Positions 1 to 64,000 of a stretch of 64,000 nucleotides of DNA are shown one piece after another. Source of the DNA: an uncultured Poribacteria bacterium. Lineage in GTDB: Bacteria; Poribacteria; WGA-4E; WGA-3G. The notes under the pieces were generated by a model. It was not told where the DNA came from, did not search any database, and saw nothing but the letters and a program-made list of their open reading frames with translations. The position numbers were made by a program, and so were the translations under genes. The stretch spans positions 620,001 through 684,000 of the forward strand of contig OX638316.1 of NCBI GenBank assembly GCA_951812525.1, written 5' to 3'. How positions within the stretch are numbered: position 1 is the first letter of the stretch; every line of letters begins with the position of its first letter.

Positions 1-255
1 TACATCGCCAAATGAGGGACTTTGTAGGTCGGCATCTGCCTCTACATCGGCATCCATATCTACATCAGCGTCTATATCCGCATCCGCATCCATATCTAAG
101 TCGACGTCTGCCTCTACATCGGCATCCACATCCGCATTCCCAAAGTCCACAGCACCTGTGACAAGTCGAAAAAGTGCCAAAAGGAACACGATAGTCAGTG
201 GTGCTGTAAACCAGACATTATACGAAACTATAAGATAATCTATAAATTCTCTCAT
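1..255 (-). CDS. Membrane protein with Asp-rich repeat, partial (YqiJ/NfeD-like?)
   Basis: An open frame reads leftward from ATG at 255 and runs off the window edge, giving 85 residues without a stop. The first ~35 residues contain one hydrophobic segment (around FTAPLTIVFLLALF). Then comes a stretch of about 40 residues in which Asp alternates with Ala, Val, Met or Ile (DADVEADVD-like), and then a less biased QSPSFGDV. A short N-terminal membrane anchor followed by an acidic linker is the layout of some YqiJ/DUF1449-type OB-fold membrane proteins. That identity is a guess, because the diagnostic part lies outside the window. The DNA of the acidic part is a degenerate 6-base periodic repeat (GATGCN/GATGTN). 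Confidence 0.6.
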   Translation of the reverse strand, partial: MREFIDYLIVSYNVWFTAPLTIVFLLALFRLVTGAVDFGNADVDADVEADVDLDMDADADIDADVDMDADVEADADLQSPSFGDV

Positions 256-629
256 AGCATGCTTCTCTACTTCGTATGCGAGTTTGACTCAAGAACCGTA
301 CACAGAAACCGTTAAACCAAATCATTTTACTCTTGAGCAAGTTTTGTGCCAACTTTTTTAATAAGACCTGACATCTCATGTTAAAATCGCTGAAATCCCA
401 AGAGTATCTTCACTACGAGGCATCTAAAACACACGCACATACAGGGTTTATCAAAGTTTGTCAATCAATATGGAAAGGAAGGTTTACCTTTTTAGCAACG
501 ACTTGGCTAAAGAAAGGGGTACGTTTGAAGCCTATCGTCCATTGTGCATCTGCAAAAATTGCAGTTGGAGGCGCAAAAATTGAAGGGATTTAACACAATT
601 TTTGAATGGACGACTTTAAGCAACCGTAG
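256..629. other. Intergenic stretch without a convincing gene
   Basis: This gap lies between two leftward genes. One 71-codon frame on the plus strand (378-593) has no ribosome binding site, no recognisable motif and an unlikely composition, so I do not call it. Promoters for the leftward gene at 255 must lie here, but I see no strong match. Confidence 0.5.
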
Positions 630-1028
630 TCAATTGAACTTGCATTTTCTATTGTGCAAACTGCTTAGGATGTACGCGTAGGCAGACTGTGCCGAACGGA
701 AGCTGATATTATCGATCCAATGGACATTACGTGCTATGCTAATTTCGAGCCTTGCCTGGCAGAGAAGCCGGTGTTTGAAATGTCTGACTAACCTTACATC
801 ACGCATCTCTGTGAATAACACATTACAGCGAATATTCGCATAAGAGACAGCGAGGCTACCCATATAGCGTTCATCTAAAACCAGGACCCGACGCGTCGTG
901 ATAAAAACAAAATCCGGACGTAGCAGGTTTGAACGACCGAGGACGCACGAGCGGACCTGTTCATCCTCGCACATCTGCGCTCGTACTATCTTTTGAATAC
1001 GAGGTGGCATGTTAGCGAATTCAGCCAT
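630..1028 (-). CDS. Small PH-domain-like protein
   Basis: This is a 132-residue protein without signal peptide or membrane segments. Residues ~28-100 have the alternating beta pattern of bacterial PH-like domains (YokE-like): a strand with FVFITTRRVLVLDE, then a loop, then strands around IRCNVLFTEMRDV and a final helix. In this family the phrase 'T.rRvl.ld' and the pattern of short strands are typical, and many members follow a membrane or lipid-linked function, but none is shown here. It lies between the acidic-repeat protein and ssrA on the same strand. The start ATG at 1028 has a modest GGCAAAG upstream. Fold assignment is by eye and moderate. Confidence 0.6.
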   Translation of the reverse strand: MAEFANMPPRIQKIVRAQMCEDEQVRSCVLGRSNLLRPDFVFITTRRVLVLDERYMGSLAVSYANIRCNVLFTEMRDVRLVRHFKHRLLCQARLEISIARNVHWIDNISFRSAQSAYAYILSSLHNRKCKFN

Positions 1029-1079
1029 ATCACTTTGCCATCAATGTATTGCGACAGAAATAGAAAAGCTGCGTGAAAA

Positions 1080-1433
1080 TGGAGGTGGCGGGAATCGAAC
1101 CCGCGTCCGAAGGCATTTCAATAGAGGTTACTACATGCTTATCACAAGTTTTTAGGTTCGCCTATCAGACTCCCCTGTGCAGGATTCATAATAGACTATC
1201 TCAAATAATGGTTCGCGGCTCGCACTTTGAGAAGAAGCGAGCGGCTAGCCCGTATTGCGACGCTTTAGCCTCCCTGACGGGCAGCAGGTCAGCCAAGCGT
1301 AGCCGCGCTATTAAGCGGCTAGTGCTAATTCTTCATCAGCATTTATAAATGTTCCGCCTATTTAACGAGGCCTGCGGAGACCTCGACATGCAACCTATAT
1401 CTCATCCACCTTCGTCGAAACCTTGACACCCCC
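1080..1433 (-). ncRNA. ssrA: Transfer-messenger RNA (tmRNA)
   Basis: Read on the minus strand, the 5' end at 1433 is GGGGGTG followed by a TTTCGACG-type motif. The 3' end is the T-arm GGTTCGATTCCC followed by CACCTCC plus discriminator A at 1080. GGGGGUG pairs with CACCUCC to form the tRNA-like acceptor stem. CCA is not encoded. The tag frame around 1352-1320 reads ...ADEELALAA then TAA, the classic proteolysis tag ending. The upstream residues GTFIN may also belong to the tag, since the exact resume codon cannot be fixed by eye. Together with SmpB, encoded just upstream on the same strand, it rescues stalled ribosomes. The plus-strand frame across it (1073-1348) is a shadow. Confidence 0.97.
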
Positions 1434-1477
1434 AGATAGGAAATGAATCAATGCCGGATTTGGTCTGGAAATAGACG

Positions 1478-1504
1478 AAATTTTGCCCACACGTGGCAAA
1501 ATTT
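1478..1504 (-). terminator. Hairpin between smpB and ssrA
   Basis: A 10-bp inverted repeat (AAATTTTGCC / GGCAAAATTT) with a 7-nt loop lies just after the smpB stop in the direction of transcription and about 45 nt before the tmRNA 5' end. It could terminate smpB transcription or pause it ahead of ssrA. There is no clean T-run, so the assignment is weak. Confidence 0.4.
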
Positions 1505-1606
1505 GTCTTTGCTTTACATTCCATTCATTGTATTACATTTGCGCGTTTTGCATTTAGCAGGTTAGAAATTGTACCAATAAGATTCTACTACCGATTCGAT
1601 TTTTAT

Positions 1607-2065
1607 TTAATTGTACGCCCGTATCTCATTCGCAGTTACTTCACGTTCGATCTTATCCCGTTTATCGTAAAGCTGTTTACCTATAGCGACAGCCAACTCC
1701 AACTTCACTTTACCTTTGCTAAAATACGCACGAGTTGGAACGATGGTCATCCCTTTCGAACGGATCGAACGCTCAAGTTTAGTGATCTCCCGCCGATGCA
1801 ACAGCAGTTTCCGTTTCCGTTTCGGCTCGTGATTGGCGATATTCCCGTGCTCATAGGGACCGATGTGGGCATCAATCAGGAAAATCTCCCCATCTGACAC
1901 CTGTGCATAACTATCAGCCAGGTTAAGTCGACCTGCGCGAATCGCCTTCACTTCAGTGCCTTGCAAGACAATACCGGCTTCATACCGGTCGCGTAAGTGA
2001 TAGTCATACCGCGCCTTTCGATTTATTGTAATCACTGGGGTCGTAGAATCTTTAGCACCTTTCAT
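1607..2065 (-). CDS. smpB: SsrA-binding protein SmpB
   Basis: SmpB binds tmRNA and delivers it to stalled ribosomes in trans-translation. The 152-residue length is normal. Recognisable family blocks are the N-terminal NRKARYDY, then YEAGIVLQGTEVKAIR, LADSYAQV, EIFLIDAHIGPYEHGN, and the RKRKLLLHRREI helix with the later KGKVKLELAVAIGK. The basic C-terminal tail that occupies the mRNA channel is present (YDKRDKIERE). It sits immediately upstream of ssrA on the same strand, the usual functional pairing. It is transcribed divergently from hflX across a 190-bp gap containing a perfect palindrome. Confidence 0.97.
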   Translation of the reverse strand: MKGAKDSTTPVITINRKARYDYHLRDRYEAGIVLQGTEVKAIRAGRLNLADSYAQVSDGEIFLIDAHIGPYEHGNIANHEPKRKRKLLLHRREITKLERSIRSKGMTIVPTRAYFSKGKVKLELAVAIGKQLYDKRDKIEREVTANEIRAYN

Positions 2066-2106
2066 AGTGCATTAAAGTATAACACATAATTAAGTCAGAT
2101 ACAAGG

Positions 2107-2131
2107 AAAACTTCAGATTTTCTGAAGTTTT
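2107..2131. promoter_or_regulatory. Palindrome in the smpB/hflX divergent region
   Basis: Two 11-nt arms (AAAACTTCAGA / TCTGAAGTTTT) match perfectly around a 3-nt loop. On the plus strand a short T-run follows, so it resembles a terminator. It lies between two divergent genes, however, where a terminator has no obvious job, so an operator or a transcript-insulating element is equally possible. Confidence 0.4.
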
Positions 2132-2151
2132 TTCTCAAGACTGGATTTTAG

Positions 2152-2180
2152 TTGAAAAAAGCCAATAGATCTGATAAACT
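2152..2180 (+). promoter_or_regulatory. Likely sigma70 promoter of hflX
   Basis: TTGAAA at 2152, a 17-nt spacer, and TAAACT at 2175 preceded by TG-N (extended -10). It points toward hflX about 80 nt downstream. An imperfect hairpin (AACCAAGGC / GCCTCGGTT) follows in the leader at about 2208-2230. Confidence 0.5.
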
Positions 2181-2258
2181 ATACCCTAAAGACGGTACCG
2201 TTGGGTAAACCAAGGCACATCGCCTCGGTTTCCTAGCAGAACAAAGAAGGAGTACTTG

Positions 2259-3548
2259 ATGCAAGAATTTTATGACACCCGTGCACCGAATCCGCCTACA
2301 CGCGCAATCTTGGTAGGCATAAAGCTTCGAGATAACCTACTGCACGAAACCGAAGAATCGCTACAAGAACTCCGGCAACTTGCAGAGACTGCCGGTATTG
2401 AAGTCGTCTGTGAGACAATTCAATCGCGCAACACGCCGAACCCAACGTATTTTATTGGCGAAGGAAAGGTCGAAGAACTCAAACCGCTGATCGAAGAATT
2501 CGACGCAGACGCAGTTATCTTTGATGAAGAACTATCGCCGGGGCAGAATCGGAACCTTGAAAGGGTATTTGATGTCACCACGATTGACCGGACAGGGCTT
2601 ATCCTTCAGGTTTTCGCCCAACGTGCCTTCACTAAAGCGGCACGCCTACAAGTAGCGTTGGCACAGCTCGAATATGCGCTGCCGCGTCTCACTCGAATGT
2701 GGACGCACCTCTCGCGACTTGCGACAGGCGGAGGCGGCAGTAGACTGCTCCGGGGTCCCGGTGAAACGCAGCTTGAAATGGACAGACGCTGGGTCCGTAG
2801 GAACATCGGAAACGTCAGAAAAGCTCTTAAAGCCGTTGAAAAGCAACGTCATGTTCAACGGAGAAACCGATCTGAAAAAGTCAAAGTATCCCTTGTTGGA
2901 TACACGAATGCCGGAAAATCGACCCTCTTTAACCTGCTAACAGGCGAAACTGTGTTGGCTGAAAATAAGTTGTTCGCGACCCTAGATTCTACGACGCGGA
3001 AAGTAAACTTGCCACAAAAGCAGCAGATTCTGTTAAGCGATACCGTCGGATTCATCAAGAAATTGCCACACCAACTCGTTGAAGCATTTAAAGCAACACT
3101 CGAAGAGGTCTCGGAAGCCGACCTTCTGCTTCATGTCATTGATGTGAGTCATCCCGAAGCAGAAGCCCAGATAGCCGCTGTGGACGTGGTGCTTGAAGAG
3201 TTAGATGCTACCCACATTCCGATGGTCATGGTTTTGAATAAAATCGATAGGCTCAAAAACGAAGAGGGATTGCAAATTCTACGGAGTCGATACCCAGATG
3301 CGCTTCCTATCTCGGCGCAACGCGGCGACGGCATCGAAGACTTAGTGGACACCTTGGCTCACCGTTTCGGTGAAAGCGGCACAAACCTCTCTCTCAGCAT
3401 TCCATATACAGACGGGCAAGCACTCGATTTACTTTACAAGCACGGCACTGTGCTGGATACCGAATACGCAGACGAAGCCGTCCATGTCAAAGTACGTCTG
3501 CCAAGCCGCTACCTCAAATCGGTTTCCCAGTTTCTGGTTTCTTCGTAA
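2259..3548 (+). CDS. hflX: GTPase HflX
   Basis: HflX is a ribosome-binding GTPase that splits stalled or stress-inactivated 70S ribosomes. The protein is 429 residues. The N-terminal HflX domain includes NPTYFIGEGKVEEL and FDEELSPGQNRNLE. A helical segment holds the GGGGSRLLRGPGETQLE signature. The G domain starts near residue 213 with G1 GYTNAGKST, then DTVGF (G3) and NKID (G4). I chose ATG at 2259 because AGAAGG lies 8 nt upstream; an in-frame TTG lies directly before it at 2256. Its own promoter is visible upstream. The next small gene starts 14 bp after the stop and is probably co-transcribed. Confidence 0.97.
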   Translation: MQEFYDTRAPNPPTRAILVGIKLRDNLLHETEESLQELRQLAETAGIEVVCETIQSRNTPNPTYFIGEGKVEELKPLIEEFDADAVIFDEELSPGQNRNLERVFDVTTIDRTGLILQVFAQRAFTKAARLQVALAQLEYALPRLTRMWTHLSRLATGGGGSRLLRGPGETQLEMDRRWVRRNIGNVRKALKAVEKQRHVQRRNRSEKVKVSLVGYTNAGKSTLFNLLTGETVLAENKLFATLDSTTRKVNLPQKQQILLSDTVGFIKKLPHQLVEAFKATLEEVSEADLLLHVIDVSHPEAEAQIAAVDVVLEELDATHIPMVMVLNKIDRLKNEEGLQILRSRYPDALPISAQRGDGIEDLVDTLAHRFGESGTNLSLSIPYTDGQALDLLYKHGTVLDTEYADEAVHVKVRLPSRYLKSVSQFLVSS

Positions 3549-3562
3549 GCGAGGCAGAAATA

Positions 3563-3811
3563 ATGCCATGGCTCGACCAAACGGACATCGGACACGACTT
3601 GCAAATCTGTCCAGATTGTGACACACCATACGAGGTGCTTGATCAGTTTTTGGGAAATCCGTCGGAAAATCCTCTCCAGAACCCAATTGATGTAGTGTTT
3701 AACGATGCTTATTATATCGCGATTCGGTGTCCACAGTGCCTCGAAACTCGACACCTCTGCATACAATCTCTAACAGCCACGCAATTTTATATCGAAAAGG
3801 AGAAAACATGA
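3563..3811 (+). CDS. Small CxxC zinc-ribbon-like protein
   Basis: This 82-residue protein has two CxxC pairs: CPDC near residue 16 and CPQC near residue 57, about 40 residues apart. That pattern suggests one zinc-binding knuckle pair. I do not recognise the family. It is credible as a gene because it begins 14 bp after hflX and its stop codon TGA overlaps the ATG of the next gene (ATGA at 3808-3811), a typical sign of translational coupling. Function is unknown; it may bind zinc or nucleic acid. Confidence 0.6.
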   Translation: MPWLDQTDIGHDLQICPDCDTPYEVLDQFLGNPSENPLQNPIDVVFNDAYYIAIRCPQCLETRHLCIQSLTATQFYIEKEKT

Positions 3812-4599
3812 AGATAGGGGTTACCCAAATTATTCTTGGCGGTATGTCGCTAAACGAGACGCTTTCACTCTGTCAGGATGCTGGCTACGATGCTGTCGAA
3901 CTCACCTTTGGTGAAGGACAAGATACTGACATCAATATGAGCGATACGGAACTACACGGCATCGCTACGAAGTGTGCAGACGCAGGTATTGAAATCAGCA
4001 GCATTACAGCGGGCTACGCTGATCGCGGCAATTTACTCAGTCTGGATGCAACGCAACGTGAAAAAGGGGCAGTCTCTCTCGCCCGCGGCTTGGAAGTTGC
4101 TGGAGCACTCGGTGTTGGCGGAATTTTATTGCACCCTGGTCAACTGACCGTTGAAGGCACATATCAACAGGTTTGGGACAATCTTGTGGGTATCCTGAAA
4201 GACCTTGCGCCTTCCGCAGCGACACACCGCGTCGCAATCGGACTTGAAAACGTCTGGAACAAATTTCTGCTGAGTCCAAAAGAGATGCGAGATATTGTTG
4301 ACGAAGTAGACAATGAATGGGTAGGCACCTATCTTGATACGGCAAACATGATGGCTTACGGCTATCCAGAGCACTGGATCCGCGAATTAGCACACCGCAT
4401 CAAACGTGTCCATTTCAAGGATTTCTCCCGCAGTGATCATCAATTTGTTAATCTATTAGATGGAGATACAGATTGGCAAGCAGTTATGGAGGCGTTTCGT
4501 GCTATCGGTTATGACGGTTACGTCATTCACGAAGTCGGTGGTGATAGGGAAACACAAATCAATCTGGCGGAGCGGATGCGTAAAATCGTCGCGATGTAA
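3808..4599 (+). CDS. Sugar phosphate isomerase/epimerase (TIM barrel)
   Basis: A 263-residue protein of the xylose-isomerase-like TIM barrel (AP endonuclease 2) superfamily. It shows the N-terminal strand MKIGVTQIIL, the repeated 'ecadaGieisS' pattern, HPG after a strand (GGILLHPGQ), IGLENVW, the TYLDTANMMAYG metal/substrate loop, RVHFKDF and the C-terminal VIHEVGG. These Glu, Asp and His positions are the usual divalent-metal ligands. The true start is ATG 3808, with AAGGAG upstream and a 4-bp overlap with the preceding gene; a longer in-frame extension to 3727 overlaps that gene and is not likely. The substrate cannot be told from sequence; relatives work on inositol-like compounds, keto-hexoses or tagatose. 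Confidence 0.85.
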   Translation: MKIGVTQIILGGMSLNETLSLCQDAGYDAVELTFGEGQDTDINMSDTELHGIATKCADAGIEISSITAGYADRGNLLSLDATQREKGAVSLARGLEVAGALGVGGILLHPGQLTVEGTYQQVWDNLVGILKDLAPSAATHRVAIGLENVWNKFLLSPKEMRDIVDEVDNEWVGTYLDTANMMAYGYPEHWIRELAHRIKRVHFKDFSRSDHQFVNLLDGDTDWQAVMEAFRAIGYDGYVIHEVGGDRETQINLAERMRKIVAM

Positions 4600-4611
4600 C
4601 CACAAACAGAA

Positions 4612-4640
4612 AGGCGATGGATCTACTGAAACCATCGCCT
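4612..4640 (-). terminator. Terminator after tRNA-Leu
   Basis: A 9-bp stem (AGGCGATGG / CCATCGCCT) with an 11-nt loop. On the minus strand it follows the tRNA 3' end and is trailed by a T-rich stretch (TTCTGTTT). It may also serve the rightward isomerase gene. Confidence 0.65.
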
Positions 4641-4642
4641 CA

Positions 4643-4727
4643 TGCCGGAGGTCGGACTCGAACCGACATGGACCTAGGGCCCGCTGGATTTTGAGTCCAG
4701 TGCGTCTACCAATTTCACCACTCCGGC
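4643..4727 (-). tRNA. tRNA-Leu (anticodon CAA)
   Basis: Read on the minus strand: acceptor GCCGGAG pairs with CTCCGGC, discriminator A, and CCA is not encoded. The anticodon loop CTCAAAA between CTGGA and TCCAG gives anticodon CAA, which reads UUG. A long variable arm (class II) precedes the T-arm with GGTTCGAGTCC. The 85-nt length fits tRNA-Leu. Confidence 0.96.
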
Positions 4728-4815
4728 TATTTTGTTAGTCTATTATTATATCATATTTCCAACGAGAAGTCAAATTTTTCCAACACGGATCGGCTCGCAA
4801 ACCACACTGAAAATC

Positions 4816-5667
4816 ATGGTAAACGAACAACGTAACTTCCGATCTGAAAACGTATTCCAACGCTTCCTTACCGGCGCGAAAGCATTTTTTAACCAGTTGG
4901 TGCAAAAGGAGACGTGGCAAACCTTATGGCGTTGGAGCCTCTGGCGCGTTACATCCAAGCGCCGTCGCATTCTAAAACTCACACGTCAACTCCCACCCCT
5001 TGATCCAAATGCCCCTGCTGAAATACGAGCCGTTCGCGATGAAGTTTTTGCAAAAAGTTGCTTAGAACTACATACCTCCGAACAACAAGAAATCCTTTTA
5101 GAGACGCTCCAGTACGCCCAACAACCGATTGGTTACGAACAAATCTTTTTCATAGCCATCTATCCTGTTTTGATTAAACGAGACATGGAGGCAATCCCGA
5201 TACAGACTGAAACTAAACACCGACTTGATGTAGAGATCGGCTACCTCGGGCACAATGAAGACTATTTCTTTTGGGTTATGGAGATTAGCGGAACAGATAG
5301 TTTATCTTTGACCACACCGCTCAATCCAAGAATGGAAATTCGAGATGACAAACGCTACGTGGTCTATTCGTTGGGCAGCAACGGACTTGTGGATGAAGAC
5401 TACGCTGCGTATGCGGAGCAGTGGCTGCTTGATGCCCCTCGTTTAACTGCGGCACTCCCTTTACTCGCCACCGCTTACGCTGAACAGTGGATACTGAACG
5501 CCCGGACCTACCTCACCCACATCCTCGCAGATTTGAAAAAGCGGAATTATCAGGTCACAGCAACGGCAATATCCGATTTTGAACGGGAGCGGTTGTCACT
5601 TTTACGCCGTCTCGCCCTGGCGCGGCTAAAAAAACGTCAATTTCAGTCCGAACACCGAAATCGCTAA
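4816..5667 (+). CDS. Hypothetical protein
   Basis: A 283-residue protein of no family I recognise. It is rich in charged and aromatic residues, with a basic region near the N-terminus (residues ~40-55) and a basic C-terminus (LRRLALARLKKRQ). A repeated YAEQW motif occurs twice about 23 residues apart, near residues 199 and 222. There is no signal peptide or membrane helix. I take ATG 4816; the longer frame back to 4732 would start at the tRNA gene edge. Its last 113 bp overlap the 3' end of the oppositely oriented M24 peptidase gene. Both frames look real there, because the M24 metal-ligand region lies just past the overlap. Confidence 0.55.
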   Translation: MVNEQRNFRSENVFQRFLTGAKAFFNQLVQKETWQTLWRWSLWRVTSKRRRILKLTRQLPPLDPNAPAEIRAVRDEVFAKSCLELHTSEQQEILLETLQYAQQPIGYEQIFFIAIYPVLIKRDMEAIPIQTETKHRLDVEIGYLGHNEDYFFWVMEISGTDSLSLTTPLNPRMEIRDDKRYVVYSLGSNGLVDEDYAAYAEQWLLDAPRLTAALPLLATAYAEQWILNARTYLTHILADLKKRNYQVTATAISDFERERLSLLRRLALARLKKRQFQSEHRNR

Positions 5668-6736
5668 GATAAATGCCCGGCTCAATCGAGAAGCAGACCC
5701 CTGGAATTAAGGTGCGTTCGTCGCGCGTCTCCAAGTTATCCAAATTAACACCGTTGCCGTGGATAACAGTGCCGATGTTATGTCCGGTGCGGTGAATAAA
5801 GAACTCCCCATATCCTTTCTCAGTGATATACTCGCGAACACAGTCGTCAACGGCATAACCGTGAACCGGTTCACCGACATCCCATCTTTCACGGATAAAT
5901 CGCACTGCTCTGTCCCGTGCTTCCCTGACAATCTCGAAGATTTCAACATACTGTGCAGGAACCGTATGTCCGGCATAAGCGACCCATGTGGTATCTGCAA
6001 AAACGGCATCTGGATCTTTCTGTTTTGCCCATAAATCGATTAAGATGAAGTCCTCAACTTTGATCTCTTGGGTGTCCGTTGCTGTTGGCGCGTAATGTGG
6101 GTCACTACTCTTGGCGTTCACAGCGACGATAGGTGGATGATCCGTGACCAAGTTCATCGCATCAAACTGTCCGAGAATCTCCTGCTGAACGTCATATTCT
6201 GTAATTTTTTTCCCATCGCTAAGCTGCGTACCGATCCATGCGAAGGCATAATCTTTCGCTTGCAATACTAAGTGTGCGGAGGCTTGATGTCCTGCTGCCT
6301 GTGCGTCGTTCAAACGTGCTTCCATCCGTTGCGCCAACTCAGCAGATGTTTGCACCTCAACACCAAAGGAGCGAATCCACTCCAGCGTCCCAGCATCTAC
6401 TCGTGAAACATACGGAATAGCGGCATCTGGCGAATACTCCATCGCAATCGTTTGTATATCAGCAAGCAGCGCACGCATCTCCTCGTTGAGTTCTTGCCAA
6501 CCGGCGTAAAGTTTCGTATGCCCCGGTACACCAACGAAATTCGATGTCTCAATCCGATGAACCAACCATTTTGGTTCACCATTCGCTGGAATGAGACAGA
6601 ACCATCGACGTGTTATATTTTTTTCTGACAAGCCAGCTACGTTTTGTGCAATCGGGTTTATCCCACGAAAATCGTATAGGAGCCATGCATCGAATCCTAA
6701 GGATGCCAGTTCACGTTGGATTTGTTTTATTTTCAT
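5555..6736 (-). CDS. M24 family metallopeptidase (Xaa-Pro peptidase-like)
   Basis: The protein is 393 residues with the 'pita-bread' fold of M24 (aminopeptidase P/prolidase/creatinase). The N-terminal creatinase-like domain starts with LASLGFDAWLLYDFRGINP. The catalytic domain keeps all expected metal ligands: Asp in FILIDLW, Asp in FADTTW, His in HRTGHNIG, Glu in FSIEPGIY and Glu in GVRTEIDVF. It hydrolyses Xaa-Pro bonds or a related amide; exact specificity is not readable. ATG 6736 has GAGGGAAAT just upstream, and a TTGACA-N17-TACGAT promoter lies 34 nt further upstream. Its 3' end overlaps the convergent hypothetical gene. Confidence 0.88.
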   Translation of the reverse strand: MKIKQIQRELASLGFDAWLLYDFRGINPIAQNVAGLSEKNITRRWFCLIPANGEPKWLVHRIETSNFVGVPGHTKLYAGWQELNEEMRALLADIQTIAMEYSPDAAIPYVSRVDAGTLEWIRSFGVEVQTSAELAQRMEARLNDAQAAGHQASAHLVLQAKDYAFAWIGTQLSDGKKITEYDVQQEILGQFDAMNLVTDHPPIVAVNAKSSDPHYAPTATDTQEIKVEDFILIDLWAKQKDPDAVFADTTWVAYAGHTVPAQYVEIFEIVREARDRAVRFIRERWDVGEPVHGYAVDDCVREYITEKGYGEFFIHRTGHNIGTVIHGNGVNLDNLETRDERTLIPGVCFSIEPGIYLSDFGVRTEIDVFLAAPGRDGVKVTTAPVQNRILPLL

Positions 6737-6769
6737 ATTTCCCTCGTACTAGGAAGACGGTTTAGCACT

Positions 6770-6798
6770 ATCGTAGCACGAAAACTTGCCACTGTCAA
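6770..6798 (-). promoter_or_regulatory. Promoter of the M24 peptidase gene
   Basis: On the minus strand: TTGACA (6798-6793), 17-nt spacer, TACGAT (6775-6770). The distance to the ATG at 6736 is about 34 nt. Confidence 0.6.
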
Positions 6799-7379
6799 AG
6801 TGTATTTCGTTGTCCCAAGGATATTAGTTTCACGAAGATTTCAGGGCACTTCTCCAACATACTACACGCTCCGTAGAGTTTACAGGAACATCGCACAATT
6901 CTTCGGTGAAAGCAGTAAAGCAGGTTATGCTTAACGTGACAAATTGCATTTTTAGTTAATTCATAAGACTGTGCCGTAACAAGATTGGGCAGGCATAAAT
7001 GCCTGCCCAAACATTATCTGTCAAATATTGGGAGAGTTAGATGTGCTATGATACTACATAAGCCAGATTGGGACCTGTCAACCGGAAACGAATCACTGAA
7101 TACACAATCTGAAATGCTGCCCCGCTTACGGATATCTGGAAAACTTAACAAGCATGCTAACACAAACCACGGAGAGTGCTATTAGGAAATTCATGGAGTT
7201 TTCCTCCCTCGGTTTCTAAAGACTTTTTGTTATTTCTATAAAATATGAGGACATATTTTGTAATACGCAATTTCTATGAAAAAGTGACAACAATTTGATT
7301 TTGTAGAATTTTGTTATGATTATTAACGTTAGCATCTGTAACCAGTGTATCAAACCACAGGGTGCCAGAAATGGAAACG
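6799..7379. other. Intergenic region with a hairpin, no convincing gene
   Basis: No frame here has a ribosome binding site plus a credible protein. The clearest structure is a near-perfect inverted repeat at 6985-7010 (TTGGGCAGGCAT / ATGCCTGCCCAA, 2-nt centre), which resembles the other intergenic hairpin repeats. It could end the leftward transcript of the small gene at 7380-7580. Confidence 0.45.
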
Positions 7380-7580
7380 TCAGACTCGCCGATTCGTTTC
7401 AGATTTCACTCTGTTGCCAGTAAAGTGCTGGTGGTAGGCATCCATCTTTTCCTTATAATCGCGCAGGAGTTCGTTGTAAACCGGATCTTCAGATTCCCAA
7501 TCCGTTCGCAATTGGTTAACCTCAATCCATTTATCGCGGGCTTTTTCATATTCAGTTTGCAATGTCTTCAAGTAACTCAT
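7380..7580 (-). CDS. Small coiled-coil hypothetical protein
   Basis: A 66-residue protein, strongly charged and predicted helical throughout: MSYLKTLQTEYEKARDKW, then repeated Glu/Asp/Lys-rich heptads. No family recognised. The start ATG at 7580 has AAGGA about 12 nt upstream, which is long. The amphipathic helix composition and low complexity bias speak for a real protein, but confidence is limited by its size. Confidence 0.45.
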   Translation of the reverse strand: MSYLKTLQTEYEKARDKWIEVNQLRTDWESEDPVYNELLRDYKEKMDAYHQHFTGNRVKSETNRRV

Positions 7581-7724
7581 TTACGGACATAATTCCTTGT
7601 TCAAATGTATATATTATAAACGCCTCGGTGTTATCAACTTGTAAAACGTTAGATTCACAAAACCGTTACATTTCCCTTAGGACCATTTATGGTAGATTTT
7701 AGAATTACTTTTACACTCTGCACC

Positions 7725-7791
7725 GGCGAAGAATGTAAAGCTAAGACAAATTATGCTGTAGTAGCATAATTTGGAAACTTCGCCTACCAGG
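7725..7791. repeat. GGTAGG-type hairpin repeat, copy with inserted hairpin
   Basis: Arms GGCGAAG (7725) and CTTCGCC (7778-7784), followed by TACCAGG, match the dispersed hairpin family. The loop is enlarged and itself contains a perfect 11-bp hairpin (CAAATTATGCT / AGCATAATTTG at 7747-7773). Confidence 0.6.
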
Positions 7792-7858
7792 ACAAGGAAA
7801 TGTTCATTTATTTTTAGAACTTACCATAGTTTTAAGGACTGTAGAACATCAGAAAGTA

Positions 7859-7887
7859 TTGACACCGAAATGTCCGCACCATATAAT
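7859..7887 (+). promoter_or_regulatory. Consensus sigma70 promoter
   Basis: TTGACA at 7859 and TATAAT at 7882 with a 17-nt spacer: a perfect consensus. It drives the small-ORF/hypothetical/ASRT-like gene run at 7917-9066. Confidence 0.8.
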
Positions 7888-7916
7888 ATCCATCAGATTA
7901 CATAGAGGTATCCAAA

Positions 7917-8012
7917 ATGGATTTATGCTCGTACAGACAGCGAGAAACTCAGAAAATCAGAGACCCGAAACCGACAATATTGAACGAATCACAAATCTAT
8001 GAACCAATCTGA
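7917..8012 (+). CDS. Possible 31-residue upstream ORF
   Basis: The ATG at 7917 has AGAGG 8 nt upstream and lies about 23 nt after the predicted transcription start of the consensus promoter. The stop TGA (8010-8012) overlaps the start of the next ORF (ATG 7999) by 14 bp. It could be a leader peptide that couples translation of the next gene, which lacks its own ribosome binding site. The peptide has no recognisable motif. Confidence 0.35.
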   Translation: MDLCSYRQRETQKIRDPKPTILNESQIYEPI

Positions 8013-8343
8013 AAGACAGATGCCTTCGCAAGAATACTCAGAGCAATGCCGACATCCTAAGATTCAGGCACTCCAGCCTAAAGCAGAAAACACCGAAGGC
8101 TCGTGGATACCGACCTCTGAACAACTACATGAACTCTTAGCTCAGAAACTGCCCTATCCCGACAGGTCGATTCTCCGTCGCATTACGGACGGTTGGGAAT
8201 ACGAAACCTACTTTCGTGAATGGGCAGCCGATTATGGCACTTACATTGATACACACCGTCAATTCGTTGGAAGCGATGCCGAGAGTGTGCTTTTGCAAGC
8301 ACTGATGGCACTCCTCGGTATCGGGGAACGATGGATGGTTTAA
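7999..8343 (+). CDS. Hypothetical protein
   Basis: A 114-residue soluble protein of unknown family. The N-terminal ~30 residues look disordered (Gln, Ser, Glu and Pro rich). The remainder is helical with LPYPDRSILRRIT, WEYETYFREWAADYGTYIDTH and LLQALMALLGIGERW. It precedes the ASRT-like gene by 12 bp on the same strand and shares its promoter, so the two products may work together. No own Shine-Dalgarno is visible at 7999; translation may be coupled to the upstream ORF. Confidence 0.55.
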   Translation: MNQSERQMPSQEYSEQCRHPKIQALQPKAENTEGSWIPTSEQLHELLAQKLPYPDRSILRRITDGWEYETYFREWAADYGTYIDTHRQFVGSDAESVLLQALMALLGIGERWMV

Positions 8344-8355
8344 AACGAGGACGCT

Positions 8356-9066
8356 ATGACATTTGGAACACTACTGGGAACAATTCGAGACTACCAAAAC
8401 GCAGGGATCTCAAGTCTTGAAGCACTAACAACACTTCTCAACGACACTTTTGGGGATTGGCTCGCATCACAAGGGATTAGCCATCTCGTCATGTTAGAAG
8501 CAGATAAGTTATGTCTGAACGTGACAGGGACATTAAAACACGCCAATTTAGTGAAGGGGATTGATTCTTATTCGCGTTTTATGGTTGTTGCTTTGGACGC
8601 AGTAACAGAAAATCCAGATGCAATATCGGATGCCCTGAAATCCTATACTTCAGATGGCGATGGGGCTTATGTTTGGATTATTCCGGACGGCTATATGGCG
8701 GCTTTAACGTCAGCGGAGCAGGAATGGGAAACGCACGGTGGAGGGTATTTTTCGCATGAGTCTATATGCATATCCAACACTGCTGATAGCGATACACGTT
8801 GTCTCTTAGAGGTACTTTATGAGGATCCCGCTCTGGAGAACGTTTCCTGCGAATTTGATGTGCCTGCGCATCGTTCGGTACATTATCGACTCGACCAACT
8901 CAAGGACGAAAAGGGTGAACCGCTGATTGCCAAAGATGCACCCGTCAGTTACAAAGTCACGAGTCGCGACGCTCGAATTGTCGTCCAAGGTTCGCGCATT
9001 CTCACGAGCGGCGAAAACAGCATGTTCGCGAGTTTTGGGACGGTTATGGCGTGGTGTCCACAATAG
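8356..9066 (+). CDS. Sensory rhodopsin transducer (ASRT)-like protein with extra N-terminal domain
   Basis: The protein is 236 residues. Residues ~103-236 resemble the small beta-sandwich ASRT family (Anabaena sensory rhodopsin transducer, PF07100): WIIPDGY, a SHESICISNTADSD block, a Glu/Asp-rich VLYEDP, the strand VPAHRSVHYRLD and the final IVVQGSRI...FASFGTVMAW. Family members are single-domain soluble tetramers often found far from any rhodopsin, where they may bind sugars or DNA. Here about 100 unassigned residues precede it, starting TFGTLLGTIRDYQNAGISS. GAGGA sits just before the start. No rhodopsin gene lies in the window, so light sensing is not implied. Confidence 0.7.
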   Translation: MTFGTLLGTIRDYQNAGISSLEALTTLLNDTFGDWLASQGISHLVMLEADKLCLNVTGTLKHANLVKGIDSYSRFMVVALDAVTENPDAISDALKSYTSDGDGAYVWIIPDGYMAALTSAEQEWETHGGGYFSHESICISNTADSDTRCLLEVLYEDPALENVSCEFDVPAHRSVHYRLDQLKDEKGEPLIAKDAPVSYKVTSRDARIVVQGSRILTSGENSMFASFGTVMAWCPQ

Positions 9067-9077
9067 AAACTACCTTT

Positions 9078-9107
9078 AAAAAAAATAGGCGAGGTTAGAA
9101 CCTCGCC
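9078..9107 (-). terminator. Terminator of the YibE/F gene (hairpin repeat family)
   Basis: A perfect 9-bp stem GGCGAGGTT / AACCTCGCC with a 2-nt loop (9088-9107). On the minus strand it is followed by a run of eight T (9085-9078), a classic intrinsic terminator for the leftward gene ending at 9144. The stem belongs to the dispersed GGTAGG-type repeat family. Confidence 0.75.
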
Positions 9108-9143
9108 CAGTAAATGTAAAGTCTAAACTGTTTCTACCACACA

Positions 9144-11756
9144 CTATATCTTCTGTTTCGGATTCCAGAATGCGCAAATCATGGCGGTAATCGGTATCGC
9201 CAAGACCAGACCCAGCGTTCCAGCGAGCAATCGGACAATCTCCGCAGACACAACACCGATACTCAGCAGCTGCATGGGTGGCGACTTGAAAAAGTCCAGA
9301 TTCGGTGCTGCAACCGTGACAACCAAGAGTAGCTCCACACCGAGATAGGCGAAAACCAGCGTATTCACCATGGTACCGAGGATGTCCGTACCCACGTTAA
9401 GACCAGAGGCGATAAGTCGCCATGTCGGCATGTTCGGATTCGCCTTTCGGATCTCCTCCATACTCGATGCCACTTCAATGGCACCGTCAACAGCCACACC
9501 TAATACGCCCATCAGCATGCCCGCCAAGAGGATTTGCACGAAATCGAACGGCGGCGTGCGTGTCGCTTCAACAATATCGGCGGAAATCGCATTCTCCAAC
9601 CCTGAAAAGTGGAGGTGTTGCTGCGCAAATAACACAATTAAGCCAGCAACCAAAATGCCGCCCATCGTTCCAAACACCGCTGAAAACGTCTTTCGACTCG
9701 GACCAATCACGAAGACCAGAGACACAAACGCCACTACACCCGAAGTCAGCGTCACAATGAATACCGCATTCGCACCTTCTGAAATTAACGGCAACATGAA
9801 GAAGTAGATGACTGCCCCGGAGATTAACATTGCGCACGCCGTCCGGATACCCTCAATCCTACCTACGAGGATAATCAGGAGCAGCATGCCCCCTACCATC
9901 CAAATCAGAAATCGGTCTCTGCCGTAATCTTGAACAATATTCACGAGACCAATCTGCTCAGGCTCTCCAGCGACGCGGCACAGAATAACATCCCCCGGTT
10001 CCGCAGGAATACTCAACAACGGCATATTGTGATTTACAATGTTCCGTAACACTAAGCGTCTGCCTTTATACATCCCGCTCAGCATCTCCACCTCAAGAAT
10101 ATGATGTTCACTTTTTGATTCATAAACCTTGAGGACACGTTCTGCCCCGTTCTCCATTGCTCGGACGCTATAGGTCTGCTCATATTTCTCATCCGAGAGA
10201 AGCCAACGGCTATCTTTCCACGGTTTGACCGCGACACTCACCTCATCTGAAAACAGGATGTCCTGTTGTTTGAACGCCTCACGCAAAACCGACGGAACCA
10301 CGCTATTGTCCAAATCGTTCTCGGCACTGCTATCAATGTCAAAAAGAAAACTACCGTTCGACTCAAGCAGTCGGGTAACTCTTCCTTTGGCGTACTCCGA
10401 CTTATTGATAGGATTCCCTTGGGCATCGCGTTGCTCTGAGATTGTCGCCGAGAGTCCGTGCGTGCGATAGTAAATAAAAGTTGTACCAATCAGAACAAGA
10501 ACCATAGCGATAGGCACGGCAATTCGGGCTTTGCTGCGAGGTGGATCGGCGCGGAACAACTCCTCTAATTCCTCTTCCGAAGGCAAATCTTCGTGGATCT
10601 CAGATTCATCGACCTTCGCGTACTGCGTCAGGAAGCCAGCAACCGATGCAGCAATCGGGACCGTGAGTACCAATCCGATTGTGCCTACGACCGCTTGAAT
10701 AATCGCAACCGCTGTTGCTTCATCATTAACGAGCCGCAGAAATGGGTAGAGGATACCGACTTCAGGAAATTCGATGCGAGGTAGCAGCATCGTCATCATG
10801 TGCGCGCCAAGATAAGCAAAGATAAGTGTATCCGCCATGGTACCCATAATGTCGCGACCGACATTTAGCCCAGCGCGGATCGCTTGTCGGACGGTGATGT
10901 TCGGATTCACCTGCTTGACTTCATGTACACTTGAAGAGATGGACATACTTACATCCATCATCGCTCCAACGGCACCCAAAATGATGCCCGCAGACAAGAT
11001 ACCCGTGAAATTCCAGCCATGCGAGGCGGATGTACGCCACAACGCAATACCAAGCTCTAAGAAGCCAAACTCTTGTGCCAGCCCGGTTAATGCCATCACA
11101 TGTTGGCTCAGGACAGATAACACGCCAACAGCGGTTAATCCACCGAGTGTCCCAAGTACGCCGGAGATCAACTTGAAACTAAATCCTGTGATCAGAAGGA
11201 AAGTCGTGAAGGTGAGAAAGGCAGCAATTAGGAGCGCAATCGCAATCGGATTGTAACCACTGATGGTTAGCGGAACCAAGACGTAAAGCACAGTCAGCGC
11301 AGTAACAAAGAGGGTCAGAATGGCGCGAACGCCCTTCATGCCAGCGACGAGTATCATCAGAATACCTAACGTACCCGCCAGATAGAGCAGAAACGGCGTG
11401 CGGAAATACTCACGCATTGAAACAGTGTCAATTCTCGGATTCGTCGGATCGCGTAGCGGAATATCAAGAAACAGCACATCGTCTTTCCGCAATACACGGT
11501 CACCAAAGGCACGTCCCGTCCAGACGTTATTCACCTGAATGGTCTCGCCACGAAACTGCCCAGAGAGGATTCGGAAAGACAAAACTTGATCTGCATCGTC
11601 GCTTGTATCTATCCCGACAACGCGTCCCAAGCAGACTAACACTTGCAACGCACCATCGTGCGTTACCTCAGCGAATCGATAGAGTTTTACGTGCAACACC
11701 GCAACGCTCAACAGGATGAGCAAAATAGCCACGACTTTGATGTTTCTTTCTCGCAT
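9144..11756 (-). CDS. Tandem YibE/F-family membrane protein
   Basis: The protein is 870 residues with many membrane segments. It contains two copies of the YibE/F domain (PF07907). The first (~residues 120-390) has GAMMDVSMS, HEVKQVNPN and AGLNVGRDIMGTMADTL. The second (~590-860) has GVAVDGAIEV, EEIRKANPN and SGLNVGTDILGTMVNTL. Each is preceded by an extracytoplasmic part with an OB-like strand pattern (LSFRILSGQFRGETIQV and EVEMLSGMYKGRRLVL). YibE/F proteins are usually single units of ~350-400 residues; their function is not established. The N-terminal hydrophobic helix acts as a signal anchor. The gene stands alone on the minus strand with its own terminator. Confidence 0.85.
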   Translation of the reverse strand: MRERNIKVVAILLILLSVAVLHVKLYRFAEVTHDGALQVLVCLGRVVGIDTSDDADQVLSFRILSGQFRGETIQVNNVWTGRAFGDRVLRKDDVLFLDIPLRDPTNPRIDTVSMREYFRTPFLLYLAGTLGILMILVAGMKGVRAILTLFVTALTVLYVLVPLTISGYNPIAIALLIAAFLTFTTFLLITGFSFKLISGVLGTLGGLTAVGVLSVLSQHVMALTGLAQEFGFLELGIALWRTSASHGWNFTGILSAGIILGAVGAMMDVSMSISSSVHEVKQVNPNITVRQAIRAGLNVGRDIMGTMADTLIFAYLGAHMMTMLLPRIEFPEVGILYPFLRLVNDEATAVAIIQAVVGTIGLVLTVPIAASVAGFLTQYAKVDESEIHEDLPSEEELEELFRADPPRSKARIAVPIAMVLVLIGTTFIYYRTHGLSATISEQRDAQGNPINKSEYAKGRVTRLLESNGSFLFDIDSSAENDLDNSVVPSVLREAFKQQDILFSDEVSVAVKPWKDSRWLLSDEKYEQTYSVRAMENGAERVLKVYESKSEHHILEVEMLSGMYKGRRLVLRNIVNHNMPLLSIPAEPGDVILCRVAGEPEQIGLVNIVQDYGRDRFLIWMVGGMLLLIILVGRIEGIRTACAMLISGAVIYFFMLPLISEGANAVFIVTLTSGVVAFVSLVFVIGPSRKTFSAVFGTMGGILVAGLIVLFAQQHLHFSGLENAISADIVEATRTPPFDFVQILLAGMLMGVLGVAVDGAIEVASSMEEIRKANPNMPTWRLIASGLNVGTDILGTMVNTLVFAYLGVELLLVVTVAAPNLDFFKSPPMQLLSIGVVSAEIVRLLAGTLGLVLAIPITAMICAFWNPKQKI

Positions 11757-11880
11757 TTTTTCTCTCTATATTATCTTATAAGGATCATATACCAAAAATT
11801 AAGGCTGACACATCGTTGTATACTTCACAATCGCGTCAGCACTGAACTTTAAGATTGCAAAAATAGTTATTGCAAATAAC

Positions 11881-12010
11881 ATGCCAAATCAAAAACACCA
11901 CACGTGCCCTACAAGTCCACTCATTCGGGTGTTGAAACTGCACGAAGTAGGGCAATCGATCGAACAAATTGCACGAATCTGTGCAGTTCGGCAAAGCACT
12001 CCAAATGCGC
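11881..12010 (+). pseudogene. Possible remnant of an IS21-type transposase N-terminus
   Basis: From ATG 11881 the frame gives ~43 residues including LIRVLKLHEVGQSIEQIAR and ICAVRQST. This resembles the N-terminal helix-turn-helix of IstA-like transposases or a related DNA-binding domain. The similarity ends where the frame runs into the 3' end of uvrC on the opposite strand. No inverted repeats or further transposase sequence are visible. It may be a decayed fragment or chance. Confidence 0.25.
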
Positions 12011-12013
12011 GAC

Positions 12014-13924
12014 TCAGAGGTGCTTCCGAATATTCTCGGCAACACTGCGCGGAATCCCTTTCACAGAGAGCAAGCCATCCAAACTCGCATCCCGAATCGC
12101 CTCAATCGAGCCAAAATGCTTGAGCAGTGCTTGTTTCCGCTTCGGACCGAGGTTCGGAATCTCATCAAGCACTGATTCACTCAACGATTTCCGTCGGAGC
12201 CGTCGATGATAGGTAATCGCAAATCGGTGCGCTTCGTCTCGTAATCGCTGAATCATGTGGAGTGTTGGGTTATCCTCTCGGAGCACAATTGGCTCCGATT
12301 TACCCGGAACGAAAATTTCTTCAATTCGCTTGGCGAGCGCAATCATCGGAATATCAGGAAGATTGGAAGCAGCGACTTTTGAATAGCAAGTTTTGCCTTG
12401 CAAGCTGCGGCAAAAGTTCATGGATGTCTGCGCCGCACTCAGCTGTCCTTTTCCGCCATCAATCAACATTAGGTCTGGTAGCTTGTTAAATTTCTCATCA
12501 TTAGCGAGGGCACGACGGAAACGGCGGGTAATAACCTCTTGCATCATCGCGAAATCGTTTTGCCCAGCAACTGTACGAATCTTAAATCGACGGTACTCCG
12601 CTGAAGCCGGTTTCCCATCTTCCAAAACCACTAGCGACCCCACGGCAAATCTGTCGCCGAGATTGGAAATATCGTACGCCTCAATCCTTCTGAGCGGATG
12701 TTTTAACCCAAGCAACTCCTGCAACTCAACGAGTGCCGGCTCCACACCACTGCTATAAACCACATTTTGTTCACGCTGCGTGAGAAGAATTTCGGCGTTT
12801 TTCGATGCCAAAGACTGTAGTTTCCTGAGCCTCCCCGCTCTCGGCACATGTAACCCGACGCGGCTTCCCCGCTTTTCGCTAAGCCAATCTTCAATTAGTT
12901 CCATCGATTCAATTGGCATCGGCAAAACAACCGTCTTTGGAACGAAGACAGCATTCTGATAATACTGCGAAATGAAAGCACTTAACGCCGTCGCGAGGGA
13001 TTCTGGGTCGGCATCGTTAAGATAATAGTGCTCGCGTTCCAGCAATTTGCCATCTCGCACCCGCAAAAGCTGCACACACGCACTATCAGTCCGAGCAGAT
13101 ATGCCGATGACATCCTCATCGGCGGTAGAAACAGTATCTAAACTCTGTGTCGTAATCGCCTGTTGAACGTCTTTGAGTGTATCCCGATATTTTGCCGCTG
13201 TCTCAAAATCGAGTGCCTCCGCAGCCACTTCCATCTGTGCCGTCAGTTCCTTAACAACAGCGTCTGTATTCCCGCTCAAGAACTGACACACCTTGCGAAC
13301 GATTTCATCGTAATCCGAGACATCAATCTTATCTGCACACGGACCCGGACACCGACCGATGTGATAATCCAAGCAGACTCTGTACCTATTACCGCTCTCC
13401 CTGAGGGGCAGCGTACAGGTACGGATAGGAAATAATTTCGTTAGCTGTTTGAGCGTCTGACGGGTGGAACGGACATGGACAAACGGACCGAAATATCGCG
13501 CCCCGTCATTCTCGGCTTTACGTGTGATATGGATGCGGGGAAAGGGTTCATTGACAGTCACGCGCAGATAGGGATAGCGTTTATCGTCTTTGAGTTTCAC
13601 ATTGTAGCGCGGCTGATGCGCCTTAATGAGGTTATTCTCTAAAATCAGTGCTTCAACTTCAGTCTCTGTGACGATGTAATCAATCTCCGTGACATACCGC
13701 ATCATCTGCGATGTCAGTGCATGTGAAGATTTCTCACGACTTCCGCCAGCAAATTTTGGCTTGCCAGCCTCGCCAAAATAGGAACGCACCCGAGTTCGCA
13801 AACGGATTGCTTTTCCAACATAGATCACAGTGCCATCCGAGGCTTTCATCAGATAAACCCCTGGCACATTCGGAAGAGATTGCCACAATTTAGATGCAGC
13901 ATTACTGAGTTGTTCTGACTTCAT
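12014..13924 (-). CDS. uvrC: Excinuclease ABC subunit C
   Basis: UvrC makes both incisions around lesions marked by UvrA-UvrB. The 636-residue protein has the GIY-YIG nuclease domain (GVYLMKASDGTVIYVGKA), the Cys cluster CLDYHIGRCPGPC that binds an iron-sulfur cluster in many UvrCs, a UVR motif (LDFETAAKYRDTLK), the RNase H-like domain (YDISNLGD and LMLIDGGKGQL), and C-terminal helix-hairpin-helix repeats (LGPKRKQALLKHFGS). I chose ATG 13924, which has GGAG 7 nt upstream; an earlier in-frame ATG lies at 13957. The tandem uvrA is elsewhere in the window (34577-40330); uvrB is not in the window. Confidence 0.97.
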   Translation of the reverse strand: MKSEQLSNAASKLWQSLPNVPGVYLMKASDGTVIYVGKAIRLRTRVRSYFGEAGKPKFAGGSREKSSHALTSQMMRYVTEIDYIVTETEVEALILENNLIKAHQPRYNVKLKDDKRYPYLRVTVNEPFPRIHITRKAENDGARYFGPFVHVRSTRQTLKQLTKLFPIRTCTLPLRESGNRYRVCLDYHIGRCPGPCADKIDVSDYDEIVRKVCQFLSGNTDAVVKELTAQMEVAAEALDFETAAKYRDTLKDVQQAITTQSLDTVSTADEDVIGISARTDSACVQLLRVRDGKLLEREHYYLNDADPESLATALSAFISQYYQNAVFVPKTVVLPMPIESMELIEDWLSEKRGSRVGLHVPRAGRLRKLQSLASKNAEILLTQREQNVVYSSGVEPALVELQELLGLKHPLRRIEAYDISNLGDRFAVGSLVVLEDGKPASAEYRRFKIRTVAGQNDFAMMQEVITRRFRRALANDEKFNKLPDLMLIDGGKGQLSAAQTSMNFCRSLQGKTCYSKVAASNLPDIPMIALAKRIEEIFVPGKSEPIVLREDNPTLHMIQRLRDEAHRFAITYHRRLRRKSLSESVLDEIPNLGPKRKQALLKHFGSIEAIRDASLDGLLSVKGIPRSVAENIRKHL

Positions 13925-14011
13925 TTCTTCTCTCCATCTTATGGCGATCTGCTGCACACTCGGACTCTCACACTACTCCTGAGAAAAATCGACTTTAGCA
14001 TAGGTCCATCA

Positions 14012-14716
14012 CTACAACAAAAACTTTTCGTATACCGCTCGATAGATTTCCCTGCCCTCCAAGGTATACCTCATTTCAAAATTCGTCGTAATATCCCGGT
14101 CTGGATTCAGATTTTTCGCAACAGGTCGCAGGGCGTTGATCTGCGAAAGTCGTTCCTGTATCTCCCAAAAATATTCTTCATAATCCGTCGCAATATAAAG
14201 CCTACCATCATCCGATTTGAGCGTGTCCGCTAATGCAGACAGAAAGTCTTGATTCCGAAAAATTCGCCGTTTTCGCTGCCGTTTTTTGGGCCACGGATCT
14301 GGAAAATAGATATGATACGCCTGCACGGATGCGACCGGCACATACCGAGTCAAAAAATAGTTCGCATCTGTCCACACGAGACGCACGTTTGAGAAGGTCC
14401 CAGACCCTTTATCGACGCCAAAATGCCGTATGTACTTCTCGAACCGTTCTCGCGTCAATTCCACATACTTTCGGGCACGTTCGATCCCGATATAGTTCAC
14501 CTTCGGATGCCGCCTCGACGCTTCAAGCAGAAAACGTCCTTTGCCGAATCCGATCTCTATCTCTACCGGATGTGCATTCCCGAAGAACGCCTCCCAATCG
14601 ATTGGCACAGCCAACTCGCTAAGTGAGACAATACGCTCTGTTACAATGTCGATTATCTGGGAGTAAGTAGTTGTATTCTGATAGTAGATATCGTTGTAGT
14701 CGGGATTTTCACGCAT
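14012..14716 (-). CDS. trmB: tRNA (guanine-N7)-methyltransferase
   Basis: TrmB makes m7G46 in tRNA using S-adenosylmethionine. The 234-residue protein shows the Rossmann motif EIEIGFGKGRFLLE, IGIERARKY, the acidic ANYFL strand region, the diagnostic YIYFPDPWPKKRQ-like block (here HIYFPDPWPKKRQRKRR) and the C-terminal TNFEMRY segment. Length and all motifs fit. It lies between uvrC and a sugar epimerase on the same strand, about 90 bp upstream of uvrC in transcription order. Confidence 0.96.
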   Translation of the reverse strand: MRENPDYNDIYYQNTTTYSQIIDIVTERIVSLSELAVPIDWEAFFGNAHPVEIEIGFGKGRFLLEASRRHPKVNYIGIERARKYVELTRERFEKYIRHFGVDKGSGTFSNVRLVWTDANYFLTRYVPVASVQAYHIYFPDPWPKKRQRKRRIFRNQDFLSALADTLKSDDGRLYIATDYEEYFWEIQERLSQINALRPVAKNLNPDRDITTNFEMRYTLEGREIYRAVYEKFLL

Positions 14717-14738
14717 AGGTTTCTAACTTACCAGCCGA

Positions 14739-15497
14739 TCACGATTCTAATAGAAATTTGTGGAGATGCGTTTTAACCAAATTATCCTGTGGTTGATATC
14801 CCAACACCTCAACGGCACCACTTATATCGAGGAAGCTTTGCTGATACCCATCAGAATTCGCAGAACGTCCATAAGTGATTAAGTATTTGACAGGTCCATC
14901 GTAATCGACAGCCAATCCAAAAAGTTGCACACAGTCTCGCGGTGTTAGGAGCGTACTACAGTGACGGATGCCATCCGGTTCATACGTCCCACTGAAAGTG
15001 CCGATTCGGATGCTGATGAACCGCATACCGTGTCCATCAACGAGATAGCGTCCCGCAACCTCTGCCATCCCCTTCATGGCACCGTACCAACTATCAGGAC
15101 GAAACTGGTCGCCGGTAGAGAATCGAGGTGGGGAATTCAACCGCTCATTCCATCCGGAAACGTGATTCGTACTCGCATAAACAATTTTTTGAATACCTTC
15201 CTCACGTGCAGCTTCAAACAGATTCATGGACGCACCAATGTCGCTCACTTCGCCCGGGTCTTTCCCAAGCGAGTCTTGGCGTATATAAGCCAGATGCACC
15301 AAGACATCTTGATCTCGGCACAATCTTTTCATCTCAGTATAGTCGCGAATATCTGCCATCGCTACGCGCGAACTCGACCCTGTAATAGGATTAACATCCA
15401 TTAACGTTAGTGTGTAGGTATCTTGTTTTTCCCATGCCTGCCAGAGCGCGCTACCGACTTTCCCCGCCGCACCTGTGATAAGTACACGTTGTTTCAT
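14739..15497 (-). CDS. NAD-dependent epimerase/dehydratase (uronate dehydrogenase-like)
   Basis: A 252-residue extended SDR protein. It shows the NAD-binding TGAAGKVGS near the N-terminus, the DVNP/MADIRD acidic residues that bind the adenosine ribose or mark the second strand, VYASTNHVSGW (active-site Ser/Thr region) and the catalytic pair Tyr-x3-Lys in WYGAMKG. The ISIRIGTFSG strand after it is typical of uronate dehydrogenases and related sugar epimerases. The start is ATG 15497, with a TTG just before it and GGAAG upstream. Substrate is unproven; a uronic acid or nucleotide-free sugar is the best guess given the sugar-related genes in the window. Confidence 0.8.
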   Translation of the reverse strand: MKQRVLITGAAGKVGSALWQAWEKQDTYTLTLMDVNPITGSSSRVAMADIRDYTEMKRLCRDQDVLVHLAYIRQDSLGKDPGEVSDIGASMNLFEAAREEGIQKIVYASTNHVSGWNERLNSPPRFSTGDQFRPDSWYGAMKGMAEVAGRYLVDGHGMRFISIRIGTFSGTYEPDGIRHCSTLLTPRDCVQLFGLAVDYDGPVKYLITYGRSANSDGYQQSFLDISGAVEVLGYQPQDNLVKTHLHKFLLES

Positions 15498-15521
15498 CAA
15501 ATTCTTCCACTCCCTTTCCTA

Positions 15522-18239
15522 CTACGACCCGCTATTTTCAGATTCCAACGCCGCCATAATATCGGCGTGCACCACTTTCGGATCAGCAATCGTTTGCACA
15601 TAGAATCGATCCACTGCCTGTCCACCTAAGCCTGAACACTTACACATCTCAACATTCAAACCGAGTTTCGCAAGGATACCGCTGAAGTAGTGTAGAAACC
15701 CAACCTTTTCTTCACCGACAACGACAATCTCCGTATAGCTTCGCGCCGTTTCAACACTTACTTCATCAACCTGCCATGTCTCACTCAAATTCACGTAATG
15801 CCTGTCAAAAACTTCCTCAAGCGTTATTTCTTGGGCGAGCAACCCTCGGATGTCAAAATCCAAATCCCGTTTGAGATCTTCGTCGAGGGGCATCGGTTCT
15901 CCGCTATGATGCGGGGGTTGATGGACGAGCCGATAGATTTCAAGTTCAACGTTTGTATCTTGCTTGGTATAGACGCGTGCGTCTCGGACATCTATGCCGT
16001 TCGCGAAAAAGAGTCCGCTGACTGTGTGCAGTTTTCCGATGCGGCTTGGGCTACACAGGTGGAGTTCAGTAAATCCAGGACGATCAACAAATTGAACGAC
16101 ACCGGTACTCGGCATCCCTTCAGTCTCCGTCGTGCCACTCTCAATTTGCCCAGTCATCTTTATATGCATCGCTATCTCTTCAGGGGCAACACTAATACGG
16201 TAAGAAACCGGCATGTGGTGAAGAAATTGTTGAAACTCTTCAACCGGCGCGAAGGCACCCCACTGGGTTTCCTCTTGCCCAACAAAGCGAGTGCGAGCGG
16301 CTTCGTATAAACTCTTGAGGTTATGTTTAACCACATGACTGAAGTTCTGTGAACCGTTGGCTTTGGAATCACAGTAAGTGAGTAAATAGAGCGATGTTAA
16401 ACGCTCTAAAGAGTTAACCTTCTTACAGAATTCAGAAATCGTGCTTTCATCCCAGTGGTGATAGCGTGCCAAATCTATCATCGCCAAGTGTTCTCGAATG
16501 AGAAAGCAAATATCATCCGTCTGTTGTGAATTGAAGCCAAATTGCGGTGCGATACGTTCCGCTTTCTCTGCGCCAGTCACAGGATGCGTCGGATCGGGCT
16601 TATCTATATCGTGCAGGAACAGTGCCATGTAAAGTGGGGTTGAATCCGAAAGGGAACGAAAAGCGGCGTTGAGATCCTCTAACTCAGAAGTTGGCGACGG
16701 TGCTATCGGCGCGCCAAACTGCTGAGCACCTCCAAACGGACTACTCGGTTCAGTTTGGCGGATTTCATCAAGATGCCCAATCGCAACAAGCGTATGTTTC
16801 CCTACTGTATAAGGATCCAGACTCCGTTCGCTCCGCGTCATCATCGCCTTTTCAAAAAGTGCTCCACCTTCCCCGAGACGCGAGAGAATATTAAGTCGGT
16901 GTAGACGGGTTAAAGTTTTCTCAACATCTCCTGGCATGTTTAGGAGCTCCACCATTCGCTTCTGGAAAGAATCCCAATCAAATGCATGAACATAGCGAGA
17001 AATGAAGGTAGAAAGAGACGCATCAATCTCAAAATCGTACTGCTGGAAGTAAGTGAACAGTTGAAACAGTTCATTGGTGTCGAGTTCACCGAAGTTATTA
17101 TCCATGCAATACAACATGTCCGTTCTTACTGCCAGCACATCCGAGATTGGAATCCCGTTCGCTAACATCTTCCGAATCAGAAGCTCGCCTTTGAAATGCA
17201 GATATTTTGCCTTAGCATAATATTCTGCCATGAATGCATAACGTCCCTCGTCTGTCTCGTTTGTAAATCCGAGTACGCTGGCGACTTCTGACTGAAGTCC
17301 ATCCCCTTTTTCAGGATGATAGCTAAGATCGTCATGCGGAGCATCAGCGAGTACATGGAGCAGATTTCGGACTTTAAATACGAAATCAAGAGACGGGATG
17401 AGCTGCTCGTCATCGTATCGCTCGTAGAGATCTGTAATGGATGTAAAGTCTGGAAGCCCACATATCCAGAGGGCATATTGAAGTGTTCGTAATCCGCCGC
17501 GTCCAGTTTTCACATTGGGTTGGTTCAGATAGATAGTGTCTTCAGAAGCCTTGAAGGAATCCGCTTTTGATTTTAGCAAATCCAGTACAAGGGAGATATC
17601 TGATTTTTCAGAATGTACGGTTTTCCGAAACCGCTCTGTCAACGCCGCATTGCCAACAATAAATCGCATATCAATGAGCGCAGTCATATCCTGATAATTC
17701 CACTTTGTTACATCCGCAAGCGGACGGTAGATAAAACTGAACTCAAAGCCCGGAATCACTGAGTGGAGGCTATCAAAAAAGTCGTAGAACCATCGGATCA
17801 ACTCAAGCGTACTTTCATCGTAAATATCCTCTAAGTCCACAGAGGATGTATATACAACATCTACATCCGAAAAATAGCAGAGTTCATTTCTACCGTAACT
17901 ACCGACCCCGTAGAGTGCGAGATCGGGCATCCAGTCTTCCAATCCTATTTCTAAGTCGTCGGTAGCAACGTCTGGAAGCATCTTAAGTACTTCGATCTGC
18001 TTCTGGTATTCATCCCGAATCTGAAAGGAGGCTACCTCGTAAACCTTTTGAATAACCGCGTCCCACATCTCTGTGTGGAGTTTGCAAGCCGCAAATCCAC
18101 TTTCTCCCTCCAAGATACGGGCTTTTACGTGCCCCCTTTCGGCTTGAATGAAAGCGGCTAACTGCTTCTGAAAATCCTCAAAAGGCACATCCAGGTTCGG
18201 TACATAACCATTAAGTCGTTTTTCGATTTTTGTAGTCAT
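15522..18239 (-). CDS. glnD: GlnD-type [protein-PII] uridylyltransferase
   Basis: GlnD adds or removes UMP on PII proteins in response to glutamine. The 905-residue protein has the nucleotidyltransferase core GSYGRNEL at residues 113-120 with the DVD metal ligands at 125-127, the family block VKTGRGGLRTLQY, an HD domain (KHTLVAIGHLDEI and FLHDIDKPD), and two C-terminal ACT-like regions (FTELHLCSPSRIGKLHTVSG and GFLHYFSGILAKLG). The order matches GlnD. The HD motif is HDIDKPD, where many GlnDs have HDIGKG. No PII gene is in the window, so the partner is inferred. It lies upstream of the epimerase in the same direction, with a 24-bp gap. Confidence 0.88.
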   Translation of the reverse strand: MTTKIEKRLNGYVPNLDVPFEDFQKQLAAFIQAERGHVKARILEGESGFAACKLHTEMWDAVIQKVYEVASFQIRDEYQKQIEVLKMLPDVATDDLEIGLEDWMPDLALYGVGSYGRNELCYFSDVDVVYTSSVDLEDIYDESTLELIRWFYDFFDSLHSVIPGFEFSFIYRPLADVTKWNYQDMTALIDMRFIVGNAALTERFRKTVHSEKSDISLVLDLLKSKADSFKASEDTIYLNQPNVKTGRGGLRTLQYALWICGLPDFTSITDLYERYDDEQLIPSLDFVFKVRNLLHVLADAPHDDLSYHPEKGDGLQSEVASVLGFTNETDEGRYAFMAEYYAKAKYLHFKGELLIRKMLANGIPISDVLAVRTDMLYCMDNNFGELDTNELFQLFTYFQQYDFEIDASLSTFISRYVHAFDWDSFQKRMVELLNMPGDVEKTLTRLHRLNILSRLGEGGALFEKAMMTRSERSLDPYTVGKHTLVAIGHLDEIRQTEPSSPFGGAQQFGAPIAPSPTSELEDLNAAFRSLSDSTPLYMALFLHDIDKPDPTHPVTGAEKAERIAPQFGFNSQQTDDICFLIREHLAMIDLARYHHWDESTISEFCKKVNSLERLTSLYLLTYCDSKANGSQNFSHVVKHNLKSLYEAARTRFVGQEETQWGAFAPVEEFQQFLHHMPVSYRISVAPEEIAMHIKMTGQIESGTTETEGMPSTGVVQFVDRPGFTELHLCSPSRIGKLHTVSGLFFANGIDVRDARVYTKQDTNVELEIYRLVHQPPHHSGEPMPLDEDLKRDLDFDIRGLLAQEITLEEVFDRHYVNLSETWQVDEVSVETARSYTEIVVVGEEKVGFLHYFSGILAKLGLNVEMCKCSGLGGQAVDRFYVQTIADPKVVHADIMAALESENSGS

Positions 18240-18548
18240 TTTCCCTTACCCCGAGTGTATGAAAGCAACCTAATTGTCGCGTAGTTTCTTCAAATAACGA
18301 AATAATCGAGCATCCTCACTGCTGAAGCCATTATACACGAAACACGAAAAAAAAGCAAGCGCGTTTTTAGCCTGTCCAGAGACATTCAATTTTCAGCAAT
18401 TAGCGGTCAGTTGTCAGTTGCGGATTGTCTGAATCAGGATTACTGCTTCTGATTAAGTGACGATAACGGACAACAAATGGTTTCTTTACTACGAGCCCAG
18501 TGGGTTTGTATCGTCGAAATTAACAGCGGTCAACACACCACTTTTTCC
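18240..18548. other. Divergent intergenic region with TCAGT-type repeat
   Basis: This divergent gap between glnD and the Gfo/Idh cluster carries no gene. Around 18395-18425 it contains AGCGGTCAGTTGTCAGTTG, a member of the short TCAGTT-type intergenic repeats seen at five other places in the window. Confidence 0.5.
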
Positions 18549-18577
18549 TTGACACACTTTTGCAACCTTGCTAACAT
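18549..18577 (+). promoter_or_regulatory. Promoter of the first Gfo/Idh gene
   Basis: TTGACA at 18549, 17-nt spacer, TAACAT at 18572. The same -35, spacing and -10 recur before the third Gfo/Idh gene (24797), which suggests the two ends of the cluster are driven alike. Confidence 0.65.
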
Positions 18578-18599
18578 GCAAAATCAGGGGATATAGGAA

Positions 18600-19661
18600 A
18601 TGAAGGACACCAAACATCGTGTAGCCATCATCGGCTGCGGACGGATGGGGCAAAACTATGCAGAGGCATACACCACCTATCCCGACACAGAAATCGTTGC
18701 GATCGTTGATGCCAATGCAGAACGTCGAGATGTCCTCGGCACGCGGTTCGGAGTCGGCGCACTCTACTCAGATGTCGAAGCACTATTGAAGGACATCGTG
18801 CCAGACATCGCCGTGGTCGTTACACCCACGAAATATATGAAAGATGTCGTCATCGCCTGTGCTGAAGCCGGTATTAAAGGTATCTCCACGGAGAAACCGA
18901 TCGCCGCACGCCTCGAAGATGCCGACGCAATGGTTGAAGCGTGTAGTGAACGAGGTGTGGTATTTGCTGGAGGCAACCTACAACGCGCAATGAACGAGGT
19001 ACAAGAAGCGGCATCTCGGCTCCACAACGGCGAATTCGGAAATATCAGAGGTGTGAGCGTCCACGGATTTGGCGGTGAAATCTCCGGTGGTGGATGCCAA
19101 CATATCTCCGTCCTACGACTGTTTACCAACGCCGAAGTTGAAGAGGTAATAACGTGGGGTACACCGCCAGAAGCCCTAAATGCAGAAACCGATGAAGGTT
19201 TAATTATCAACGGACACTTTCAACTCACCAACGGGCTTGAATGTAATGTCTTCGGAACGCCCACGTCGTGTCGCGGTGTAGACATCTGGACAGATGAATG
19301 CCTCGTCCGCTGGGACTGGAACCCTCCAGAGATCTTCAAAGGCTACGACCAGAGCGGCAATCGTATCCGAATTGAGCCCAACTATAGTCCATATCCGTGG
19401 AGCGAATACAGTTACCTCACCGGTTCAATCCGCTCTTTTTTAGCTGCCGTTGCTGGTGATGGACATCCATGGATTACCGGTGCTGATCTCCGACAAGCAC
19501 TGGAAATTGCAATCGCTGCAAAACTCTCCGCAACTCGGAACAGTACTCCCATCAAACTACCGTTAGAGGACAGATCCTTAGCACTTTACCCGCGTCCGTA
19601 CCGATGGCTCGGAGGGGACGTAACCGGTAGACCGCAAAGCGTTGAAGAAGCAAGGGCATAA
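18600..19661 (+). CDS. Gfo/Idh/MocA family oxidoreductase 1
   Basis: A 353-residue NAD(P)-dependent sugar or cyclitol dehydrogenase-type protein. It has the Rossmann motif AIIGCGRMGQNYAEAY, VDAN at the end of strand 2, VVVTPTKYM, and the catalytic-lysine motif STEKPIA (Lys ~100). The C-terminal alpha/beta domain has GGGCQHISVLRL, in which His is kept at the usual catalytic position but the family's Asp before it is not. First gene of the cluster; it has its own promoter and AGGGG 9 nt before ATG. The PhyH gene follows after 62 bp. Substrate unknown. Confidence 0.85.
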   Translation: MKDTKHRVAIIGCGRMGQNYAEAYTTYPDTEIVAIVDANAERRDVLGTRFGVGALYSDVEALLKDIVPDIAVVVTPTKYMKDVVIACAEAGIKGISTEKPIAARLEDADAMVEACSERGVVFAGGNLQRAMNEVQEAASRLHNGEFGNIRGVSVHGFGGEISGGGCQHISVLRLFTNAEVEEVITWGTPPEALNAETDEGLIINGHFQLTNGLECNVFGTPTSCRGVDIWTDECLVRWDWNPPEIFKGYDQSGNRIRIEPNYSPYPWSEYSYLTGSIRSFLAAVAGDGHPWITGADLRQALEIAIAAKLSATRNSTPIKLPLEDRSLALYPRPYRWLGGDVTGRPQSVEEARA

Positions 19662-19723
19662 GCATACAGTATGCTGTAGTCTTATGCGAACTTCCCGTAA
19701 ATCACAACAAGGAGATACGACTG

Positions 19724-20512
19724 ATGAACGAAGATCAAAAATATCTATTCGATTTGACCGGATACCTCATCGTCGAGAATGCTTTGACAGCCGAAGAAGT
19801 TGCAGAATGCAACGCCGCTATCGATCACCACATTGAGGGACTTAGGGAACGCGACAGTTCTCTGGCAGGCGATTCAGCCGCACTTTCAGGCACAGCACAC
19901 CGGATGGATATGGGTGGCATGCTGGCATGGGAGAAGCCTTGGTGTGAAACGTTTCGCAACCTCCTTGTGCATTCCAACGTTCAACCCCACCTCGAAGAGA
20001 TCTTGGGAGAAAAATACCGACTCGACCACGGTCCCGGATTAATCGCTATGGAAAAAGGCACGGAAGGTGGAACATTACACGGTGGTGGGATTGAACGCCC
20101 TAATTTCTCTGAAGCCTATTTTTTCAAATACGGACGCATATACACAGGTTTGACTGTCGTTGAATACATGCTCGCTGACGAAGGTCCTGGCGATGGCGGG
20201 TTAGCTATCATACCCGGAAGCCACAAGGCAAATCTCCCCTGTCCAAGTAGTATGAAACGGTACGAACAATATCAGAAACATGTTGTCGAGGTCAACGCCA
20301 AAGCGGGTGATGCCGTAATTTTCACTGAAACACTGACGCACGGCACCCTTCCATGGAAGGGAAACCATCAGCGCCGGGCACTCCTCTATAAATTCAGTCC
20401 TGGATTCCAATCTTACGGCACAGGTGCGCATCAAATCACATACCCCGATTACATTGAGGACATGTCCCCTGAACAGCGAGAAGTCATGGAGGCACCTCAC
20501 ATCCGACGCTAA
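19724..20512 (+). CDS. PhyH-fold oxygenase with HxG instead of HxD
   Basis: A 262-residue phytanoyl-CoA dioxygenase (PhyH)-like protein of the Fe(II)/2-oxoglutarate superfamily. The family core is clear: LFDLTGYLIVENALTAEEV at the start, then DEGPGDGGLAIIPGSHKAN, AGDAVIFTETLTHGTLPW (distal His) and the 2-oxoglutarate-binding Arg in HQRRALL. At the place of the proximal HxD metal ligands the protein reads H119-G120-G121, so the carboxylate ligand is missing. This is seen in Fe/2OG halogenases, but also in a set of uncharacterised PhyH homologues. Three other PhyH proteins in this window keep HxD. AGGAG lies before the start. Confidence 0.82.
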   Translation: MNEDQKYLFDLTGYLIVENALTAEEVAECNAAIDHHIEGLRERDSSLAGDSAALSGTAHRMDMGGMLAWEKPWCETFRNLLVHSNVQPHLEEILGEKYRLDHGPGLIAMEKGTEGGTLHGGGIERPNFSEAYFFKYGRIYTGLTVVEYMLADEGPGDGGLAIIPGSHKANLPCPSSMKRYEQYQKHVVEVNAKAGDAVIFTETLTHGTLPWKGNHQRRALLYKFSPGFQSYGTGAHQITYPDYIEDMSPEQREVMEAPHIRR

Positions 20513-20629
20513 ATTGTAGGCACAATTATCTAACGCGACTTTACTGGTGAGACTCCCAACCTCGTAACCTTGAATGTCTGTAGGGATAATCTCCAAACCT
20601 CAACACTGCATCTGTTGAAGGAGAAAACC

Positions 20630-21577
20630 ATGTCAAATCTACGAGTTGCCGTCATCGGCTGCGGCGGCAGAGGTCGCGGCCACATGAAAATCCTTTCAGA
20701 ATTTGATGACACAACCCTTGTCGCTGTCTGTGACCCAGTCGAAGCATCACGCAATAACGCTGGGGAAATGTACAATGTCTCAGCACGCTATGAGAGTATC
20801 GAAGCATTACTGGACAGTGAAACCTTAGACGCCATCTTCGTCGCCACACCTGCACACCTCAACGGTGAAGCGGCACTTCCCTGCTTTGAACAGGGTATCC
20901 ACACACTCTTAGAAAAGCCTCCCGGTATGAGCGTTGCAGAAACAGTTGCGTTGCGCGATACCGCAGAACGGACAGGTGCGAAAGGGATGGTAGGTTGGAA
21001 TCGCCGATTCCACCCGATTATCGTCGAGGCGAAACGGCAAGTTACCGCGCGCGGACCGGTCACACAAATCGTTGGAGAATTCCACAAGAGCATAACGCAA
21101 TTGGCACGAGGTGGCAAATTCCCTGAACACCTGATGGACAACATGTTTTTGGAGACCCCCATCCATGCCCTCGATGCCATCCGCGCCATCGCCGAAGCCG
21201 AGGTCCAAGAAGTCCATAGCGTCGTTCAACGGACAATTTCCGACTACAAGGATGTTCACGCCGCACTTATCCTCTTTGATAACGGCTGCGTTGCCCAACA
21301 CATCGCGAACTACACCACCAATGCACGGCTTGAACGCTACGAGATTCACGGCAGAGACATCTCCGCCTATCTTGAGGGTGTCTCCCAAGGCACCGTTTTT
21401 TGCGATGGTAACCAACACAAACTTACTAATGCAGGCACCAGCGGCACCGTTGAGCAAAACAGGTATTTTCTCGATTGCGTCAAATCCGATACGCCTGTTT
21501 CGTTCCCGGCTGCCAACCTTGATGAGGCTGTTAAAACCATGGAACTCTGCGAAGCAATCCTAAGTGGACTGCGCTAA
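20630..21577 (+). CDS. Gfo/Idh/MocA family oxidoreductase 2
   Basis: A 315-residue protein with the Rossmann motif AVIGCGGRGRGHMKIL, CDPVE at strand 2 end, FVATPAHLN, the catalytic LLEKPPG (Lys ~94) and a C-terminal domain with FLETPIHALDAIRAI, the counterpart of the family's D-x-G-x-H-x2-D block. ATG 20630 was chosen for the AAGGAG just upstream; a longer in-frame reading back to 20570 lacks one. It lies between two PhyH genes and is probably co-transcribed with them. The Rossmann motif GCGGRGRGH differs from that of the other two copies in the cluster, so the three are not recent duplicates. Confidence 0.87.
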   Translation: MSNLRVAVIGCGGRGRGHMKILSEFDDTTLVAVCDPVEASRNNAGEMYNVSARYESIEALLDSETLDAIFVATPAHLNGEAALPCFEQGIHTLLEKPPGMSVAETVALRDTAERTGAKGMVGWNRRFHPIIVEAKRQVTARGPVTQIVGEFHKSITQLARGGKFPEHLMDNMFLETPIHALDAIRAIAEAEVQEVHSVVQRTISDYKDVHAALILFDNGCVAQHIANYTTNARLERYEIHGRDISAYLEGVSQGTVFCDGNQHKLTNAGTSGTVEQNRYFLDCVKSDTPVSFPAANLDEAVKTMELCEAILSGLR

Positions 21578-21598
21578 TCAACTTGTAGGAACGGAAAC

Positions 21599-22423
21599 AT
21601 GCCAACACTAAATGAACGTTTTGAAGCGTACAAAAAAGACGGATTCACAGTCTTTGAGAAGGTGTTTGATGAACCGCAAATGCAAAGTTGGCGGGAGAAG
21701 CATACAGAACTCTCCGCAGCTAACAATGGGCAGACATGGTTCGGAAATACACTTGAACTCGTGCCCGAACTAATGTGGCCCGCTGTCTCACATCCCACGA
21801 TCCTTGGGTTTGTAGAGAAGGTGATGGGACCTTTTGTGCAATTAGACAATCTCACGCTAGCGGCGTTTCCGTCCATGGAAAAAGCAAAGGCGGAAGGTAG
21901 AGTCTCTGGCTGGCATCGTGACCGATGGGCACACGTTCCGTACACCGACGCGTATCACCGTCCAAACGCCATTAACGCTATCTCTTATCTGCAAGATTTG
22001 ACAGATGAATTCGGACCCCTACGCGTCATTGTCGGTTCGCATCGTAAGCCAATTACGATGGCAGACACGGATCGCGCAAAACCGCATCCTGACGAAACCC
22101 TTATCCACATGAAAGCCGGTGATGTCGTCATTACACATAATGGACTTATTCACTCGGGTACACCGAATACCTCTGGACAGTTACGCTACTTCTTCAGTAT
22201 CTATTATAACCTGACTTGGCTGAAACACACCGATCATCACACGGGTCCGCACACACAAAAACTGATCGAAGCGGCGAAAGCCGTCAATAATCACCAACAC
22301 ATGCGACTCCTCGGTGTGGATGAACAACTTCAACCTCGATGCAACTCCGGTTTCCTCCACTCCGATGAAGAACGATGGGAAGAATGGGCAACCGCCGACC
22401 GGGAAGCAATAAAGGAAGCATAA
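21599..22423 (+). CDS. PhyH family dioxygenase 2
   Basis: A 274-residue Fe(II)/2-oxoglutarate oxygenase. It has the proximal metal motif WHRD (H106, D108), a SYLQDLTDEFGPLRVIVGSHRKP core, a distal His in ITHNGLIHSGTPN and the 2-oxoglutarate-binding Arg in SGQLRYFF. The C-terminus contains a long His-rich region (KHTDHHTGPHTQK). All catalytic residues are present, so oxidative activity is likely; the substrate is unknown. It starts 21 bp after the Gfo/Idh gene and ends 3 bp before the next PhyH gene, so the three are one operon. Confidence 0.88.
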   Translation: MPTLNERFEAYKKDGFTVFEKVFDEPQMQSWREKHTELSAANNGQTWFGNTLELVPELMWPAVSHPTILGFVEKVMGPFVQLDNLTLAAFPSMEKAKAEGRVSGWHRDRWAHVPYTDAYHRPNAINAISYLQDLTDEFGPLRVIVGSHRKPITMADTDRAKPHPDETLIHMKAGDVVITHNGLIHSGTPNTSGQLRYFFSIYYNLTWLKHTDHHTGPHTQKLIEAAKAVNNHQHMRLLGVDEQLQPRCNSGFLHSDEERWEEWATADREAIKEA

Positions 22424-22426
22424 CCG

Positions 22427-23173
22427 ATGGCAAATCCGAGCGTAGTACCACCAACCCTCAATGTCGAATTGGATCACCAACTGCAACAAGAGGTCAACTT
22501 TTTCCTCAACTGGGGCTATCTCATCGTCGATAACGCCGCAACACCAGAGCAGATTGAGTCCTTGCGAAATGCTCTCGATGAAAGCTACGAGCGCAACGAC
22601 AAAAGCCAATTCATCGGTGAACTGCTTGAAGAAGACGACCGGTTCGCATTTTTACTCGACAATCCCCCCGTTCTAAAGCGGATGGAAGCCATACTGGGTA
22701 CATGTGTACAACTTCACAGCGCGACGGCACGGATCACCGAACCCGGAACGCCCGACCAGAACTGGCATCGCGACGGACCCTGGCCCATAGCACCACACGG
22801 TACACCTTACGGAAGCCTCCCGGCGCAGATTAACTGTGGGTACTATCTCGACGAAGTTACAGATGAGACCGGTCCGACGGTCATCCAACCCGGTAGCCAT
22901 AGGGCACCGTTCCGACCACCTCCAAGCCCCGTCGAACTTCCAGACGAAAAACGGGTGCTCGTATCCCCAGGGCAAGCGGTCATGTTCGATGGATGGACGT
23001 GGCACCGAGGGGCTGCCAATATCTCCTCGCAACGCCGACGCGTCTGTCTCATGTGCTACCAAAACGCATGGATGAAATCCAGAGAACCTTTCGACGGTCC
23101 TCGCGTTACCAAACTCCGAGAGGAAGGCACGTCACAACAGAAACTCTTACTCGGCGCAATCCCAAAATGGTAA
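22427..23173 (+). CDS. PhyH family dioxygenase 3
   Basis: A 248-residue member of the same superfamily with NWHRDGPW (H114, D116), the core YYLDEVTDETGPTVIQPGSHRAPF, a distal His in FDGWTWHRGAANIS and Arg in SQRRRVCLM. It follows PhyH 2 with a 3-bp gap, a sign of translational coupling. Sequence similarity to PhyH 2 is limited to motifs, so the pair is not a recent duplication; they probably act on different substrates or steps. Confidence 0.88.
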   Translation: MANPSVVPPTLNVELDHQLQQEVNFFLNWGYLIVDNAATPEQIESLRNALDESYERNDKSQFIGELLEEDDRFAFLLDNPPVLKRMEAILGTCVQLHSATARITEPGTPDQNWHRDGPWPIAPHGTPYGSLPAQINCGYYLDEVTDETGPTVIQPGSHRAPFRPPPSPVELPDEKRVLVSPGQAVMFDGWTWHRGAANISSQRRRVCLMCYQNAWMKSREPFDGPRVTKLREEGTSQQKLLLGAIPKW

Positions 23174-23219
23174 AGTAGCAGGCACGCTCTGCTGTGCCAT
23201 AAACACAATAGCACACTCC

Positions 23220-23246
23220 CACAGAATGCCACACGTGCATTCTGTG
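23220..23246 (+). repeat. Hairpin repeat with compensatory changes, copy 1
   Basis: CACAGAATG / CATTCTGTG, 9-bp stem with 9-nt loop CCACACGTG, followed by TTGATT. A second copy lies at 57158-57184, where two base pairs are swapped A-T to G-C on both arms while loop and flank stay the same. Confidence 0.65.
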
Positions 23247-23278
23247 TTGATTTGTGCCGTAATACAGGAAATCGAAAA

Positions 23279-24733
23279 ATGAACCTTGCTTATATCGTTA
23301 TTGATACACTCCGCTACGACTACATCGGCGCAAATGGGAATGATTGGATAGAAACCCCTAATATCGATCGGTTTGCTTCCAAAGCCTTGGCGTTCGACTA
23401 CACCTTCTGCGCCAGTTTCCCGACTATTCCGTACCGAACGGATGTCATCACCGGACAATACGGTGCCCCGATTCATCCGTGGAAACCGCTCCGCCACGAA
23501 CGTCAGACACTGCCGTGGACGCTCGCAGAGAACGGCTATGCCACCCAACTCATTCACGATACACCACATCTCGTCAACGGTGGACATAACTTCGACTGGC
23601 CCTTCCACGCCTGGACATTCGTTAGGGGTGCAGAAGTTGATAGAGATTGGATTAGCGATACTGTAAAATGGCCCGATAACTGGGCACGCCAATCACTCTT
23701 TGATTGTATCGATGACAAAGCCGCCGAATCAGGTATGCTCCGCAGCTACGCGCGCGCCAACCGAAATCGCAAAAATCCCGAAGACTGGAACTGCGCAAGA
23801 CTTTTCAACACCGCTGCACAATTCCTCAAAGATAACGCCAAGCGAGACAATTTCTTTCTCTGGGTAGATTGCTTCGACCCACATGAACCTTGGGACGCTC
23901 CCCTTGAATTCATGAAAAAATACGATACCCGTCCGGGTTACGACGGTCGCGTTGATCCCCGTAGTCTCGGTGCCCGCGGCAACGCTGAACTCTCAGACGA
24001 AGCGAAACAGCATATCAAAGCACAATACGCCGCTAAAACCACATGGATGGATCACTGCTTCGGACAATTCCTTGACGCACTCGAATCCACGGGGCTTGAC
24101 AAAAACACTGCTGTCATCTTTACCGCTGACCACGGCACCAATGTCGGTGAGCGCGGTAGATTTGGCAAAGGACAACCCGTTCGTCAGCAGGAAGCACACG
24201 TCCCGCTCTTCATCCGACTCCCAGAAGGCGATACAGGCAGAAGCAACGTCATCGTTCAACCACAGGATTTCTTCCCGACGATCCTCAACATCTTGGGCGA
24301 GGAACGTCCCGACGGGATCGAAGGACACGACATAGTAACGCCTGCACGCAATGGCGGATCCGGCGAAAGGGAACTCGCGCTTTCAGGCGGAAGCATAGAA
24401 CGGTGGGAGAACACCGCGGAAAATCCGAACATTAACCTCTTCACAATCTTTGACCGTGAGTGGAGCTTAGAGGTCGGCACGAAACCTGAGAATTCAAAGC
24501 TCGTTCGACTCGGCGAATTAGAGGATGTTTCCACTGAACACCCGGATGTCGTCGCGAGACTGCACGCCGCCGCAGTTGATGAAATCGAACGCCGCGGCAC
24601 AGATCCTGCAGTCATGGCATGGCTCCGTAGCGGTGGCGAAACCGCCTTTCCTGCCGATGCTAACTTATGGAACGGCTACCCTGGACCCGCTGGTTACCGT
24701 CCGTACTTCGGAAAACTCTATACTGGTGAGTAA
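23279..24733 (+). CDS. Sulfatase-fold hydrolase with Thr at the nucleophile position
   Basis: A 484-residue protein of the alkaline phosphatase/sulfatase superfamily. It shows IVIDTLRYDY (metal Asp), TPNIDRFAS, WVDCFDPHEPWDAP, FTADHGTNVGERG (metal Asp-His) and GKGQPVRQQEAHVPLFIRLP. Where sulfatases carry C/S-x-P-x-R, this protein reads T49-I-P-Y-R53, so formylglycine conversion is not possible. Thr is the nucleophile in some phosphodiesterases and phosphonate hydrolases of the fold, so a phosphate, phosphonate or other ester may be the substrate. No signal peptide: likely cytoplasmic. ATG 23279 follows AGGAAA; a GTG frame extension exists. It is the sixth gene of the Gfo/Idh-PhyH cluster. Confidence 0.85.
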   Translation: MNLAYIVIDTLRYDYIGANGNDWIETPNIDRFASKALAFDYTFCASFPTIPYRTDVITGQYGAPIHPWKPLRHERQTLPWTLAENGYATQLIHDTPHLVNGGHNFDWPFHAWTFVRGAEVDRDWISDTVKWPDNWARQSLFDCIDDKAAESGMLRSYARANRNRKNPEDWNCARLFNTAAQFLKDNAKRDNFFLWVDCFDPHEPWDAPLEFMKKYDTRPGYDGRVDPRSLGARGNAELSDEAKQHIKAQYAAKTTWMDHCFGQFLDALESTGLDKNTAVIFTADHGTNVGERGRFGKGQPVRQQEAHVPLFIRLPEGDTGRSNVIVQPQDFFPTILNILGEERPDGIEGHDIVTPARNGGSGERELALSGGSIERWENTAENPNINLFTIFDREWSLEVGTKPENSKLVRLGELEDVSTEHPDVVARLHAAAVDEIERRGTDPAVMAWLRSGGETAFPADANLWNGYPGPAGYRPYFGKLYTGE

Positions 24734-24752
24734 TGCTTTGATTCCCAACCAT

Positions 24753-24778
24753 GGTAGGTGCGGTTTCCTAACCCCACC
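24753..24778 (+). repeat. GGTAGG-type hairpin repeat
   Basis: GGTAGGTGCGGTTTCCTAAC with arms GGTGCGGTT / AACCCCACC (one mismatch). It lies 20 bp after the hydrolase stop and may act as its terminator, though no T-run follows. Confidence 0.55.
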
Positions 24779-24796
24779 GAACAACTTTCAATAGAC

Positions 24797-24825
24797 TTGA
24801 CAAGGGTCTCTGATTTTGATAACAT
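24797..24825 (+). promoter_or_regulatory. Promoter of the third Gfo/Idh gene
   Basis: TTGACA at 24797, 17-nt spacer, TAACAT at 24820, preceded by TG-N (extended -10). Identical in elements and spacing to the promoter at 18549. Confidence 0.65.
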
Positions 24826-24926
24826 ATTGGAACGTAGGTTGGATTGAACACAGATGGATAATCCGCTCAAAAGTCTTGAACCTGATCTTTCGCCCCATTG
24901 GGGCATTACGTCTATAGGAGAAAACT

Positions 24927-25976
24927 ATGCCACGCACATACAAAGCCTGTCTCATCGGGTGCGGACGGATGGGCGCAACCATCGACGACGAAGTTGAAGG
25001 CCGCGACGATAGTTTTATTTGGCAACCCTTCTCACACGCCGCTGCAGCAGTCGCATGTGAGCGAACAGACCTCGTCGCTGTCTCGGATGTCTTCGCCGAA
25101 AAAGCCGAAACCATCAGGCAACGCTACGGAGCCGAGCGCGCCTATACCGACTATGAAGAGATGATCGAAAAAGAGAAACCCGACATCGTCTGTATCGCTA
25201 CGCGTCCAGGTCCACACGCCGATATGACCGTCTTCGCTGCCGAGAACAACGTCAAAGGCATCTACTGTGAAAAACCGCTCTGTTGCTCCATGGAAGAGGC
25301 AGACATCATGGTAGATATTGTCCAAAAGCACGGTGTCAAGTTCAACTACGGGACGCAGCGTCGCTACATGCCGATCTATCGTAAAGTGCGTGAACTCGTC
25401 GATGGAGGCGAAATTGGTAGGGTTCTATGCTCCATCGCACAATACGGCGCAGGTTCCGCACTCTGGGGTTTGACCCACGCCGCCGATATGCTCCTTTTCC
25501 TCGCTGGTGATCCAGAGGTGGACTTTGTGCAAGGCGCGATTATCTGCGATGATTCAGATTGGGACGGTAATCGCCTCAACGCTGATCCCGGTATCGCCTG
25601 TGGTTACATCCGGTACGCCAATGGTGTCCACGGCTACAACACCGCAGGTACTGGACCCGAATACGAAGTCTGCGGCACCGAGGGTAAAATCCGCATTCAG
25701 AACAACAGCCGAGAAATCCAGTTCCGAAAAAAGGATGGCTCCTTCTTTGAAGAAGTACCGTTCCCAGAAACATCTCGTGCCACTGGTACTGTCATGGGTA
25801 TTACTGACATCGCCGAAGCACTTGATGAGGACCGCGAAACCAAGGGACCTGTGCATCTCGCGCGCCGTAGCCTAGAGACACTCATGGGTATGATTGAATC
25901 ACATCGACTCGGCGGCAAGCACATTTCACTTCCGATGGAAAATCGGAGCCTTTACGTTACCAGAGATAACTGGTAA
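24927..25976 (+). CDS. Gfo/Idh/MocA family oxidoreductase 3
   Basis: A 349-residue protein with Rossmann motif LIGCGRMGATIDDE, SDVFAEKAE, CIATRPGPH, catalytic IYCEKPLC (Lys ~116) and the C-terminal SALWGLTHAADMLLFL (His-x2-Asp). The insertion between the first strand and the next (EVEGRDDSFIWQPFSHAAA) differs from the other two copies. AGGAGAAAAC precedes ATG. It is transcribed from its own promoter, separated from the sulfatase-like gene by 190 bp. Substrate unknown. Confidence 0.87.
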   Translation: MPRTYKACLIGCGRMGATIDDEVEGRDDSFIWQPFSHAAAAVACERTDLVAVSDVFAEKAETIRQRYGAERAYTDYEEMIEKEKPDIVCIATRPGPHADMTVFAAENNVKGIYCEKPLCCSMEEADIMVDIVQKHGVKFNYGTQRRYMPIYRKVRELVDGGEIGRVLCSIAQYGAGSALWGLTHAADMLLFLAGDPEVDFVQGAIICDDSDWDGNRLNADPGIACGYIRYANGVHGYNTAGTGPEYEVCGTEGKIRIQNNSREIQFRKKDGSFFEEVPFPETSRATGTVMGITDIAEALDEDRETKGPVHLARRSLETLMGMIESHRLGGKHISLPMENRSLYVTRDNW

Positions 25977-25984
25977 TCGGTTCG

Positions 25985-26072
25985 CTCACTTCGTTCGCTT
26001 TCAGTTATCAGTTATCAGTTAAGAGAGTTATCGTTTAAGGAAACCTCTTGTAACTGACGACTGATAACTATT
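25985..26072. repeat. TCAGTTATCAGTT-type repeat
   Basis: TTTCAGTTATCAGTTATCAG and, 45 bp later, a partly inverted match (AACTGACGACTGATAACT). It resembles short repeats at 18400, 41365, 52590, 59352 and 61500. Confidence 0.5.
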
Positions 26073-26081
26073 AATCCAAAT

Positions 26082-27065
26082 ATGAACCTCGAAAGCCAAA
26101 TCCAGCAATTCCGAGAAACCTTTTACAACGTCAAGGACGAAGTTCAAAAGCGTATTGTCGGTCAAGACGCGATTATTGAAGGCGTACTCTTCTGCCTACT
26201 CGCCAACGGACATGCCCTCCTTGAAGGCATTCCGGGTTTAGGCAAAACACAACTCATCTATACCCTCAGCGAAGCCCTTGATCTCTCCTTCAAGCGCATC
26301 CAATTCACACCGGATATGATGCCGTCCGACATCACAGGCACAACGCTTCTCGTCGAGGACGAACACGGCAGAAGACAGTTTGAATTCCAAGAAGGTCCTA
26401 TTTTCTCCCAACTCATCCTCGCCGATGAGATTAACCGCGCCACACCCCGCACGCAATCCGCACTCCTTGAGGCGATGCAAGAGCGCACTGTCACCGTCGG
26501 ACGCACCAGCCACCAATTAGAAGAACCGTTTTGTGTTTTAGCGACGCAAAATCCGCTTGAGATGGAAGGCACCTATCCGCTCCCAGAGGCACAACTCGAT
26601 CGGTTCCTATTCAAACTCCTCATTGACTTCCCGAGCGAAGACGAGATCGTGGAGATATTGCGTCGCACTACGTCCGGGACTGACATCACCATCGACAAGG
26701 TAACGAATGCGGAAACGCTCAATGAGATGCGCGGACTCGTCCCACAGGTCATCATCGCCGAACACGTTGAACGCCACATCATCCGACTTGTTCGCGGCAC
26801 TCACCCTGATTCCGAAGACGCGCCGGAGATTGTGAAACGTTATGTGCATCTCGGTGCGGGTATTCGGAGTGTCCAAGCAATAGCCCTTACCGCCAAAATC
26901 CACGCCCTCCTCGATGAACGCTACAATGTCGCTTTTACGGACATTGATGCCGTGCTGCTTCCCGCACTCCGTCACCGTATTCTCCTGAACTTTGAGGGAC
27001 AAGGCGAAGGTATTGAACCTGATGCTGTTGTCAACGAAGTTCGCAACGCGCTTTCGGATAGGTAG
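26082..27065 (+). CDS. MoxR-family AAA+ ATPase
   Basis: A 327-residue AAA+ protein with Walker A GIPGLGKT, Walker B LILADEINRATPRTQSALLEAMQE, sensor 1 ATQNPLEMEGTYPLPEAQLDRF and a C-terminal lid with LGAGIRSVQAIALTAKIHA. MoxR ATPases act as chaperones with a von Willebrand-domain partner and a DUF58 protein, usually encoded next door. Here the next gene encodes a Fic protein on the same strand, after a 107-bp gap with a double repeat, so the usual partners are absent from the neighbourhood. Confidence 0.9.
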   Translation: MNLESQIQQFRETFYNVKDEVQKRIVGQDAIIEGVLFCLLANGHALLEGIPGLGKTQLIYTLSEALDLSFKRIQFTPDMMPSDITGTTLLVEDEHGRRQFEFQEGPIFSQLILADEINRATPRTQSALLEAMQERTVTVGRTSHQLEEPFCVLATQNPLEMEGTYPLPEAQLDRFLFKLLIDFPSEDEIVEILRRTTSGTDITIDKVTNAETLNEMRGLVPQVIIAEHVERHIIRLVRGTHPDSEDAPEIVKRYVHLGAGIRSVQAIALTAKIHALLDERYNVAFTDIDAVLLPALRHRILLNFEGQGEGIEPDAVVNEVRNALSDR

Positions 27066-27088
27066 AGTCATACTATATTATCATTTTT

Positions 27089-27161
27089 CAAAATATAGAA
27101 TTCCATATTACGAAAAATTGATATAAATCAAAATATAGAATTCCATATTACGAAAAATTGA
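27089..27161 (+). repeat. Two 33-bp direct repeats upstream of fic
   Basis: Two exact copies (27089-27121 and 27129-27161), offset by 40 bp, with an imperfect palindrome (ATATAGAATTCCATAT) in the centre of each. The second ends at the start region of the Fic gene. The tandem layout fits an operator bound by a regulator; autoregulation is a possibility. Confidence 0.7.
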
Positions 27162-27172
27162 GAGAAGATAAT

Positions 27173-28300
27173 ATGAAAAAATTCACAGCAGGCGAATACA
27201 AACAACAACAAGAATACAGGAGTTTCACACCGTCCTTTGTAAACTGTCATTTTGCTTGGGAAAATTCACAGATAGACCTCTTGATAGCACGAGCTATGCA
27301 GCTCCTAGGAGAGTTAAACGCCTATGCAGAACTCATACCGGATGTTGATTTTTTTATCCAAATGAAGGTCGCTAAGGAAGCAAGAGACTCCAATCTGATT
27401 GAAGGCACAAAAACTGAAATTGATGATGTCGTGCTCCCGGAAGAAGAGATTAATCCAGAAAAAAGGGACGATTGGGATGAAGTCCAGAACTATATCAAAG
27501 CCATGAACTTCGCGATAGCCGAATTGCCTGAGCTTCCACTTTGTATACGTCTCCTGAAGTCCGCACATAAAATACTGCTCTCTGGTGTTCGCGGAAAACA
27601 CAAAGCCCCTGGCGAAATTCGCAGAAGTCAAAACTGGATTGGTGGTTCATCGCTTTCTGATGCTTTCTTTGTCCCCCCGTCTCCAGAAGAAGTTCCTGAT
27701 CTTTTAAGCGATCTAGAAAAATTTTGGCACAATCAATCGCTACAGATCCCAACACTGATTAAAATTGCTATCACGCATTACCAGTTTGAAACTATCCACC
27801 CTTTCCTTGATGGGAACGGGAGGTGCGGAAGGTTGTTAATTGCCTTACAGCTTATTGATGCAAAGATACTGAACAAACCAGCACTCTACATGTCCACCTT
27901 CTTTGAGAAACATAGGGCTTCCTACTACGACTCGCTTGCTATGGTTCGCAAATCAAATGACTTGGAGCAATGGATTGCATTTTTCTTAAGCGGCATCGTT
28001 GATACCGCTCAGCATGGAATTGAGACATTCCGCGGAATTATTTTGCTCCGCCAGGAATATGACGAAAAAATCCTAACGCTCGGATCTCGAGCGAAAAGCG
28101 CGCATAAACTGCTTCAGTTCATGTTCACGCAGCCAATAGTTAACACAAAACGGGCTACAAAGGAATTAGGTATGGTTTTTTCAAGTACAAGTCTGCTCCT
28201 AAAGTCCTTGACAGAACTTGGCATTCTGAAGGAGAGCACCGGATTCTCCCGCAACCGCCTCTTTGTCTTGGAGAAATACCTGAACCTATTTAGAAGTTAG
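27173..28300 (+). CDS. Fic-domain protein, self-inhibited class
   Basis: A 375-residue Fic protein, which typically transfers AMP to a target hydroxyl. The N-terminal region carries the inhibitory [S/T]xxxE[G/N] motif (S73-N-L-I-E77-G78), the catalytic loop is HPFLDGNGRCGR starting at H209, and the C-terminal ~80 residues look like a winged helix (KSAHKLLQFMF and ATKELGMVFSSTSLLLKSL). This is the common class II layout in free-standing Fic proteins. I chose ATG 27173 (GAGAAGA upstream) over a TTG at 27158 that lies in the repeat. The winged helix and the repeats upstream make self-regulation plausible. Confidence 0.88.
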   Translation: MKKFTAGEYKQQQEYRSFTPSFVNCHFAWENSQIDLLIARAMQLLGELNAYAELIPDVDFFIQMKVAKEARDSNLIEGTKTEIDDVVLPEEEINPEKRDDWDEVQNYIKAMNFAIAELPELPLCIRLLKSAHKILLSGVRGKHKAPGEIRRSQNWIGGSSLSDAFFVPPSPEEVPDLLSDLEKFWHNQSLQIPTLIKIAITHYQFETIHPFLDGNGRCGRLLIALQLIDAKILNKPALYMSTFFEKHRASYYDSLAMVRKSNDLEQWIAFFLSGIVDTAQHGIETFRGIILLRQEYDEKILTLGSRAKSAHKLLQFMFTQPIVNTKRATKELGMVFSSTSLLLKSLTELGILKESTGFSRNRLFVLEKYLNLFRS

Positions 28301-28351
28301 CAGACTCTACATAAAAACCTTGACCTCCCTACACAGTCCCTCTATTATGCG

Positions 28352-28531
28352 ATGACTCAGCAACTTCTCGGAGGAAACCTTGATAAGGTAAGTGTTGAAC
28401 ACTACTTCCGACAAGCAGCGCAGTGGATTCTCACCGACTTTCAAAAACTTGAACAGCAATTTTCGCTACCCTCTATTCAATGCGAATTGCCCCTACAAGA
28501 AATATACGAACTTGTCCCATTTCCTGAATAG
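28352..28531 (+). CDS. Small ORF or gene remnant after fic
   Basis: A 59-residue frame from ATG 28352, MTQQLLGGNLDKVSVEHYFR then QAAQWILTDF and a short tail ending VPFPE. The frame is open back to the fic stop codon and in the same phase, so it could be a decayed C-terminal extension of fic or an independent small protein. Composition is protein-like but there is no clear ribosome binding site and I know no family. Confidence 0.3.
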   Translation: MTQQLLGGNLDKVSVEHYFRQAAQWILTDFQKLEQQFSLPSIQCELPLQEIYELVPFPE

Positions 28532-28822
28532 CATCAATACCTAATAAACCTCTCCTGTCCTTGCTGAGCGAGGTTAGAAAACCTTGCCTGTTTGATTTCT
28601 TCGCTGATCACTAAAGAGACGGTATCTGTATAGGAACTCAGTCTACGTTAAATAAAAAGACATATAGTTAAAAACAATTTCACATCTGTTATTCACAGAG
28701 AATAGATTTATTCAACGTCATGAACCCGCGTGACGCCTATAACGAAAAACCCTTCCGTGAAGCCTCCGTGCATGCCACTGAAACCGAAAACTGCACCTCT
28801 CTATAAATAACTATATTTCTTC
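28532..28822. other. Intergenic region with hairpin repeat
   Basis: Contains a GGTAGG-type repeat copy (GCGAGGTT / AACCTTGC at 28568-28588). A 28-codon frame near 28720-28806 has no support. No gene called. Confidence 0.45.
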
Positions 28823-28851
28823 TTGCCACTATCACCAAATTCTGTTAAAAT
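28823..28851 (+). promoter_or_regulatory. Promoter placing the start nearly at the ATG
   Basis: TTGCCA at 28823, 17-nt spacer, TAAAAT at 28846 with TG-N before it. The transcript would start around 28858, two to three bases before the ATG at 28861, so the mRNA would be leaderless or nearly so. No ribosome binding site is visible, which agrees. Confidence 0.55.
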
Positions 28852-28860
28852 ACACGTAAC

Positions 28861-30243
28861 ATGACCCAGCATAATTTAAAACACTCGCATAAAGAACTCC
28901 GTGCTTTGCTCGGTACACGCTTCAGCACAGACAGTGCCGTCCGAGATGCCCACGCACGCGATGCTTCATACCACCGCGGCGCGCTACCAGATGCTGTCGT
29001 CTTCCCGGAAACTAATGACGAAGTCGCGGGCATCGTTAAAATCTGCACAAAATACAATATACCGATAGTACCTTACGGTACAGGGACTGGCGTTGAAGGT
29101 GCTGTTGTCGGAACAAAAGGTGCGCTCTGCATCGCACTCAATGAAATGAACCGCATTCTCCGCGTCAGTAAGGACGATAGAGATGCTACCGTCCAAGCTG
29201 GTGTGACGCGTCTACAACTGAATACGCATCTCGCAGAGATCGGCACACAACTCCATTTCTCCGTTGATCCGGGGGCGGATGCCTCGTTAGGCGGGATGGT
29301 AGCTACACGCGCATCCGGCACAAGTGCTGTTCGATACGGCACGATGCTCGATAATGTGCTCGGTTTGACTGTTGTTACTGCCGATGGCACTATTGTTCAT
29401 ACCGGAAGCAGAGCACGAAAATCCGCCGCAGGCTACGATCTCACTCGACTTTTTATCGGTTCTGAAGGCACATTAGGGATCATTACCGAAGTCACGCTTA
29501 AATTAACACGGTTGCCCGATGCGGTTGCCGCCGCTGTCTGCGCTTTTCCAAGTGTAGCCGCAGCAGTAGATACCGTCATCAAATTAATGGACACAGGCAC
29601 CGGTATCGCCCGCATCGAACTTTTAGATGAGCTTCAGATGGATGCCGTCAACAAATACGCTGGATTAGCGTATGAAGTCGCACCGACGCTTTTCTTTGAA
29701 TTCCACGGGTCAGCGAACACCGTCGCAGAGAGTTCGGAGATTGCAGGTAAAATTGCGACAGCACACGGTAGTGGGGACTTTAGATGGGCGACAGATGAAA
29801 ACGAACGTCAGCGACTCTGGCAAGCTCGGTACGATAGCTACTACGCAGCACTCAATCGTCGTCCGGGTTCCGTCGGCTACGTCACCGATGCCTGCGTCCC
29901 GATCACCCGACTCGCTGAATGTATCGACAAAACGAAAGGATTGCTTGAGAAATCAAGCCTTCCGACAACAATGCTCGGGCACGTCGGGGACGGAAATTTT
30001 CATGTCGTCTTCGCACTTGAACCCGACAATAGCAGCGAATTGGCGGAAGCGCAGCACCTGAGTCATCAGATTGTAGACATCGCTCTAAAAATGGACGGCA
30101 CCTGCACAGGTGAACACGGTGTCGGTGTCGGTAAACGGAAAGCATTAGAAAAGGAACACGGCGAGGCAGTCGATTTAATGCGTGCTATCAAACACGCCTT
30201 GGATCCACAGAACTTAATGAATCCTGGCAAAGTTTTCTTGTAG
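28861..30243 (+). CDS. FAD-linked D-lactate/glycolate-type dehydrogenase
   Basis: A 460-residue flavoprotein of the GlcD/Dld family. FAD-binding segments are PYGTGTGVEGAV, DPGADASLGGMVATRASG, and LFIGSEGTLGIITEV. The C-terminal FAD-oxidase domain has the metal/substrate-binding LGHVGDGNFH and the GEHGVGVGK signature. The family oxidises D-2-hydroxyacids (D-lactate, glycolate) and passes electrons to quinone or cytochrome. A D-2-hydroxyacid dehydrogenase gene follows 33 bp later, suggesting shared hydroxyacid metabolism. It may be translated from a leaderless transcript. Confidence 0.88.
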   Translation: MTQHNLKHSHKELRALLGTRFSTDSAVRDAHARDASYHRGALPDAVVFPETNDEVAGIVKICTKYNIPIVPYGTGTGVEGAVVGTKGALCIALNEMNRILRVSKDDRDATVQAGVTRLQLNTHLAEIGTQLHFSVDPGADASLGGMVATRASGTSAVRYGTMLDNVLGLTVVTADGTIVHTGSRARKSAAGYDLTRLFIGSEGTLGIITEVTLKLTRLPDAVAAAVCAFPSVAAAVDTVIKLMDTGTGIARIELLDELQMDAVNKYAGLAYEVAPTLFFEFHGSANTVAESSEIAGKIATAHGSGDFRWATDENERQRLWQARYDSYYAALNRRPGSVGYVTDACVPITRLAECIDKTKGLLEKSSLPTTMLGHVGDGNFHVVFALEPDNSSELAEAQHLSHQIVDIALKMDGTCTGEHGVGVGKRKALEKEHGEAVDLMRAIKHALDPQNLMNPGKVFL

Positions 30244-30276
30244 ACAGGTTTCCAACTGGGTACAGCAGATAACAAT

Positions 30277-31284
30277 ATGCAAAATGACTGGAAAATCCTC
30301 ATAACTGATTACGCTTGGTCCTCTATAGAACCCGAACGACAGGTGCTTGCCGAAATCGGGGCAGAACTTATTGCCGCTGAGACCGGCGACGAGTCAGAAC
30401 TCCTAAACTTCGCACCGACGATGGACGGCATCCTAACCTGTTGGAAACCCGTGCGTGAACCTGTCATTGCTGCCGCTGAAAAATGTCAGATTATTGGACG
30501 TTTGGGCATCGGACTGGACAATATCGATGTGGACGCTGCTACCGAACACGGCATCATCGTTACCAATGTACCTGCGTACTGTATTGATGAAGTTTCTGAC
30601 CACGCCATGGGGCTTCTGTTGGCGTGTGCCCGAAAAATCTCGCGTTTCAATCGGGCTACGAGAGAAGGCACATGGGAGCAGAACATCGGACCAGAGATGT
30701 ATAGACTCCGAGGCAAAACGCTCGGTGTCGTCGGATTTGGACGGATTGCGCAGTCAATTGTACCAAAAGCGAAAGGGTTTGGACTTACAGTCAATATCTG
30801 TTCGCCACGCACCGATCCCGCATTAATTCAGCAACACGGCGCACAAAAGGTGGCATTTCCAGAACTTCTTGCAACCTCTGATTTTATTACTATCCACACG
30901 CCACTGACCCCAGAGACACGATATATGTTCAGCTATACTGAGTTTCGGGCGATGAAATCGACAGCCTACCTAATCAACACAGCGCGAGGAGGTATCGTAG
31001 ACACCACAGCACTCACCGCTGCACTACGCGATGGTGAAATTGCCGGGGCAGGTTTGGACGTATTGGAAACAGAGCCTCCTGAACAAAACGAAGAACTGCT
31101 CACTTTGGATAGTGCTGTTGTTACACCGCACGCCGCTTTCATCTCAGAGGAATCAATACTCGACCTTGAGGTTACCGCCGCCACGTATGTTGTGGAAGTG
31201 CTAACAGGCAAACTGCCTGAAACCGTTGTGAACCCATCGGTTTTGGAACAACCGAACCTCCGAGCAAAATCCCTAGCAAAATGA
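30277..31284 (+). CDS. D-3-phosphoglycerate dehydrogenase-like 2-hydroxyacid dehydrogenase
   Basis: A 335-residue D-isomer-specific dehydrogenase with the NAD-binding GVVGFGRIAQSIVPKAKGFG and the catalytic residues Arg in NTARGGIVD, Glu in LDVLETEPP and His in VTPHAAF. The N-terminal catalytic half includes IGRLGIGLDNIDVDAATEHG. There is no regulatory ACT domain, so it is a short SerA-like or glycerate/hydroxypyruvate reductase-like enzyme. It follows the FAD-linked dehydrogenase by 33 bp, likely the same operon; substrate not determined. Confidence 0.88.
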   Translation: MQNDWKILITDYAWSSIEPERQVLAEIGAELIAAETGDESELLNFAPTMDGILTCWKPVREPVIAAAEKCQIIGRLGIGLDNIDVDAATEHGIIVTNVPAYCIDEVSDHAMGLLLACARKISRFNRATREGTWEQNIGPEMYRLRGKTLGVVGFGRIAQSIVPKAKGFGLTVNICSPRTDPALIQQHGAQKVAFPELLATSDFITIHTPLTPETRYMFSYTEFRAMKSTAYLINTARGGIVDTTALTAALRDGEIAGAGLDVLETEPPEQNEELLTLDSAVVTPHAAFISEESILDLEVTAATYVVEVLTGKLPETVVNPSVLEQPNLRAKSLAK

Positions 31285-31337
31285 CATCATAGACGGACTT
31301 AGTAAAGATAAATTGCAATACAAATTGGAGAATCATA

Positions 31338-32531
31338 ATGCAACAACTCCCTGATGCAACAGGGCATTTCGGACAATTCGGAGGCAGATACGTCCCCGAA
31401 ACACTTATGCCCGCCCTCTTAGAACTCGAAGCAGCATACACAGAACTAAAAGACAACGCTGACTTCCAAGAAGAATTTCGGTACTACCTCCGCGAATATG
31501 TCGGGAGACCCAACCCGCTCTATTATGCTGAACGGTTGACCGAAACCCTCGGCGGAGCAAAAATATATCTCAAACGGGAAGACCTCAACCATACAGGCGC
31601 ACACAAAATCAACAGTGCGATCGGACAGATCCTCCTCGCACGTTGGATGGGCAAAAAACGCATTATCGCTGAGACCGGCGCAGGACAACACGGTGTCGCA
31701 ACAGCCACCGTCGCCGCAAAGTTCGATATGGAATGTGAAGTCTACATGGGCGAAGAAGATATAGAACGTCAAGCCCTCAACGTCTTCCGTATGCAGTTGA
31801 TGGGAACAAAAGTCGTCCCCGTCAACTCCGGCTCCCGCACCCTTAAAGACGCAATCAACGCCTGTTTCCGCGATTGGGTAACGAATGTCCGCACGACCTA
31901 TCTGCTCCTCGGTTCAGTCGTCGGTGCACACCCTTACCCGATGATAGTCCGAGACTTCCAAGCCGTCATCGGCGAGGAAGCGAGAGCACAGATTTTAGAG
32001 CAAGAGGGAGCCTTACCGGATTGCGTCGTCGCTTGTGTCGGTGGTGGTAGCAATTCACTCGGCATGTTCTATCCGTTCTATGCCGATGAATCTGTTCGGA
32101 TGATTGGCGTGGAAGCTGCTGGTGAGAGCATTCGTAGTGGACGACACGCAGCTCCTCTCACCGCTGGCAGTGTTGGTGTTTTTCACGGTGCTAAGTGCTA
32201 TCTATTACAAGAAGACGACGGTCAGATAACCCCGGCACACTCAATCTCCGCAGGATTAGACTATCCCGGCGTTGGACCAGAACACAGTTACTACCGCGAA
32301 ACCGGCAGAGCCGAATACGTTCCGATTACCGATACAGAAGCGGTAGAAGGATTCCAGTTGTTATCAGAGACAGAGGGTATCATTCCTGCATTAGAATCCG
32401 CACACGCTATTGCTTATTTACGGAAACTCGCACCTAAACTCGGTAAGGACAAAACCATCGTTGTTTGTCTTTCAGGACGCGGCGACAAAGATGTCTACAC
32501 GATCGCGAAGGAATTAGGTATCAGTCTTTAG
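31338..32531 (+). CDS. trpB: Tryptophan synthase beta chain
   Basis: TrpB condenses indole and serine to tryptophan. The 397-residue protein has the N-terminal [16 protein letters not shown], the PLP lysine in [24 protein letters not shown], the phosphate-binding [10 protein letters not shown], and VGPEHSYY with the C-terminal CLSGRGDKD. This is the class typically paired with TrpA, yet trpA is not adjacent: its neighbours are the dehydrogenase and a HEAT-repeat protein. GGAG precedes the start by 7-8 nt. Confidence 0.96.
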
Positions 32532-32594
32532 CAGGAGAAACGAATCCGTCTATTCATTGCTGCCAGCATACCTCTGGGTCCGGTTAGAAACAAT

Positions 32595-32624
32595 TTGCCA
32601 ACCAATCGTGAGATATGCTATAAT
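32595..32624 (+). promoter_or_regulatory. Promoter of the HEAT-repeat gene
   Basis: TTGCCA at 32595, 18-nt spacer, TATAAT at 32619 with TG-N before it (extended -10). Confidence 0.65.
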
Positions 32625-32670
32625 TCTTGTTGCTAAGCCTTGAAAAGAAAATAGCAAATGAGGTGGCACT

Positions 32671-33285
32671 ATGACGCGTGAAACCGTGGACTCTGTTCCA
32701 AACTTGTCCTTAAAGCAAAAAGCCCGCAAGCTCATCACATGGCTTTTACACCGAGACGGACCTGCTCGGAATTGGCGGTACGTCCCGACGCACCTATTGT
32801 TGCGAAAACTGCGATCAGAATCTGCGGAAATGCGTGCCTATGCTGCCGAGGGGTTAGGCGGTGTTGGCAGTGGGCAGGCCGTCGCGCCACTCATCGATGC
32901 CTTAGACGACAACAATTCAACCGTCCGCCGTTTCGCTATCTCCTCCCTCGGAAAAATCCGAGATGACCGCGCCACTGATGTGCTTATTCCATTCCTACAA
33001 GATGACGAAGCCGATATGCGATGCGCCGCTGCAGTTGCTCTTGGCGAATTAGGACTCAGCGAAGACAGGTTCACAACGCCACCCATACAGATAATAGAGG
33101 CACTCGTCAGCAGCATAACGGATTCTGATAGAGGTGTCTGCTCCGCCGCTATCGTTGCCTTAGGTAGAATCGGCAACCTACAAGCCGTCTCTGCGCTCAA
33201 CGCATTGGCAGAAAGCACCGAAAGCGAATGGATCCGCCGCTACATCAGCGAAGCATTGCATCAAATTGAGGAACAGAACGCGTAG
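32671..33285 (+). CDS. HEAT-repeat protein
   Basis: A 204-residue solenoid protein. About four HEAT/PBS-lyase-type repeats of ~31 residues are visible from residue 50 on: AEMRAYAAEGLGGVGSGQAV, STVRRFAISSLGKIRDDRAT, ADMRCAAAVALGELG and RGVCSAAIVALGRIGNLQAV. They are followed by a shorter EWIRRYISEALHQI. The basic N-terminal part lacks repeats. Such proteins usually serve as binding platforms; the partner cannot be deduced. It has a good promoter and stands alone. Confidence 0.85.
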   Translation: MTRETVDSVPNLSLKQKARKLITWLLHRDGPARNWRYVPTHLLLRKLRSESAEMRAYAAEGLGGVGSGQAVAPLIDALDDNNSTVRRFAISSLGKIRDDRATDVLIPFLQDDEADMRCAAAVALGELGLSEDRFTTPPIQIIEALVSSITDSDRGVCSAAIVALGRIGNLQAVSALNALAESTESEWIRRYISEALHQIEEQNA

Positions 33286-33360
33286 CAATGTGAAATACAT
33301 TATGTATCCTAATTTGGTAAATCGCTCGCAATGTGTTATAATAACGTGAGTTCGATAATA

Positions 33361-33455
33361 GGCACGGTTAGGAATGCAGATCGCATGAATCAACGGTATG
33401 AAGTCCGTATGGACTTCACCGGGGTCGAGTACGCCGCAAAACCGTGCCTACCAGG
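33361..33455 (-). repeat. GGTAGG-type repeat with enlarged, structured loop
   Basis: Perfect 9-bp outer stem GGCACGGTT (33361-33369) / AACCGTGCC (33440-33448), then TACCAGG. Inside lies a second hairpin: CGGT...ACCG enclosing GAAGTCC / GGACTTC with loop GTAT (33394-33421). Expressed as RNA it would be a compact structure of about 90 nt. An extended -10 TATAAT box (33337-33342) just upstream on the plus strand could transcribe it. Confidence 0.55.
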
Positions 33456-33506
33456 TCGGTCATTTTGGTGACTAACGTCGGATAATATATTTGATCACGT
33501 TCATAA

Positions 33507-33535
33507 TTTACCATAAGTCGAACTGACGTTATAAT
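33507..33535 (+). promoter_or_regulatory. Likely era promoter
   Basis: TTTACC at 33507, 17-nt spacer, TATAAT at 33530, about 50 nt before the era start. A second TATAAT with TG-N lies at 33337 and could give a longer leader through the hairpin repeat. Confidence 0.5.
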
Positions 33536-33587
33536 AAGTGTCAGTTTCATTCTCCTACAAACCATAGGTAGACCACCTCCAAAAATT

Positions 33588-34505
33588 ATGGAAGAAAACC
33601 AAAACTTCAAATCCGGTTACGTTAGCATCATTGGCGCACCCAACGTCGGTAAATCTACCCTGCTCAATACTATCTTGGGACAGAAACTCGCCATCGTCAC
33701 CCCGAAACCACAAACAACCCGCAATCAGATCCGTGGAATTGTCACCACTGACAACCATCAAATCATTTTTGTCGATACGCCCGGATTGATGAACCCTAAA
33801 TACCGTTTACAGAGTGAAATGGTTCGGACGGCGTATGGCGCTTTAGGGGATGGAGACGTCGTGCTTTTTGTTGTTGATGCCACACGTCCAAATACAGAGA
33901 TAGAAGACAGCATCTTAAAACGACTCCGCCGCACCAAATCGACAACAATCCTCGTTCTCAACAAAGTAGATTTGATTGCAAAACCGAAGCTGCTTCCGAT
34001 CTTTGAAGATTACAGCCAAAAATTTGAATTCGCGCACATGATACCCATTTCCGCACTAACCGCCGATGGTGTTCCCGTCCTCCTTGAGCAGATCGAAAGC
34101 TATCTACCGCTGGGACCGCTTTACTTTCCAGAAGATCAAATCAGCGATCTCCCTGAACGCTTTTTCATTGCCGAAACCGTTCGCGAGAAAATTATGCTCT
34201 TGACGCAACGTGAGATTCCGTACGCATCTGCCGTGATCATTGAAGAGTTTGAAAAACGCCAATCGAAGAAATCAGGTGAAATTACCTATATCCGCGCCAT
34301 CGTCTACGCTGAACGGCAGACGCAAAAGCAGATTATCATCGGTAAAGGCGGTCAGCTAATCAAACGGGTCGGTGAACTCGCACGCATCGACATTGAAAAA
34401 TTTTTGGATGTCCGCGTCTTTTTAGAACTCTATGTAACCGTCAAAACCGACTGGCGCAAAGATGTGCGTAAACTCAGAGAGGTCGGCGGTTTTATGGATA
34501 TGTAG
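33588..34505 (+). CDS. era: GTPase Era
   Basis: Era binds 16S rRNA and assists 30S assembly. The 305-residue protein has G1 GAPNVGKSTLLN, the switch I region TPKPQTTRNQIRG, G3 DTPGL, G4 NKVD and a C-terminal KH domain (KQIIIGKGGQLIKRVGELAR then the FLDVRVFLELYVTVK strand). Length and order are normal. AGACCACCTCC before the start is not a good Shine-Dalgarno. The tandem uvrA follows after 71 bp on the same strand. Confidence 0.97.
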   Translation: MEENQNFKSGYVSIIGAPNVGKSTLLNTILGQKLAIVTPKPQTTRNQIRGIVTTDNHQIIFVDTPGLMNPKYRLQSEMVRTAYGALGDGDVVLFVVDATRPNTEIEDSILKRLRRTKSTTILVLNKVDLIAKPKLLPIFEDYSQKFEFAHMIPISALTADGVPVLLEQIESYLPLGPLYFPEDQISDLPERFFIAETVREKIMLLTQREIPYASAVIIEEFEKRQSKKSGEITYIRAIVYAERQTQKQIIIGKGGQLIKRVGELARIDIEKFLDVRVFLELYVTVKTDWRKDVRKLREVGGFMDM

Positions 34506-34576
34506 CCGCATACGCGTAAAAATACAGTTGTAAACAGCGAAAAACTCCGACTTAAACAACCACAGGAAACCTGGCA

Positions 34577-37500
34577 ATGACAGAAGAGTCAATTCACGTC
34601 CAAGGTGCGCGAGAACACAACTTAAGAAACGTAGATATCCAGCTTCCAAAAGACAAGCTCATTGTCTTTACTGGTGTTAGTGGTTCTGGCAAATCCTCAT
34701 TGGCGATTGATACCGTCTATGCCGAAGGACAGCGGCGATACATCGAATCTTTATCCGCATACGCACGGCAATTTCTAGGGCAACTTGGAAAACCGGATGT
34801 AGATGAGATCGTCGGATTATCCCCCTCTATTGCTATTAGTCAAGGTTCAACAGGACATAACCCACGTTCTACTGTTGCTACCGTAACCGAGATCTACGAC
34901 TATTTGCGCGTGCTTTATGCCCGTGCCGGACAATTCCACTGCCCCGAATGCGGAAGTGAAGTCGGTTCACAAAGCCCCTCGGATATTATCAAGACTCTGC
35001 TCAACTATCCGCAACGCACAAGACTCATCATCTTGGCACCGATTGCCAGAGGTTCTCGTGGCGCGCACGAAAAAGAAATCGATGATCTACGAAACGCAGG
35101 TTTTGCTCGGCTGCGGGTCGATGGCGAAATATACGAACTTCGTCCAGGCTTTGCCCTTAACCCGAACCAGCGTCACGATATCGACCTCGTCATCGACCGG
35201 ATTATCATCAAAGACGGCATTGAGCCACGCCTCACCGAATCAGTCAACAACGCACTCACTCGTGGTGATGGGAGTATGCTCGTCCAAATCGTTCCAACCG
35301 AAGGTGAGTTATCTCCATTCGTATCAGAAGAAGATGACCTGCTCTTTAGTCAAGACTATACCTGTTCGCACTGCCGGATTAGTTTCGTGAAACCAGAACC
35401 GCGTCATTTCTCTTTCAATAACCCCGACGGAATGTGCGAAAGTTGCAGAGGCTTAGGAACACAGATGGGGATTCTACCGAAGTTGATTATCCGAGATGAC
35501 ACCCTCTCCATCATGCAAGGTGCTATCAGCCTATGGGGACCGCTCGATAAATCAGAACGCATCAGAGAAAAATCCATAGTCGAAGCACTCGCAAAACACC
35601 TCGGATTTGACATTGAGACACCTTGGCAAAACCTCACACCAGAGCAACAGCACGCTATCCTATACGGTACCGGCGATGCCATCCTTACAATCAACACACC
35701 TAAGACAAGTACATCCAAGAGAGGAAAACAAAGACGACGGTATCGTGCTCGCTTTCACGGTATCATTCCAGCTGAAGAACAGAAGTATTACTTCGACGAA
35801 GACGATGAAACCGATGAAGAAGATCTCCCCGATTACTTTGTAAAGATGCCTTGCAGGACGTGTGAGGGGACCCGACTCAACCCGTGGATAAAAGCTGTGA
35901 CCATAGCCGATACACCCATCACGGACATTCTCGAAATGTCTATTCAGGATGCCACACAATTCTATACCGAGTTGGAACTTCCAGAACGCGAGGCGTTCAT
36001 AGCACAGGAACTTTTAAAGGAGATCAGGGGACGACTCGGATTCCTCATGGATGTGGGATTAGGATACTTGACGCTGGCGCGTCCCGCACCGACCCTCTCC
36101 GGCGGCGAAGCGCAGCGGATCCGCCTCGCCAGTCAGGTGGGAGCCGGGCTACGCGATGTCACTTACGTTCTCGATGAACCGAGCATCGGTCTACATCCAC
36201 GCGACCACGCTGGGCTTCTCACAACCCTCCTAAACCTACGAAATCAAGGCAACACTGTCATCGTCGTTGAACACGATGAAGCGACCATGCTCGTAGCTGA
36301 TTGGCTCATCGATTTTGGACCGGGTGCAGGCATCAAGGGTGGCAAAGTGACCGGTATGGGAACACCGGCGCAATTCATGAAAGAGAGCGACACCCTCACT
36401 GCCCAATACCTCCGCGGCGATAAGGTGATCGTTCAACCAGAATCACGTCGTGCTACAGGTGAGAGATGGGTGCAAATCTGCAACGCACGCCAAAACAACC
36501 TCAAAGGGATTAACCCCAAAATACCGCTCGGTACTCTCTGTTGTGTGACCGGTGTGAGCGGTTCTGGAAAGAGTTCCTTAATCCACGATATTCTTTACAA
36601 TGCACTCGCGCGGGATCTCATGAAGGCTAAAACCGTGCCGGGAGCGTACGACAAAATCCAAGGCGTTATCAAAGAAGAAAACGTGCCAGTACCCGATGTC
36701 ATTGATAAAATTATTAACATTAACATGGCACCCATTGGACGGACACCGCGTTCCAACGCTGCAACCTATACAAAGGTTTTTGATGACATTCGGGCACTCT
36801 ATGCCAACATGCCCGATGCGAAACTGCGAGGCTATAAACCTGGCCGGTTTAGCTTCAACGTCAGTAGTGGCAGATGTGAAGCATGCAGCGGCAACGGCGC
36901 GAAAAAAGTTGATATGGGACTGCTCTCTGATGTCTGGGTCGAGTGTGAGGTGTGCAACGGGAAACGCTTCAACAGTGAAACCCTTGCCATTAAATATAAA
37001 GGAAAAAATATTTCTGAAGTCCTCGAAATGGATATCGGTACTGCGCTCGCACATTTCGCCGATATTCCAAGAGTCGCAAGAGGATTACGACTACTCCACG
37101 ATGTCGGTCTGGATTACATCAAACTTGGGCAACCAGCACCTACGCTCTCCGGTGGTGAAGCACAACGCATTAAACTCTCAAAGGAACTCTCTAAACGGAG
37201 TACCGGTAAGACCCTTTACATCCTCGATGAACCGACAACGGGGTTGCATTTTGACGATGTAAATAAACTGTTGACGATTCTTCATCGACTCGTAGACGAT
37301 GGGAACACCGTCGTCGTCGTAGAACATAACCTTGAGGTTATCAATTCCGCAGATTATATTATCGATTTAGGACCAGAGGGAGGCGTTGGTGGTGGCACCA
37401 TTGTCGCCGAAGGCACGCCTGAACAGATTGCTAAGCTGCCCGAATCTTACACCGGACAAGCACTCCGAGGCGATTTCGATATCTGGCGTGACGCAAAGCA

Positions 37501-40330
37501 ACGGCTCAAGGAACCCGATCTTGCCTACGTCCTTGGACAAGAACAAGAAAGACGAACAGCCATCGTAGTACAAGGTGCTACGGAAAACAACCTCAAAAAC
37601 GTGGACATTGATATTCCCCATCGCAAGATGACGGCGTTGACAGGTGTCAGCGGCTCTGGAAAGACTTCTCTCGCGCTTGATACGATTTACGCCGAAGGGC
37701 AACGCCGTTATATTGAAACGCTCAGTACCTATGCGCGTCAGTTTATAGGGCAGATGGAAAAACCTAAAGTCTCAAAGATTGAAGGGCTTTCACCCGCCAT
37801 CGCAATCTCGCATGCAAACGCCGGTCAAAACCCACGCTCAACGGTCGCAACGATTACAGAAATACATGACGGACTCCGCACGCTTTACGCCAGATGGGGC
37901 AAACCCTACTGTCCCGATTGCCACGAAGAGGTCCAACCCCAGACTGCGGAACAGATAACACAACACGCTTTTGAACTCGCCCCCCAAAAAAGAGTGGATG
38001 TCCTCGCCCCTCTTACAAACTTTTTGCTTGTTCCGGCAAGTGAAACAGGTGTATCAAGAGGCAAGGTCATTGACATTAACGCCAGTGAATCCGCTTACGG
38101 TTTGAAACCAAACGAAGACTACAACGATGTATTCCGACGCTTGCAAAGGGCAGGATTCGTGCGCGTCCAAATTGATGGCGAAATTCATCGGATTGATGAA
38201 GTCCCCAAATTGAGCAGAGGGATTCAGCATGAAATCTTCATCGTCATAGATCGGATCGCACTTGCCGATGAAGAGAAGAGCCGGTTTACCGAAGCGGTGG
38301 AATTGGCACTCCTACAAAGCGGCGGGTTTGTACTTATTGAAGAAAGCGAGCGCAGAGAAACACCTGTTCGACGTTTTTTCAGTGAACATGCGATGTGTCC
38401 TTCTTGCGGGAGCAACTTCGGGCAATTAACACCGCGCCACTTCTCCTTTAACAACAGAGTCGGGGCATGCGACTTCTGCGATGGGCGTGGAAGGAATATC
38501 CACCCGCCCTACGATGCTTGTAACCAATGCGACGGCACACGTCTGAAATCTTTTCCGAGCAGCGTTAAGTTTGAGGATACAACCATTGCTGAACTGATGG
38601 AGATGTCAATTACCGAAATCATTGAATTCTTCAATACCCGTCTGAAGGGGATCGAAACACAGGTTGTTTCTAACAATGCCGAGACGGACCGGAGTGAGAG
38701 TTTAATCGAAGCCGGTGTATCCACCTCAAGAGCCACGCATCCTGCACTCCACGTCCATACTTCACCTGAGTTTGAAGCAGAAGTGCTGCACCAAATCCAG
38801 ACACGGCTTCAATTTCTGGAAGATATCGGTCTCGGCTATCTCGCGCTCGAACGCGGGGCACCAACACTTTCCGGCGGCGAAATGCGCAGAATCCAACTCG
38901 CAAGCCAACTCGGCAGCGGTCTCACTGGCGTAACTTATATCCTCGACGAACCGAGCATTGGCTTACACCCACGCGACCAAGAACGCCTCATTTTTGCACT
39001 TCAGGAACTCCGCGACATCGGAAACAGCGTTCTCGTCGTTGAACACGACCGCGACACGATATTAGCTTCCGATCATGTGATTGATTTCGGTCCCCATGCA
39101 GGCAAAGGCGGCGGCGAAATCATCGCTGTCGGCACACCGGATACTTTCACGAATGGCGATCCTCCTATACAAAACACAGACAAAAACTTGTCCACGAAAT
39201 CCTTGACGCAAGCCTATCTTTCCAATGAAGTAGAGATTCCTGTCCCGAAAACTCGGCGCAAAGGTATAAATAAACGTCTCACACTATCCGGTGTAAAAAC
39301 GAACAACCTCAAGGACATCGATGTCAAGATCCCACTTGGAACACTCACCTGTGTAACCGGCGTTTCAGGGTGCGGAAAAAGTTCGCTCGTCGAAGGGACG
39401 CTAAAACCGGCACTTGAAAGTCGCAGTTCTATCAAAACCGGTGATCCGAAAGATCGACGCTATTCCTACTATTTCAGTGAGGGGCACCGAGAACCGATAT
39501 ATAACGACTACGGTTTACCGGAGTATAAAACCATCCGAGGTGTTAGTAATATCAAGCGACTCATCAACGTAGACCAGAAAGCAATCGGTGAGACCCCTCG
39601 TTCCAACCCGGCTACTTATACCGATCTATTCACGAAGATCCGCGAACTCTTCGCTGAACAACACGATGCAAAAATGCGCGGATTTACTATGGGGACCTTC
39701 AGTTTCAATCTCGCTTCCGGGCAGTGTCATATATGCGAAGGGCACCGTTTCAACCGCGTCGAGATGCATTTTCTCCCTGATGTATGGATGCCGTGTGAGG
39801 CGTGTAATAGTACAGGCTACAACCAAGACACGCTTGAGATCCGTTATAAAGGCAAAAACATCGCTGAAGTCTTAGATATGACGGTAGATGAGGCACTCAC
39901 ATTCTTCAGCGAAAGTTCCCGGATTTGTAGAACACTCCAAATGTTAGCAGACGTCGGATTGGGCTATATCCAATTAGGGCAATCTGCAACGACCCTCTCT
40001 GGTGGCGAGGCGCAACGCGTCAAGCTTGCTAAAGAGTTGGCGCGCCGCCAAACGGGTTCAACGCTCTATATCATGGACGAACCGACAACAGGTCTCCACT
40101 TTGACGACATCCAGAAACTCCTCAAGGTACTGAACCGCCTCGTCGATGCAGGTAATACGATCATCGCCGTCGAACACAATCTCGACGTTATCAAATCTGC
40201 TGACTGGATCATCGATTTGGGACCAGAAGGTAGTAAAGGTGGCGGAGAAATCGTTGCGATGGGTACACCAGAGGATGTAGTGAAGGTTCAGAGATCCCAC
40301 ACCGCTCGTTTTCTACGTGAAATTCTGTAG
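34577..40330 (+). CDS. uvrA: Tandem (double-length) UvrA excinuclease subunit
   Basis: UvrA is the damage-recognising ATPase of nucleotide excision repair and normally has ~940 residues with two ABC ATPase modules. This one open frame encodes 1917 residues, with four Walker A motifs near residues 33, 659, 1022 (GVSGSGKS/T) and 1594 (GVSGCGKS) and four LSGGE signatures. Each half is a full UvrA: Walker A, zinc module CPEC or CPDC, second zinc module ([16 protein letters not shown]), ABC signature, second Walker A and third zinc module ([15 protein letters not shown]). The third signature is LSGGEMRR rather than LSGGEAQR. It would form an intramolecular pseudo-dimer. The stop codon lies within a dispersed repeat. 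Confidence 0.95.
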
Positions 40331-40351
40331 GAGCGACCTCCTGATCACGAC
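40325..40351 (+). repeat. CTGTAGGAGCGA repeat, copy 1
   Basis: CTGTAGGAGCGACCTCCTGA and following bases match a copy at 56240-56266. The TAG at its beginning is the stop codon of the UvrA frame. Confidence 0.55.
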
Positions 40352-40441
40352 AACGCAAGAATATTGCCCGCCTAGAGACTTCCTAACCTTATAAGCAAGG
40401 AAAATACCTAAATTCCAAGCCTCTATTCGCTATTTTTCCCC

Positions 40442-40470
40442 TTGACAAATTCTGGAATATGTGGAATGAT
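40442..40470 (+). promoter_or_regulatory. Possible promoter of the DnaJ-domain gene
   Basis: TTGACA at 40442; the best -10 at 17-nt spacing is AATGAT (40465), with GATAAT three bases further on. Confidence 0.4.
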
Positions 40471-40503
40471 AATTGCGTATCTATCAGAAACGTTGTATCC
40501 ACA

Positions 40504-41364
40504 ATGCGAATTCCAGACTATTATCAAATCTTAGAGATCAGGCGGGACGCTACCGCCCCCGAAATAAAACGAGCATTCCGACAACTCGCGAAACGTTATC
40601 ATCCTGATAAAAACCCGGAACAGATTGCGTTTTCAGAGCAGATGTTTCGCGAAGTTTGTAGGGCATATAACACCCTACGCGACAAGAAACAGAAATCGGA
40701 TTACGACCGGACGCTACAGACGATTGAACGCCAGCGGAAGGCGCGCGAAGCATACCTCGAAAAGCTCAGCAAACTTAACCAGAACTATGCCAAATTAGAA
40801 TTATTGCTCGACGCGCTCCTTCACCAAAAGTACGAAACCGGCCTCTCTATATATGAGCAGTTGTGTAATAACAACCAGGAAACCGGCAAAGAATGGCGCA
40901 TCGACGATTTTCTGAGTTACGAAGAAAGTAGGGACTGTGAATTCCTCATCGCCGAAGCATACCAGATCCTTGGATTTTCCAACGGAGACCAGTCCCCTGC
41001 TCTTGAGCGACACCGAAAAATCAAGCAGGCAATGCTGATTTATGAATCTCTCTTATCTGCCGAAGCAAAACGTCCTTGTTTCAGACATTTTACCAGAGAG
41101 GTCAAGGAACGCCTCAAATTCATCTACCTCTATCATTTCAGTGCTGAAGGATACCACCAAACATATCACATCCCGCTAACCAAGATCCGTTCACTCAAAC
41201 TCCCGAAGCGGGAGACTGCATGGATATACAAAAAAATCGCTGAATTCTATGTGGAAATCGATCAACTCTCCGAAGCACGTACCGTCATGAAAATGGCGTT
41301 TGAACTGCAACCTCGCCTTACCGGTGCCAAGAAAATTTGTAAAACTTTGAACATGGGATATTAG
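40504..41364 (+). CDS. DnaJ-domain protein with TPR-like C-terminus
   Basis: A 286-residue protein. Residues 1-65 are a J domain (DYYQILEIRRDATAPEIKRA and the HPDK tripeptide with KR before it), which stimulates a DnaK-type ATPase. After a charged linker, the C-terminal ~150 residues are helical pairs resembling TPR-like repeats (FYVEIDQLSEARTVMKMAFE). There is no Gly/Phe region, zinc domain or DnaJ C-terminal domain, so it is a specialised co-chaperone and not DnaJ itself. ATG 40504 gives the canonical J-domain start; a longer frame begins at 40459. Confidence 0.85.
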   Translation: MRIPDYYQILEIRRDATAPEIKRAFRQLAKRYHPDKNPEQIAFSEQMFREVCRAYNTLRDKKQKSDYDRTLQTIERQRKAREAYLEKLSKLNQNYAKLELLLDALLHQKYETGLSIYEQLCNNNQETGKEWRIDDFLSYEESRDCEFLIAEAYQILGFSNGDQSPALERHRKIKQAMLIYESLLSAEAKRPCFRHFTREVKERLKFIYLYHFSAEGYHQTYHIPLTKIRSLKLPKRETAWIYKKIAEFYVEIDQLSEARTVMKMAFELQPRLTGAKKICKTLNMGY

Positions 41365-41434
41365 TTGTCAACTATCGGTTGTCGGTTATCAGTAAGTATT
41401 TAGGCGTTGGTTCTCTTCGTTCAACCAAACCTAC
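41365..41434. repeat. Short repeats between J-protein and creatininase genes
   Basis: TTGTCAACTATCGGTTGTCG-type TCAGT repeat at 41365-41395, followed by GTTGGTTCTCTTCGTTCAAC (41406-41434), an inverted-repeat element also present at 57134-57160. Confidence 0.5.
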
Positions 41435-41471
41435 ATCTAACAGTTAGGAACCATTCAAGAGGAAAATAGGA

Positions 41472-42359
41472 ATGCGAAAAGAGGTACGCTGGGAACGGAT
41501 GTTCCCTGACGAATTAGAAACAGCATTCAACGAATGCCCCGCTGTCTATTTCACTTACGGGCTTTGCGAACCGCACGGACCGCAAAACACCGTAGGACTG
41601 GATGCCCTTAAGGCACACGCAATCGCTTGTCGCGCTGCGCATACCCACGGTGGCATCGTCGCACCCCCTGACTACTGGCACATCCACGAACAGGGTATGT
41701 ACGCCAATTGGGCATATCGGAGTGTGGGTGAAGTTCGGAGTTGGCTCACGGCTATGCCGGCGTGGCAACACTTCAAAAACGTCTGCTACCATGTCCGCGC
41801 CGCAGATGCACTTGGGTTCCATGCAGCCATTTTCCTTACAGGACACTACGGACCGAATTGGCAAGACCTCAAGACCCTCCTATCCCTAATCCAACCTAAC
41901 TTCGCTATGCGTCTCTATGGACTTCCTGATTTCGAGGCGAACACACCTGGATTTGACCACCAAGGCAACGGCGGCGACCATGCTGGTAGGGTCGAAACTT
42001 CACTTCTATGGGCATTAGAACCGGACTGCGTTGATATGTCGCGAATGCCTGAAGGCGACGCACAAGGACCCCATTTTGCAATGGGAGCGAACGCCGTCGA
42101 GTCAGACAGACGTATCGGTGAACGTATGGTGAACGATGAAGTCGCATGGCTCGGAAAAAAGATGAAGGAGCTGTTAGCGGATTACACAAAACTGGATATC
42201 TCCGAACGCCAACCAGTAACTTTTGAGGAAGTCGAACAGATATGGGCAGAAACAGTGTCACCCGCCTTGAAAACCTTTGAGACAATGAAAACTCCAAACG
42301 AATCGCCCCCGGAAGATTCACAATGGTTCCAACAGTGCAAAATTCCGGAACTCCCCTAA
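41472..42359 (+). CDS. Creatininase-family amidohydrolase
   Basis: A 295-residue protein of the creatininase/FAPy deformylase family. The family pattern 'G..EqHGphlPlgtD' appears as GLCEPHGPQNTVGLDALKA, followed by GIVAPPDYW, LTGHYGPNW (His) and GGDHAGRVETSLLWAL (His, Glu). The Glu, His, Asp and second Glu ligands of the dinuclear metal site are present. Known reactions of the family open cyclic amides (creatinine to creatine) or remove formamide from nucleotides and cofactors; the real substrate is open. It is followed after 13 bp by a PhyH gene and then by a sarcosine-oxidase-like gene. Confidence 0.87.
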   Translation: MRKEVRWERMFPDELETAFNECPAVYFTYGLCEPHGPQNTVGLDALKAHAIACRAAHTHGGIVAPPDYWHIHEQGMYANWAYRSVGEVRSWLTAMPAWQHFKNVCYHVRAADALGFHAAIFLTGHYGPNWQDLKTLLSLIQPNFAMRLYGLPDFEANTPGFDHQGNGGDHAGRVETSLLWALEPDCVDMSRMPEGDAQGPHFAMGANAVESDRRIGERMVNDEVAWLGKKMKELLADYTKLDISERQPVTFEEVEQIWAETVSPALKTFETMKTPNESPPEDSQWFQQCKIPELP

Positions 42360-42372
42360 GAGAGGACATCAC

Positions 42373-43134
42373 ATGGAAACGAAAAATGGACAACTCGCTG
42401 AACTTTACCGGAAAGACGGATTTTTAACCGGTATCCACATTTCCGATGAAACAGAAGCAACGCGCCATCGGCAAGCTTACAATGCATTAGAAGCAGAAGT
42501 CGGCAAAGAAACATGTGAAATCGGTCTCGTCGATTGGCATTTTGACTATCAATTTATCTGGGAGATCGCAACGGATCCGAAAATTGTGGACGTTATTGAG
42601 TCACTTATCGGTCCCGATGTTATGTTATTAGCGACCCATTTCTTCTGCAAATACGGACCGCGCGACAAGTTCGTCGCATGGCACCAAGATGTAACATACT
42701 GGGGACTTGAACCACCCGATGCCATTACAGCTTGGTATGCAATAGACGATAGCGATACAGGCAACGGTTGTATGCAGGTGATTCCGGGAAGCCATCAGCG
42801 CGGTATCCAAGAACACGGGAAAGCTGACAGGGCAGGGAATCTATTAAGCATCAATCAGGAAGTGCCTGTCACTGAAACGGAAGCCGAGAGTGCTGTTGAT
42901 CTGGTGTTGAAAGCGGGGGAGATGTCTATCCACCACGGACAGATGATCCACGGGAGTCTACCGAATCATTCTACCCGTCGGCGATGCGGTCTGACAGTTC
43001 GCTACATTGACCCATCCGTAAGACAGGCAGAAGCAAACTCATTGAAACGTCCATGGCGACCAATTCTACTGCGCGGTGAAGACCAGCACCAGAATTTCAC
43101 CACCGTGCCAAACCCTTTCCCATTGAACGGATAG
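42373..43134 (+). CDS. PhyH family dioxygenase 4
   Basis: A 253-residue Fe(II)/2-oxoglutarate oxygenase with AWHQDVTYW (H104, D106), the core AWYAIDDSDTGNGCMQVIPG, a distal His in HHGQMIHGSLPN and Arg in STRRRCGLTVR. All catalytic residues are intact. The IDDSDTGNGC phrase is typical of PhyH proteins from sponge-associated and soil bacteria. It starts 13 bp after the creatininase-family gene. Together with the amine oxidase downstream it may oxidise an N-methyl or betaine-like compound; that is inference. Confidence 0.88.
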   Translation: METKNGQLAELYRKDGFLTGIHISDETEATRHRQAYNALEAEVGKETCEIGLVDWHFDYQFIWEIATDPKIVDVIESLIGPDVMLLATHFFCKYGPRDKFVAWHQDVTYWGLEPPDAITAWYAIDDSDTGNGCMQVIPGSHQRGIQEHGKADRAGNLLSINQEVPVTETEAESAVDLVLKAGEMSIHHGQMIHGSLPNHSTRRRCGLTVRYIDPSVRQAEANSLKRPWRPILLRGEDQHQNFTTVPNPFPLNG

Positions 43135-43219
43135 TCGCATGCATCTGTAGACGCGCTGCTGGAGAGGTTTCAAATTCTACCAGTAACCCACTGAACCTGT
43201 AAGGCATAGAAAAAGAAAA

Positions 43220-44380
43220 ATGAACACTCACATCTACGATGCAATCGTTATTGGTGCCGGTGGGATGGGTAGTGCCACGGCATACCAGCTCGCCAAATCT
43301 GGTGCTGACGTTCTCGTCTTAGAACAGTTCCAGCGCGGACATACTTTCGGCAGCTCGCACGGAGAAACTCGTATCATCCGTTTTTTCTACGATAAGGCGT
43401 TCTACACCGAATTGATGAAAACCGCCTACGCCGAATGGCGCGCCCTCGAATCGGCATCGGGGAAATCACTGTTGTTCATCACAGGTAGTGTGGGTATTGG
43501 CGCAAAGGGAAATCCATACGGACGCGCTGCGCGGGAAAGTTTAGATGTGGCAGGTGTTGAATCGGAGTGGTGGGACGCGGCAGAGTTAGCGGAACGCTTT
43601 CCTCAATTCCGAGTGACGAACGATATGGACATCCTCTGGCAGAAGGATACCGGTTTCCTCCGTGCCGCTGAGTGTGTTTCCACACATTTGCAATTGGCGG
43701 AACAACACGGCGCAACAGTCCGAGAGGAGACCGCCGTAACCAACATCGATTGGCAGGCAGATGTCCCAACTGTTCAGACTGAAGATGGTCAGTTTCACGG
43801 AAAAAAAGTCGTTGTAACAGCAGGGGCGTGGGCAGGTACCCTGCTTGCAGAGTTGGATCTCCCGCTTACAGTTACAAAACAACAGGTGTGCTACTACCAG
43901 CCAGCAGACATCGAGCGTTTCCAGCCAGACCGGTTTCCAGTCTTTACGGAATCGACACCAGAGGGAGAATTTATCTACGGTATTCCGGCTTTTGGCAGAA
44001 ACGGATTAAAAATTGCGCGCCACGGAAGAGGACAGATCATCTCCGCTGATACGCCTGAGCGCACACCCGATGCGGATTACATTGCCCACATAGATGCTTA
44101 CGTGCAAGAACGCATGCCGGAACTCGGAAAAACTACGCATACCGAAGTCTGTCTCTATACCGAAACGCCAGATGAAGACTTTATCATCGATGCACATCCG
44201 CACTGCCCGAATGTGTTGATTGCGGCAGGTTTTTCAGGTCACGGCTTCAAGTTTTGTGCCCTCGTCGGACGCATCATGAGTGAACTCGTGCGAAAGGGTG
44301 AGACCGGTTTTGACATCCAGCCATTTCGTATTGATCGAGAACATCAAATCTCAAGCGGGATTCCACGGCTAAGTTCATGA
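43220..44380 (+). CDS. FAD-dependent amine oxidase, monomeric sarcosine oxidase/SolA type
   Basis: A 386-residue flavoenzyme with the dinucleotide-binding AIVIGAGGMGSATAYQLAKS, VLVLEQF, the GSSHGETRIIR motif typical of monomeric sarcosine oxidase and N-methyltryptophan oxidase, and the C-terminal FIIDAHPHCPNVLIAAGFSG with the GHGFKF block. The cysteine that binds FAD covalently in that family can be matched to FKFCALVG. It oxidatively demethylates an N-methyl amino acid or oxidises a related secondary amine. The stop overlaps the next ATG (ATGA at 44377-44380). Confidence 0.88.
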   Translation: MNTHIYDAIVIGAGGMGSATAYQLAKSGADVLVLEQFQRGHTFGSSHGETRIIRFFYDKAFYTELMKTAYAEWRALESASGKSLLFITGSVGIGAKGNPYGRAARESLDVAGVESEWWDAAELAERFPQFRVTNDMDILWQKDTGFLRAAECVSTHLQLAEQHGATVREETAVTNIDWQADVPTVQTEDGQFHGKKVVVTAGAWAGTLLAELDLPLTVTKQQVCYYQPADIERFQPDRFPVFTESTPEGEFIYGIPAFGRNGLKIARHGRGQIISADTPERTPDADYIAHIDAYVQERMPELGKTTHTEVCLYTETPDEDFIIDAHPHCPNVLIAAGFSGHGFKFCALVGRIMSELVRKGETGFDIQPFRIDREHQISSGIPRLSS

Positions 44381-45846
44381 CAAAACAGAGAAAAATAATT
44401 ATCGGCGCAATTTCTCTCGGCATAGTTTTAGTGCTAACCGCGCTATTCTTGCTAATGCCGCGGCAATCGGACATTACCGTTGAAGCACCCGCACCACCGC
44501 GAGAAGTCACACCGGTCCCATTACCCCCTCCGATCCCGTCAACCATCGTTGCGAAGGCAGACCTGCCAATACAGGATGTCAGACAGTTAGCAGAATCTGC
44601 CCTCAGAGACTATCTTCGTAAACCGATCCAACGGAAAGACGGTGCGATTGAATATGCCATTAAACTCAATCCCGACACTCTCACAATGACGGGTGCGGCA
44701 GATGGCACCTTATCGGTAAATATTCCATTTCAGTTCAATGGATGGGCACGCGTCTCCAAAAAGATTCTGGGACAGGTCATCCAAAAACGCGAAGATATTG
44801 AAGGGGAGGCGATTGCATCGTTAGCACTCACGCCAACGCTTAATCCAGATTGGCGTATCACGGCAAAAACTACCTCTGCGATTTCTATTCAGAAAGCAGA
44901 GGTTGAAATTCTGGGGATTAGAATCTCATTACGCCACATTCTTACTGAATTGGTGCGGGAGGCAGTCCTTCCGAAATTAGAGGATCTCATCGTCAAATAT
45001 ATCACCAATATAGATATAAAGACTCGCGTTGCCGGTTTATGGACAAGGCTTTACGAACCGATAGTTCTAAAACAAGAACCACCTATTGCTCTCGTCATAG
45101 AGCCGCTGGAAATCCTGGCGCAAAAGCTATTCAGTGACGGAGAAAAACTCTTTCTCAACTTCGGCATTAAAAGCTATATTCAAGCGAATATTGGAGATGT
45201 CTCTACCGATTCCACTACTCTGGCGGGACCACGTGCCGATTTGCCGAACATTCATTTCGTGGATTCACTCGAATCCGGCTACCATATCATCGCCCCAATC
45301 GAGGTAACCTATACCACCATCGAAAACCTCGCCAAGCCCCATGTCGAAAAGGGACACAAACTAAAGGGTATTGAGACACTCGTTGAAAATCTAACGCTCT
45401 ACGGCAGTGGGACCCAACTTGTGGCAGGTGTAGGATTCAGCATGCCATCTTTAGGGGCAAAGGGGCAGCTTTACATGCTTGGAGCTCCCACGTATGACCC
45501 AACGACAATGCTTCTCTCTGTTACGGAATTCGACTATTCCGTTACAACCCAAAATCTGCTCTTAGGCATCGCTGAAAGTGTAGGCGAAGGCATTTTCCCA
45601 AATCTACAAACAAATGTTGAAGAGAAACTCGTCTTCCCATTAGAGGCACAGATCACTGCCCTGCGCGAAAAGTTATCAGACGTTATCGCAGACCGTCCGA
45701 TTGGTCGTTATGTCCGCTTGCACGGCACCGTGGATACCATTACACCAGAGGCGATCTACCTTACACAGGAAGGGGTTCGTCTCCCCGTGCGTTTAGGCGG
45801 TAACCTCACATGTGAGATTATCCTCAACGCTTCAACCCCGCCGTAA
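44377..45846 (+). CDS. DUF4403-like secreted/anchored protein
   Basis: A 489-residue protein with an N-terminal hydrophobic segment (residues ~7-28) followed by a Pro-rich stretch (PAPPREVTPVPLPPPIPSTI). The rest is beta-rich with alternating patterns. The PIPSTIVAKADLPIQDVRQL phrase is typical of DUF4403 family proteins, which resemble lipid-binding TULIP folds; their role is unproven. The C-terminal ~70 residues (LREKLSDVIADRPIGRYVRL) match the family end. Four-base overlap with the amine oxidase suggests translational coupling, which is odd for a periplasmic/envelope protein. Confidence 0.75.
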   Translation: MTKQRKIIIGAISLGIVLVLTALFLLMPRQSDITVEAPAPPREVTPVPLPPPIPSTIVAKADLPIQDVRQLAESALRDYLRKPIQRKDGAIEYAIKLNPDTLTMTGAADGTLSVNIPFQFNGWARVSKKILGQVIQKREDIEGEAIASLALTPTLNPDWRITAKTTSAISIQKAEVEILGIRISLRHILTELVREAVLPKLEDLIVKYITNIDIKTRVAGLWTRLYEPIVLKQEPPIALVIEPLEILAQKLFSDGEKLFLNFGIKSYIQANIGDVSTDSTTLAGPRADLPNIHFVDSLESGYHIIAPIEVTYTTIENLAKPHVEKGHKLKGIETLVENLTLYGSGTQLVAGVGFSMPSLGAKGQLYMLGAPTYDPTTMLLSVTEFDYSVTTQNLLLGIAESVGEGIFPNLQTNVEEKLVFPLEAQITALREKLSDVIADRPIGRYVRLHGTVDTITPEAIYLTQEGVRLPVRLGGNLTCEIILNASTPP

Positions 45847-45876
45847 TCCTGAGTTTATAGATCAAGAAAAACAAAA

Positions 45877-47862
45877 CTAAATCCAACTATACACTGCCGA
45901 CCTCAGCACGAGACTTAACAGGGGCCAGAAGCATCCCATCAAAGCCTCACCCAATACCAAACCTATGAAAAACGGCACTGCCTTCCGATAGGCGTTGATA
46001 CCACCGAGCCGCAAGATGATCCATTTTGTTACCATCGCAATGAACAGTGGGAACCAGATTACATCCGTTGTCCCAGGTGCGACACCAATAACATAGCCAG
46101 CAGGATGCAATGGACACCACACAAAACGCGATCGCAAAAATATAATTCCTAAATTTGCCGCAAAGGCTAATCCTAATACCGAGGTCGCAAGCCAATCCGT
46201 CGGCTTCGGGTTCACTAACCAAGACGAAAGAAAATTGTAGGTATCCGCACCGCCTGCATGGATCTGCTCCGAACCTGCTGCTACCCCTTCACTATAAATC
46301 GCATACGGATAGAGAATAAGACCCGATAAGATGCCTGCGAGACTCGCAATGACCAATACCCCAAACATTGTCCGGTTTCGGATACCTGCGCGCTCCGCAA
46401 GTTTGAACGACTCTAATTGGTCGGGCATCGGATGCGTACGGAAAGAGGCGTAACTTGCACCACTGAGCCAGTTCAACAGCGAAAGCATGGTCAGATTGCC
46501 AGCACGCAAACGTCGCGTGCCAAGCAGCGAAATTATCATATATTGGGGGGTTAGGTAACCGATAGCATGAATCGGTGGACCCAATTCCGCTCGCATTCGG
46601 GTTAAACCGACGACAATCAGTAAATAAACGGTGATAAAAATCGCAAATGCCCATAGCGTCATCCCACTACGGACACAGAAAACCGCGAGAAGTAGTAGAC
46701 AAACCCCAAGTGTTATCACAGCACCGCGATGTGAGATTGCTTCAGTTTGGGACTCGGCGCGATTCGGACGAACTACTTGTTTTAGCACGGATGCCAAGTG
46801 ATGCCGTGCATGCCAGCAGGCAATCGCGAGTAGCGCCAATAAAGCCCCAGCACCCTGCTCTCCTAAAAATGGGTAGCCCTGTAATGTCGCTATACCTATC
46901 GCACTTCCGAACAGAAGCTGCACTTTTTTCATGAGATAGAAAAATGTACATGAAAACGCTAAGTCCAAGGGCAAAATAAAAGAAAAACCGATGAGGTAGG
47001 GATGGAACCTCAGTGGTGTACTGCCCATTGCAATCCACGGTTTCTGCGTAAAGTAGATATTAAGGTTATATTGTCTGACCGGAATATATGGTAGTGAGGG
47101 AAAGAAGAATTGCAACCCGTTGAGCAGGTTTATTCCCATAGCTATGGCAAATCCGAGCCAGAGCAACCGATTTTGAAAGATACGACGATTGGTCGTAATC
47201 TCAAGTGGAATCTGGATAATTGGGTATGCCAGCTTTTCATTCTCTATCCATTGCTTGCGGAGAATGGAGGTCAAACACAAGAAAATCATCATTAACAGAA
47301 AAATGACCACTGACCAAGAGAGAATTGGCACAATCCAATGCTCAACATAGCCCTCCGTAAAAAAGTTGACTTTGCCTTCATAGAAATCGTTGACTGCCGT
47401 TGGATCTTTCACCACAAGCCATTCAGGAAGATGATGAAAGAGGAGTGCCTCCCAATCGTTTTCAGGGGTCGCGAAGCGAAATACATACGGGATGAGTCCC
47501 ATTAGGCGTGGCAGGCAATCGTGTCCCGAAAACGCGCTCCCCACAGCGAGCATGCTGTAAACCACAAGCAGGTCGCGCGGTTGCAGCGCAACCCGCGGAA
47601 AAATACGCCGGACACCCATGTTCAGCAGCGTCATCGCCAAAATGCCAAACATCACATTGACAGACATCGCAACCGTCGTCAGATGTGCGGTGTGCCAGAT
47701 CATCTCTACGTACGCTATCCAGTAGCTATTCGCGATAATGAGAATCGTGCCAATTAGTACCGCACGTTTCGCAATTCGCTGCGAGGAGTGTTGGTCGGTA
47801 TTCTGCATTTTTTTAGGAGAAGAACGAGAGCAATTTAGCTTTCTTGTAGCCCAAGCGTCCAT
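45877..47862 (-). CDS. Multi-pass membrane protein, DUF6785-like
   Basis: A 661-residue protein with about 14 hydrophobic segments. The mix of AYPIIQIPLEI, FTQKPWIAMGSTPLRFHPYL, TRMRAELGPPIHAIGYL and LSLLNWLSGASYASFRTHPM resembles the DUF6785/DUF6784 membrane family found in Planctomycetes, Armatimonadetes and Poribacteria, possibly transporters. The start is uncertain: ATG 47862 has GGAAGGG upstream, but the internal ATG at 47808 begins just before the first membrane helix. It is convergent with the DUF4403 gene. Confidence 0.7.
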   Translation of the reverse strand: MDAWATRKLNCSRSSPKKMQNTDQHSSQRIAKRAVLIGTILIIANSYWIAYVEMIWHTAHLTTVAMSVNVMFGILAMTLLNMGVRRIFPRVALQPRDLLVVYSMLAVGSAFSGHDCLPRLMGLIPYVFRFATPENDWEALLFHHLPEWLVVKDPTAVNDFYEGKVNFFTEGYVEHWIVPILSWSVVIFLLMMIFLCLTSILRKQWIENEKLAYPIIQIPLEITTNRRIFQNRLLWLGFAIAMGINLLNGLQFFFPSLPYIPVRQYNLNIYFTQKPWIAMGSTPLRFHPYLIGFSFILPLDLAFSCTFFYLMKKVQLLFGSAIGIATLQGYPFLGEQGAGALLALLAIACWHARHHLASVLKQVVRPNRAESQTEAISHRGAVITLGVCLLLLAVFCVRSGMTLWAFAIFITVYLLIVVGLTRMRAELGPPIHAIGYLTPQYMIISLLGTRRLRAGNLTMLSLLNWLSGASYASFRTHPMPDQLESFKLAERAGIRNRTMFGVLVIASLAGILSGLILYPYAIYSEGVAAGSEQIHAGGADTYNFLSSWLVNPKPTDWLATSVLGLAFAANLGIIFLRSRFVWCPLHPAGYVIGVAPGTTDVIWFPLFIAMVTKWIILRLGGINAYRKAVPFFIGLVLGEALMGCFWPLLSLVLRSAVYSWI

Positions 47863-48363
47863 CCACCCTTCCCCAGTAACGAGCGGGGACCCGAATGCTA
47901 AAAAACTAAATTGTTTTGGTGTATATCTTGGTTAGAAAACAGAGTTGTAGAGCGGAGCGGATATAGTAGCGTAATTCTTGTAAACTCATACTTAAAATAT
48001 TCAATTTTTTTTGTCATATTCTACGATAATATGTTATACTAAATATAGGTGCTTGTCAAGATTTTTATTGGGTAGGTGAAATCTTTAGGCGAGAAGCTAT
48101 TATGTTTCATCATTGTTGCCACTACATTGCTCAACAGAAGTTTTGACACAGAGACTACTTTTGTGTTCTAAGGGAAATCGCTTCTATAGCATAAGGAAAA
48201 GCGCACTTTCTCCTTAGCATAGTACTACCCCGACGAGATTTTCATAGATTTGTAACTTTTTTCACAATTTTTGCAACGACGAAGCCAGCGTAATGGTGAA
48301 GATCGGCACATAATTTTCGCCGGTCCTATGTGTTATTTTTTTATTTATTAAGGAGAACTTGGA
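47863..48363. other. AT-rich dnaN leader region
   Basis: No gene is visible. A strong plus-strand promoter lies at 48011-48040. I see no DnaA-box clusters or DnaA gene, so this is not an obvious replication origin. Confidence 0.5.
48011..48040 (+). promoter_or_regulatory. Promoter of dnaN
   Basis: TTGTCA at 48011, 18-nt spacer, TATACT at 48035 preceded by TG-N. The leader to dnaN would be about 315 nt. Confidence 0.6.
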
Positions 48364-49476
48364 ATGGAACTAACTTTTGAAAGAGATGATCTCCTGCACG
48401 CACTACAGGTACTACAAGGAGTTGCGAGTGGACGGAACACCCTACCTATTCTCTCAAATGTTCTCATCCGCGCCGAAGGAGATAGTATTGAGTGCATGGC
48501 AACCGACCTTGAAATCGGCATCAGGATGAAAGTCGAAGGTACAGTCGCGGAAGACGGAGCAATCACCGTTTCTGCAAAAAAATTGGGTGATATCGTCAAA
48601 GAACTGCCGAGCGATAAACCGGTAAATTTGGCGACGACCGCCAACGACCGCGTTGAGATTACCTGCGGAGATGGTGTTTACAAGATTATCGGCATGTCTG
48701 ATGAGGAATTCCCACAACTGCCTTCTGTTGAAGGGAATGCTGTGAGTATCGGCGGCGAGACCTTGCGCGATATCCTGCAGAAGACCGAATTCGCAGCCTC
48801 CACAGAGGAAGTCCGGTACTTCCTAAACGGACTCTATTTCAACTTCCTTACGGAAAAAACAGAAGTTGTAGCGACTGATGGCAAACGCCTCGCGCTTGCA
48901 CACTGCGAGCCACTCAACTCTCCCGGCGAGGCTAACGGATTTATTGTCCCACTCAAAGCCATTCGAGAAATTGATCGGACTTTCGCAGAATCCGGTGAAG
49001 TGGACATTTCCGTTTTTGAGAATCAGATCCTCTTTACTGACGGAAATGCTACCTTGACGACGCGATTGGTGGATGGAGATTATCCCAACTACCAGAAAAT
49101 TATCCCTGAGAGCAGTGAAGGCAAGACGGTCGTCTCAAAGGAACAGATCCTGCGGGCAACCCGACGCGTCGCTATCCTTTCAAATCCTAAGAACTATTCA
49201 ATCTGTTTAGAAATCGACACAGAACAGGTTCGGGTCTCCGCAAAGACACCAGAATTAGGTGAAGCGCACGAAACGCTGCCTGTTGAATCTGGCACCGGAA
49301 CCGTCCGGATTGGTTTCGATGCACGCTTGCTGGCAGAGGCGTTAGCACATATTGACACCGAGTCGTTGTCGATAGAATTTTCAGGTGAGTTGAATCCTGT
49401 TCTCATTAAACCCGTTGGCACGGATGATTACATTACCCTCATTATGCCGATGCGTTTGGAGCCAGCTTCAGCGTAA
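48364..49476 (+). CDS. dnaN: DNA polymerase III beta (sliding clamp)
   Basis: DnaN is the ring clamp that holds polymerase III on DNA. The 370-residue length and the start MELTFERDDLLHALQVLQGV with NTLPILSNVLI, the middle TDGKRLALAHC and the C-terminal IMPMRL are canonical. AAGGAG sits 8 nt upstream of ATG. dnaN is normally next to dnaA at the origin. Here it stands alone between a membrane protein gene and a beta-hydroxyacid dehydrogenase, with an intrinsic terminator after it. Confidence 0.97.
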   Translation: MELTFERDDLLHALQVLQGVASGRNTLPILSNVLIRAEGDSIECMATDLEIGIRMKVEGTVAEDGAITVSAKKLGDIVKELPSDKPVNLATTANDRVEITCGDGVYKIIGMSDEEFPQLPSVEGNAVSIGGETLRDILQKTEFAASTEEVRYFLNGLYFNFLTEKTEVVATDGKRLALAHCEPLNSPGEANGFIVPLKAIREIDRTFAESGEVDISVFENQILFTDGNATLTTRLVDGDYPNYQKIIPESSEGKTVVSKEQILRATRRVAILSNPKNYSICLEIDTEQVRVSAKTPELGEAHETLPVESGTGTVRIGFDARLLAEALAHIDTESLSIEFSGELNPVLIKPVGTDDYITLIMPMRLEPASA

Positions 49477-49532
49477 GAGAACAATTCGGTAGGATTCGAG
49501 TTATCGGTAGGGCAACGGTTCTTCTGATACGT

Positions 49533-49570
49533 TGTTGGTGCGGTTGCAAACCGCACCAACAGCAGTTTTT
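49533..49570 (+). terminator. Terminator of dnaN (hairpin repeat)
   Basis: Perfect 13-bp stem TGTTGGTGCGGTT / AACCGCACCAACA with a 3-nt loop, then GCAG and five T. The GGTGCGGTT arms match the dispersed GGTAGG-type repeat. It also faces the 3' end of the leftward gene at 49587. Confidence 0.8.
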
Positions 49571-49586
49571 CCACTGTCAGACAGGG

Positions 49587-50504
49587 TTAATTCATTTCCA
49601 CACCAGACATCTGCTCTAATGCCAACATCAGGGCTTGTGTTCCCAATCTACCATGTCCCTGTGCCTGCACCGCTGTGTAGAGTTGATGCACCAACGCCAA
49701 GCCTGGCAGACTCAGATTCATCTTGCGTGCCTCGTCTAACGCGATGCTCATGTCTTTGATAAAATGCTCTACGAAGAAACCGGGATCGAAGTTCCGCTGT
49801 AGAAGTCGTGGTGCAAGGTTATCCAAGGACCAGCAAGCAGCCGCGCCACCGCTAATTGACGATAGCATCGTTTCCAAGTCCAAACCGGCTCTGTAGCCGT
49901 AAATCAATCCTTCACAGACCCCGATCATCGTCCCTGAAATCGTAATCTGGTTACACATCTTGGTGTGTTGCCCCGCTCCCGCTCCGCCTTGGTGAACAAT
50001 GTTTTGCCCCATCGCTGAGAAGAGCGGCATCACGGCTTGCACAGCGGCTTCATCACCGCCGACCATAATCGAGAGGCGTGCTTCTCGCGCACCGACATCA
50101 CCACCTGAAACCGGTGCATCTACCGATGAAACATCTTGTGTCTGTGCCGCCGCATAAATTTCCTGGGCAAGGGATGGTTCCGTTGTGGTCATATCGACGA
50201 TGATACTCCCGGATTTCGCACCCTTCAAGATACCGTTATCGCCAAGATAGACCTCTCGGACATCGGGTGGAAATCCGACTATCGTAAAAACAATATCGGA
50301 AGCTGCTGCGACATCCTTGGGTGAATCTGCCCACGCCGCACCCGCTTCCAGAAGCGGATCTGCTTTCGATTTCGTCCGGTTATAAACCGTCATCCCATAC
50401 CCCAAATCCATCAGATGTTGACACATCCAACGTCCCATCACCCCGGTACCAATCCAACCCAGTTTTGTGGTCGCAGGGTCAATTTTCTCAAATGTGGTTG
50501 CCAT
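49587..50504 (-). CDS. Beta-hydroxyacid dehydrogenase (3-hydroxyisobutyrate/tartronate semialdehyde type)
   Basis: A 305-residue NAD(P)-dependent enzyme. It shows the N-terminal Rossmann motif [29 protein letters not shown], the substrate-binding [16 protein letters not shown], and the catalytic-lysine block [12 protein letters not shown]. Family members reduce or oxidise 3-hydroxyisobutyrate, tartronate semialdehyde or related 3-hydroxyacids. A 13-residue N-terminal extension precedes the Rossmann strand. It is followed in the same direction by a flippase-like protein gene upstream; the two are 24 bp apart. Confidence 0.9.
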
Positions 50505-50528
50505 AATTTTCCTTTCGGACGTAACGTC

Positions 50529-51647
50529 TCATTTATGTCCCTTTTTATCCGATAATTTGCGGACAGCGTAGGGCTTAATTTGCGGTATAGCATCTTCAGC
50601 CACACCTTTTCTGTCTTTCTTCAAATCCTTTGCTAACTGTAAACCGATGATAATACCGCCAACAACAACACCGCAGTAGAGGCTGAAAAACCGCGTCAGC
50701 AGCACGTAGAGGGGAATTAATTCTTTGCGGATCACACTCTCCATTAAACCGACAGTTACAATCTCAGTAACTCCACTTGCACCGGGACTCGGCGCGAATA
50801 GCACGACGAAGTTTAATAATAAACCTATGATGCTGAGTTCCCACAGCGTTGTCTCTCCATTGAGTGCTTCCACTACTATATAACTGCCGACAATCCGCGC
50901 CCCAAAGAAGCCACAGGTTAGGAGTACACTAAGGACGCAAGTGCCTTTATGATAACGGATGAACATAGTCGCGAACGCCTTATGTTCGGCAACAAGCTCC
51001 TCCACCTTCAACACAGCACGCTCTACAATCGGAGCGAGGCGAGTAAACCTTCGCTGCACCGTTCGGCAAATCCAATGAAAAAAACGAAAAACGATCTCTG
51101 GCTTGAAAAGCAGTAGCACAAATCCTGTAAATACCAAGCCAAACATTAAGAAACTAAACAGACTCACCCACGCAGTACCTCTCGGTAGAAACGGAGGGTT
51201 CAACCACGTTATACCACCGGCGAAGAAAATCAGCGTGATCAAAGTTGAAATAAAACAGATAATTCCCGATGTTATTCCAGCAGATAGCGGAACACCCGCC
51301 CGCGCATAAATATAAAGATGACCCACTCCACCCGTCTGGAATGGCGTAATACACGAAACACAAAGTGTTGCTAAATTCGCCCGAATGCTATCGCGGAATT
51401 TAATTTCCGGTGTGACCTTCCGAATGAAGACATGGAAACGCAGCGCGCCGAAGATCCAATCTACGAACATACACAGGCACGCGCCTAATAGTAATTGTGC
51501 CTGCATTTCGCTAACAACCCGCTTTATATCTTGAATACCACCCCACAAAAAACTAATGAATAGCCCGGCGAACGTACACACCACAAAAAGAAGCGTCCCG
51601 CGAACCACGTTTTCGCGGCTCATGAGTCCGCCCAAGGATTCCGACAT
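50529..51647 (-). CDS. Flippase-like integral membrane protein (LPG synthase TM family)
   Basis: A 372-residue protein with about eight hydrophobic segments. It belongs to the lysylphosphatidylglycerol-synthase transmembrane (UPF0104) superfamily: it carries ALRFHVFIRKV, LCVSCITPFQTGGVGHLYIY and FAPSPGASGVTEIV. The PFQTGG and PSPGASG phrases are diagnostic for the group, which includes lipid and polyprenyl flippases. There is no synthetase domain. The C-terminus is basic and soluble. Start ambiguous: MSESLGG (51647) or MSRENVV eight residues on. Confidence 0.82.
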   Translation of the reverse strand: MSESLGGLMSRENVVRGTLLFVVCTFAGLFISFLWGGIQDIKRVVSEMQAQLLLGACLCMFVDWIFGALRFHVFIRKVTPEIKFRDSIRANLATLCVSCITPFQTGGVGHLYIYARAGVPLSAGITSGIICFISTLITLIFFAGGITWLNPPFLPRGTAWVSLFSFLMFGLVFTGFVLLLFKPEIVFRFFHWICRTVQRRFTRLAPIVERAVLKVEELVAEHKAFATMFIRYHKGTCVLSVLLTCGFFGARIVGSYIVVEALNGETTLWELSIIGLLLNFVVLFAPSPGASGVTEIVTVGLMESVIRKELIPLYVLLTRFFSLYCGVVVGGIIIGLQLAKDLKKDRKGVAEDAIPQIKPYAVRKLSDKKGHK

Positions 51648-51737
51648 TAAAAATTAAATCTCCTTTGCGAACAGGCGAGACACCTCAATAGGAACAACTT
51701 CCCGCTTACGTCCTGATCATCCTTTATAATTTTCCGA

Positions 51738-52583
51738 TTACGATTCAACGAGTGTCAATGTCAGACTGATGTCCATCGGCATCGCCGAATGCGTCAGTGC
51801 CCCAACAGAGATGAGATCCACTCCGGTTGCTGCGACAGCTTGGACCCGCTCCAGTGTAATTCCACCGGATGCTTCAGTCACCGCACGATCACCGACCTCT
51901 TGAACAACATTTTGCATGATGCTAAGTGGCATGTTGTCAAGGAGTAAGATGTCTGCGTCTGCCTCCAACGCTTCGTCCACCTGCTCAGCGGTTTCAACCT
52001 CGACCTCTATTTTCGCTGTGTGTGGGACAACTTCCCGTGCCCGTTGTACGGCGTTAGCGATACCACCACCAGCAACGATATGATTATCCTTGATGAGTAC
52101 GCCGTCGTAAAGACCAAAGCGGTGATTGTAACCACCGCCGACGCGCACAGCATATTTTTGTAGTGCACGCCATCCGGCTGCTGTCTTCCGAGTATCTACT
52201 ATTTTGGCATCATAATCGGCGACTGCCTCCACAAATTGGGCAGTGAGCGTCGCTATTCCTGAGAGTCGTTGCAGGAAATTAAGAGCAGTTCGTTCGCCAA
52301 TCAGAATGGTTTTGGCACTTCCTTGTACCTCGGCAATCGACGTGCCTGCATCCACTGCATCCCCATCACTGACGAGTGTGCGAAACGCTAAGGTTGCATC
52401 TAATTTTGAAAAGACTCGCTCAGCGATCGGCAGTCCTGCAATCATGCCGTCACTTTTGGCAAGCAGGATTCCTATACCTTCTCGCTCAGGTGGCACGGTT
52501 GCCTCTGTCGTTATATCACCGATGCCGATATCTTCCTCAAACGCCAAGTCAATTAGGGAATCTAATGAACGCAGATTGAGCAT
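51738..52583 (-). CDS. nadC: Nicotinate-nucleotide pyrophosphorylase (carboxylating)
   Basis: NadC converts quinolinate and PRPP to nicotinate mononucleotide in NAD synthesis. The 281-residue protein has the N-terminal EDIGIGDITTEATVP, GERTALNFLQRLSGIAT, DTRKTAAGWRALQKYAVRVG, the RFGLYDGVLIKDNH block and the C-terminal ILLDNM and EASGGITLERV. All substrate-binding Arg, Lys and His residues expected in these phrases are present. No nadA or nadB is in the window. Confidence 0.96.
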   Translation of the reverse strand: MLNLRSLDSLIDLAFEEDIGIGDITTEATVPPEREGIGILLAKSDGMIAGLPIAERVFSKLDATLAFRTLVSDGDAVDAGTSIAEVQGSAKTILIGERTALNFLQRLSGIATLTAQFVEAVADYDAKIVDTRKTAAGWRALQKYAVRVGGGYNHRFGLYDGVLIKDNHIVAGGGIANAVQRAREVVPHTAKIEVEVETAEQVDEALEADADILLLDNMPLSIMQNVVQEVGDRAVTEASGGITLERVQAVAATGVDLISVGALTHSAMPMDISLTLTLVES

Positions 52584-52589
52584 CTTTTT

Positions 52590-52735
52590 TAATGGCTGTC
52601 AGTCATCAGCCATCAGCTGTCAGTTAAAAGGGTTTCCTGTAACAATTCACAGTTCCTTGGAATATTCCAAGTTGGATTGGATTGTTCCGAACTGCTCTTT
52701 CACTGACTGCTGATCGCTGACTGCTGATTACTATT
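52590..52735. repeat. TCAGT-type repeat cluster
   Basis: GGCTGTCAGTCATCAGCCAT then CAGCTGTCAGTT, and an inverted group near 52700 (CACTGACTGCTGATCGCTGA then CTGCTGATTACT). A TCAGT or CTGA unit recurs every 8-10 nt. It lies between nadC and the sugar isomerase gene. Confidence 0.6.
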
Positions 52736-52742
52736 CCACCCT

Positions 52743-53657
52743 TTAATACCTTTCCAAGTAGGGTGTTAGGAATTTCTTTGCGTCTTCCGTAACATCCCAC
52801 GCGTTGGGCCAGAAACAGAGATCGATGGAGAACCAATCACCATCGTATCCGGTTTCATCCATGATAACTGGAATAATCGCGTCAAAGTCCAGTACACCGT
52901 CTCCGAAAGGTGCATGCGTGCTGGTATGGTCGTCGTGGAGCGTATTATCGGAATCGATAAGGTGGAAGTGACCGATTTGCCCCCTCAACTGGCGGGCAAG
53001 ATCAATGACACCATTAGCACCAAGCGTTTCCTGTTCACCAACCTGCCGGGAACCGACAACAGCGCACATGTGTGCATGGCATGTATCAAACATCACCTGG
53101 AAATTCGGATGATCCACGGCTTTTGGCATATTAATAATGTCGCTAGGTTTGTTGAACATAAATCCGGGTTCAAATTCCCAAAGCATCAATACGCCGTGGT
53201 CTTCGGCGACCTGCGCGCAGCGTTTCCAGACAGAGACAATCCTGTCCCATGCTTCTTCTCGACTAACACCCGGAATCTCTTCTTCAGCATCGGTAACCGT
53301 ATCCACGCGTATCGCAGGTGATCCAAGATCAAGCGCGAGTTGGAGGCTCTCTTTGAAGAGTTTGTAATAGTTATCGTCCTCTTGCCCTTCATTCGTAGCA
53401 GGACCGGGGTGTGACCAGAAATCTGCTGCCAATCCAGAGACTTCTAAACCGTAATAGGAGATTAAGCCTTTGACGGCATCCCGCTCGCTTTTCAATGGGT
53501 AGTCGTTAATATCAATGTGCGGTTTAAACGCCCCAATCTCAACGCCATCAAATTCAAGTTCGCTGAGACGCTTGACGACCTCGTCAAACGGGACAGGGTT
53601 ATCTTCATAGGGCCCAAATGCGTAAGCCCAACTTCCAATGGACAATTTTTTTGCCAT
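52743..53657 (-). CDS. Sugar phosphate isomerase/epimerase 2
   Basis: A 304-residue TIM-barrel protein of the xylose isomerase-like family. It shows LSIGSWAYAFGPY, FDGVEIGAFKPHIDI, SGLAADFWSHPGPA, LMLWEFEPGFMFN, QVMFDTCHAHM (Asp, His ligands) and GHFHLIDSDNTLHDDH. It lacks the C-terminal HE seen in the isomerase at 3808 but keeps the metal ligands. The start is ATG 53657, preceded by GGAG; a longer frame to 53720 lies upstream. It may act on a sugar or cyclitol keto-acid; unproven. Confidence 0.82.
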   Translation of the reverse strand: MAKKLSIGSWAYAFGPYEDNPVPFDEVVKRLSELEFDGVEIGAFKPHIDINDYPLKSERDAVKGLISYYGLEVSGLAADFWSHPGPATNEGQEDDNYYKLFKESLQLALDLGSPAIRVDTVTDAEEEIPGVSREEAWDRIVSVWKRCAQVAEDHGVLMLWEFEPGFMFNKPSDIINMPKAVDHPNFQVMFDTCHAHMCAVVGSRQVGEQETLGANGVIDLARQLRGQIGHFHLIDSDNTLHDDHTSTHAPFGDGVLDFDAIIPVIMDETGYDGDWFSIDLCFWPNAWDVTEDAKKFLTPYLERY

Positions 53658-53747
53658 GTTTTTCTCCAAATCGTATGCGCGATTTTGCTTAATAGAAGAT
53701 TTATGTCTATGGTTAACCAATCGCGCTTTTCAGGTAGAGCATAACTA

Positions 53748-54962
53748 TTATGCACCCTTAACCAACGTCTGAACCGCTGTTTCAAGTTCAAAAGTTACCT
53801 GCTCCACCGCTTTTCTCTTTTGTGCCTTATAGGTATCGTAACACTCTCGGAGATCCCTAGGTTCAGCAACTCGGACTGATGCTACCCGCGGTCCCCGTAT
53901 TTTTGACGTACCAAAGACTTCTCTCTCCAGACGGACAATCACTTCAAGAAACCGTTCCGGCGACTGTTCTTCAGCAACATACCCGTCCGTAATCGATATA
54001 AAATTAATTAATCGCTCCAAGTCTGGATAGAAGCGTTGGAACTTCTGGAGTAGTTCCTCGTGTATCTTCCGTTCGTACTCTGTCATCTGTTCAACGTCTC
54101 TATAGACCTCGGCATCGACTATATTTTTTAAGGTTCGTACCCTTGTGAGCACATCGGCTTTAGAATTGATGCCCATGATTTTTTCAGCATGGGATAAGAT
54201 TTGCTCTTTCAGCTTTTGAATGTGCATATCAAGGGGCACGGTCTCGTCCACATTGTATTGATATTCTGCTGCAAGCGTTTTGAATATTGCGACTCCGATG
54301 CGTCGCAATCGCTCGTAGCGTTCAATCGGCGTTTGATCGGTAGATGGGAGAATATGCGCCTCTAATTCTGTAAGGGCGACATCAATGTCGTCCCACATAT
54401 CTTGTGGATAATGATATTTAATCCCGATCGGAACAACATAAAGCGGTTTGTCAACCTCCGCCTTTGCCATATCGTCCAAAGCCCAGAAGCAGAGTTGCAC
54501 AATCCCCCTCTCAAAGCGCATGACGGTATCATTCTGCCGTGAGATTTCTCCCTCAGCGAAAATAACAAGGGACGCGTCGCCTTCAGAGAAGAGTGCCCGT
54601 GTTGTGCGGAAGGCGTTTCGGTCAGCGGTGCCACGCACAATTGAATACGCGCCGAACCGCTGCAGCAGAAAACTCCGTAAACCACCGAATCTTCCTTTGT
54701 CGAAGGTCTCCCGTGCAGTCATGTAGTAGTACTGCTGAGAAAGTTGTTTGGACAAAAGAAACATAACGGCAGGGTCCGCACGTGCCGCGTGGTTGGGAAC
54801 TAACGCGGTCGGGTACCCATCTATCGCTTTTAGACGGGCAATGGATTCTGCATCAACATCCAACGTCAACCCCTTCAAACACAAGCGGTTGATAAGCGGT
54901 ATGATGGCTTTCGCAACCCGAATCGCGGTTGTATTTGGTTTCGGGGGTTTAAAATCTAACAT
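53748..54962 (-). CDS. Acyltransferase (PlsC-like)
   Basis: A 404-residue protein. The N-terminal ~200 residues have acyltransferase motifs: VPNHAARADPAV (NHx4D), FAEGEISRQND (EGxxSR region) and the PIGIKYHYPQ block. The C-terminal ~200 residues are helical and unassigned (MHIKLKEQILSH-like heptads). PlsC-type enzymes transfer an acyl group to lysophosphatidate in membrane lipid synthesis; here the acceptor may differ because the C-terminal extension is large. No membrane helix is obvious. It lies 43 bp after the ManA-like gene. Confidence 0.75.
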   Translation of the reverse strand: MLDFKPPKPNTTAIRVAKAIIPLINRLCLKGLTLDVDAESIARLKAIDGYPTALVPNHAARADPAVMFLLSKQLSQQYYYMTARETFDKGRFGGLRSFLLQRFGAYSIVRGTADRNAFRTTRALFSEGDASLVIFAEGEISRQNDTVMRFERGIVQLCFWALDDMAKAEVDKPLYVVPIGIKYHYPQDMWDDIDVALTELEAHILPSTDQTPIERYERLRRIGVAIFKTLAAEYQYNVDETVPLDMHIQKLKEQILSHAEKIMGINSKADVLTRVRTLKNIVDAEVYRDVEQMTEYERKIHEELLQKFQRFYPDLERLINFISITDGYVAEEQSPERFLEVIVRLEREVFGTSKIRGPRVASVRVAEPRDLRECYDTYKAQKRKAVEQVTFELETAVQTLVKGA

Positions 54963-55005
54963 TGCGTGCTATGGTTACGGCACACAGCGTGTACCTACTA
55001 CTCTG

Positions 55006-56112
55006 TCAAAGATTCGGTGGATAGCAACAGATAATCTCCATCGGTGTATCGCCAGTGCTAACGATGACGTAACTAGACAAACATCGTGGAATAAAGACGG
55101 ATTTGCCGCGTTTGAGCGGAACATCTTCAAAATCACCGCGCAGTACGCCCTCACCACCTAACGTCACGAGTGCATAGAAACCTTTGTCCGCAGGCATACT
55201 CAGCGTCGAATTCACCGTCAAACGTGAGCAACCGAAGAATTGCGAGGCTGCCTCTGGCACGATCCGATCCTCGCGGTTGTCGCCTTCCGCTCGGACGAGT
55301 TCCGGCGTACGTCGGATGTAGTTGTTAAGGTAGTCGAGTTCCAATTTATCAAACTCAGCGGCATCTACTGCCAGATCCCATCCGAGACCGAGGTGTCCAT
55401 CGTCCCTTTCAAACGGAAAACCTTCCCATTCAGCGAGAATGTTCCAGTCGGTAGGCTCCTGTGGTTCGAGGACACAGAGTCCTGTACCGAGCGAATGGAC
55501 AATCGGCGTGCGTAAAAAATATACCTCACCGACCTTCGGTTCAACGACGTGCATGAGACTCCGTAGCGTTGGCACATCTTGTGCTTCCATTAGGCGACGG
55601 AATTCGGCTTTGTCTATCGCTTCTTTCCAGCCTATCCATGCTTTTGCACCGGGACGTGTACCGATTAAAATCCACGCTTCGTTTTTGCCGAAGGGTGAAT
55701 TCAGATGCTTCTTTGAAAAATCTGGATTCGGATGCCAGTGGATAGGGATATGCGCTCCCTCACCGACATCAAAAATCTTGAGGAGCACGCCTAATTCAGT
55801 GCCGTATTTGTCGACATGCGCGCTACCGAGTGTCTCTTCCGGGAATGCATCCAAGAGTTCTTTTAGTAAAACGATCTCACCGCTTGGAAGTTCAACGCGG
55901 CTGAGTCCTTTGTCAGGCGGATTCTCTCTACCGGGAGTGATTGCCCGGTTGGTGGAGAAGATCCATTCTTCAGAGTAGTAATCATCTTTCGGATCGGGTT
56001 CGCCCATAAACTCAGCACGGAGTTTTCCACCGTTATAGAAATGTAGGTAGGTGTTCGGTGCTAAAGCGATGGGCGCGTTTAGCATTGACTGTAGTTCGTT
56101 TTGTGATGCCAT
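55006..56112 (-). CDS. Mannose-6-phosphate isomerase-like (class I) cupin protein
   Basis: A 368-residue two-cupin protein. It has zinc-ligand segments typical of class I phosphomannose isomerases: GEGAHIPIHWHPNPDF (His-x-His region), NEAWILIGT, FLRTPIVHSLGTG and a C-terminal GGEGVLRGDF second cupin. It may interconvert fructose-6-P and mannose-6-P, but many relatives act on other sugars. AAAGGAT precedes ATG, and a TTGACA-N17-TAAATT promoter lies about 65 nt upstream. Confidence 0.78.
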   Translation of the reverse strand: MASQNELQSMLNAPIALAPNTYLHFYNGGKLRAEFMGEPDPKDDYYSEEWIFSTNRAITPGRENPPDKGLSRVELPSGEIVLLKELLDAFPEETLGSAHVDKYGTELGVLLKIFDVGEGAHIPIHWHPNPDFSKKHLNSPFGKNEAWILIGTRPGAKAWIGWKEAIDKAEFRRLMEAQDVPTLRSLMHVVEPKVGEVYFLRTPIVHSLGTGLCVLEPQEPTDWNILAEWEGFPFERDDGHLGLGWDLAVDAAEFDKLELDYLNNYIRRTPELVRAEGDNREDRIVPEAASQFFGCSRLTVNSTLSMPADKGFYALVTLGGEGVLRGDFEDVPLKRGKSVFIPRCLSSYVIVSTGDTPMEIICCYPPNL

Positions 56113-56174
56113 TATGTTATCCTTTCTCTATCTTTAAAAAAACTAAGGCGTAAGGGTTTCCCTTGTTTGAAGCC

Positions 56175-56203
56175 AATTTATCATTTTAGACAGGTTTTGT
56201 CAA
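56175..56203 (-). promoter_or_regulatory. Promoter of the ManA-like gene
   Basis: On the minus strand: TTGACA (56203-56198), 17-nt spacer, TAAATT (56180-56175), preceded by TG-N. Confidence 0.55.
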
Positions 56204-56239
56204 GTCACTTTTTGGGTGGCTTAGGGACATTTAGCTCTT

Positions 56240-56266
56240 CTGTAGGAGCGATCTCCCGATCGCGAC
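56240..56266 (+). repeat. CTGTAGGAGCGA repeat, copy 2
   Basis: CTGTAGGAGCGATCTCCCGA then TCGCGAC. GCGATC / GATCGC form a small stem with a TCCC loop. It matches 40325-40351. Confidence 0.55.
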
Positions 56267-56369
56267 TTTCCAACCAAAACGGTTAAAAAGCGAAAAACTA
56301 AATAATCATAGAAACGGGTTTGGAAGGATAAATTTGGGTTTTGGTTTACGATACGTTAGCATTCGGATT

Positions 56370-56741
56370 TTACAGAATCCATGATTGTATGTGATTAGCA
56401 ATTACTTCAATATCAGTTATGGTTCCATCAGCGATCTTAAAACCGAGATCAATAATTAAATCATCAATGTTAGGACGACGAGAATAACCATTTAATTTTA
56501 AAAACCAGAGCGCACAAGTTAGACCGATACGCTTATTCCCGTCTAAAAATATATGCCCTGTAATAATATGGTGCGCATATACAGCGGCTTTCTGAAATAA
56601 AGAAGGAAATAGTTCTGTGTTACCAAACTTCTCACCAACTATATCAATCAAATAGCGGAGCTGATCTTCCTTTAATACCTGATAGTCACTAACATGGCTC
56701 TGAGCAACGATCAGAATATCTTCAATAGTCAAATATCTCAA
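56370..56741 (-). CDS. Doc-like (death-on-curing) Fic toxin
   Basis: A 123-residue Fic-fold protein of the Doc type, which phosphorylates a translation factor (EF-Tu in phage P1). The catalytic loop is HIFLDGNKR (His ~63), and it starts RYLTIEDILIVAQSHV, the usual Doc N-terminus. I chose TTG 56741: its TTG overlaps the TGA of the upstream TPR gene (TTGA). The alternative ATG at 56762 gives seven extra residues in the TPR gene. No Phd antitoxin is present; the coupled TPR gene occupies its place. Confidence 0.8.
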   Translation of the reverse strand: MRYLTIEDILIVAQSHVSDYQVLKEDQLRYLIDIVGEKFGNTELFPSLFQKAAVYAHHIITGHIFLDGNKRIGLTCALWFLKLNGYSRRPNIDDLIIDLGFKIADGTITDIEVIANHIQSWIL

Positions 56742-57034
56742 ATGTTGCCGAGGGTTTTCCATGCGCGATCGTGGTCTCGTAGTATTTCATCTAAGGCGAT
56801 GATGTCACTCATACCGAGGTCTCTGGCAGTCACTATGTCTGATTTGGCTTTTCCCCGTTCCCCAAGACGTAAGTAGGCACCGGCGCGATTGTAATAGGCT
56901 TCAGCATAGTCGGGTTTGAGTTTTATCGCTCTGGTGTAGTTTTCAATGGCAAGTTCCAACTCACCTTTTCTGCTGTGCTCTAATCCGCGAGTGTAATATT
57001 TATTAACAAGCTCTTGATCGAGTTCTTGCATCAT
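56738..57034 (-). CDS. Small TPR protein, possible partner of Doc
   Basis: A 98-residue protein with about two and a half TPR repeats: LVNKYYTRGLEHSRKGELEL-AIENYTRAIKLKPDYAEAYYNRAGAYLRLGERGKAKSD and a helical tail DIIALDEILRDHDRAW. GGAGG lies 5 nt before ATG 57034 (8 nt before a second ATG at 57031). The stop overlaps the start of the Doc gene by 4 nt. In classic doc operons the first gene is the antitoxin phd; this TPR protein is not homologous by eye, so a binding/inhibitory role is a hypothesis. Confidence 0.8.
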   Translation of the reverse strand: MMQELDQELVNKYYTRGLEHSRKGELELAIENYTRAIKLKPDYAEAYYNRAGAYLRLGERGKAKSDIVTARDLGMSDIIALDEILRDHDRAWKTLGNI

Positions 57035-57133
57035 CTTTTCCTCCACAATGCAGTTTTCTGTGGCTAATGATAACACATCCAGGAGGCAGATGTCAATCGA
57101 ATATTAGAACTCCCACATCAAACTATAAGAGAT

Positions 57134-57160
57134 GTTGGGTTTCACTCCGTTCAACCCCAC
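57134..57160. repeat. GTTGGGTTT...CAACCC inverted repeat
   Basis: GTTGGGTTTCACTCCGTTCA then ACCCCAC; matches the element at 41406-41434 (GTTGGTT..TTCAACCA). It runs directly into the 57158-57184 hairpin. Confidence 0.5.
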
Positions 57161-57184
57161 GGAGTGCCACACGCGCACTCCGTG
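57158..57184 (+). repeat. Hairpin repeat with compensatory changes, copy 2
   Basis: CACGGAGTG / CACTCCGTG, 9-bp stem with 9-nt loop CCACACGCG, followed by TTGATT. Two base pairs differ from the copy at 23220 and both arms change together. Confidence 0.65.
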
Positions 57185-57326
57185 TTGATTCCATACGATT
57201 ATCACAGCACCGAAAAAAACATTTGTATCCTAAAGCATTCTGTGTTACCGTATATAATAGAGAGCACAGTTTCCATGTTTACCCGCCTATGATAAGCTTC
57301 AAAAAGTAAAAAGGATAAACAAAAAA

Positions 57327-58121
57327 ATGGAAAAATCGAAAAATAGGATACAGGTAGCAGCACGGAACTTGATAATACATTCTTTTTTTCTCTTAACCCT
57401 TTCCTTTTGTGTGCCCACATCAGCCCAAGAATCAACCCCCGATATCGAATCTGTCATTACACACATCGATCAGCTCTACCGTAGTCAAAGCAGTTATGCC
57501 GAGATGGAGATGCATATCGTCACACCGCATTGGGAGCGAACCCTCGCGATGACGGTTTGGTCGAAAGGCATGGATAAGACTTTTATCCGAATTACCGCAC
57601 CCAAAAAGGAACAGGGGGTCGCAACACTGCGTATCGAAAACGAAATGTGGAACTATCTCCCTAAGACAAATAAGGTAATGAAAATTCCACCGTCAATGAT
57701 GATGGGGTCGTGGATGGGCTCGGATTTCACGAATGATGACTTGGTCAGGGAGTCGTCAATGCTCAATGATTACACTTATCAGTTTGTTACACCAGACGAC
57801 GCATCCGCAGGTCATCTCTATGTCGAACTCGTGCCGAAAGAGGATTCTCCGATAGTTTGGGGAAAGATTGTCGCAGCGGTGCAATCCAGCGATTATACAC
57901 CGGTGTGGCAGCGGTTCTATGACGAAAAAGGGAGCTTGATGCGGATCATGAATTTCAAGGAGATCAAAACGTTTGCGGGGAAAACTCTCCCTTCTGTGAT
58001 GGAAATGCTTCCGCAAAATAAAGAGGGTCATAAAACGGTTGTTCGGTGGATGAATGCTACATTCGATTCAGAGATTGATGACAAAATCTTCACGCGCCGA
58101 AATCTCCAGAGAAGGCGATAG
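57327..58121 (+). CDS. LolA-like outer-membrane lipoprotein-sorting protein
   Basis: A 264-residue protein with a signal peptide (hydrophobic residues ~15-34, VPTSAQES cleavage region). The mature part has the MEMHIVTPHWERTLAMTVWS, FIRITAPKKEQGVATLRIEN and MWNYLPKTNKVMKIPPSMMM pattern of the LolA-like 'outer membrane lipoprotein-sorting protein' family (TP_0789-like, PF17131). It is followed 13 bp later by two FtsX-type permeases and an ATPase, so it likely serves as the periplasmic carrier for that exporter. Confidence 0.85.
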   Translation: MEKSKNRIQVAARNLIIHSFFLLTLSFCVPTSAQESTPDIESVITHIDQLYRSQSSYAEMEMHIVTPHWERTLAMTVWSKGMDKTFIRITAPKKEQGVATLRIENEMWNYLPKTNKVMKIPPSMMMGSWMGSDFTNDDLVRESSMLNDYTYQFVTPDDASAGHLYVELVPKEDSPIVWGKIVAAVQSSDYTPVWQRFYDEKGSLMRIMNFKEIKTFAGKTLPSVMEMLPQNKEGHKTVVRWMNATFDSEIDDKIFTRRNLQRRR

Positions 58122-58134
58122 ATAGTTTGACACT

Positions 58135-59349
58135 ATGATACTCAAAATTGCGTTTCGTAACACCTTTCGTCAAAAACGGCGGACTATCCTTACTGCTCTC
58201 GCAATGGCAGTCGGTTTTACGCTCTTGTCGCTAACCATCGGTTTGTCTGATGGTGCGTATGGCGGTATTATTGAGATGTTCACACGAAATCGCACTGGAC
58301 ATATTCAGGTACACCGTGAAGGTTATCTTGATAAGCCGTCGCTCTATGAAACGATTGATGGCTATACCACTGTTGGTGAGAAGATTCAGCGTACTGAGGG
58401 GGTTGAAGCGTGGACGCCGCGCGTGTATGCAGCTGGACTCGGTTCTGTCGGTGAAAAGAGTACGGCTGTCCAGATTATTGGCATTGATGTGACACGAGAG
58501 ATCCAAACGACGCGATTTGATAATAAAGTGGTTGAAGGCAGTGTATTAGCGGAAACGCCTTCGCATCAAGCAGTTATTGGGACTGGCTTGGCGAAGATTC
58601 TTTCTGCGAAGGTTGGTAGTGAAATTGTGATTTTTTCGCAGGCTGCCGATGGTTCGCTTGCGAATGACGTGTATAAGATCATCGGGATTGCAGAGAGTGG
58701 TGACGATCCAACAGATCGAACGGTGTGCTATCTACACATCGAAGATGCTCAAGAATTGTTTGTGCTTGAAGGGCGCGCCCACGAAATTGCTGTGATTGTT
58801 TCAAACATAAATCACGTTGACAAAGTTACAAATGCAATCGAAGCAAGCCTCAATGACTCATCGCTTGATGTTGCGCCGTGGCAGGTGGTTGCGAAATCCT
58901 TTTACCGTGCTATGCGGGCAGATCAACAAGGGGATGCGATCTCACGCTGGGTGATTATGCTTATCGTGGCTATCGGCGTCCTCAATACGGTGCTGATGTC
59001 GGTGCTGGAGCGGACGCGTGAATACGGTGTGCTGAAGGCAGTCGGGACAACACCTTTCCAAATATTCCGGTTAGTCATCTGTGAAGTGGTCATCATCGCA
59101 CTCGGCAGCATTTGCATTGGTGCGCTCCTTGGCGTCTTAGCCAATTATCTGCTATCTATATACGGCATCACATACCCAGAAGAAATTAGCTATGGCGGTA
59201 TGAAATTCAAGACATTATACGCTGAAGTCAATGTCCGATCTCTGATTACTCCTGCTATCACTGTTATGCTGTCAGCGGCGGTTGTCAGTCTGTTCCCAGC
59301 GATAAAAGCGGCTCGGATTCTGCCAGCAAGGGCGATGCGGACACATTGA
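58135..59349 (+). CDS. ABC transporter permease, FtsX/LolC-E type (1)
   Basis: A 404-residue membrane protein. An N-terminal helix (ILTALAMAVGFTLLSLTIGL) is followed by a ~210-residue periplasmic domain (MacB_PCD pattern) and three C-terminal helices. The first of these is in WVIMLIVAIGVLNTVLMSVLE, followed by RTREYGVLKAVGTTPFQIFR and ALGSICIGALLGVL. The basic RNTFRQKRRT start and the EYGVLKAVG phrase are characteristic. It probably pairs with the second permease and the ATPase to move lipoproteins or other envelope cargo. Confidence 0.85.
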   Translation: MILKIAFRNTFRQKRRTILTALAMAVGFTLLSLTIGLSDGAYGGIIEMFTRNRTGHIQVHREGYLDKPSLYETIDGYTTVGEKIQRTEGVEAWTPRVYAAGLGSVGEKSTAVQIIGIDVTREIQTTRFDNKVVEGSVLAETPSHQAVIGTGLAKILSAKVGSEIVIFSQAADGSLANDVYKIIGIAESGDDPTDRTVCYLHIEDAQELFVLEGRAHEIAVIVSNINHVDKVTNAIEASLNDSSLDVAPWQVVAKSFYRAMRADQQGDAISRWVIMLIVAIGVLNTVLMSVLERTREYGVLKAVGTTPFQIFRLVICEVVIIALGSICIGALLGVLANYLLSIYGITYPEEISYGGMKFKTLYAEVNVRSLITPAITVMLSAAVVSLFPAIKAARILPARAMRTH

Positions 59350-59383
59350 TATGGCTGTCAGCAATCAGCGGTCAGTAGTAAAG

Positions 59384-59412
59384 AATCGGGGTTACAAACC
59401 CCTCCTACAAAG
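59384..59412 (+). repeat. TCGGGGTTACAAAC repeat, copy 1
   Basis: AATCGGGGTTACAAACCCCT then CCTACAAAG: inverted repeat GGGGTTtacAAACCCC-like core. Copies at 61521-61555 and 61575-61609. A TCAGT-type repeat lies just before it (59352-59375). Confidence 0.55.
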
Positions 59413-59426
59413 ATAGGTCTAAAACC

Positions 59427-60656
59427 GTGTGGTTGATATTACTAAAATTAGCATGGCGAAATATCTTTCGGAATAAACGGCGGACGCTCATCGCTGCAAC
59501 AGCGATCGGTATCGGTCTGACTGCCCTAATTTTCATGGACGCTTTCATGATAGGGATGGAAGAGACGATGGTCCGGACAGTTACCGGTTCTTTCCTCGGC
59601 GACGCGCAGATTCATCGGGCAGGTTTCCGAGACGAACAAGAAGCGGCATTGACGATTCAGGCACTCGATGAGGTTACAACGAATCTTGCTGAAGAAGCTA
59701 TCGTCCAGCATTGGACGCAAAGGGTACTTGTTTTGGGTATGATCACATCGCCAGCGAATGTCAGTGCGATTAACCTTGTCGGGGTTCATCCGCCTACAGA
59801 GAAATACCTGTCTCTGATTGATGATGCGGTAACGGAAGGAGTCTACTTTGAAGGAGATAATAGTCGCGATATTGTTGTCGGTGGGAAACTCGCCGAAATT
59901 TTAGAAATTGGAATTGGGGATCGGGTGGTCGTGACGGTGGCACAAGCTAAAACAGGAGAGCTTTCGCAGGAGATGTTCCGGGTCTCTGGTATTTATCAAT
60001 TTGCTGACGAAGGGATGAACAGTGGGATGGCGTTTGTCCGGATTCAAAAGGCACAAGAGATGCTTGCTATCGGCAATAACGTTCATGAAATAGCGATTAA
60101 ATTCACTGATATTGCCTACTCTCAGGATTTGACGATGCCATTTTGGGACACTTATTCCCAACAGGGCAATGAAGCATTAAGTTGGACAGAACTCATGTCG
60201 CAATTGACAGCCATATTCGAAATGACGCAATACAGTAAATACATCGTGGGCGTTATATTGTTTGGGGTGGTTGTCTTTGGAATTATCAATACACTTTTCA
60301 TGTCGTTGTATGAGCGAATGTTTGAATTTGGCGTGTTGCGCGCTGTTGGAACCCGCCCGTTTGGAATGGCGCGTGTTATCTTATTTGAGGCAGGGGCATT
60401 GGCTGTTGTGAGTATTGGTGTGGGTGTGATACTCGGTTTTTGTGTGACGGCACTATTAGCTCACATAGGTATTGATTATACTGGCATTGAGTTTGTGGGT
60501 GTGACGATGCAGGAGTTCATCCGACCGGTCATGAAGGTTGAACAGTTTACTATTTATCCGATATGGCTTTTCGTTTTTACTATCATCGCTGGGCTGTATC
60601 CAGCTCGGTATGTAACTAAAATGTCGCCCGTAGACGCAATGCGACGAAGCTTTTAA
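59427..60656 (+). CDS. ABC transporter permease, FtsX/LolC-E type (2)
   Basis: A 409-residue paralogue of the preceding permease with the same layout: RNIFRNKRRTLIAATAIGIG, a periplasmic domain, VGVILFGVVVFGIINTLFMS, LYERMFEFGVLRAVGTRPFG, and two further helices. The two proteins are clearly different in sequence, as in LolC/LolE heterodimers. It begins 77 bp after permease 1, a gap filled by the repeat sequences. GTG is the start in the sequence (59427). Confidence 0.85.
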   Translation: MWLILLKLAWRNIFRNKRRTLIAATAIGIGLTALIFMDAFMIGMEETMVRTVTGSFLGDAQIHRAGFRDEQEAALTIQALDEVTTNLAEEAIVQHWTQRVLVLGMITSPANVSAINLVGVHPPTEKYLSLIDDAVTEGVYFEGDNSRDIVVGGKLAEILEIGIGDRVVVTVAQAKTGELSQEMFRVSGIYQFADEGMNSGMAFVRIQKAQEMLAIGNNVHEIAIKFTDIAYSQDLTMPFWDTYSQQGNEALSWTELMSQLTAIFEMTQYSKYIVGVILFGVVVFGIINTLFMSLYERMFEFGVLRAVGTRPFGMARVILFEAGALAVVSIGVGVILGFCVTALLAHIGIDYTGIEFVGVTMQEFIRPVMKVEQFTIYPIWLFVFTIIAGLYPARYVTKMSPVDAMRRSF

Positions 60657-60669
60657 CGATTATGTCTGG

Positions 60670-60694
60670 TCGGCGTTTCCGCTGTCAACGCCGA
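60670..60694 (+). terminator. Hairpin after permease 2
   Basis: TCGGCGTT / AACGCCGA stem with a 9-nt loop. No T-run; it may modulate transcription before the ATPase gene. Confidence 0.4.
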
Positions 60695-60796
60695 TCTAAA
60701 AATGATAAAAACCTACTTTAGGTTATGAACGGTTTCTTAACAATTAGAATACCGCCCTGACAACAGAAGGGCAGCTCAGATTCAATCATCAAAAAA

Positions 60797-61498
60797 ATGG
60801 AACAAATTGAGAAAAGAGATGTCATCGTCACAGAAGGTGTGACAAAGGTTTATGCGGCGGATGGAATTCCGGTCAACGCTCTTAATGGGATTGATCTGAC
60901 CATCGAATCGGGAGAATTTACGGCAATCGTGGGTCCTTCTGGTTCGGGCAAAACGACCTTTCTCAACATCATTTCTGGGTTGGATAGCCCGACAGAAGGG
61001 AAAGTGTGGCTTGCTGGTAAGGTGCTGTCAGAGATGGGTGGCAATGAACTCTCTGACTTTCGACGCGATAACATCGGATTCATTTTTCAGGCTTACAATT
61101 TGATCCCGGTGTTGACAGTTGAGGAAAACGTTGAATACATCATGCTCTTGGCGGGTGTACCGAAAGCGGAACGGCACGAACGGGTTATAACTATGCTTGA
61201 AACGGTCGGATTAAAGGGGGTTGCTAACCGGACACCGACGCAGCTTTCAGGTGGGCAGCAACAGCGCGTTGCCATCGCACGCGCCATGGTCTCCGAACCG
61301 ACGATTATCCTCGCCGATGAACCTACTGCGAACCTCGACTCCAAAACGGGTGCTGATCTGCTTGAGATGATGCGTCGCCTCAACTCGGAAACCGGTATGA
61401 CGTTTATTTTTTCCACACACGATCCGATGGTGATGGAGAGTGCGGAACGTCTGATTACGCTTCGTGATGGGCAGATAGACAGCGATGAGGTGAAGTAA
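60797..61498 (+). CDS. ABC transporter ATP-binding protein, LolD/MacB type
   Basis: A 233-residue ATPase with Walker A GPSGSGKTTFLN, Q-loop FIFQAYNLIPVLTVEENVEY, signature LSGGQQQRVAIARAM and Walker B IILADEPTANLDSKTG. These are the hallmarks of the MacB/LolD/FtsE class that powers permeases of the kind encoded directly upstream. Together with the LolA-like protein it forms a likely envelope-lipoprotein or siderophore-like export unit; the cargo is not known. Confidence 0.9.
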   Translation: MEQIEKRDVIVTEGVTKVYAADGIPVNALNGIDLTIESGEFTAIVGPSGSGKTTFLNIISGLDSPTEGKVWLAGKVLSEMGGNELSDFRRDNIGFIFQAYNLIPVLTVEENVEYIMLLAGVPKAERHERVITMLETVGLKGVANRTPTQLSGGQQQRVAIARAMVSEPTIILADEPTANLDSKTGADLLEMMRRLNSETGMTFIFSTHDPMVMESAERLITLRDGQIDSDEVK

Positions 61499-61520
61499 TA
61501 GTTGTCAGTGAAAACAGACA

Positions 61521-61609
61521 GTAAAGCATCGGGGTTTCAAACCACTCCCACAAAGAGCATATCCCAAGAGAATTGTAAAGCATCGGGGTTACAAACCCAT
61601 CCCACAAAG
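61521..61609 (+). repeat. TCGGGGTTACAAAC repeats, copies 2 and 3
   Basis: Two copies, 61521-61555 and 61575-61609 (GTAAAGCATCGGGGTTTCAA-type), 54 bp apart; the second ends one base before the ATG of the barrel protein. Confidence 0.6.
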
Positions 61610-62830
61610 ATGAGAAAAATTCTGGCATTTATCATCTGTCTGATGACAACGCCACTTGTAGGAACTGCCGACTCAGACTTTCAAGTTGGTGGTTACTACA
61701 AAAACTTTTTCACGGCATTCAATTCACCGCTCCCGGACGCATCAATGATGGGGATCGTCGTCAATCGATTGCGTCTTAATCTTTCCTATGCCCCGGCAGA
61801 TTCACTCTCCCTCGCTTTTGCCTACGACTTCACGCCGCGCGTTCAAGACCCGTTGCTTTTCTCCCAGTCTCCCATTGCTGTTGGCGTCGCTTCGTCGCGT
61901 TACCGCGTCGTAGATTTTGATTCGTCAATTTATCCCAGACAGGACGAGCCAGTAGGCAGTGTTGGTATCTATCATAACCTTGACCGCGCTTCAGTTCAGT
62001 TTAGCACAGATTTCGCCGACTTCTCCATCGGTCGGGATGCGATTGCTTGGGGAAGTGCTCGAATCATAAACCCAACCGACATTATTGCGCCCTATACCTT
62101 TGATCAGCTCGACACGGAAGATCGTGTTGGCGTAGACGCGTTCAGAGTTCGGATTCCTATAGGTGTTATGGGAGAGATAGACACGGGATACATTTTCGGC
62201 AGCAGTTTCGATTTTGACAAAAGCGCAGTTTTTCTCCGAACGCAATTGAATGCAGTTGAAACCGATTTCTCAATTCTATTGTTGGAATTTCAGAGAGATC
62301 TTCTCGTCGGTTTCGATATAGCTCGCGGTATTGGGGGTGCGGGATTCTGGTTGGAAACGGCTTACGTATTTGCCACTCCGTTTGATGCGGGGCCTGATGC
62401 ACCGGATAACTATCTGCGAACCTCTATCGGTTTGGACTATAGCTTCGGCGGAGAGACCTATACTTTTATCGAATATCACTTCAATGGAGCAGGCGCACAG
62501 GAACCTGAAAATTTCCTTACTAATTTAGATCAACCGGCGTACACGCGTGGCGGTGTTTATCTGCTTGGCACCTACTATCTGGCTCCGGGAGTCGCCTATC
62601 AACTGACCCCACTGATTAGCCTCAGCGGACAAATGCTGTTTAACCTATCTGATCCATCAACCTGGATCGCCCCACAGATTTCATATAACGTCGCCGAGGA
62701 TATTCATCTCTCTGTTGGTGGCTTCATTAGCATCGGCAAAAGACCTAAAAATGGAGATTCTCCTCAATTTCAATCGGAGTTTGGCAGTTATCCGAACCTC
62801 TTTTTTTCTTCATTCCGGGTCTATTTCTGA
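61610..62830 (+). CDS. Outer-membrane beta-barrel-like protein
   Basis: A 406-residue protein with a signal peptide (MRKILAFIICLMTTPLVGTA) and alternating, aromatic-ended strands throughout (for example LSLAFAYDFTP, VGGFISIGKRP, LFFSSFRVYF at the end). The C-terminal F fits an outer-membrane barrel, though no named porin family is recognised. I chose ATG 61610, which begins the signal peptide; an upstream TTG frame only reads through the repeats. It ends the LolA-permease-ATPase run and may be its outer-membrane component or client. Confidence 0.75.
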   Translation: MRKILAFIICLMTTPLVGTADSDFQVGGYYKNFFTAFNSPLPDASMMGIVVNRLRLNLSYAPADSLSLAFAYDFTPRVQDPLLFSQSPIAVGVASSRYRVVDFDSSIYPRQDEPVGSVGIYHNLDRASVQFSTDFADFSIGRDAIAWGSARIINPTDIIAPYTFDQLDTEDRVGVDAFRVRIPIGVMGEIDTGYIFGSSFDFDKSAVFLRTQLNAVETDFSILLLEFQRDLLVGFDIARGIGGAGFWLETAYVFATPFDAGPDAPDNYLRTSIGLDYSFGGETYTFIEYHFNGAGAQEPENFLTNLDQPAYTRGGVYLLGTYYLAPGVAYQLTPLISLSGQMLFNLSDPSTWIAPQISYNVAEDIHLSVGGFISIGKRPKNGDSPQFQSEFGSYPNLFFSSFRVYF

Positions 62831-62855
62831 GCCGTACGAAGAAGCAAGTTCAATG

Positions 62856-62972
62856 ATGGAATATCGTGAACAGTAGATCGGCGAAGTTGGAAACCTCGCC
62901 TACCGAGGATCAGGAGATGTTATGGAATATCGTGAACAGTGGATCGGCGAAGTTGGAAACCTCGCCTACCGA
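62856..62972 (+). repeat. Two 51-bp direct repeats, each with a GGTAGG-type hairpin
   Basis: 62856-62906 and 62922-62972 differ at one base and are offset by 66 bp. Each contains GGCGAAGTT / AACCTCGCC (62880-62900 and 62946-62966), then TACCGA. The second copy overlaps the 3' end of the uridine-kinase-like gene, whose TAG stop lies in CTACC read on the minus strand. Confidence 0.65.
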
Positions 62973-63604
62973 TGGACGGTAAATGATGTGGTTACTGTCC
63001 ACATTCCATTCTCGAATGTAGCGACAATGTCAGCGTTTTGCTTGGGCATATCCCGTTGTATATGGTGATCTTGCGCCGGTAGACATCGGTTCGCGTAAAC
63101 GCGTCGCACGGTGTGTTCATCACCAAAGTATTCCTTATCTCGCTTAACCGCTCGGTTCATAATCACAGAGGTGTCTACCTCTACCCAAACCGTAAGATCC
63201 CACCAATGAGAAAGTTCCTGTCGCAGCAGGAACACCCCTTCAACGAGAACGATGTCACACGAACTTGGATGGGCTGAAGACACACTGTCTTTAGCGGTTT
63301 CAAGTGCTCGCACAAGTGCAGCATAGTCAAAGGCATTCTCAAAGTAGTCAATGTGTTCAGGCGTATTCGGTGTCCTTAGGTGGCGGCGGATTAGGAAAGC
63401 ATCTATTGAGAGTAAGGTTACACGCAAACCGAGGTGACTCAGCTGCTCGCGAATGTCCATAGCAAGTGTAGACTTTCCAGCACAATCCCGTCCGCTCAAC
63501 GCAATAAATTGTAGCGGACGGGATTGTAAATGGCGTGTTCTGATTTTCTGAGCGATGGACGTTGCGAATTCACCTTGGGACATTTGGTGACTTGTAATAC
63601 CCAT
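62966..63604 (-). CDS. Uridine kinase-like P-loop protein
   Basis: A 212-residue P-loop kinase-type protein. Walker A is GRDCAGKSTLAMDI near residue 38; the substrate-binding phrase is LLSIDAFLIRRHLR, and ILVLEGVFLLRQEL-like IVLVEGVFLLRQELSHWWDL follows, as in uridine kinase and phosphoribulokinase relatives. The lid region has RAVKRDKEYFG. It likely phosphorylates a nucleoside or sugar; substrate unproven. GAGG precedes ATG 63604. The last codons and stop lie in a 51-bp direct repeat. Confidence 0.78.
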   Translation of the reverse strand: MGITSHQMSQGEFATSIAQKIRTRHLQSRPLQFIALSGRDCAGKSTLAMDIREQLSHLGLRVTLLSIDAFLIRRHLRTPNTPEHIDYFENAFDYAALVRALETAKDSVSSAHPSSCDIVLVEGVFLLRQELSHWWDLTVWVEVDTSVIMNRAVKRDKEYFGDEHTVRRVYANRCLPAQDHHIQRDMPKQNADIVATFENGMWTVTTSFTVHR

Positions 63605-63631
63605 TTGACCTCGTTATTGGTTACAACACCA

Positions 63632-64000
63632 TTAGAAAGTTTGTGTCAAACGTACCATTGACAAGCGTCCCATTTCTGGAGTTCCGATAAATTGCTGATG
63701 TTTGCGGTTCAGCAAGTTTTGTATAGTAAATGAAAGGCGCGGTCTGGGACCGATTGGCAAATCATAGCCTGCGTTTAAATCAAACGTATAATACGATTCG
63801 ATATCACCGACGTAAACCCCTGACCTCACAGGAAAACCTGCCACAAAACGCGTTCGGAGCCCTACCGCCAATCCGAGATTGGCGTCCAGGTATTGAACGC
63901 TCGCTCCAAATTTATTTTTAGGGGCGTTGAGCGCAATGTCGCCGAGTCCATCAACGTTTTCAAAAAGATCCTTACTAACAAACGAATAATTCGCACCGAA
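63632..64000 (-). CDS. TonB-dependent receptor, C-terminal part (partial)
   Basis: An open frame on the minus strand enters from the right edge and ends at 63632, giving about 122 visible residues. It has the strand pattern of the last barrel strands of TonB-dependent receptors: FGANYSFVSKDLF, LAVGLRTRFVAGF, IESYYTFDLNAGYD, the SFTIQNLLNRKHQQF motif with the conserved N-L-x-N/D phrase, and a terminal Phe. The N-terminus with plug and TonB box is outside the window. These receptors import siderophores, B12 or glycans. Confidence 0.9.
   Translation of the reverse strand, partial: FGANYSFVSKDLFENVDGLGDIALNAPKNKFGASVQYLDANLGLAVGLRTRFVAGFPVRSGVYVGDIESYYTFDLNAGYDLPIGPRPRLSFTIQNLLNRKHQQFIGTPEMGRLSMVRLTQTF

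Follow-up and report, generated by a model that had tools for sequence, protein, structure and literature searches.

The PhyH-fold protein encoded at positions 19724-20512 of the window, a 64,000-nucleotide stretch (620001-684000) of a 5.06-Mb single-contig genome, carries H119-G-G in place of the canonical HxD/E motif of Fe(II)/2-oxoglutarate (2OG) oxygenases. Its relatives belong to Candidatus Poribacteria. With a probability of roughly two in three, it is an active, hydroxylase-type oxygenase similar to HygX, in which E202 replaces the missing aspartate either directly or through a water molecule. According to this proposal, H119 and H206 would bind the iron and R217 the tail of 2OG, while E202, four residues before H206 (the -4 position), would take over the carboxylate role. 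It may act as a direct ligand, or it may keep a water in place at the vacant site, which is what D721 does in human AspH. Glutamate is one carbon longer than aspartate, and E202 could reach the iron by itself. If E202 fills the role of the aspartate, no free halide site would be left. The relevant features are collected in the table.

Table. Features of the PhyH gene and its neighbours (positions within the window)
Feature	Position	Strand	Basis
Gfo/Idh/MocA sugar-type dehydrogenase, upstream neighbour	18600..19661	+	synteny
PhyH-fold Fe(II)/2OG oxygenase gene, HGG for HxD, 262 aa	19724..20512	+	ORF, Pfam PhyH
H119-G120-G121 codons: proximal His, Gly at expected Asp position	20078..20086	+	
E202 codon, acid at -4 from distal His; proposed HxD carboxylate replacement	20327..20329	+	covariation, conservation
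H206 codon, distal metal His (invariant)	20339..20341	+	
R217 codon, 2OG-binding Arg; present in 71/71 non-HxD relatives	20372..20374	+	
Gfo/Idh/MocA dehydrogenase, conserved next gene	20627..21577	+	synteny
PhyH protein, HRD (HxD kept), no -4 acid	21599..22423	+	
PhyH protein, HRD (HxD kept), no -4 acid	22427..23173	+	
Sulfatase (PF00884)	23279..24733	+	
Gfo/Idh/MocA dehydrogenase	24927..25976	+	

The protein matches Pfam PhyH (PF05721, E=5.6e-14), and this match, together with a predicted structure that resembles solved Fe/2OG oxygenases, indicates the double-stranded beta-helix fold. The glycine run H119-G120-G121-G122 is coded by 20078-20089. The first-pass annotation was correct in reading H119-G-G in place of HxD with the distal histidine (H206) and the 2OG arginine (R217) retained, as it was in stating that three other PhyH proteins of the window keep HxD (HRD at 21599, HRD at 22427 and HQD at 42373). 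The canonical enzymes PHYH, EctD and PHYHD1 share PF05721, the distal histidine and an arginine at about +11 with the window protein; however, they keep HxD, and PHYH and EctD have no acid at -4 in the alignments examined. Orthologues are present in most Poribacteria genomes of the same order. Forty-nine of them were aligned; identity is 71-95% in Poribacteria, and a single Gemmatimonadetes record stands at 51%. In the 50 sequences, window protein included, H119, G120, E202, H206 and R217 are invariant and G121 is conserved at 90% or more, so HGG is no chance substitution. E202 is likewise invariant in alignments A2 and A4.

The closest solved relative is HygX of Streptomyces hygroscopicus (PDB 4XC9, 4XCA, 4XCB, 4ZPI), which is the top match of the family profile in the PDB (E=6e-26). 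An AF2 model of the window protein (pLDDT 76, pTM 0.82, weakest in the HGG loop 118-130) also finds HygX first in a fold search (3.6e-16, TM about 0.65), including its iron-bound and nickel/2OG-bound entries. An earlier model made from close orthologues alone reached a pLDDT of 54 and was discarded, and alignment A3, which included HxD neighbours, had its HxD region misplaced and hence was not folded. HygX carries H102-G-G and E202-x3-H206, aligned to the motifs of the window protein, and its structures include iron-bound (4ZPI), nickel/2OG-bound (4XCA) and hygromycin-bound (4XCB) forms. Thus, the window protein shares with the HygX-like clade its closest solved structure, the pairing of HGG with E-x3-H and, as described below, its place in the tree. 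The two proteins are only about 20% identical, and their settings differ: HygX stands in secondary metabolism, where it is connected with hygromycin B, an aminoglycoside sugar, and with the oxidative cyclisation of a sugar to an orthoester, whereas the window protein is found among dehydrogenases and a sulfatase.

PhyH genes are abundant in this genome, with 143 matches to PF05721. It is already published that Poribacteria hold many PhyH copies (PMC3909097); no published description of their ligand variants was found. From these matches, 145 PhyH domains were extracted and aligned, and both histidines are present in 142, of which 118 have HxD and 24, the window protein among them, do not. An acid at -4 is found in 20 of the 24 non-HxD domains and in 7 of the 118 HxD domains (Fisher p=7e-15, which, like the later p-value, ignores shared descent). 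The other positions between -1 and -7 gave no comparable signal, and among the acidic columns tested, that of E202 was the best discriminator after the HxD column itself. Two other candidates for the replacement ligand were rejected: D101 does not occur in the HCA group or in HygX, and D10, which is situated in the N-terminal FDxxG segment, is common in HxD proteins too. The ligand variants of the genome include HCA, HNG, HGS, HMH, HQH, HSH and HVV. There is also a two-domain PhyH protein (L007/L009, G000:C1:3044997-3046454), whose first domain is devoid of both metal histidines (DGG...TLQG) and whose second domain keeps them, with the aspartate displaced by one position (MDGGCTH).

The same pairing was seen in a wider set of relatives, taken from other Poribacteria as well as the phylum of genome G085 and thinned at 80% identity to 100 rows after degenerate rows were dropped. 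In this set, 67 of the 71 non-HxD rows carry an acid in the E202 column, as against 2 of the 29 HxD rows (p=6e-18). The acid is glutamate in 63 rows and aspartate in four. It was suggested in the first-pass annotation that the HxG proteins might form a differently liganded group, and the way in which the -4 acid tracks the loss of the aspartate supports this. A carboxylate coming from elsewhere had been named there as an argument against halogenation. That point is nearly reached: in the sequences, the acid accompanies the loss of the aspartate, and a contact with the metal is what we infer from them.

How E202 might work is best illustrated by human AspH, which has an HxG...H iron site with only two histidine ligands, the carboxylate site being filled by a water that D721 holds (PMC13168262, PMC6817910, PMC10947486). 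D721 lies four residues before H725, with its carboxylate 2.9 A from the metal-bound water (PMC13168262), and the D721A variant is much less active (PMC13168262, PMC6817910). AspH does not halogenate (PMC13168262, PMC6817910), presumably since halides are kept out by the water that D721 holds (PMC13168262, PMC6817910, PMC10947486). The window protein has the same arrangement of HxG...H with an acid at -4, E202/H206 corresponding to D721/H725. AspH is nevertheless of another family, with an aspartate that works through water and a protein substrate. The alternative that E202 is never a direct ligand and that the enzyme is a two-histidine hydroxylase of this kind forms one arm of our preferred reading. 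Taken alone, it is rather unlikely, though it is the strongest of the rivals. The identical offset speaks for it, as do the four non-HxD rows with aspartate in the E202 column and the FIH variant D201G, which is still active with two histidines (PMC6817910). On the other hand, 63 of 71 rows carry glutamate and not the shorter aspartate, which suits direct ligation better, and AspH lies outside the HygX-like clade.

A tree was built without the trait columns, that is, the HxD and -4 positions. Nearly all non-HxD rows fall together with HygX in a single 80-row clade (SH-aLRT at least 95), within which the exact position of HygX is unsure. As most of the covariation lies in one clade, shared descent accounts for much of the association between the two acids. 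There are about four changes per trait on the tree, and the independent pairs (2 concordant, 0 discordant) are too few for significance. It is in this respect that a second rival gains some ground, according to which E202 binds the substrate without compensating for the aspartate, and the two traits are linked by descent only. The coexistence of HxD and glutamate in two rows, g3703275m and L219, also favours it. Yet a 24-row subclade (100% support) provides the most telling evidence for replacement, since the acids trade places within it: FHGG/FTEALCH and FHAA/FTEALYH members have the glutamate without the aspartate, and HRD members (LHRD/FSSRLMH and FHRD/FSTNLLH) have the aspartate without the glutamate. 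Further, a PhyH protein on a long branch outside the main clade (L231 670-1470) has HSG with an aspartate at -4 and may have undergone this replacement independently, and in AspH the -4 acid serves the metal site of an HxG enzyme of a different family. The substrate-binding role is thus improbable, though it deserves some weight.

A fourth group of the same subclade, HGGHKG...LPNTRHAG, has neither acid, and its close orthologues are found in about 36 genomes. The conservation of this group without either acid means that the -4 glutamate is not absolutely required. The group, with the pattern HGGHKG / FLPN[TLI]RHAG, comprises G000:C1:2118549-2119364 (L289) and the orthologues L290-L318 of about 36 Poribacteria, and its genes stand in tandem with an HRD paralogue. 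Judging by its motifs, it may be the better candidate for an open, halogenase-like site, the best seen in this analysis.

HxG or HxA is commonly taken as a signature of halogenases. The first-pass annotation had accordingly considered that the window protein might be a Fe/2OG halogenase of the SyrB2/WelO5 type, in which the vacant aspartate site takes up chloride or bromide and an aliphatic carbon is chlorinated. The H119-G-G motif fits this pattern, the host lives in seawater sponges, and the family profile also reaches SyrB2 (E=1e-10) and CytC3 (7e-07) as distant relatives in fold. Both have a PhyH-like fold with HQA for HxD and, as in the window protein, the distal histidine and the arginine. 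However, they are distant in sequence, act on carrier-protein substrates and have an open halide site with serine at -4, precisely where 67 of 71 non-HxD relatives carry an acid. A halogenase is expected to have no acid near the vacated site; in the window protein, E202 occupies the -4 position in sequence and is invariant. The model of chlorinating enzymes TIGR01762, which covers the SyrB2 type only, gave E=0.072 and 12.4 bits over 36 residues against a cut-off of 226.3, and nothing in the genome exceeded that cut-off. The gene tree of HxG and HxD proteins that had been called for groups nearly all non-HxD members with HygX, in a clade where no halogenase of known activity was found. Together with the HxG site of the non-halogenating AspH (PMC6817910, PMC13168262), these results make halogenation by the window protein quite improbable. 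In the same window, the PhyH protein at 42373-43134 scores 4.5e-22 and 78.7 bits with TIGR01762, under the 226-bit cut-off; its HQD is intact, and it is therefore a hydroxylase-type relative of SyrB2. Least probable of all is a catalytically dead paralogue that lost its ligand, in line with the inactive group once mooted, because although some paralogues lack both histidines (g426153p and the first domain of g3044835p), H119, E202, H206 and R217 stay unchanged across 51-95% identity and HygX, whose motifs are the same, has been crystallised with iron as well as with 2OG.

The gene order offers a hint about the substrate of the proposed HygX-like oxygenase. In the nearest genera, the genes that come after the PhyH gene code for a Gfo/Idh/MocA dehydrogenase, two PhyH proteins with HxD and a sulfatase, and distant orthologues have BNR, Gfo/Idh/MocA, epimerase or ThuA genes nearby. 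Working next to the Gfo/Idh/MocA dehydrogenases and the sulfatase, the window protein probably oxidises a carbohydrate (a sugar, cyclitol or glycoside). This is the best guess for two reasons only, the neighbouring genes and the action of HygX on a sugar. Elsewhere in the window, a 1917-aa ORF (34577-40330) consists of two UvrA proteins in one chain, for which NCBIfam has a similar double-length model (PRK00635).

Related genes are also present on IMG/VR contigs. The PhyH genes retrieved with the pattern GG[LF]xx[IVM]PGSHK, which is blind to the HxD and -4 motifs but may itself favour the HygX-like clade, all have [LI]HG[GL] and [TSP]E-x3-H. HygX-like genes of the HGG and glutamate type lie on the contigs L370-L374 (32-436 kb), which are listed as viral, and the L372 contig has two adjacent copies. 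A viral scan with alignment A1 gave no relative, the FTEALTHG DNA pattern matched unrelated frames only, and a second PGSHK pattern gave no further PhyH domain of usable length.

A broader proposal may tentatively be put forward, at somewhat less than even odds. In a large bacterial clade of PhyH proteins, along with some from IMG/VR, the carboxylate of the triad would have moved to a directly ligating glutamate in the order H...E-x3-H, and at least one subclade would have moved back. To our knowledge, this ligand order is not generally recognised for Fe/2OG enzymes. Should the authors of the HygX structures have already described E202 as ligating the metal, one member of the clade would be a known case of this mechanism, and the novelty would lie in the spread of the mechanism and in its exchange with HxD.

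In this genome, about two dozen proteins carry HxG or HxA and are probably something other than halogenases. If the replacement is true, the -4 acid would be enough, in sequence data alone, to tell hydroxylase-type HxG/HxA enzymes from true halogenases, and checking for it would reduce false halogenase predictions. The small HxG groups without this acid would then be the better halogenase candidates. In both the HygX-like PhyH enzymes and AspH, the same position would have taken over from a lost ligand.
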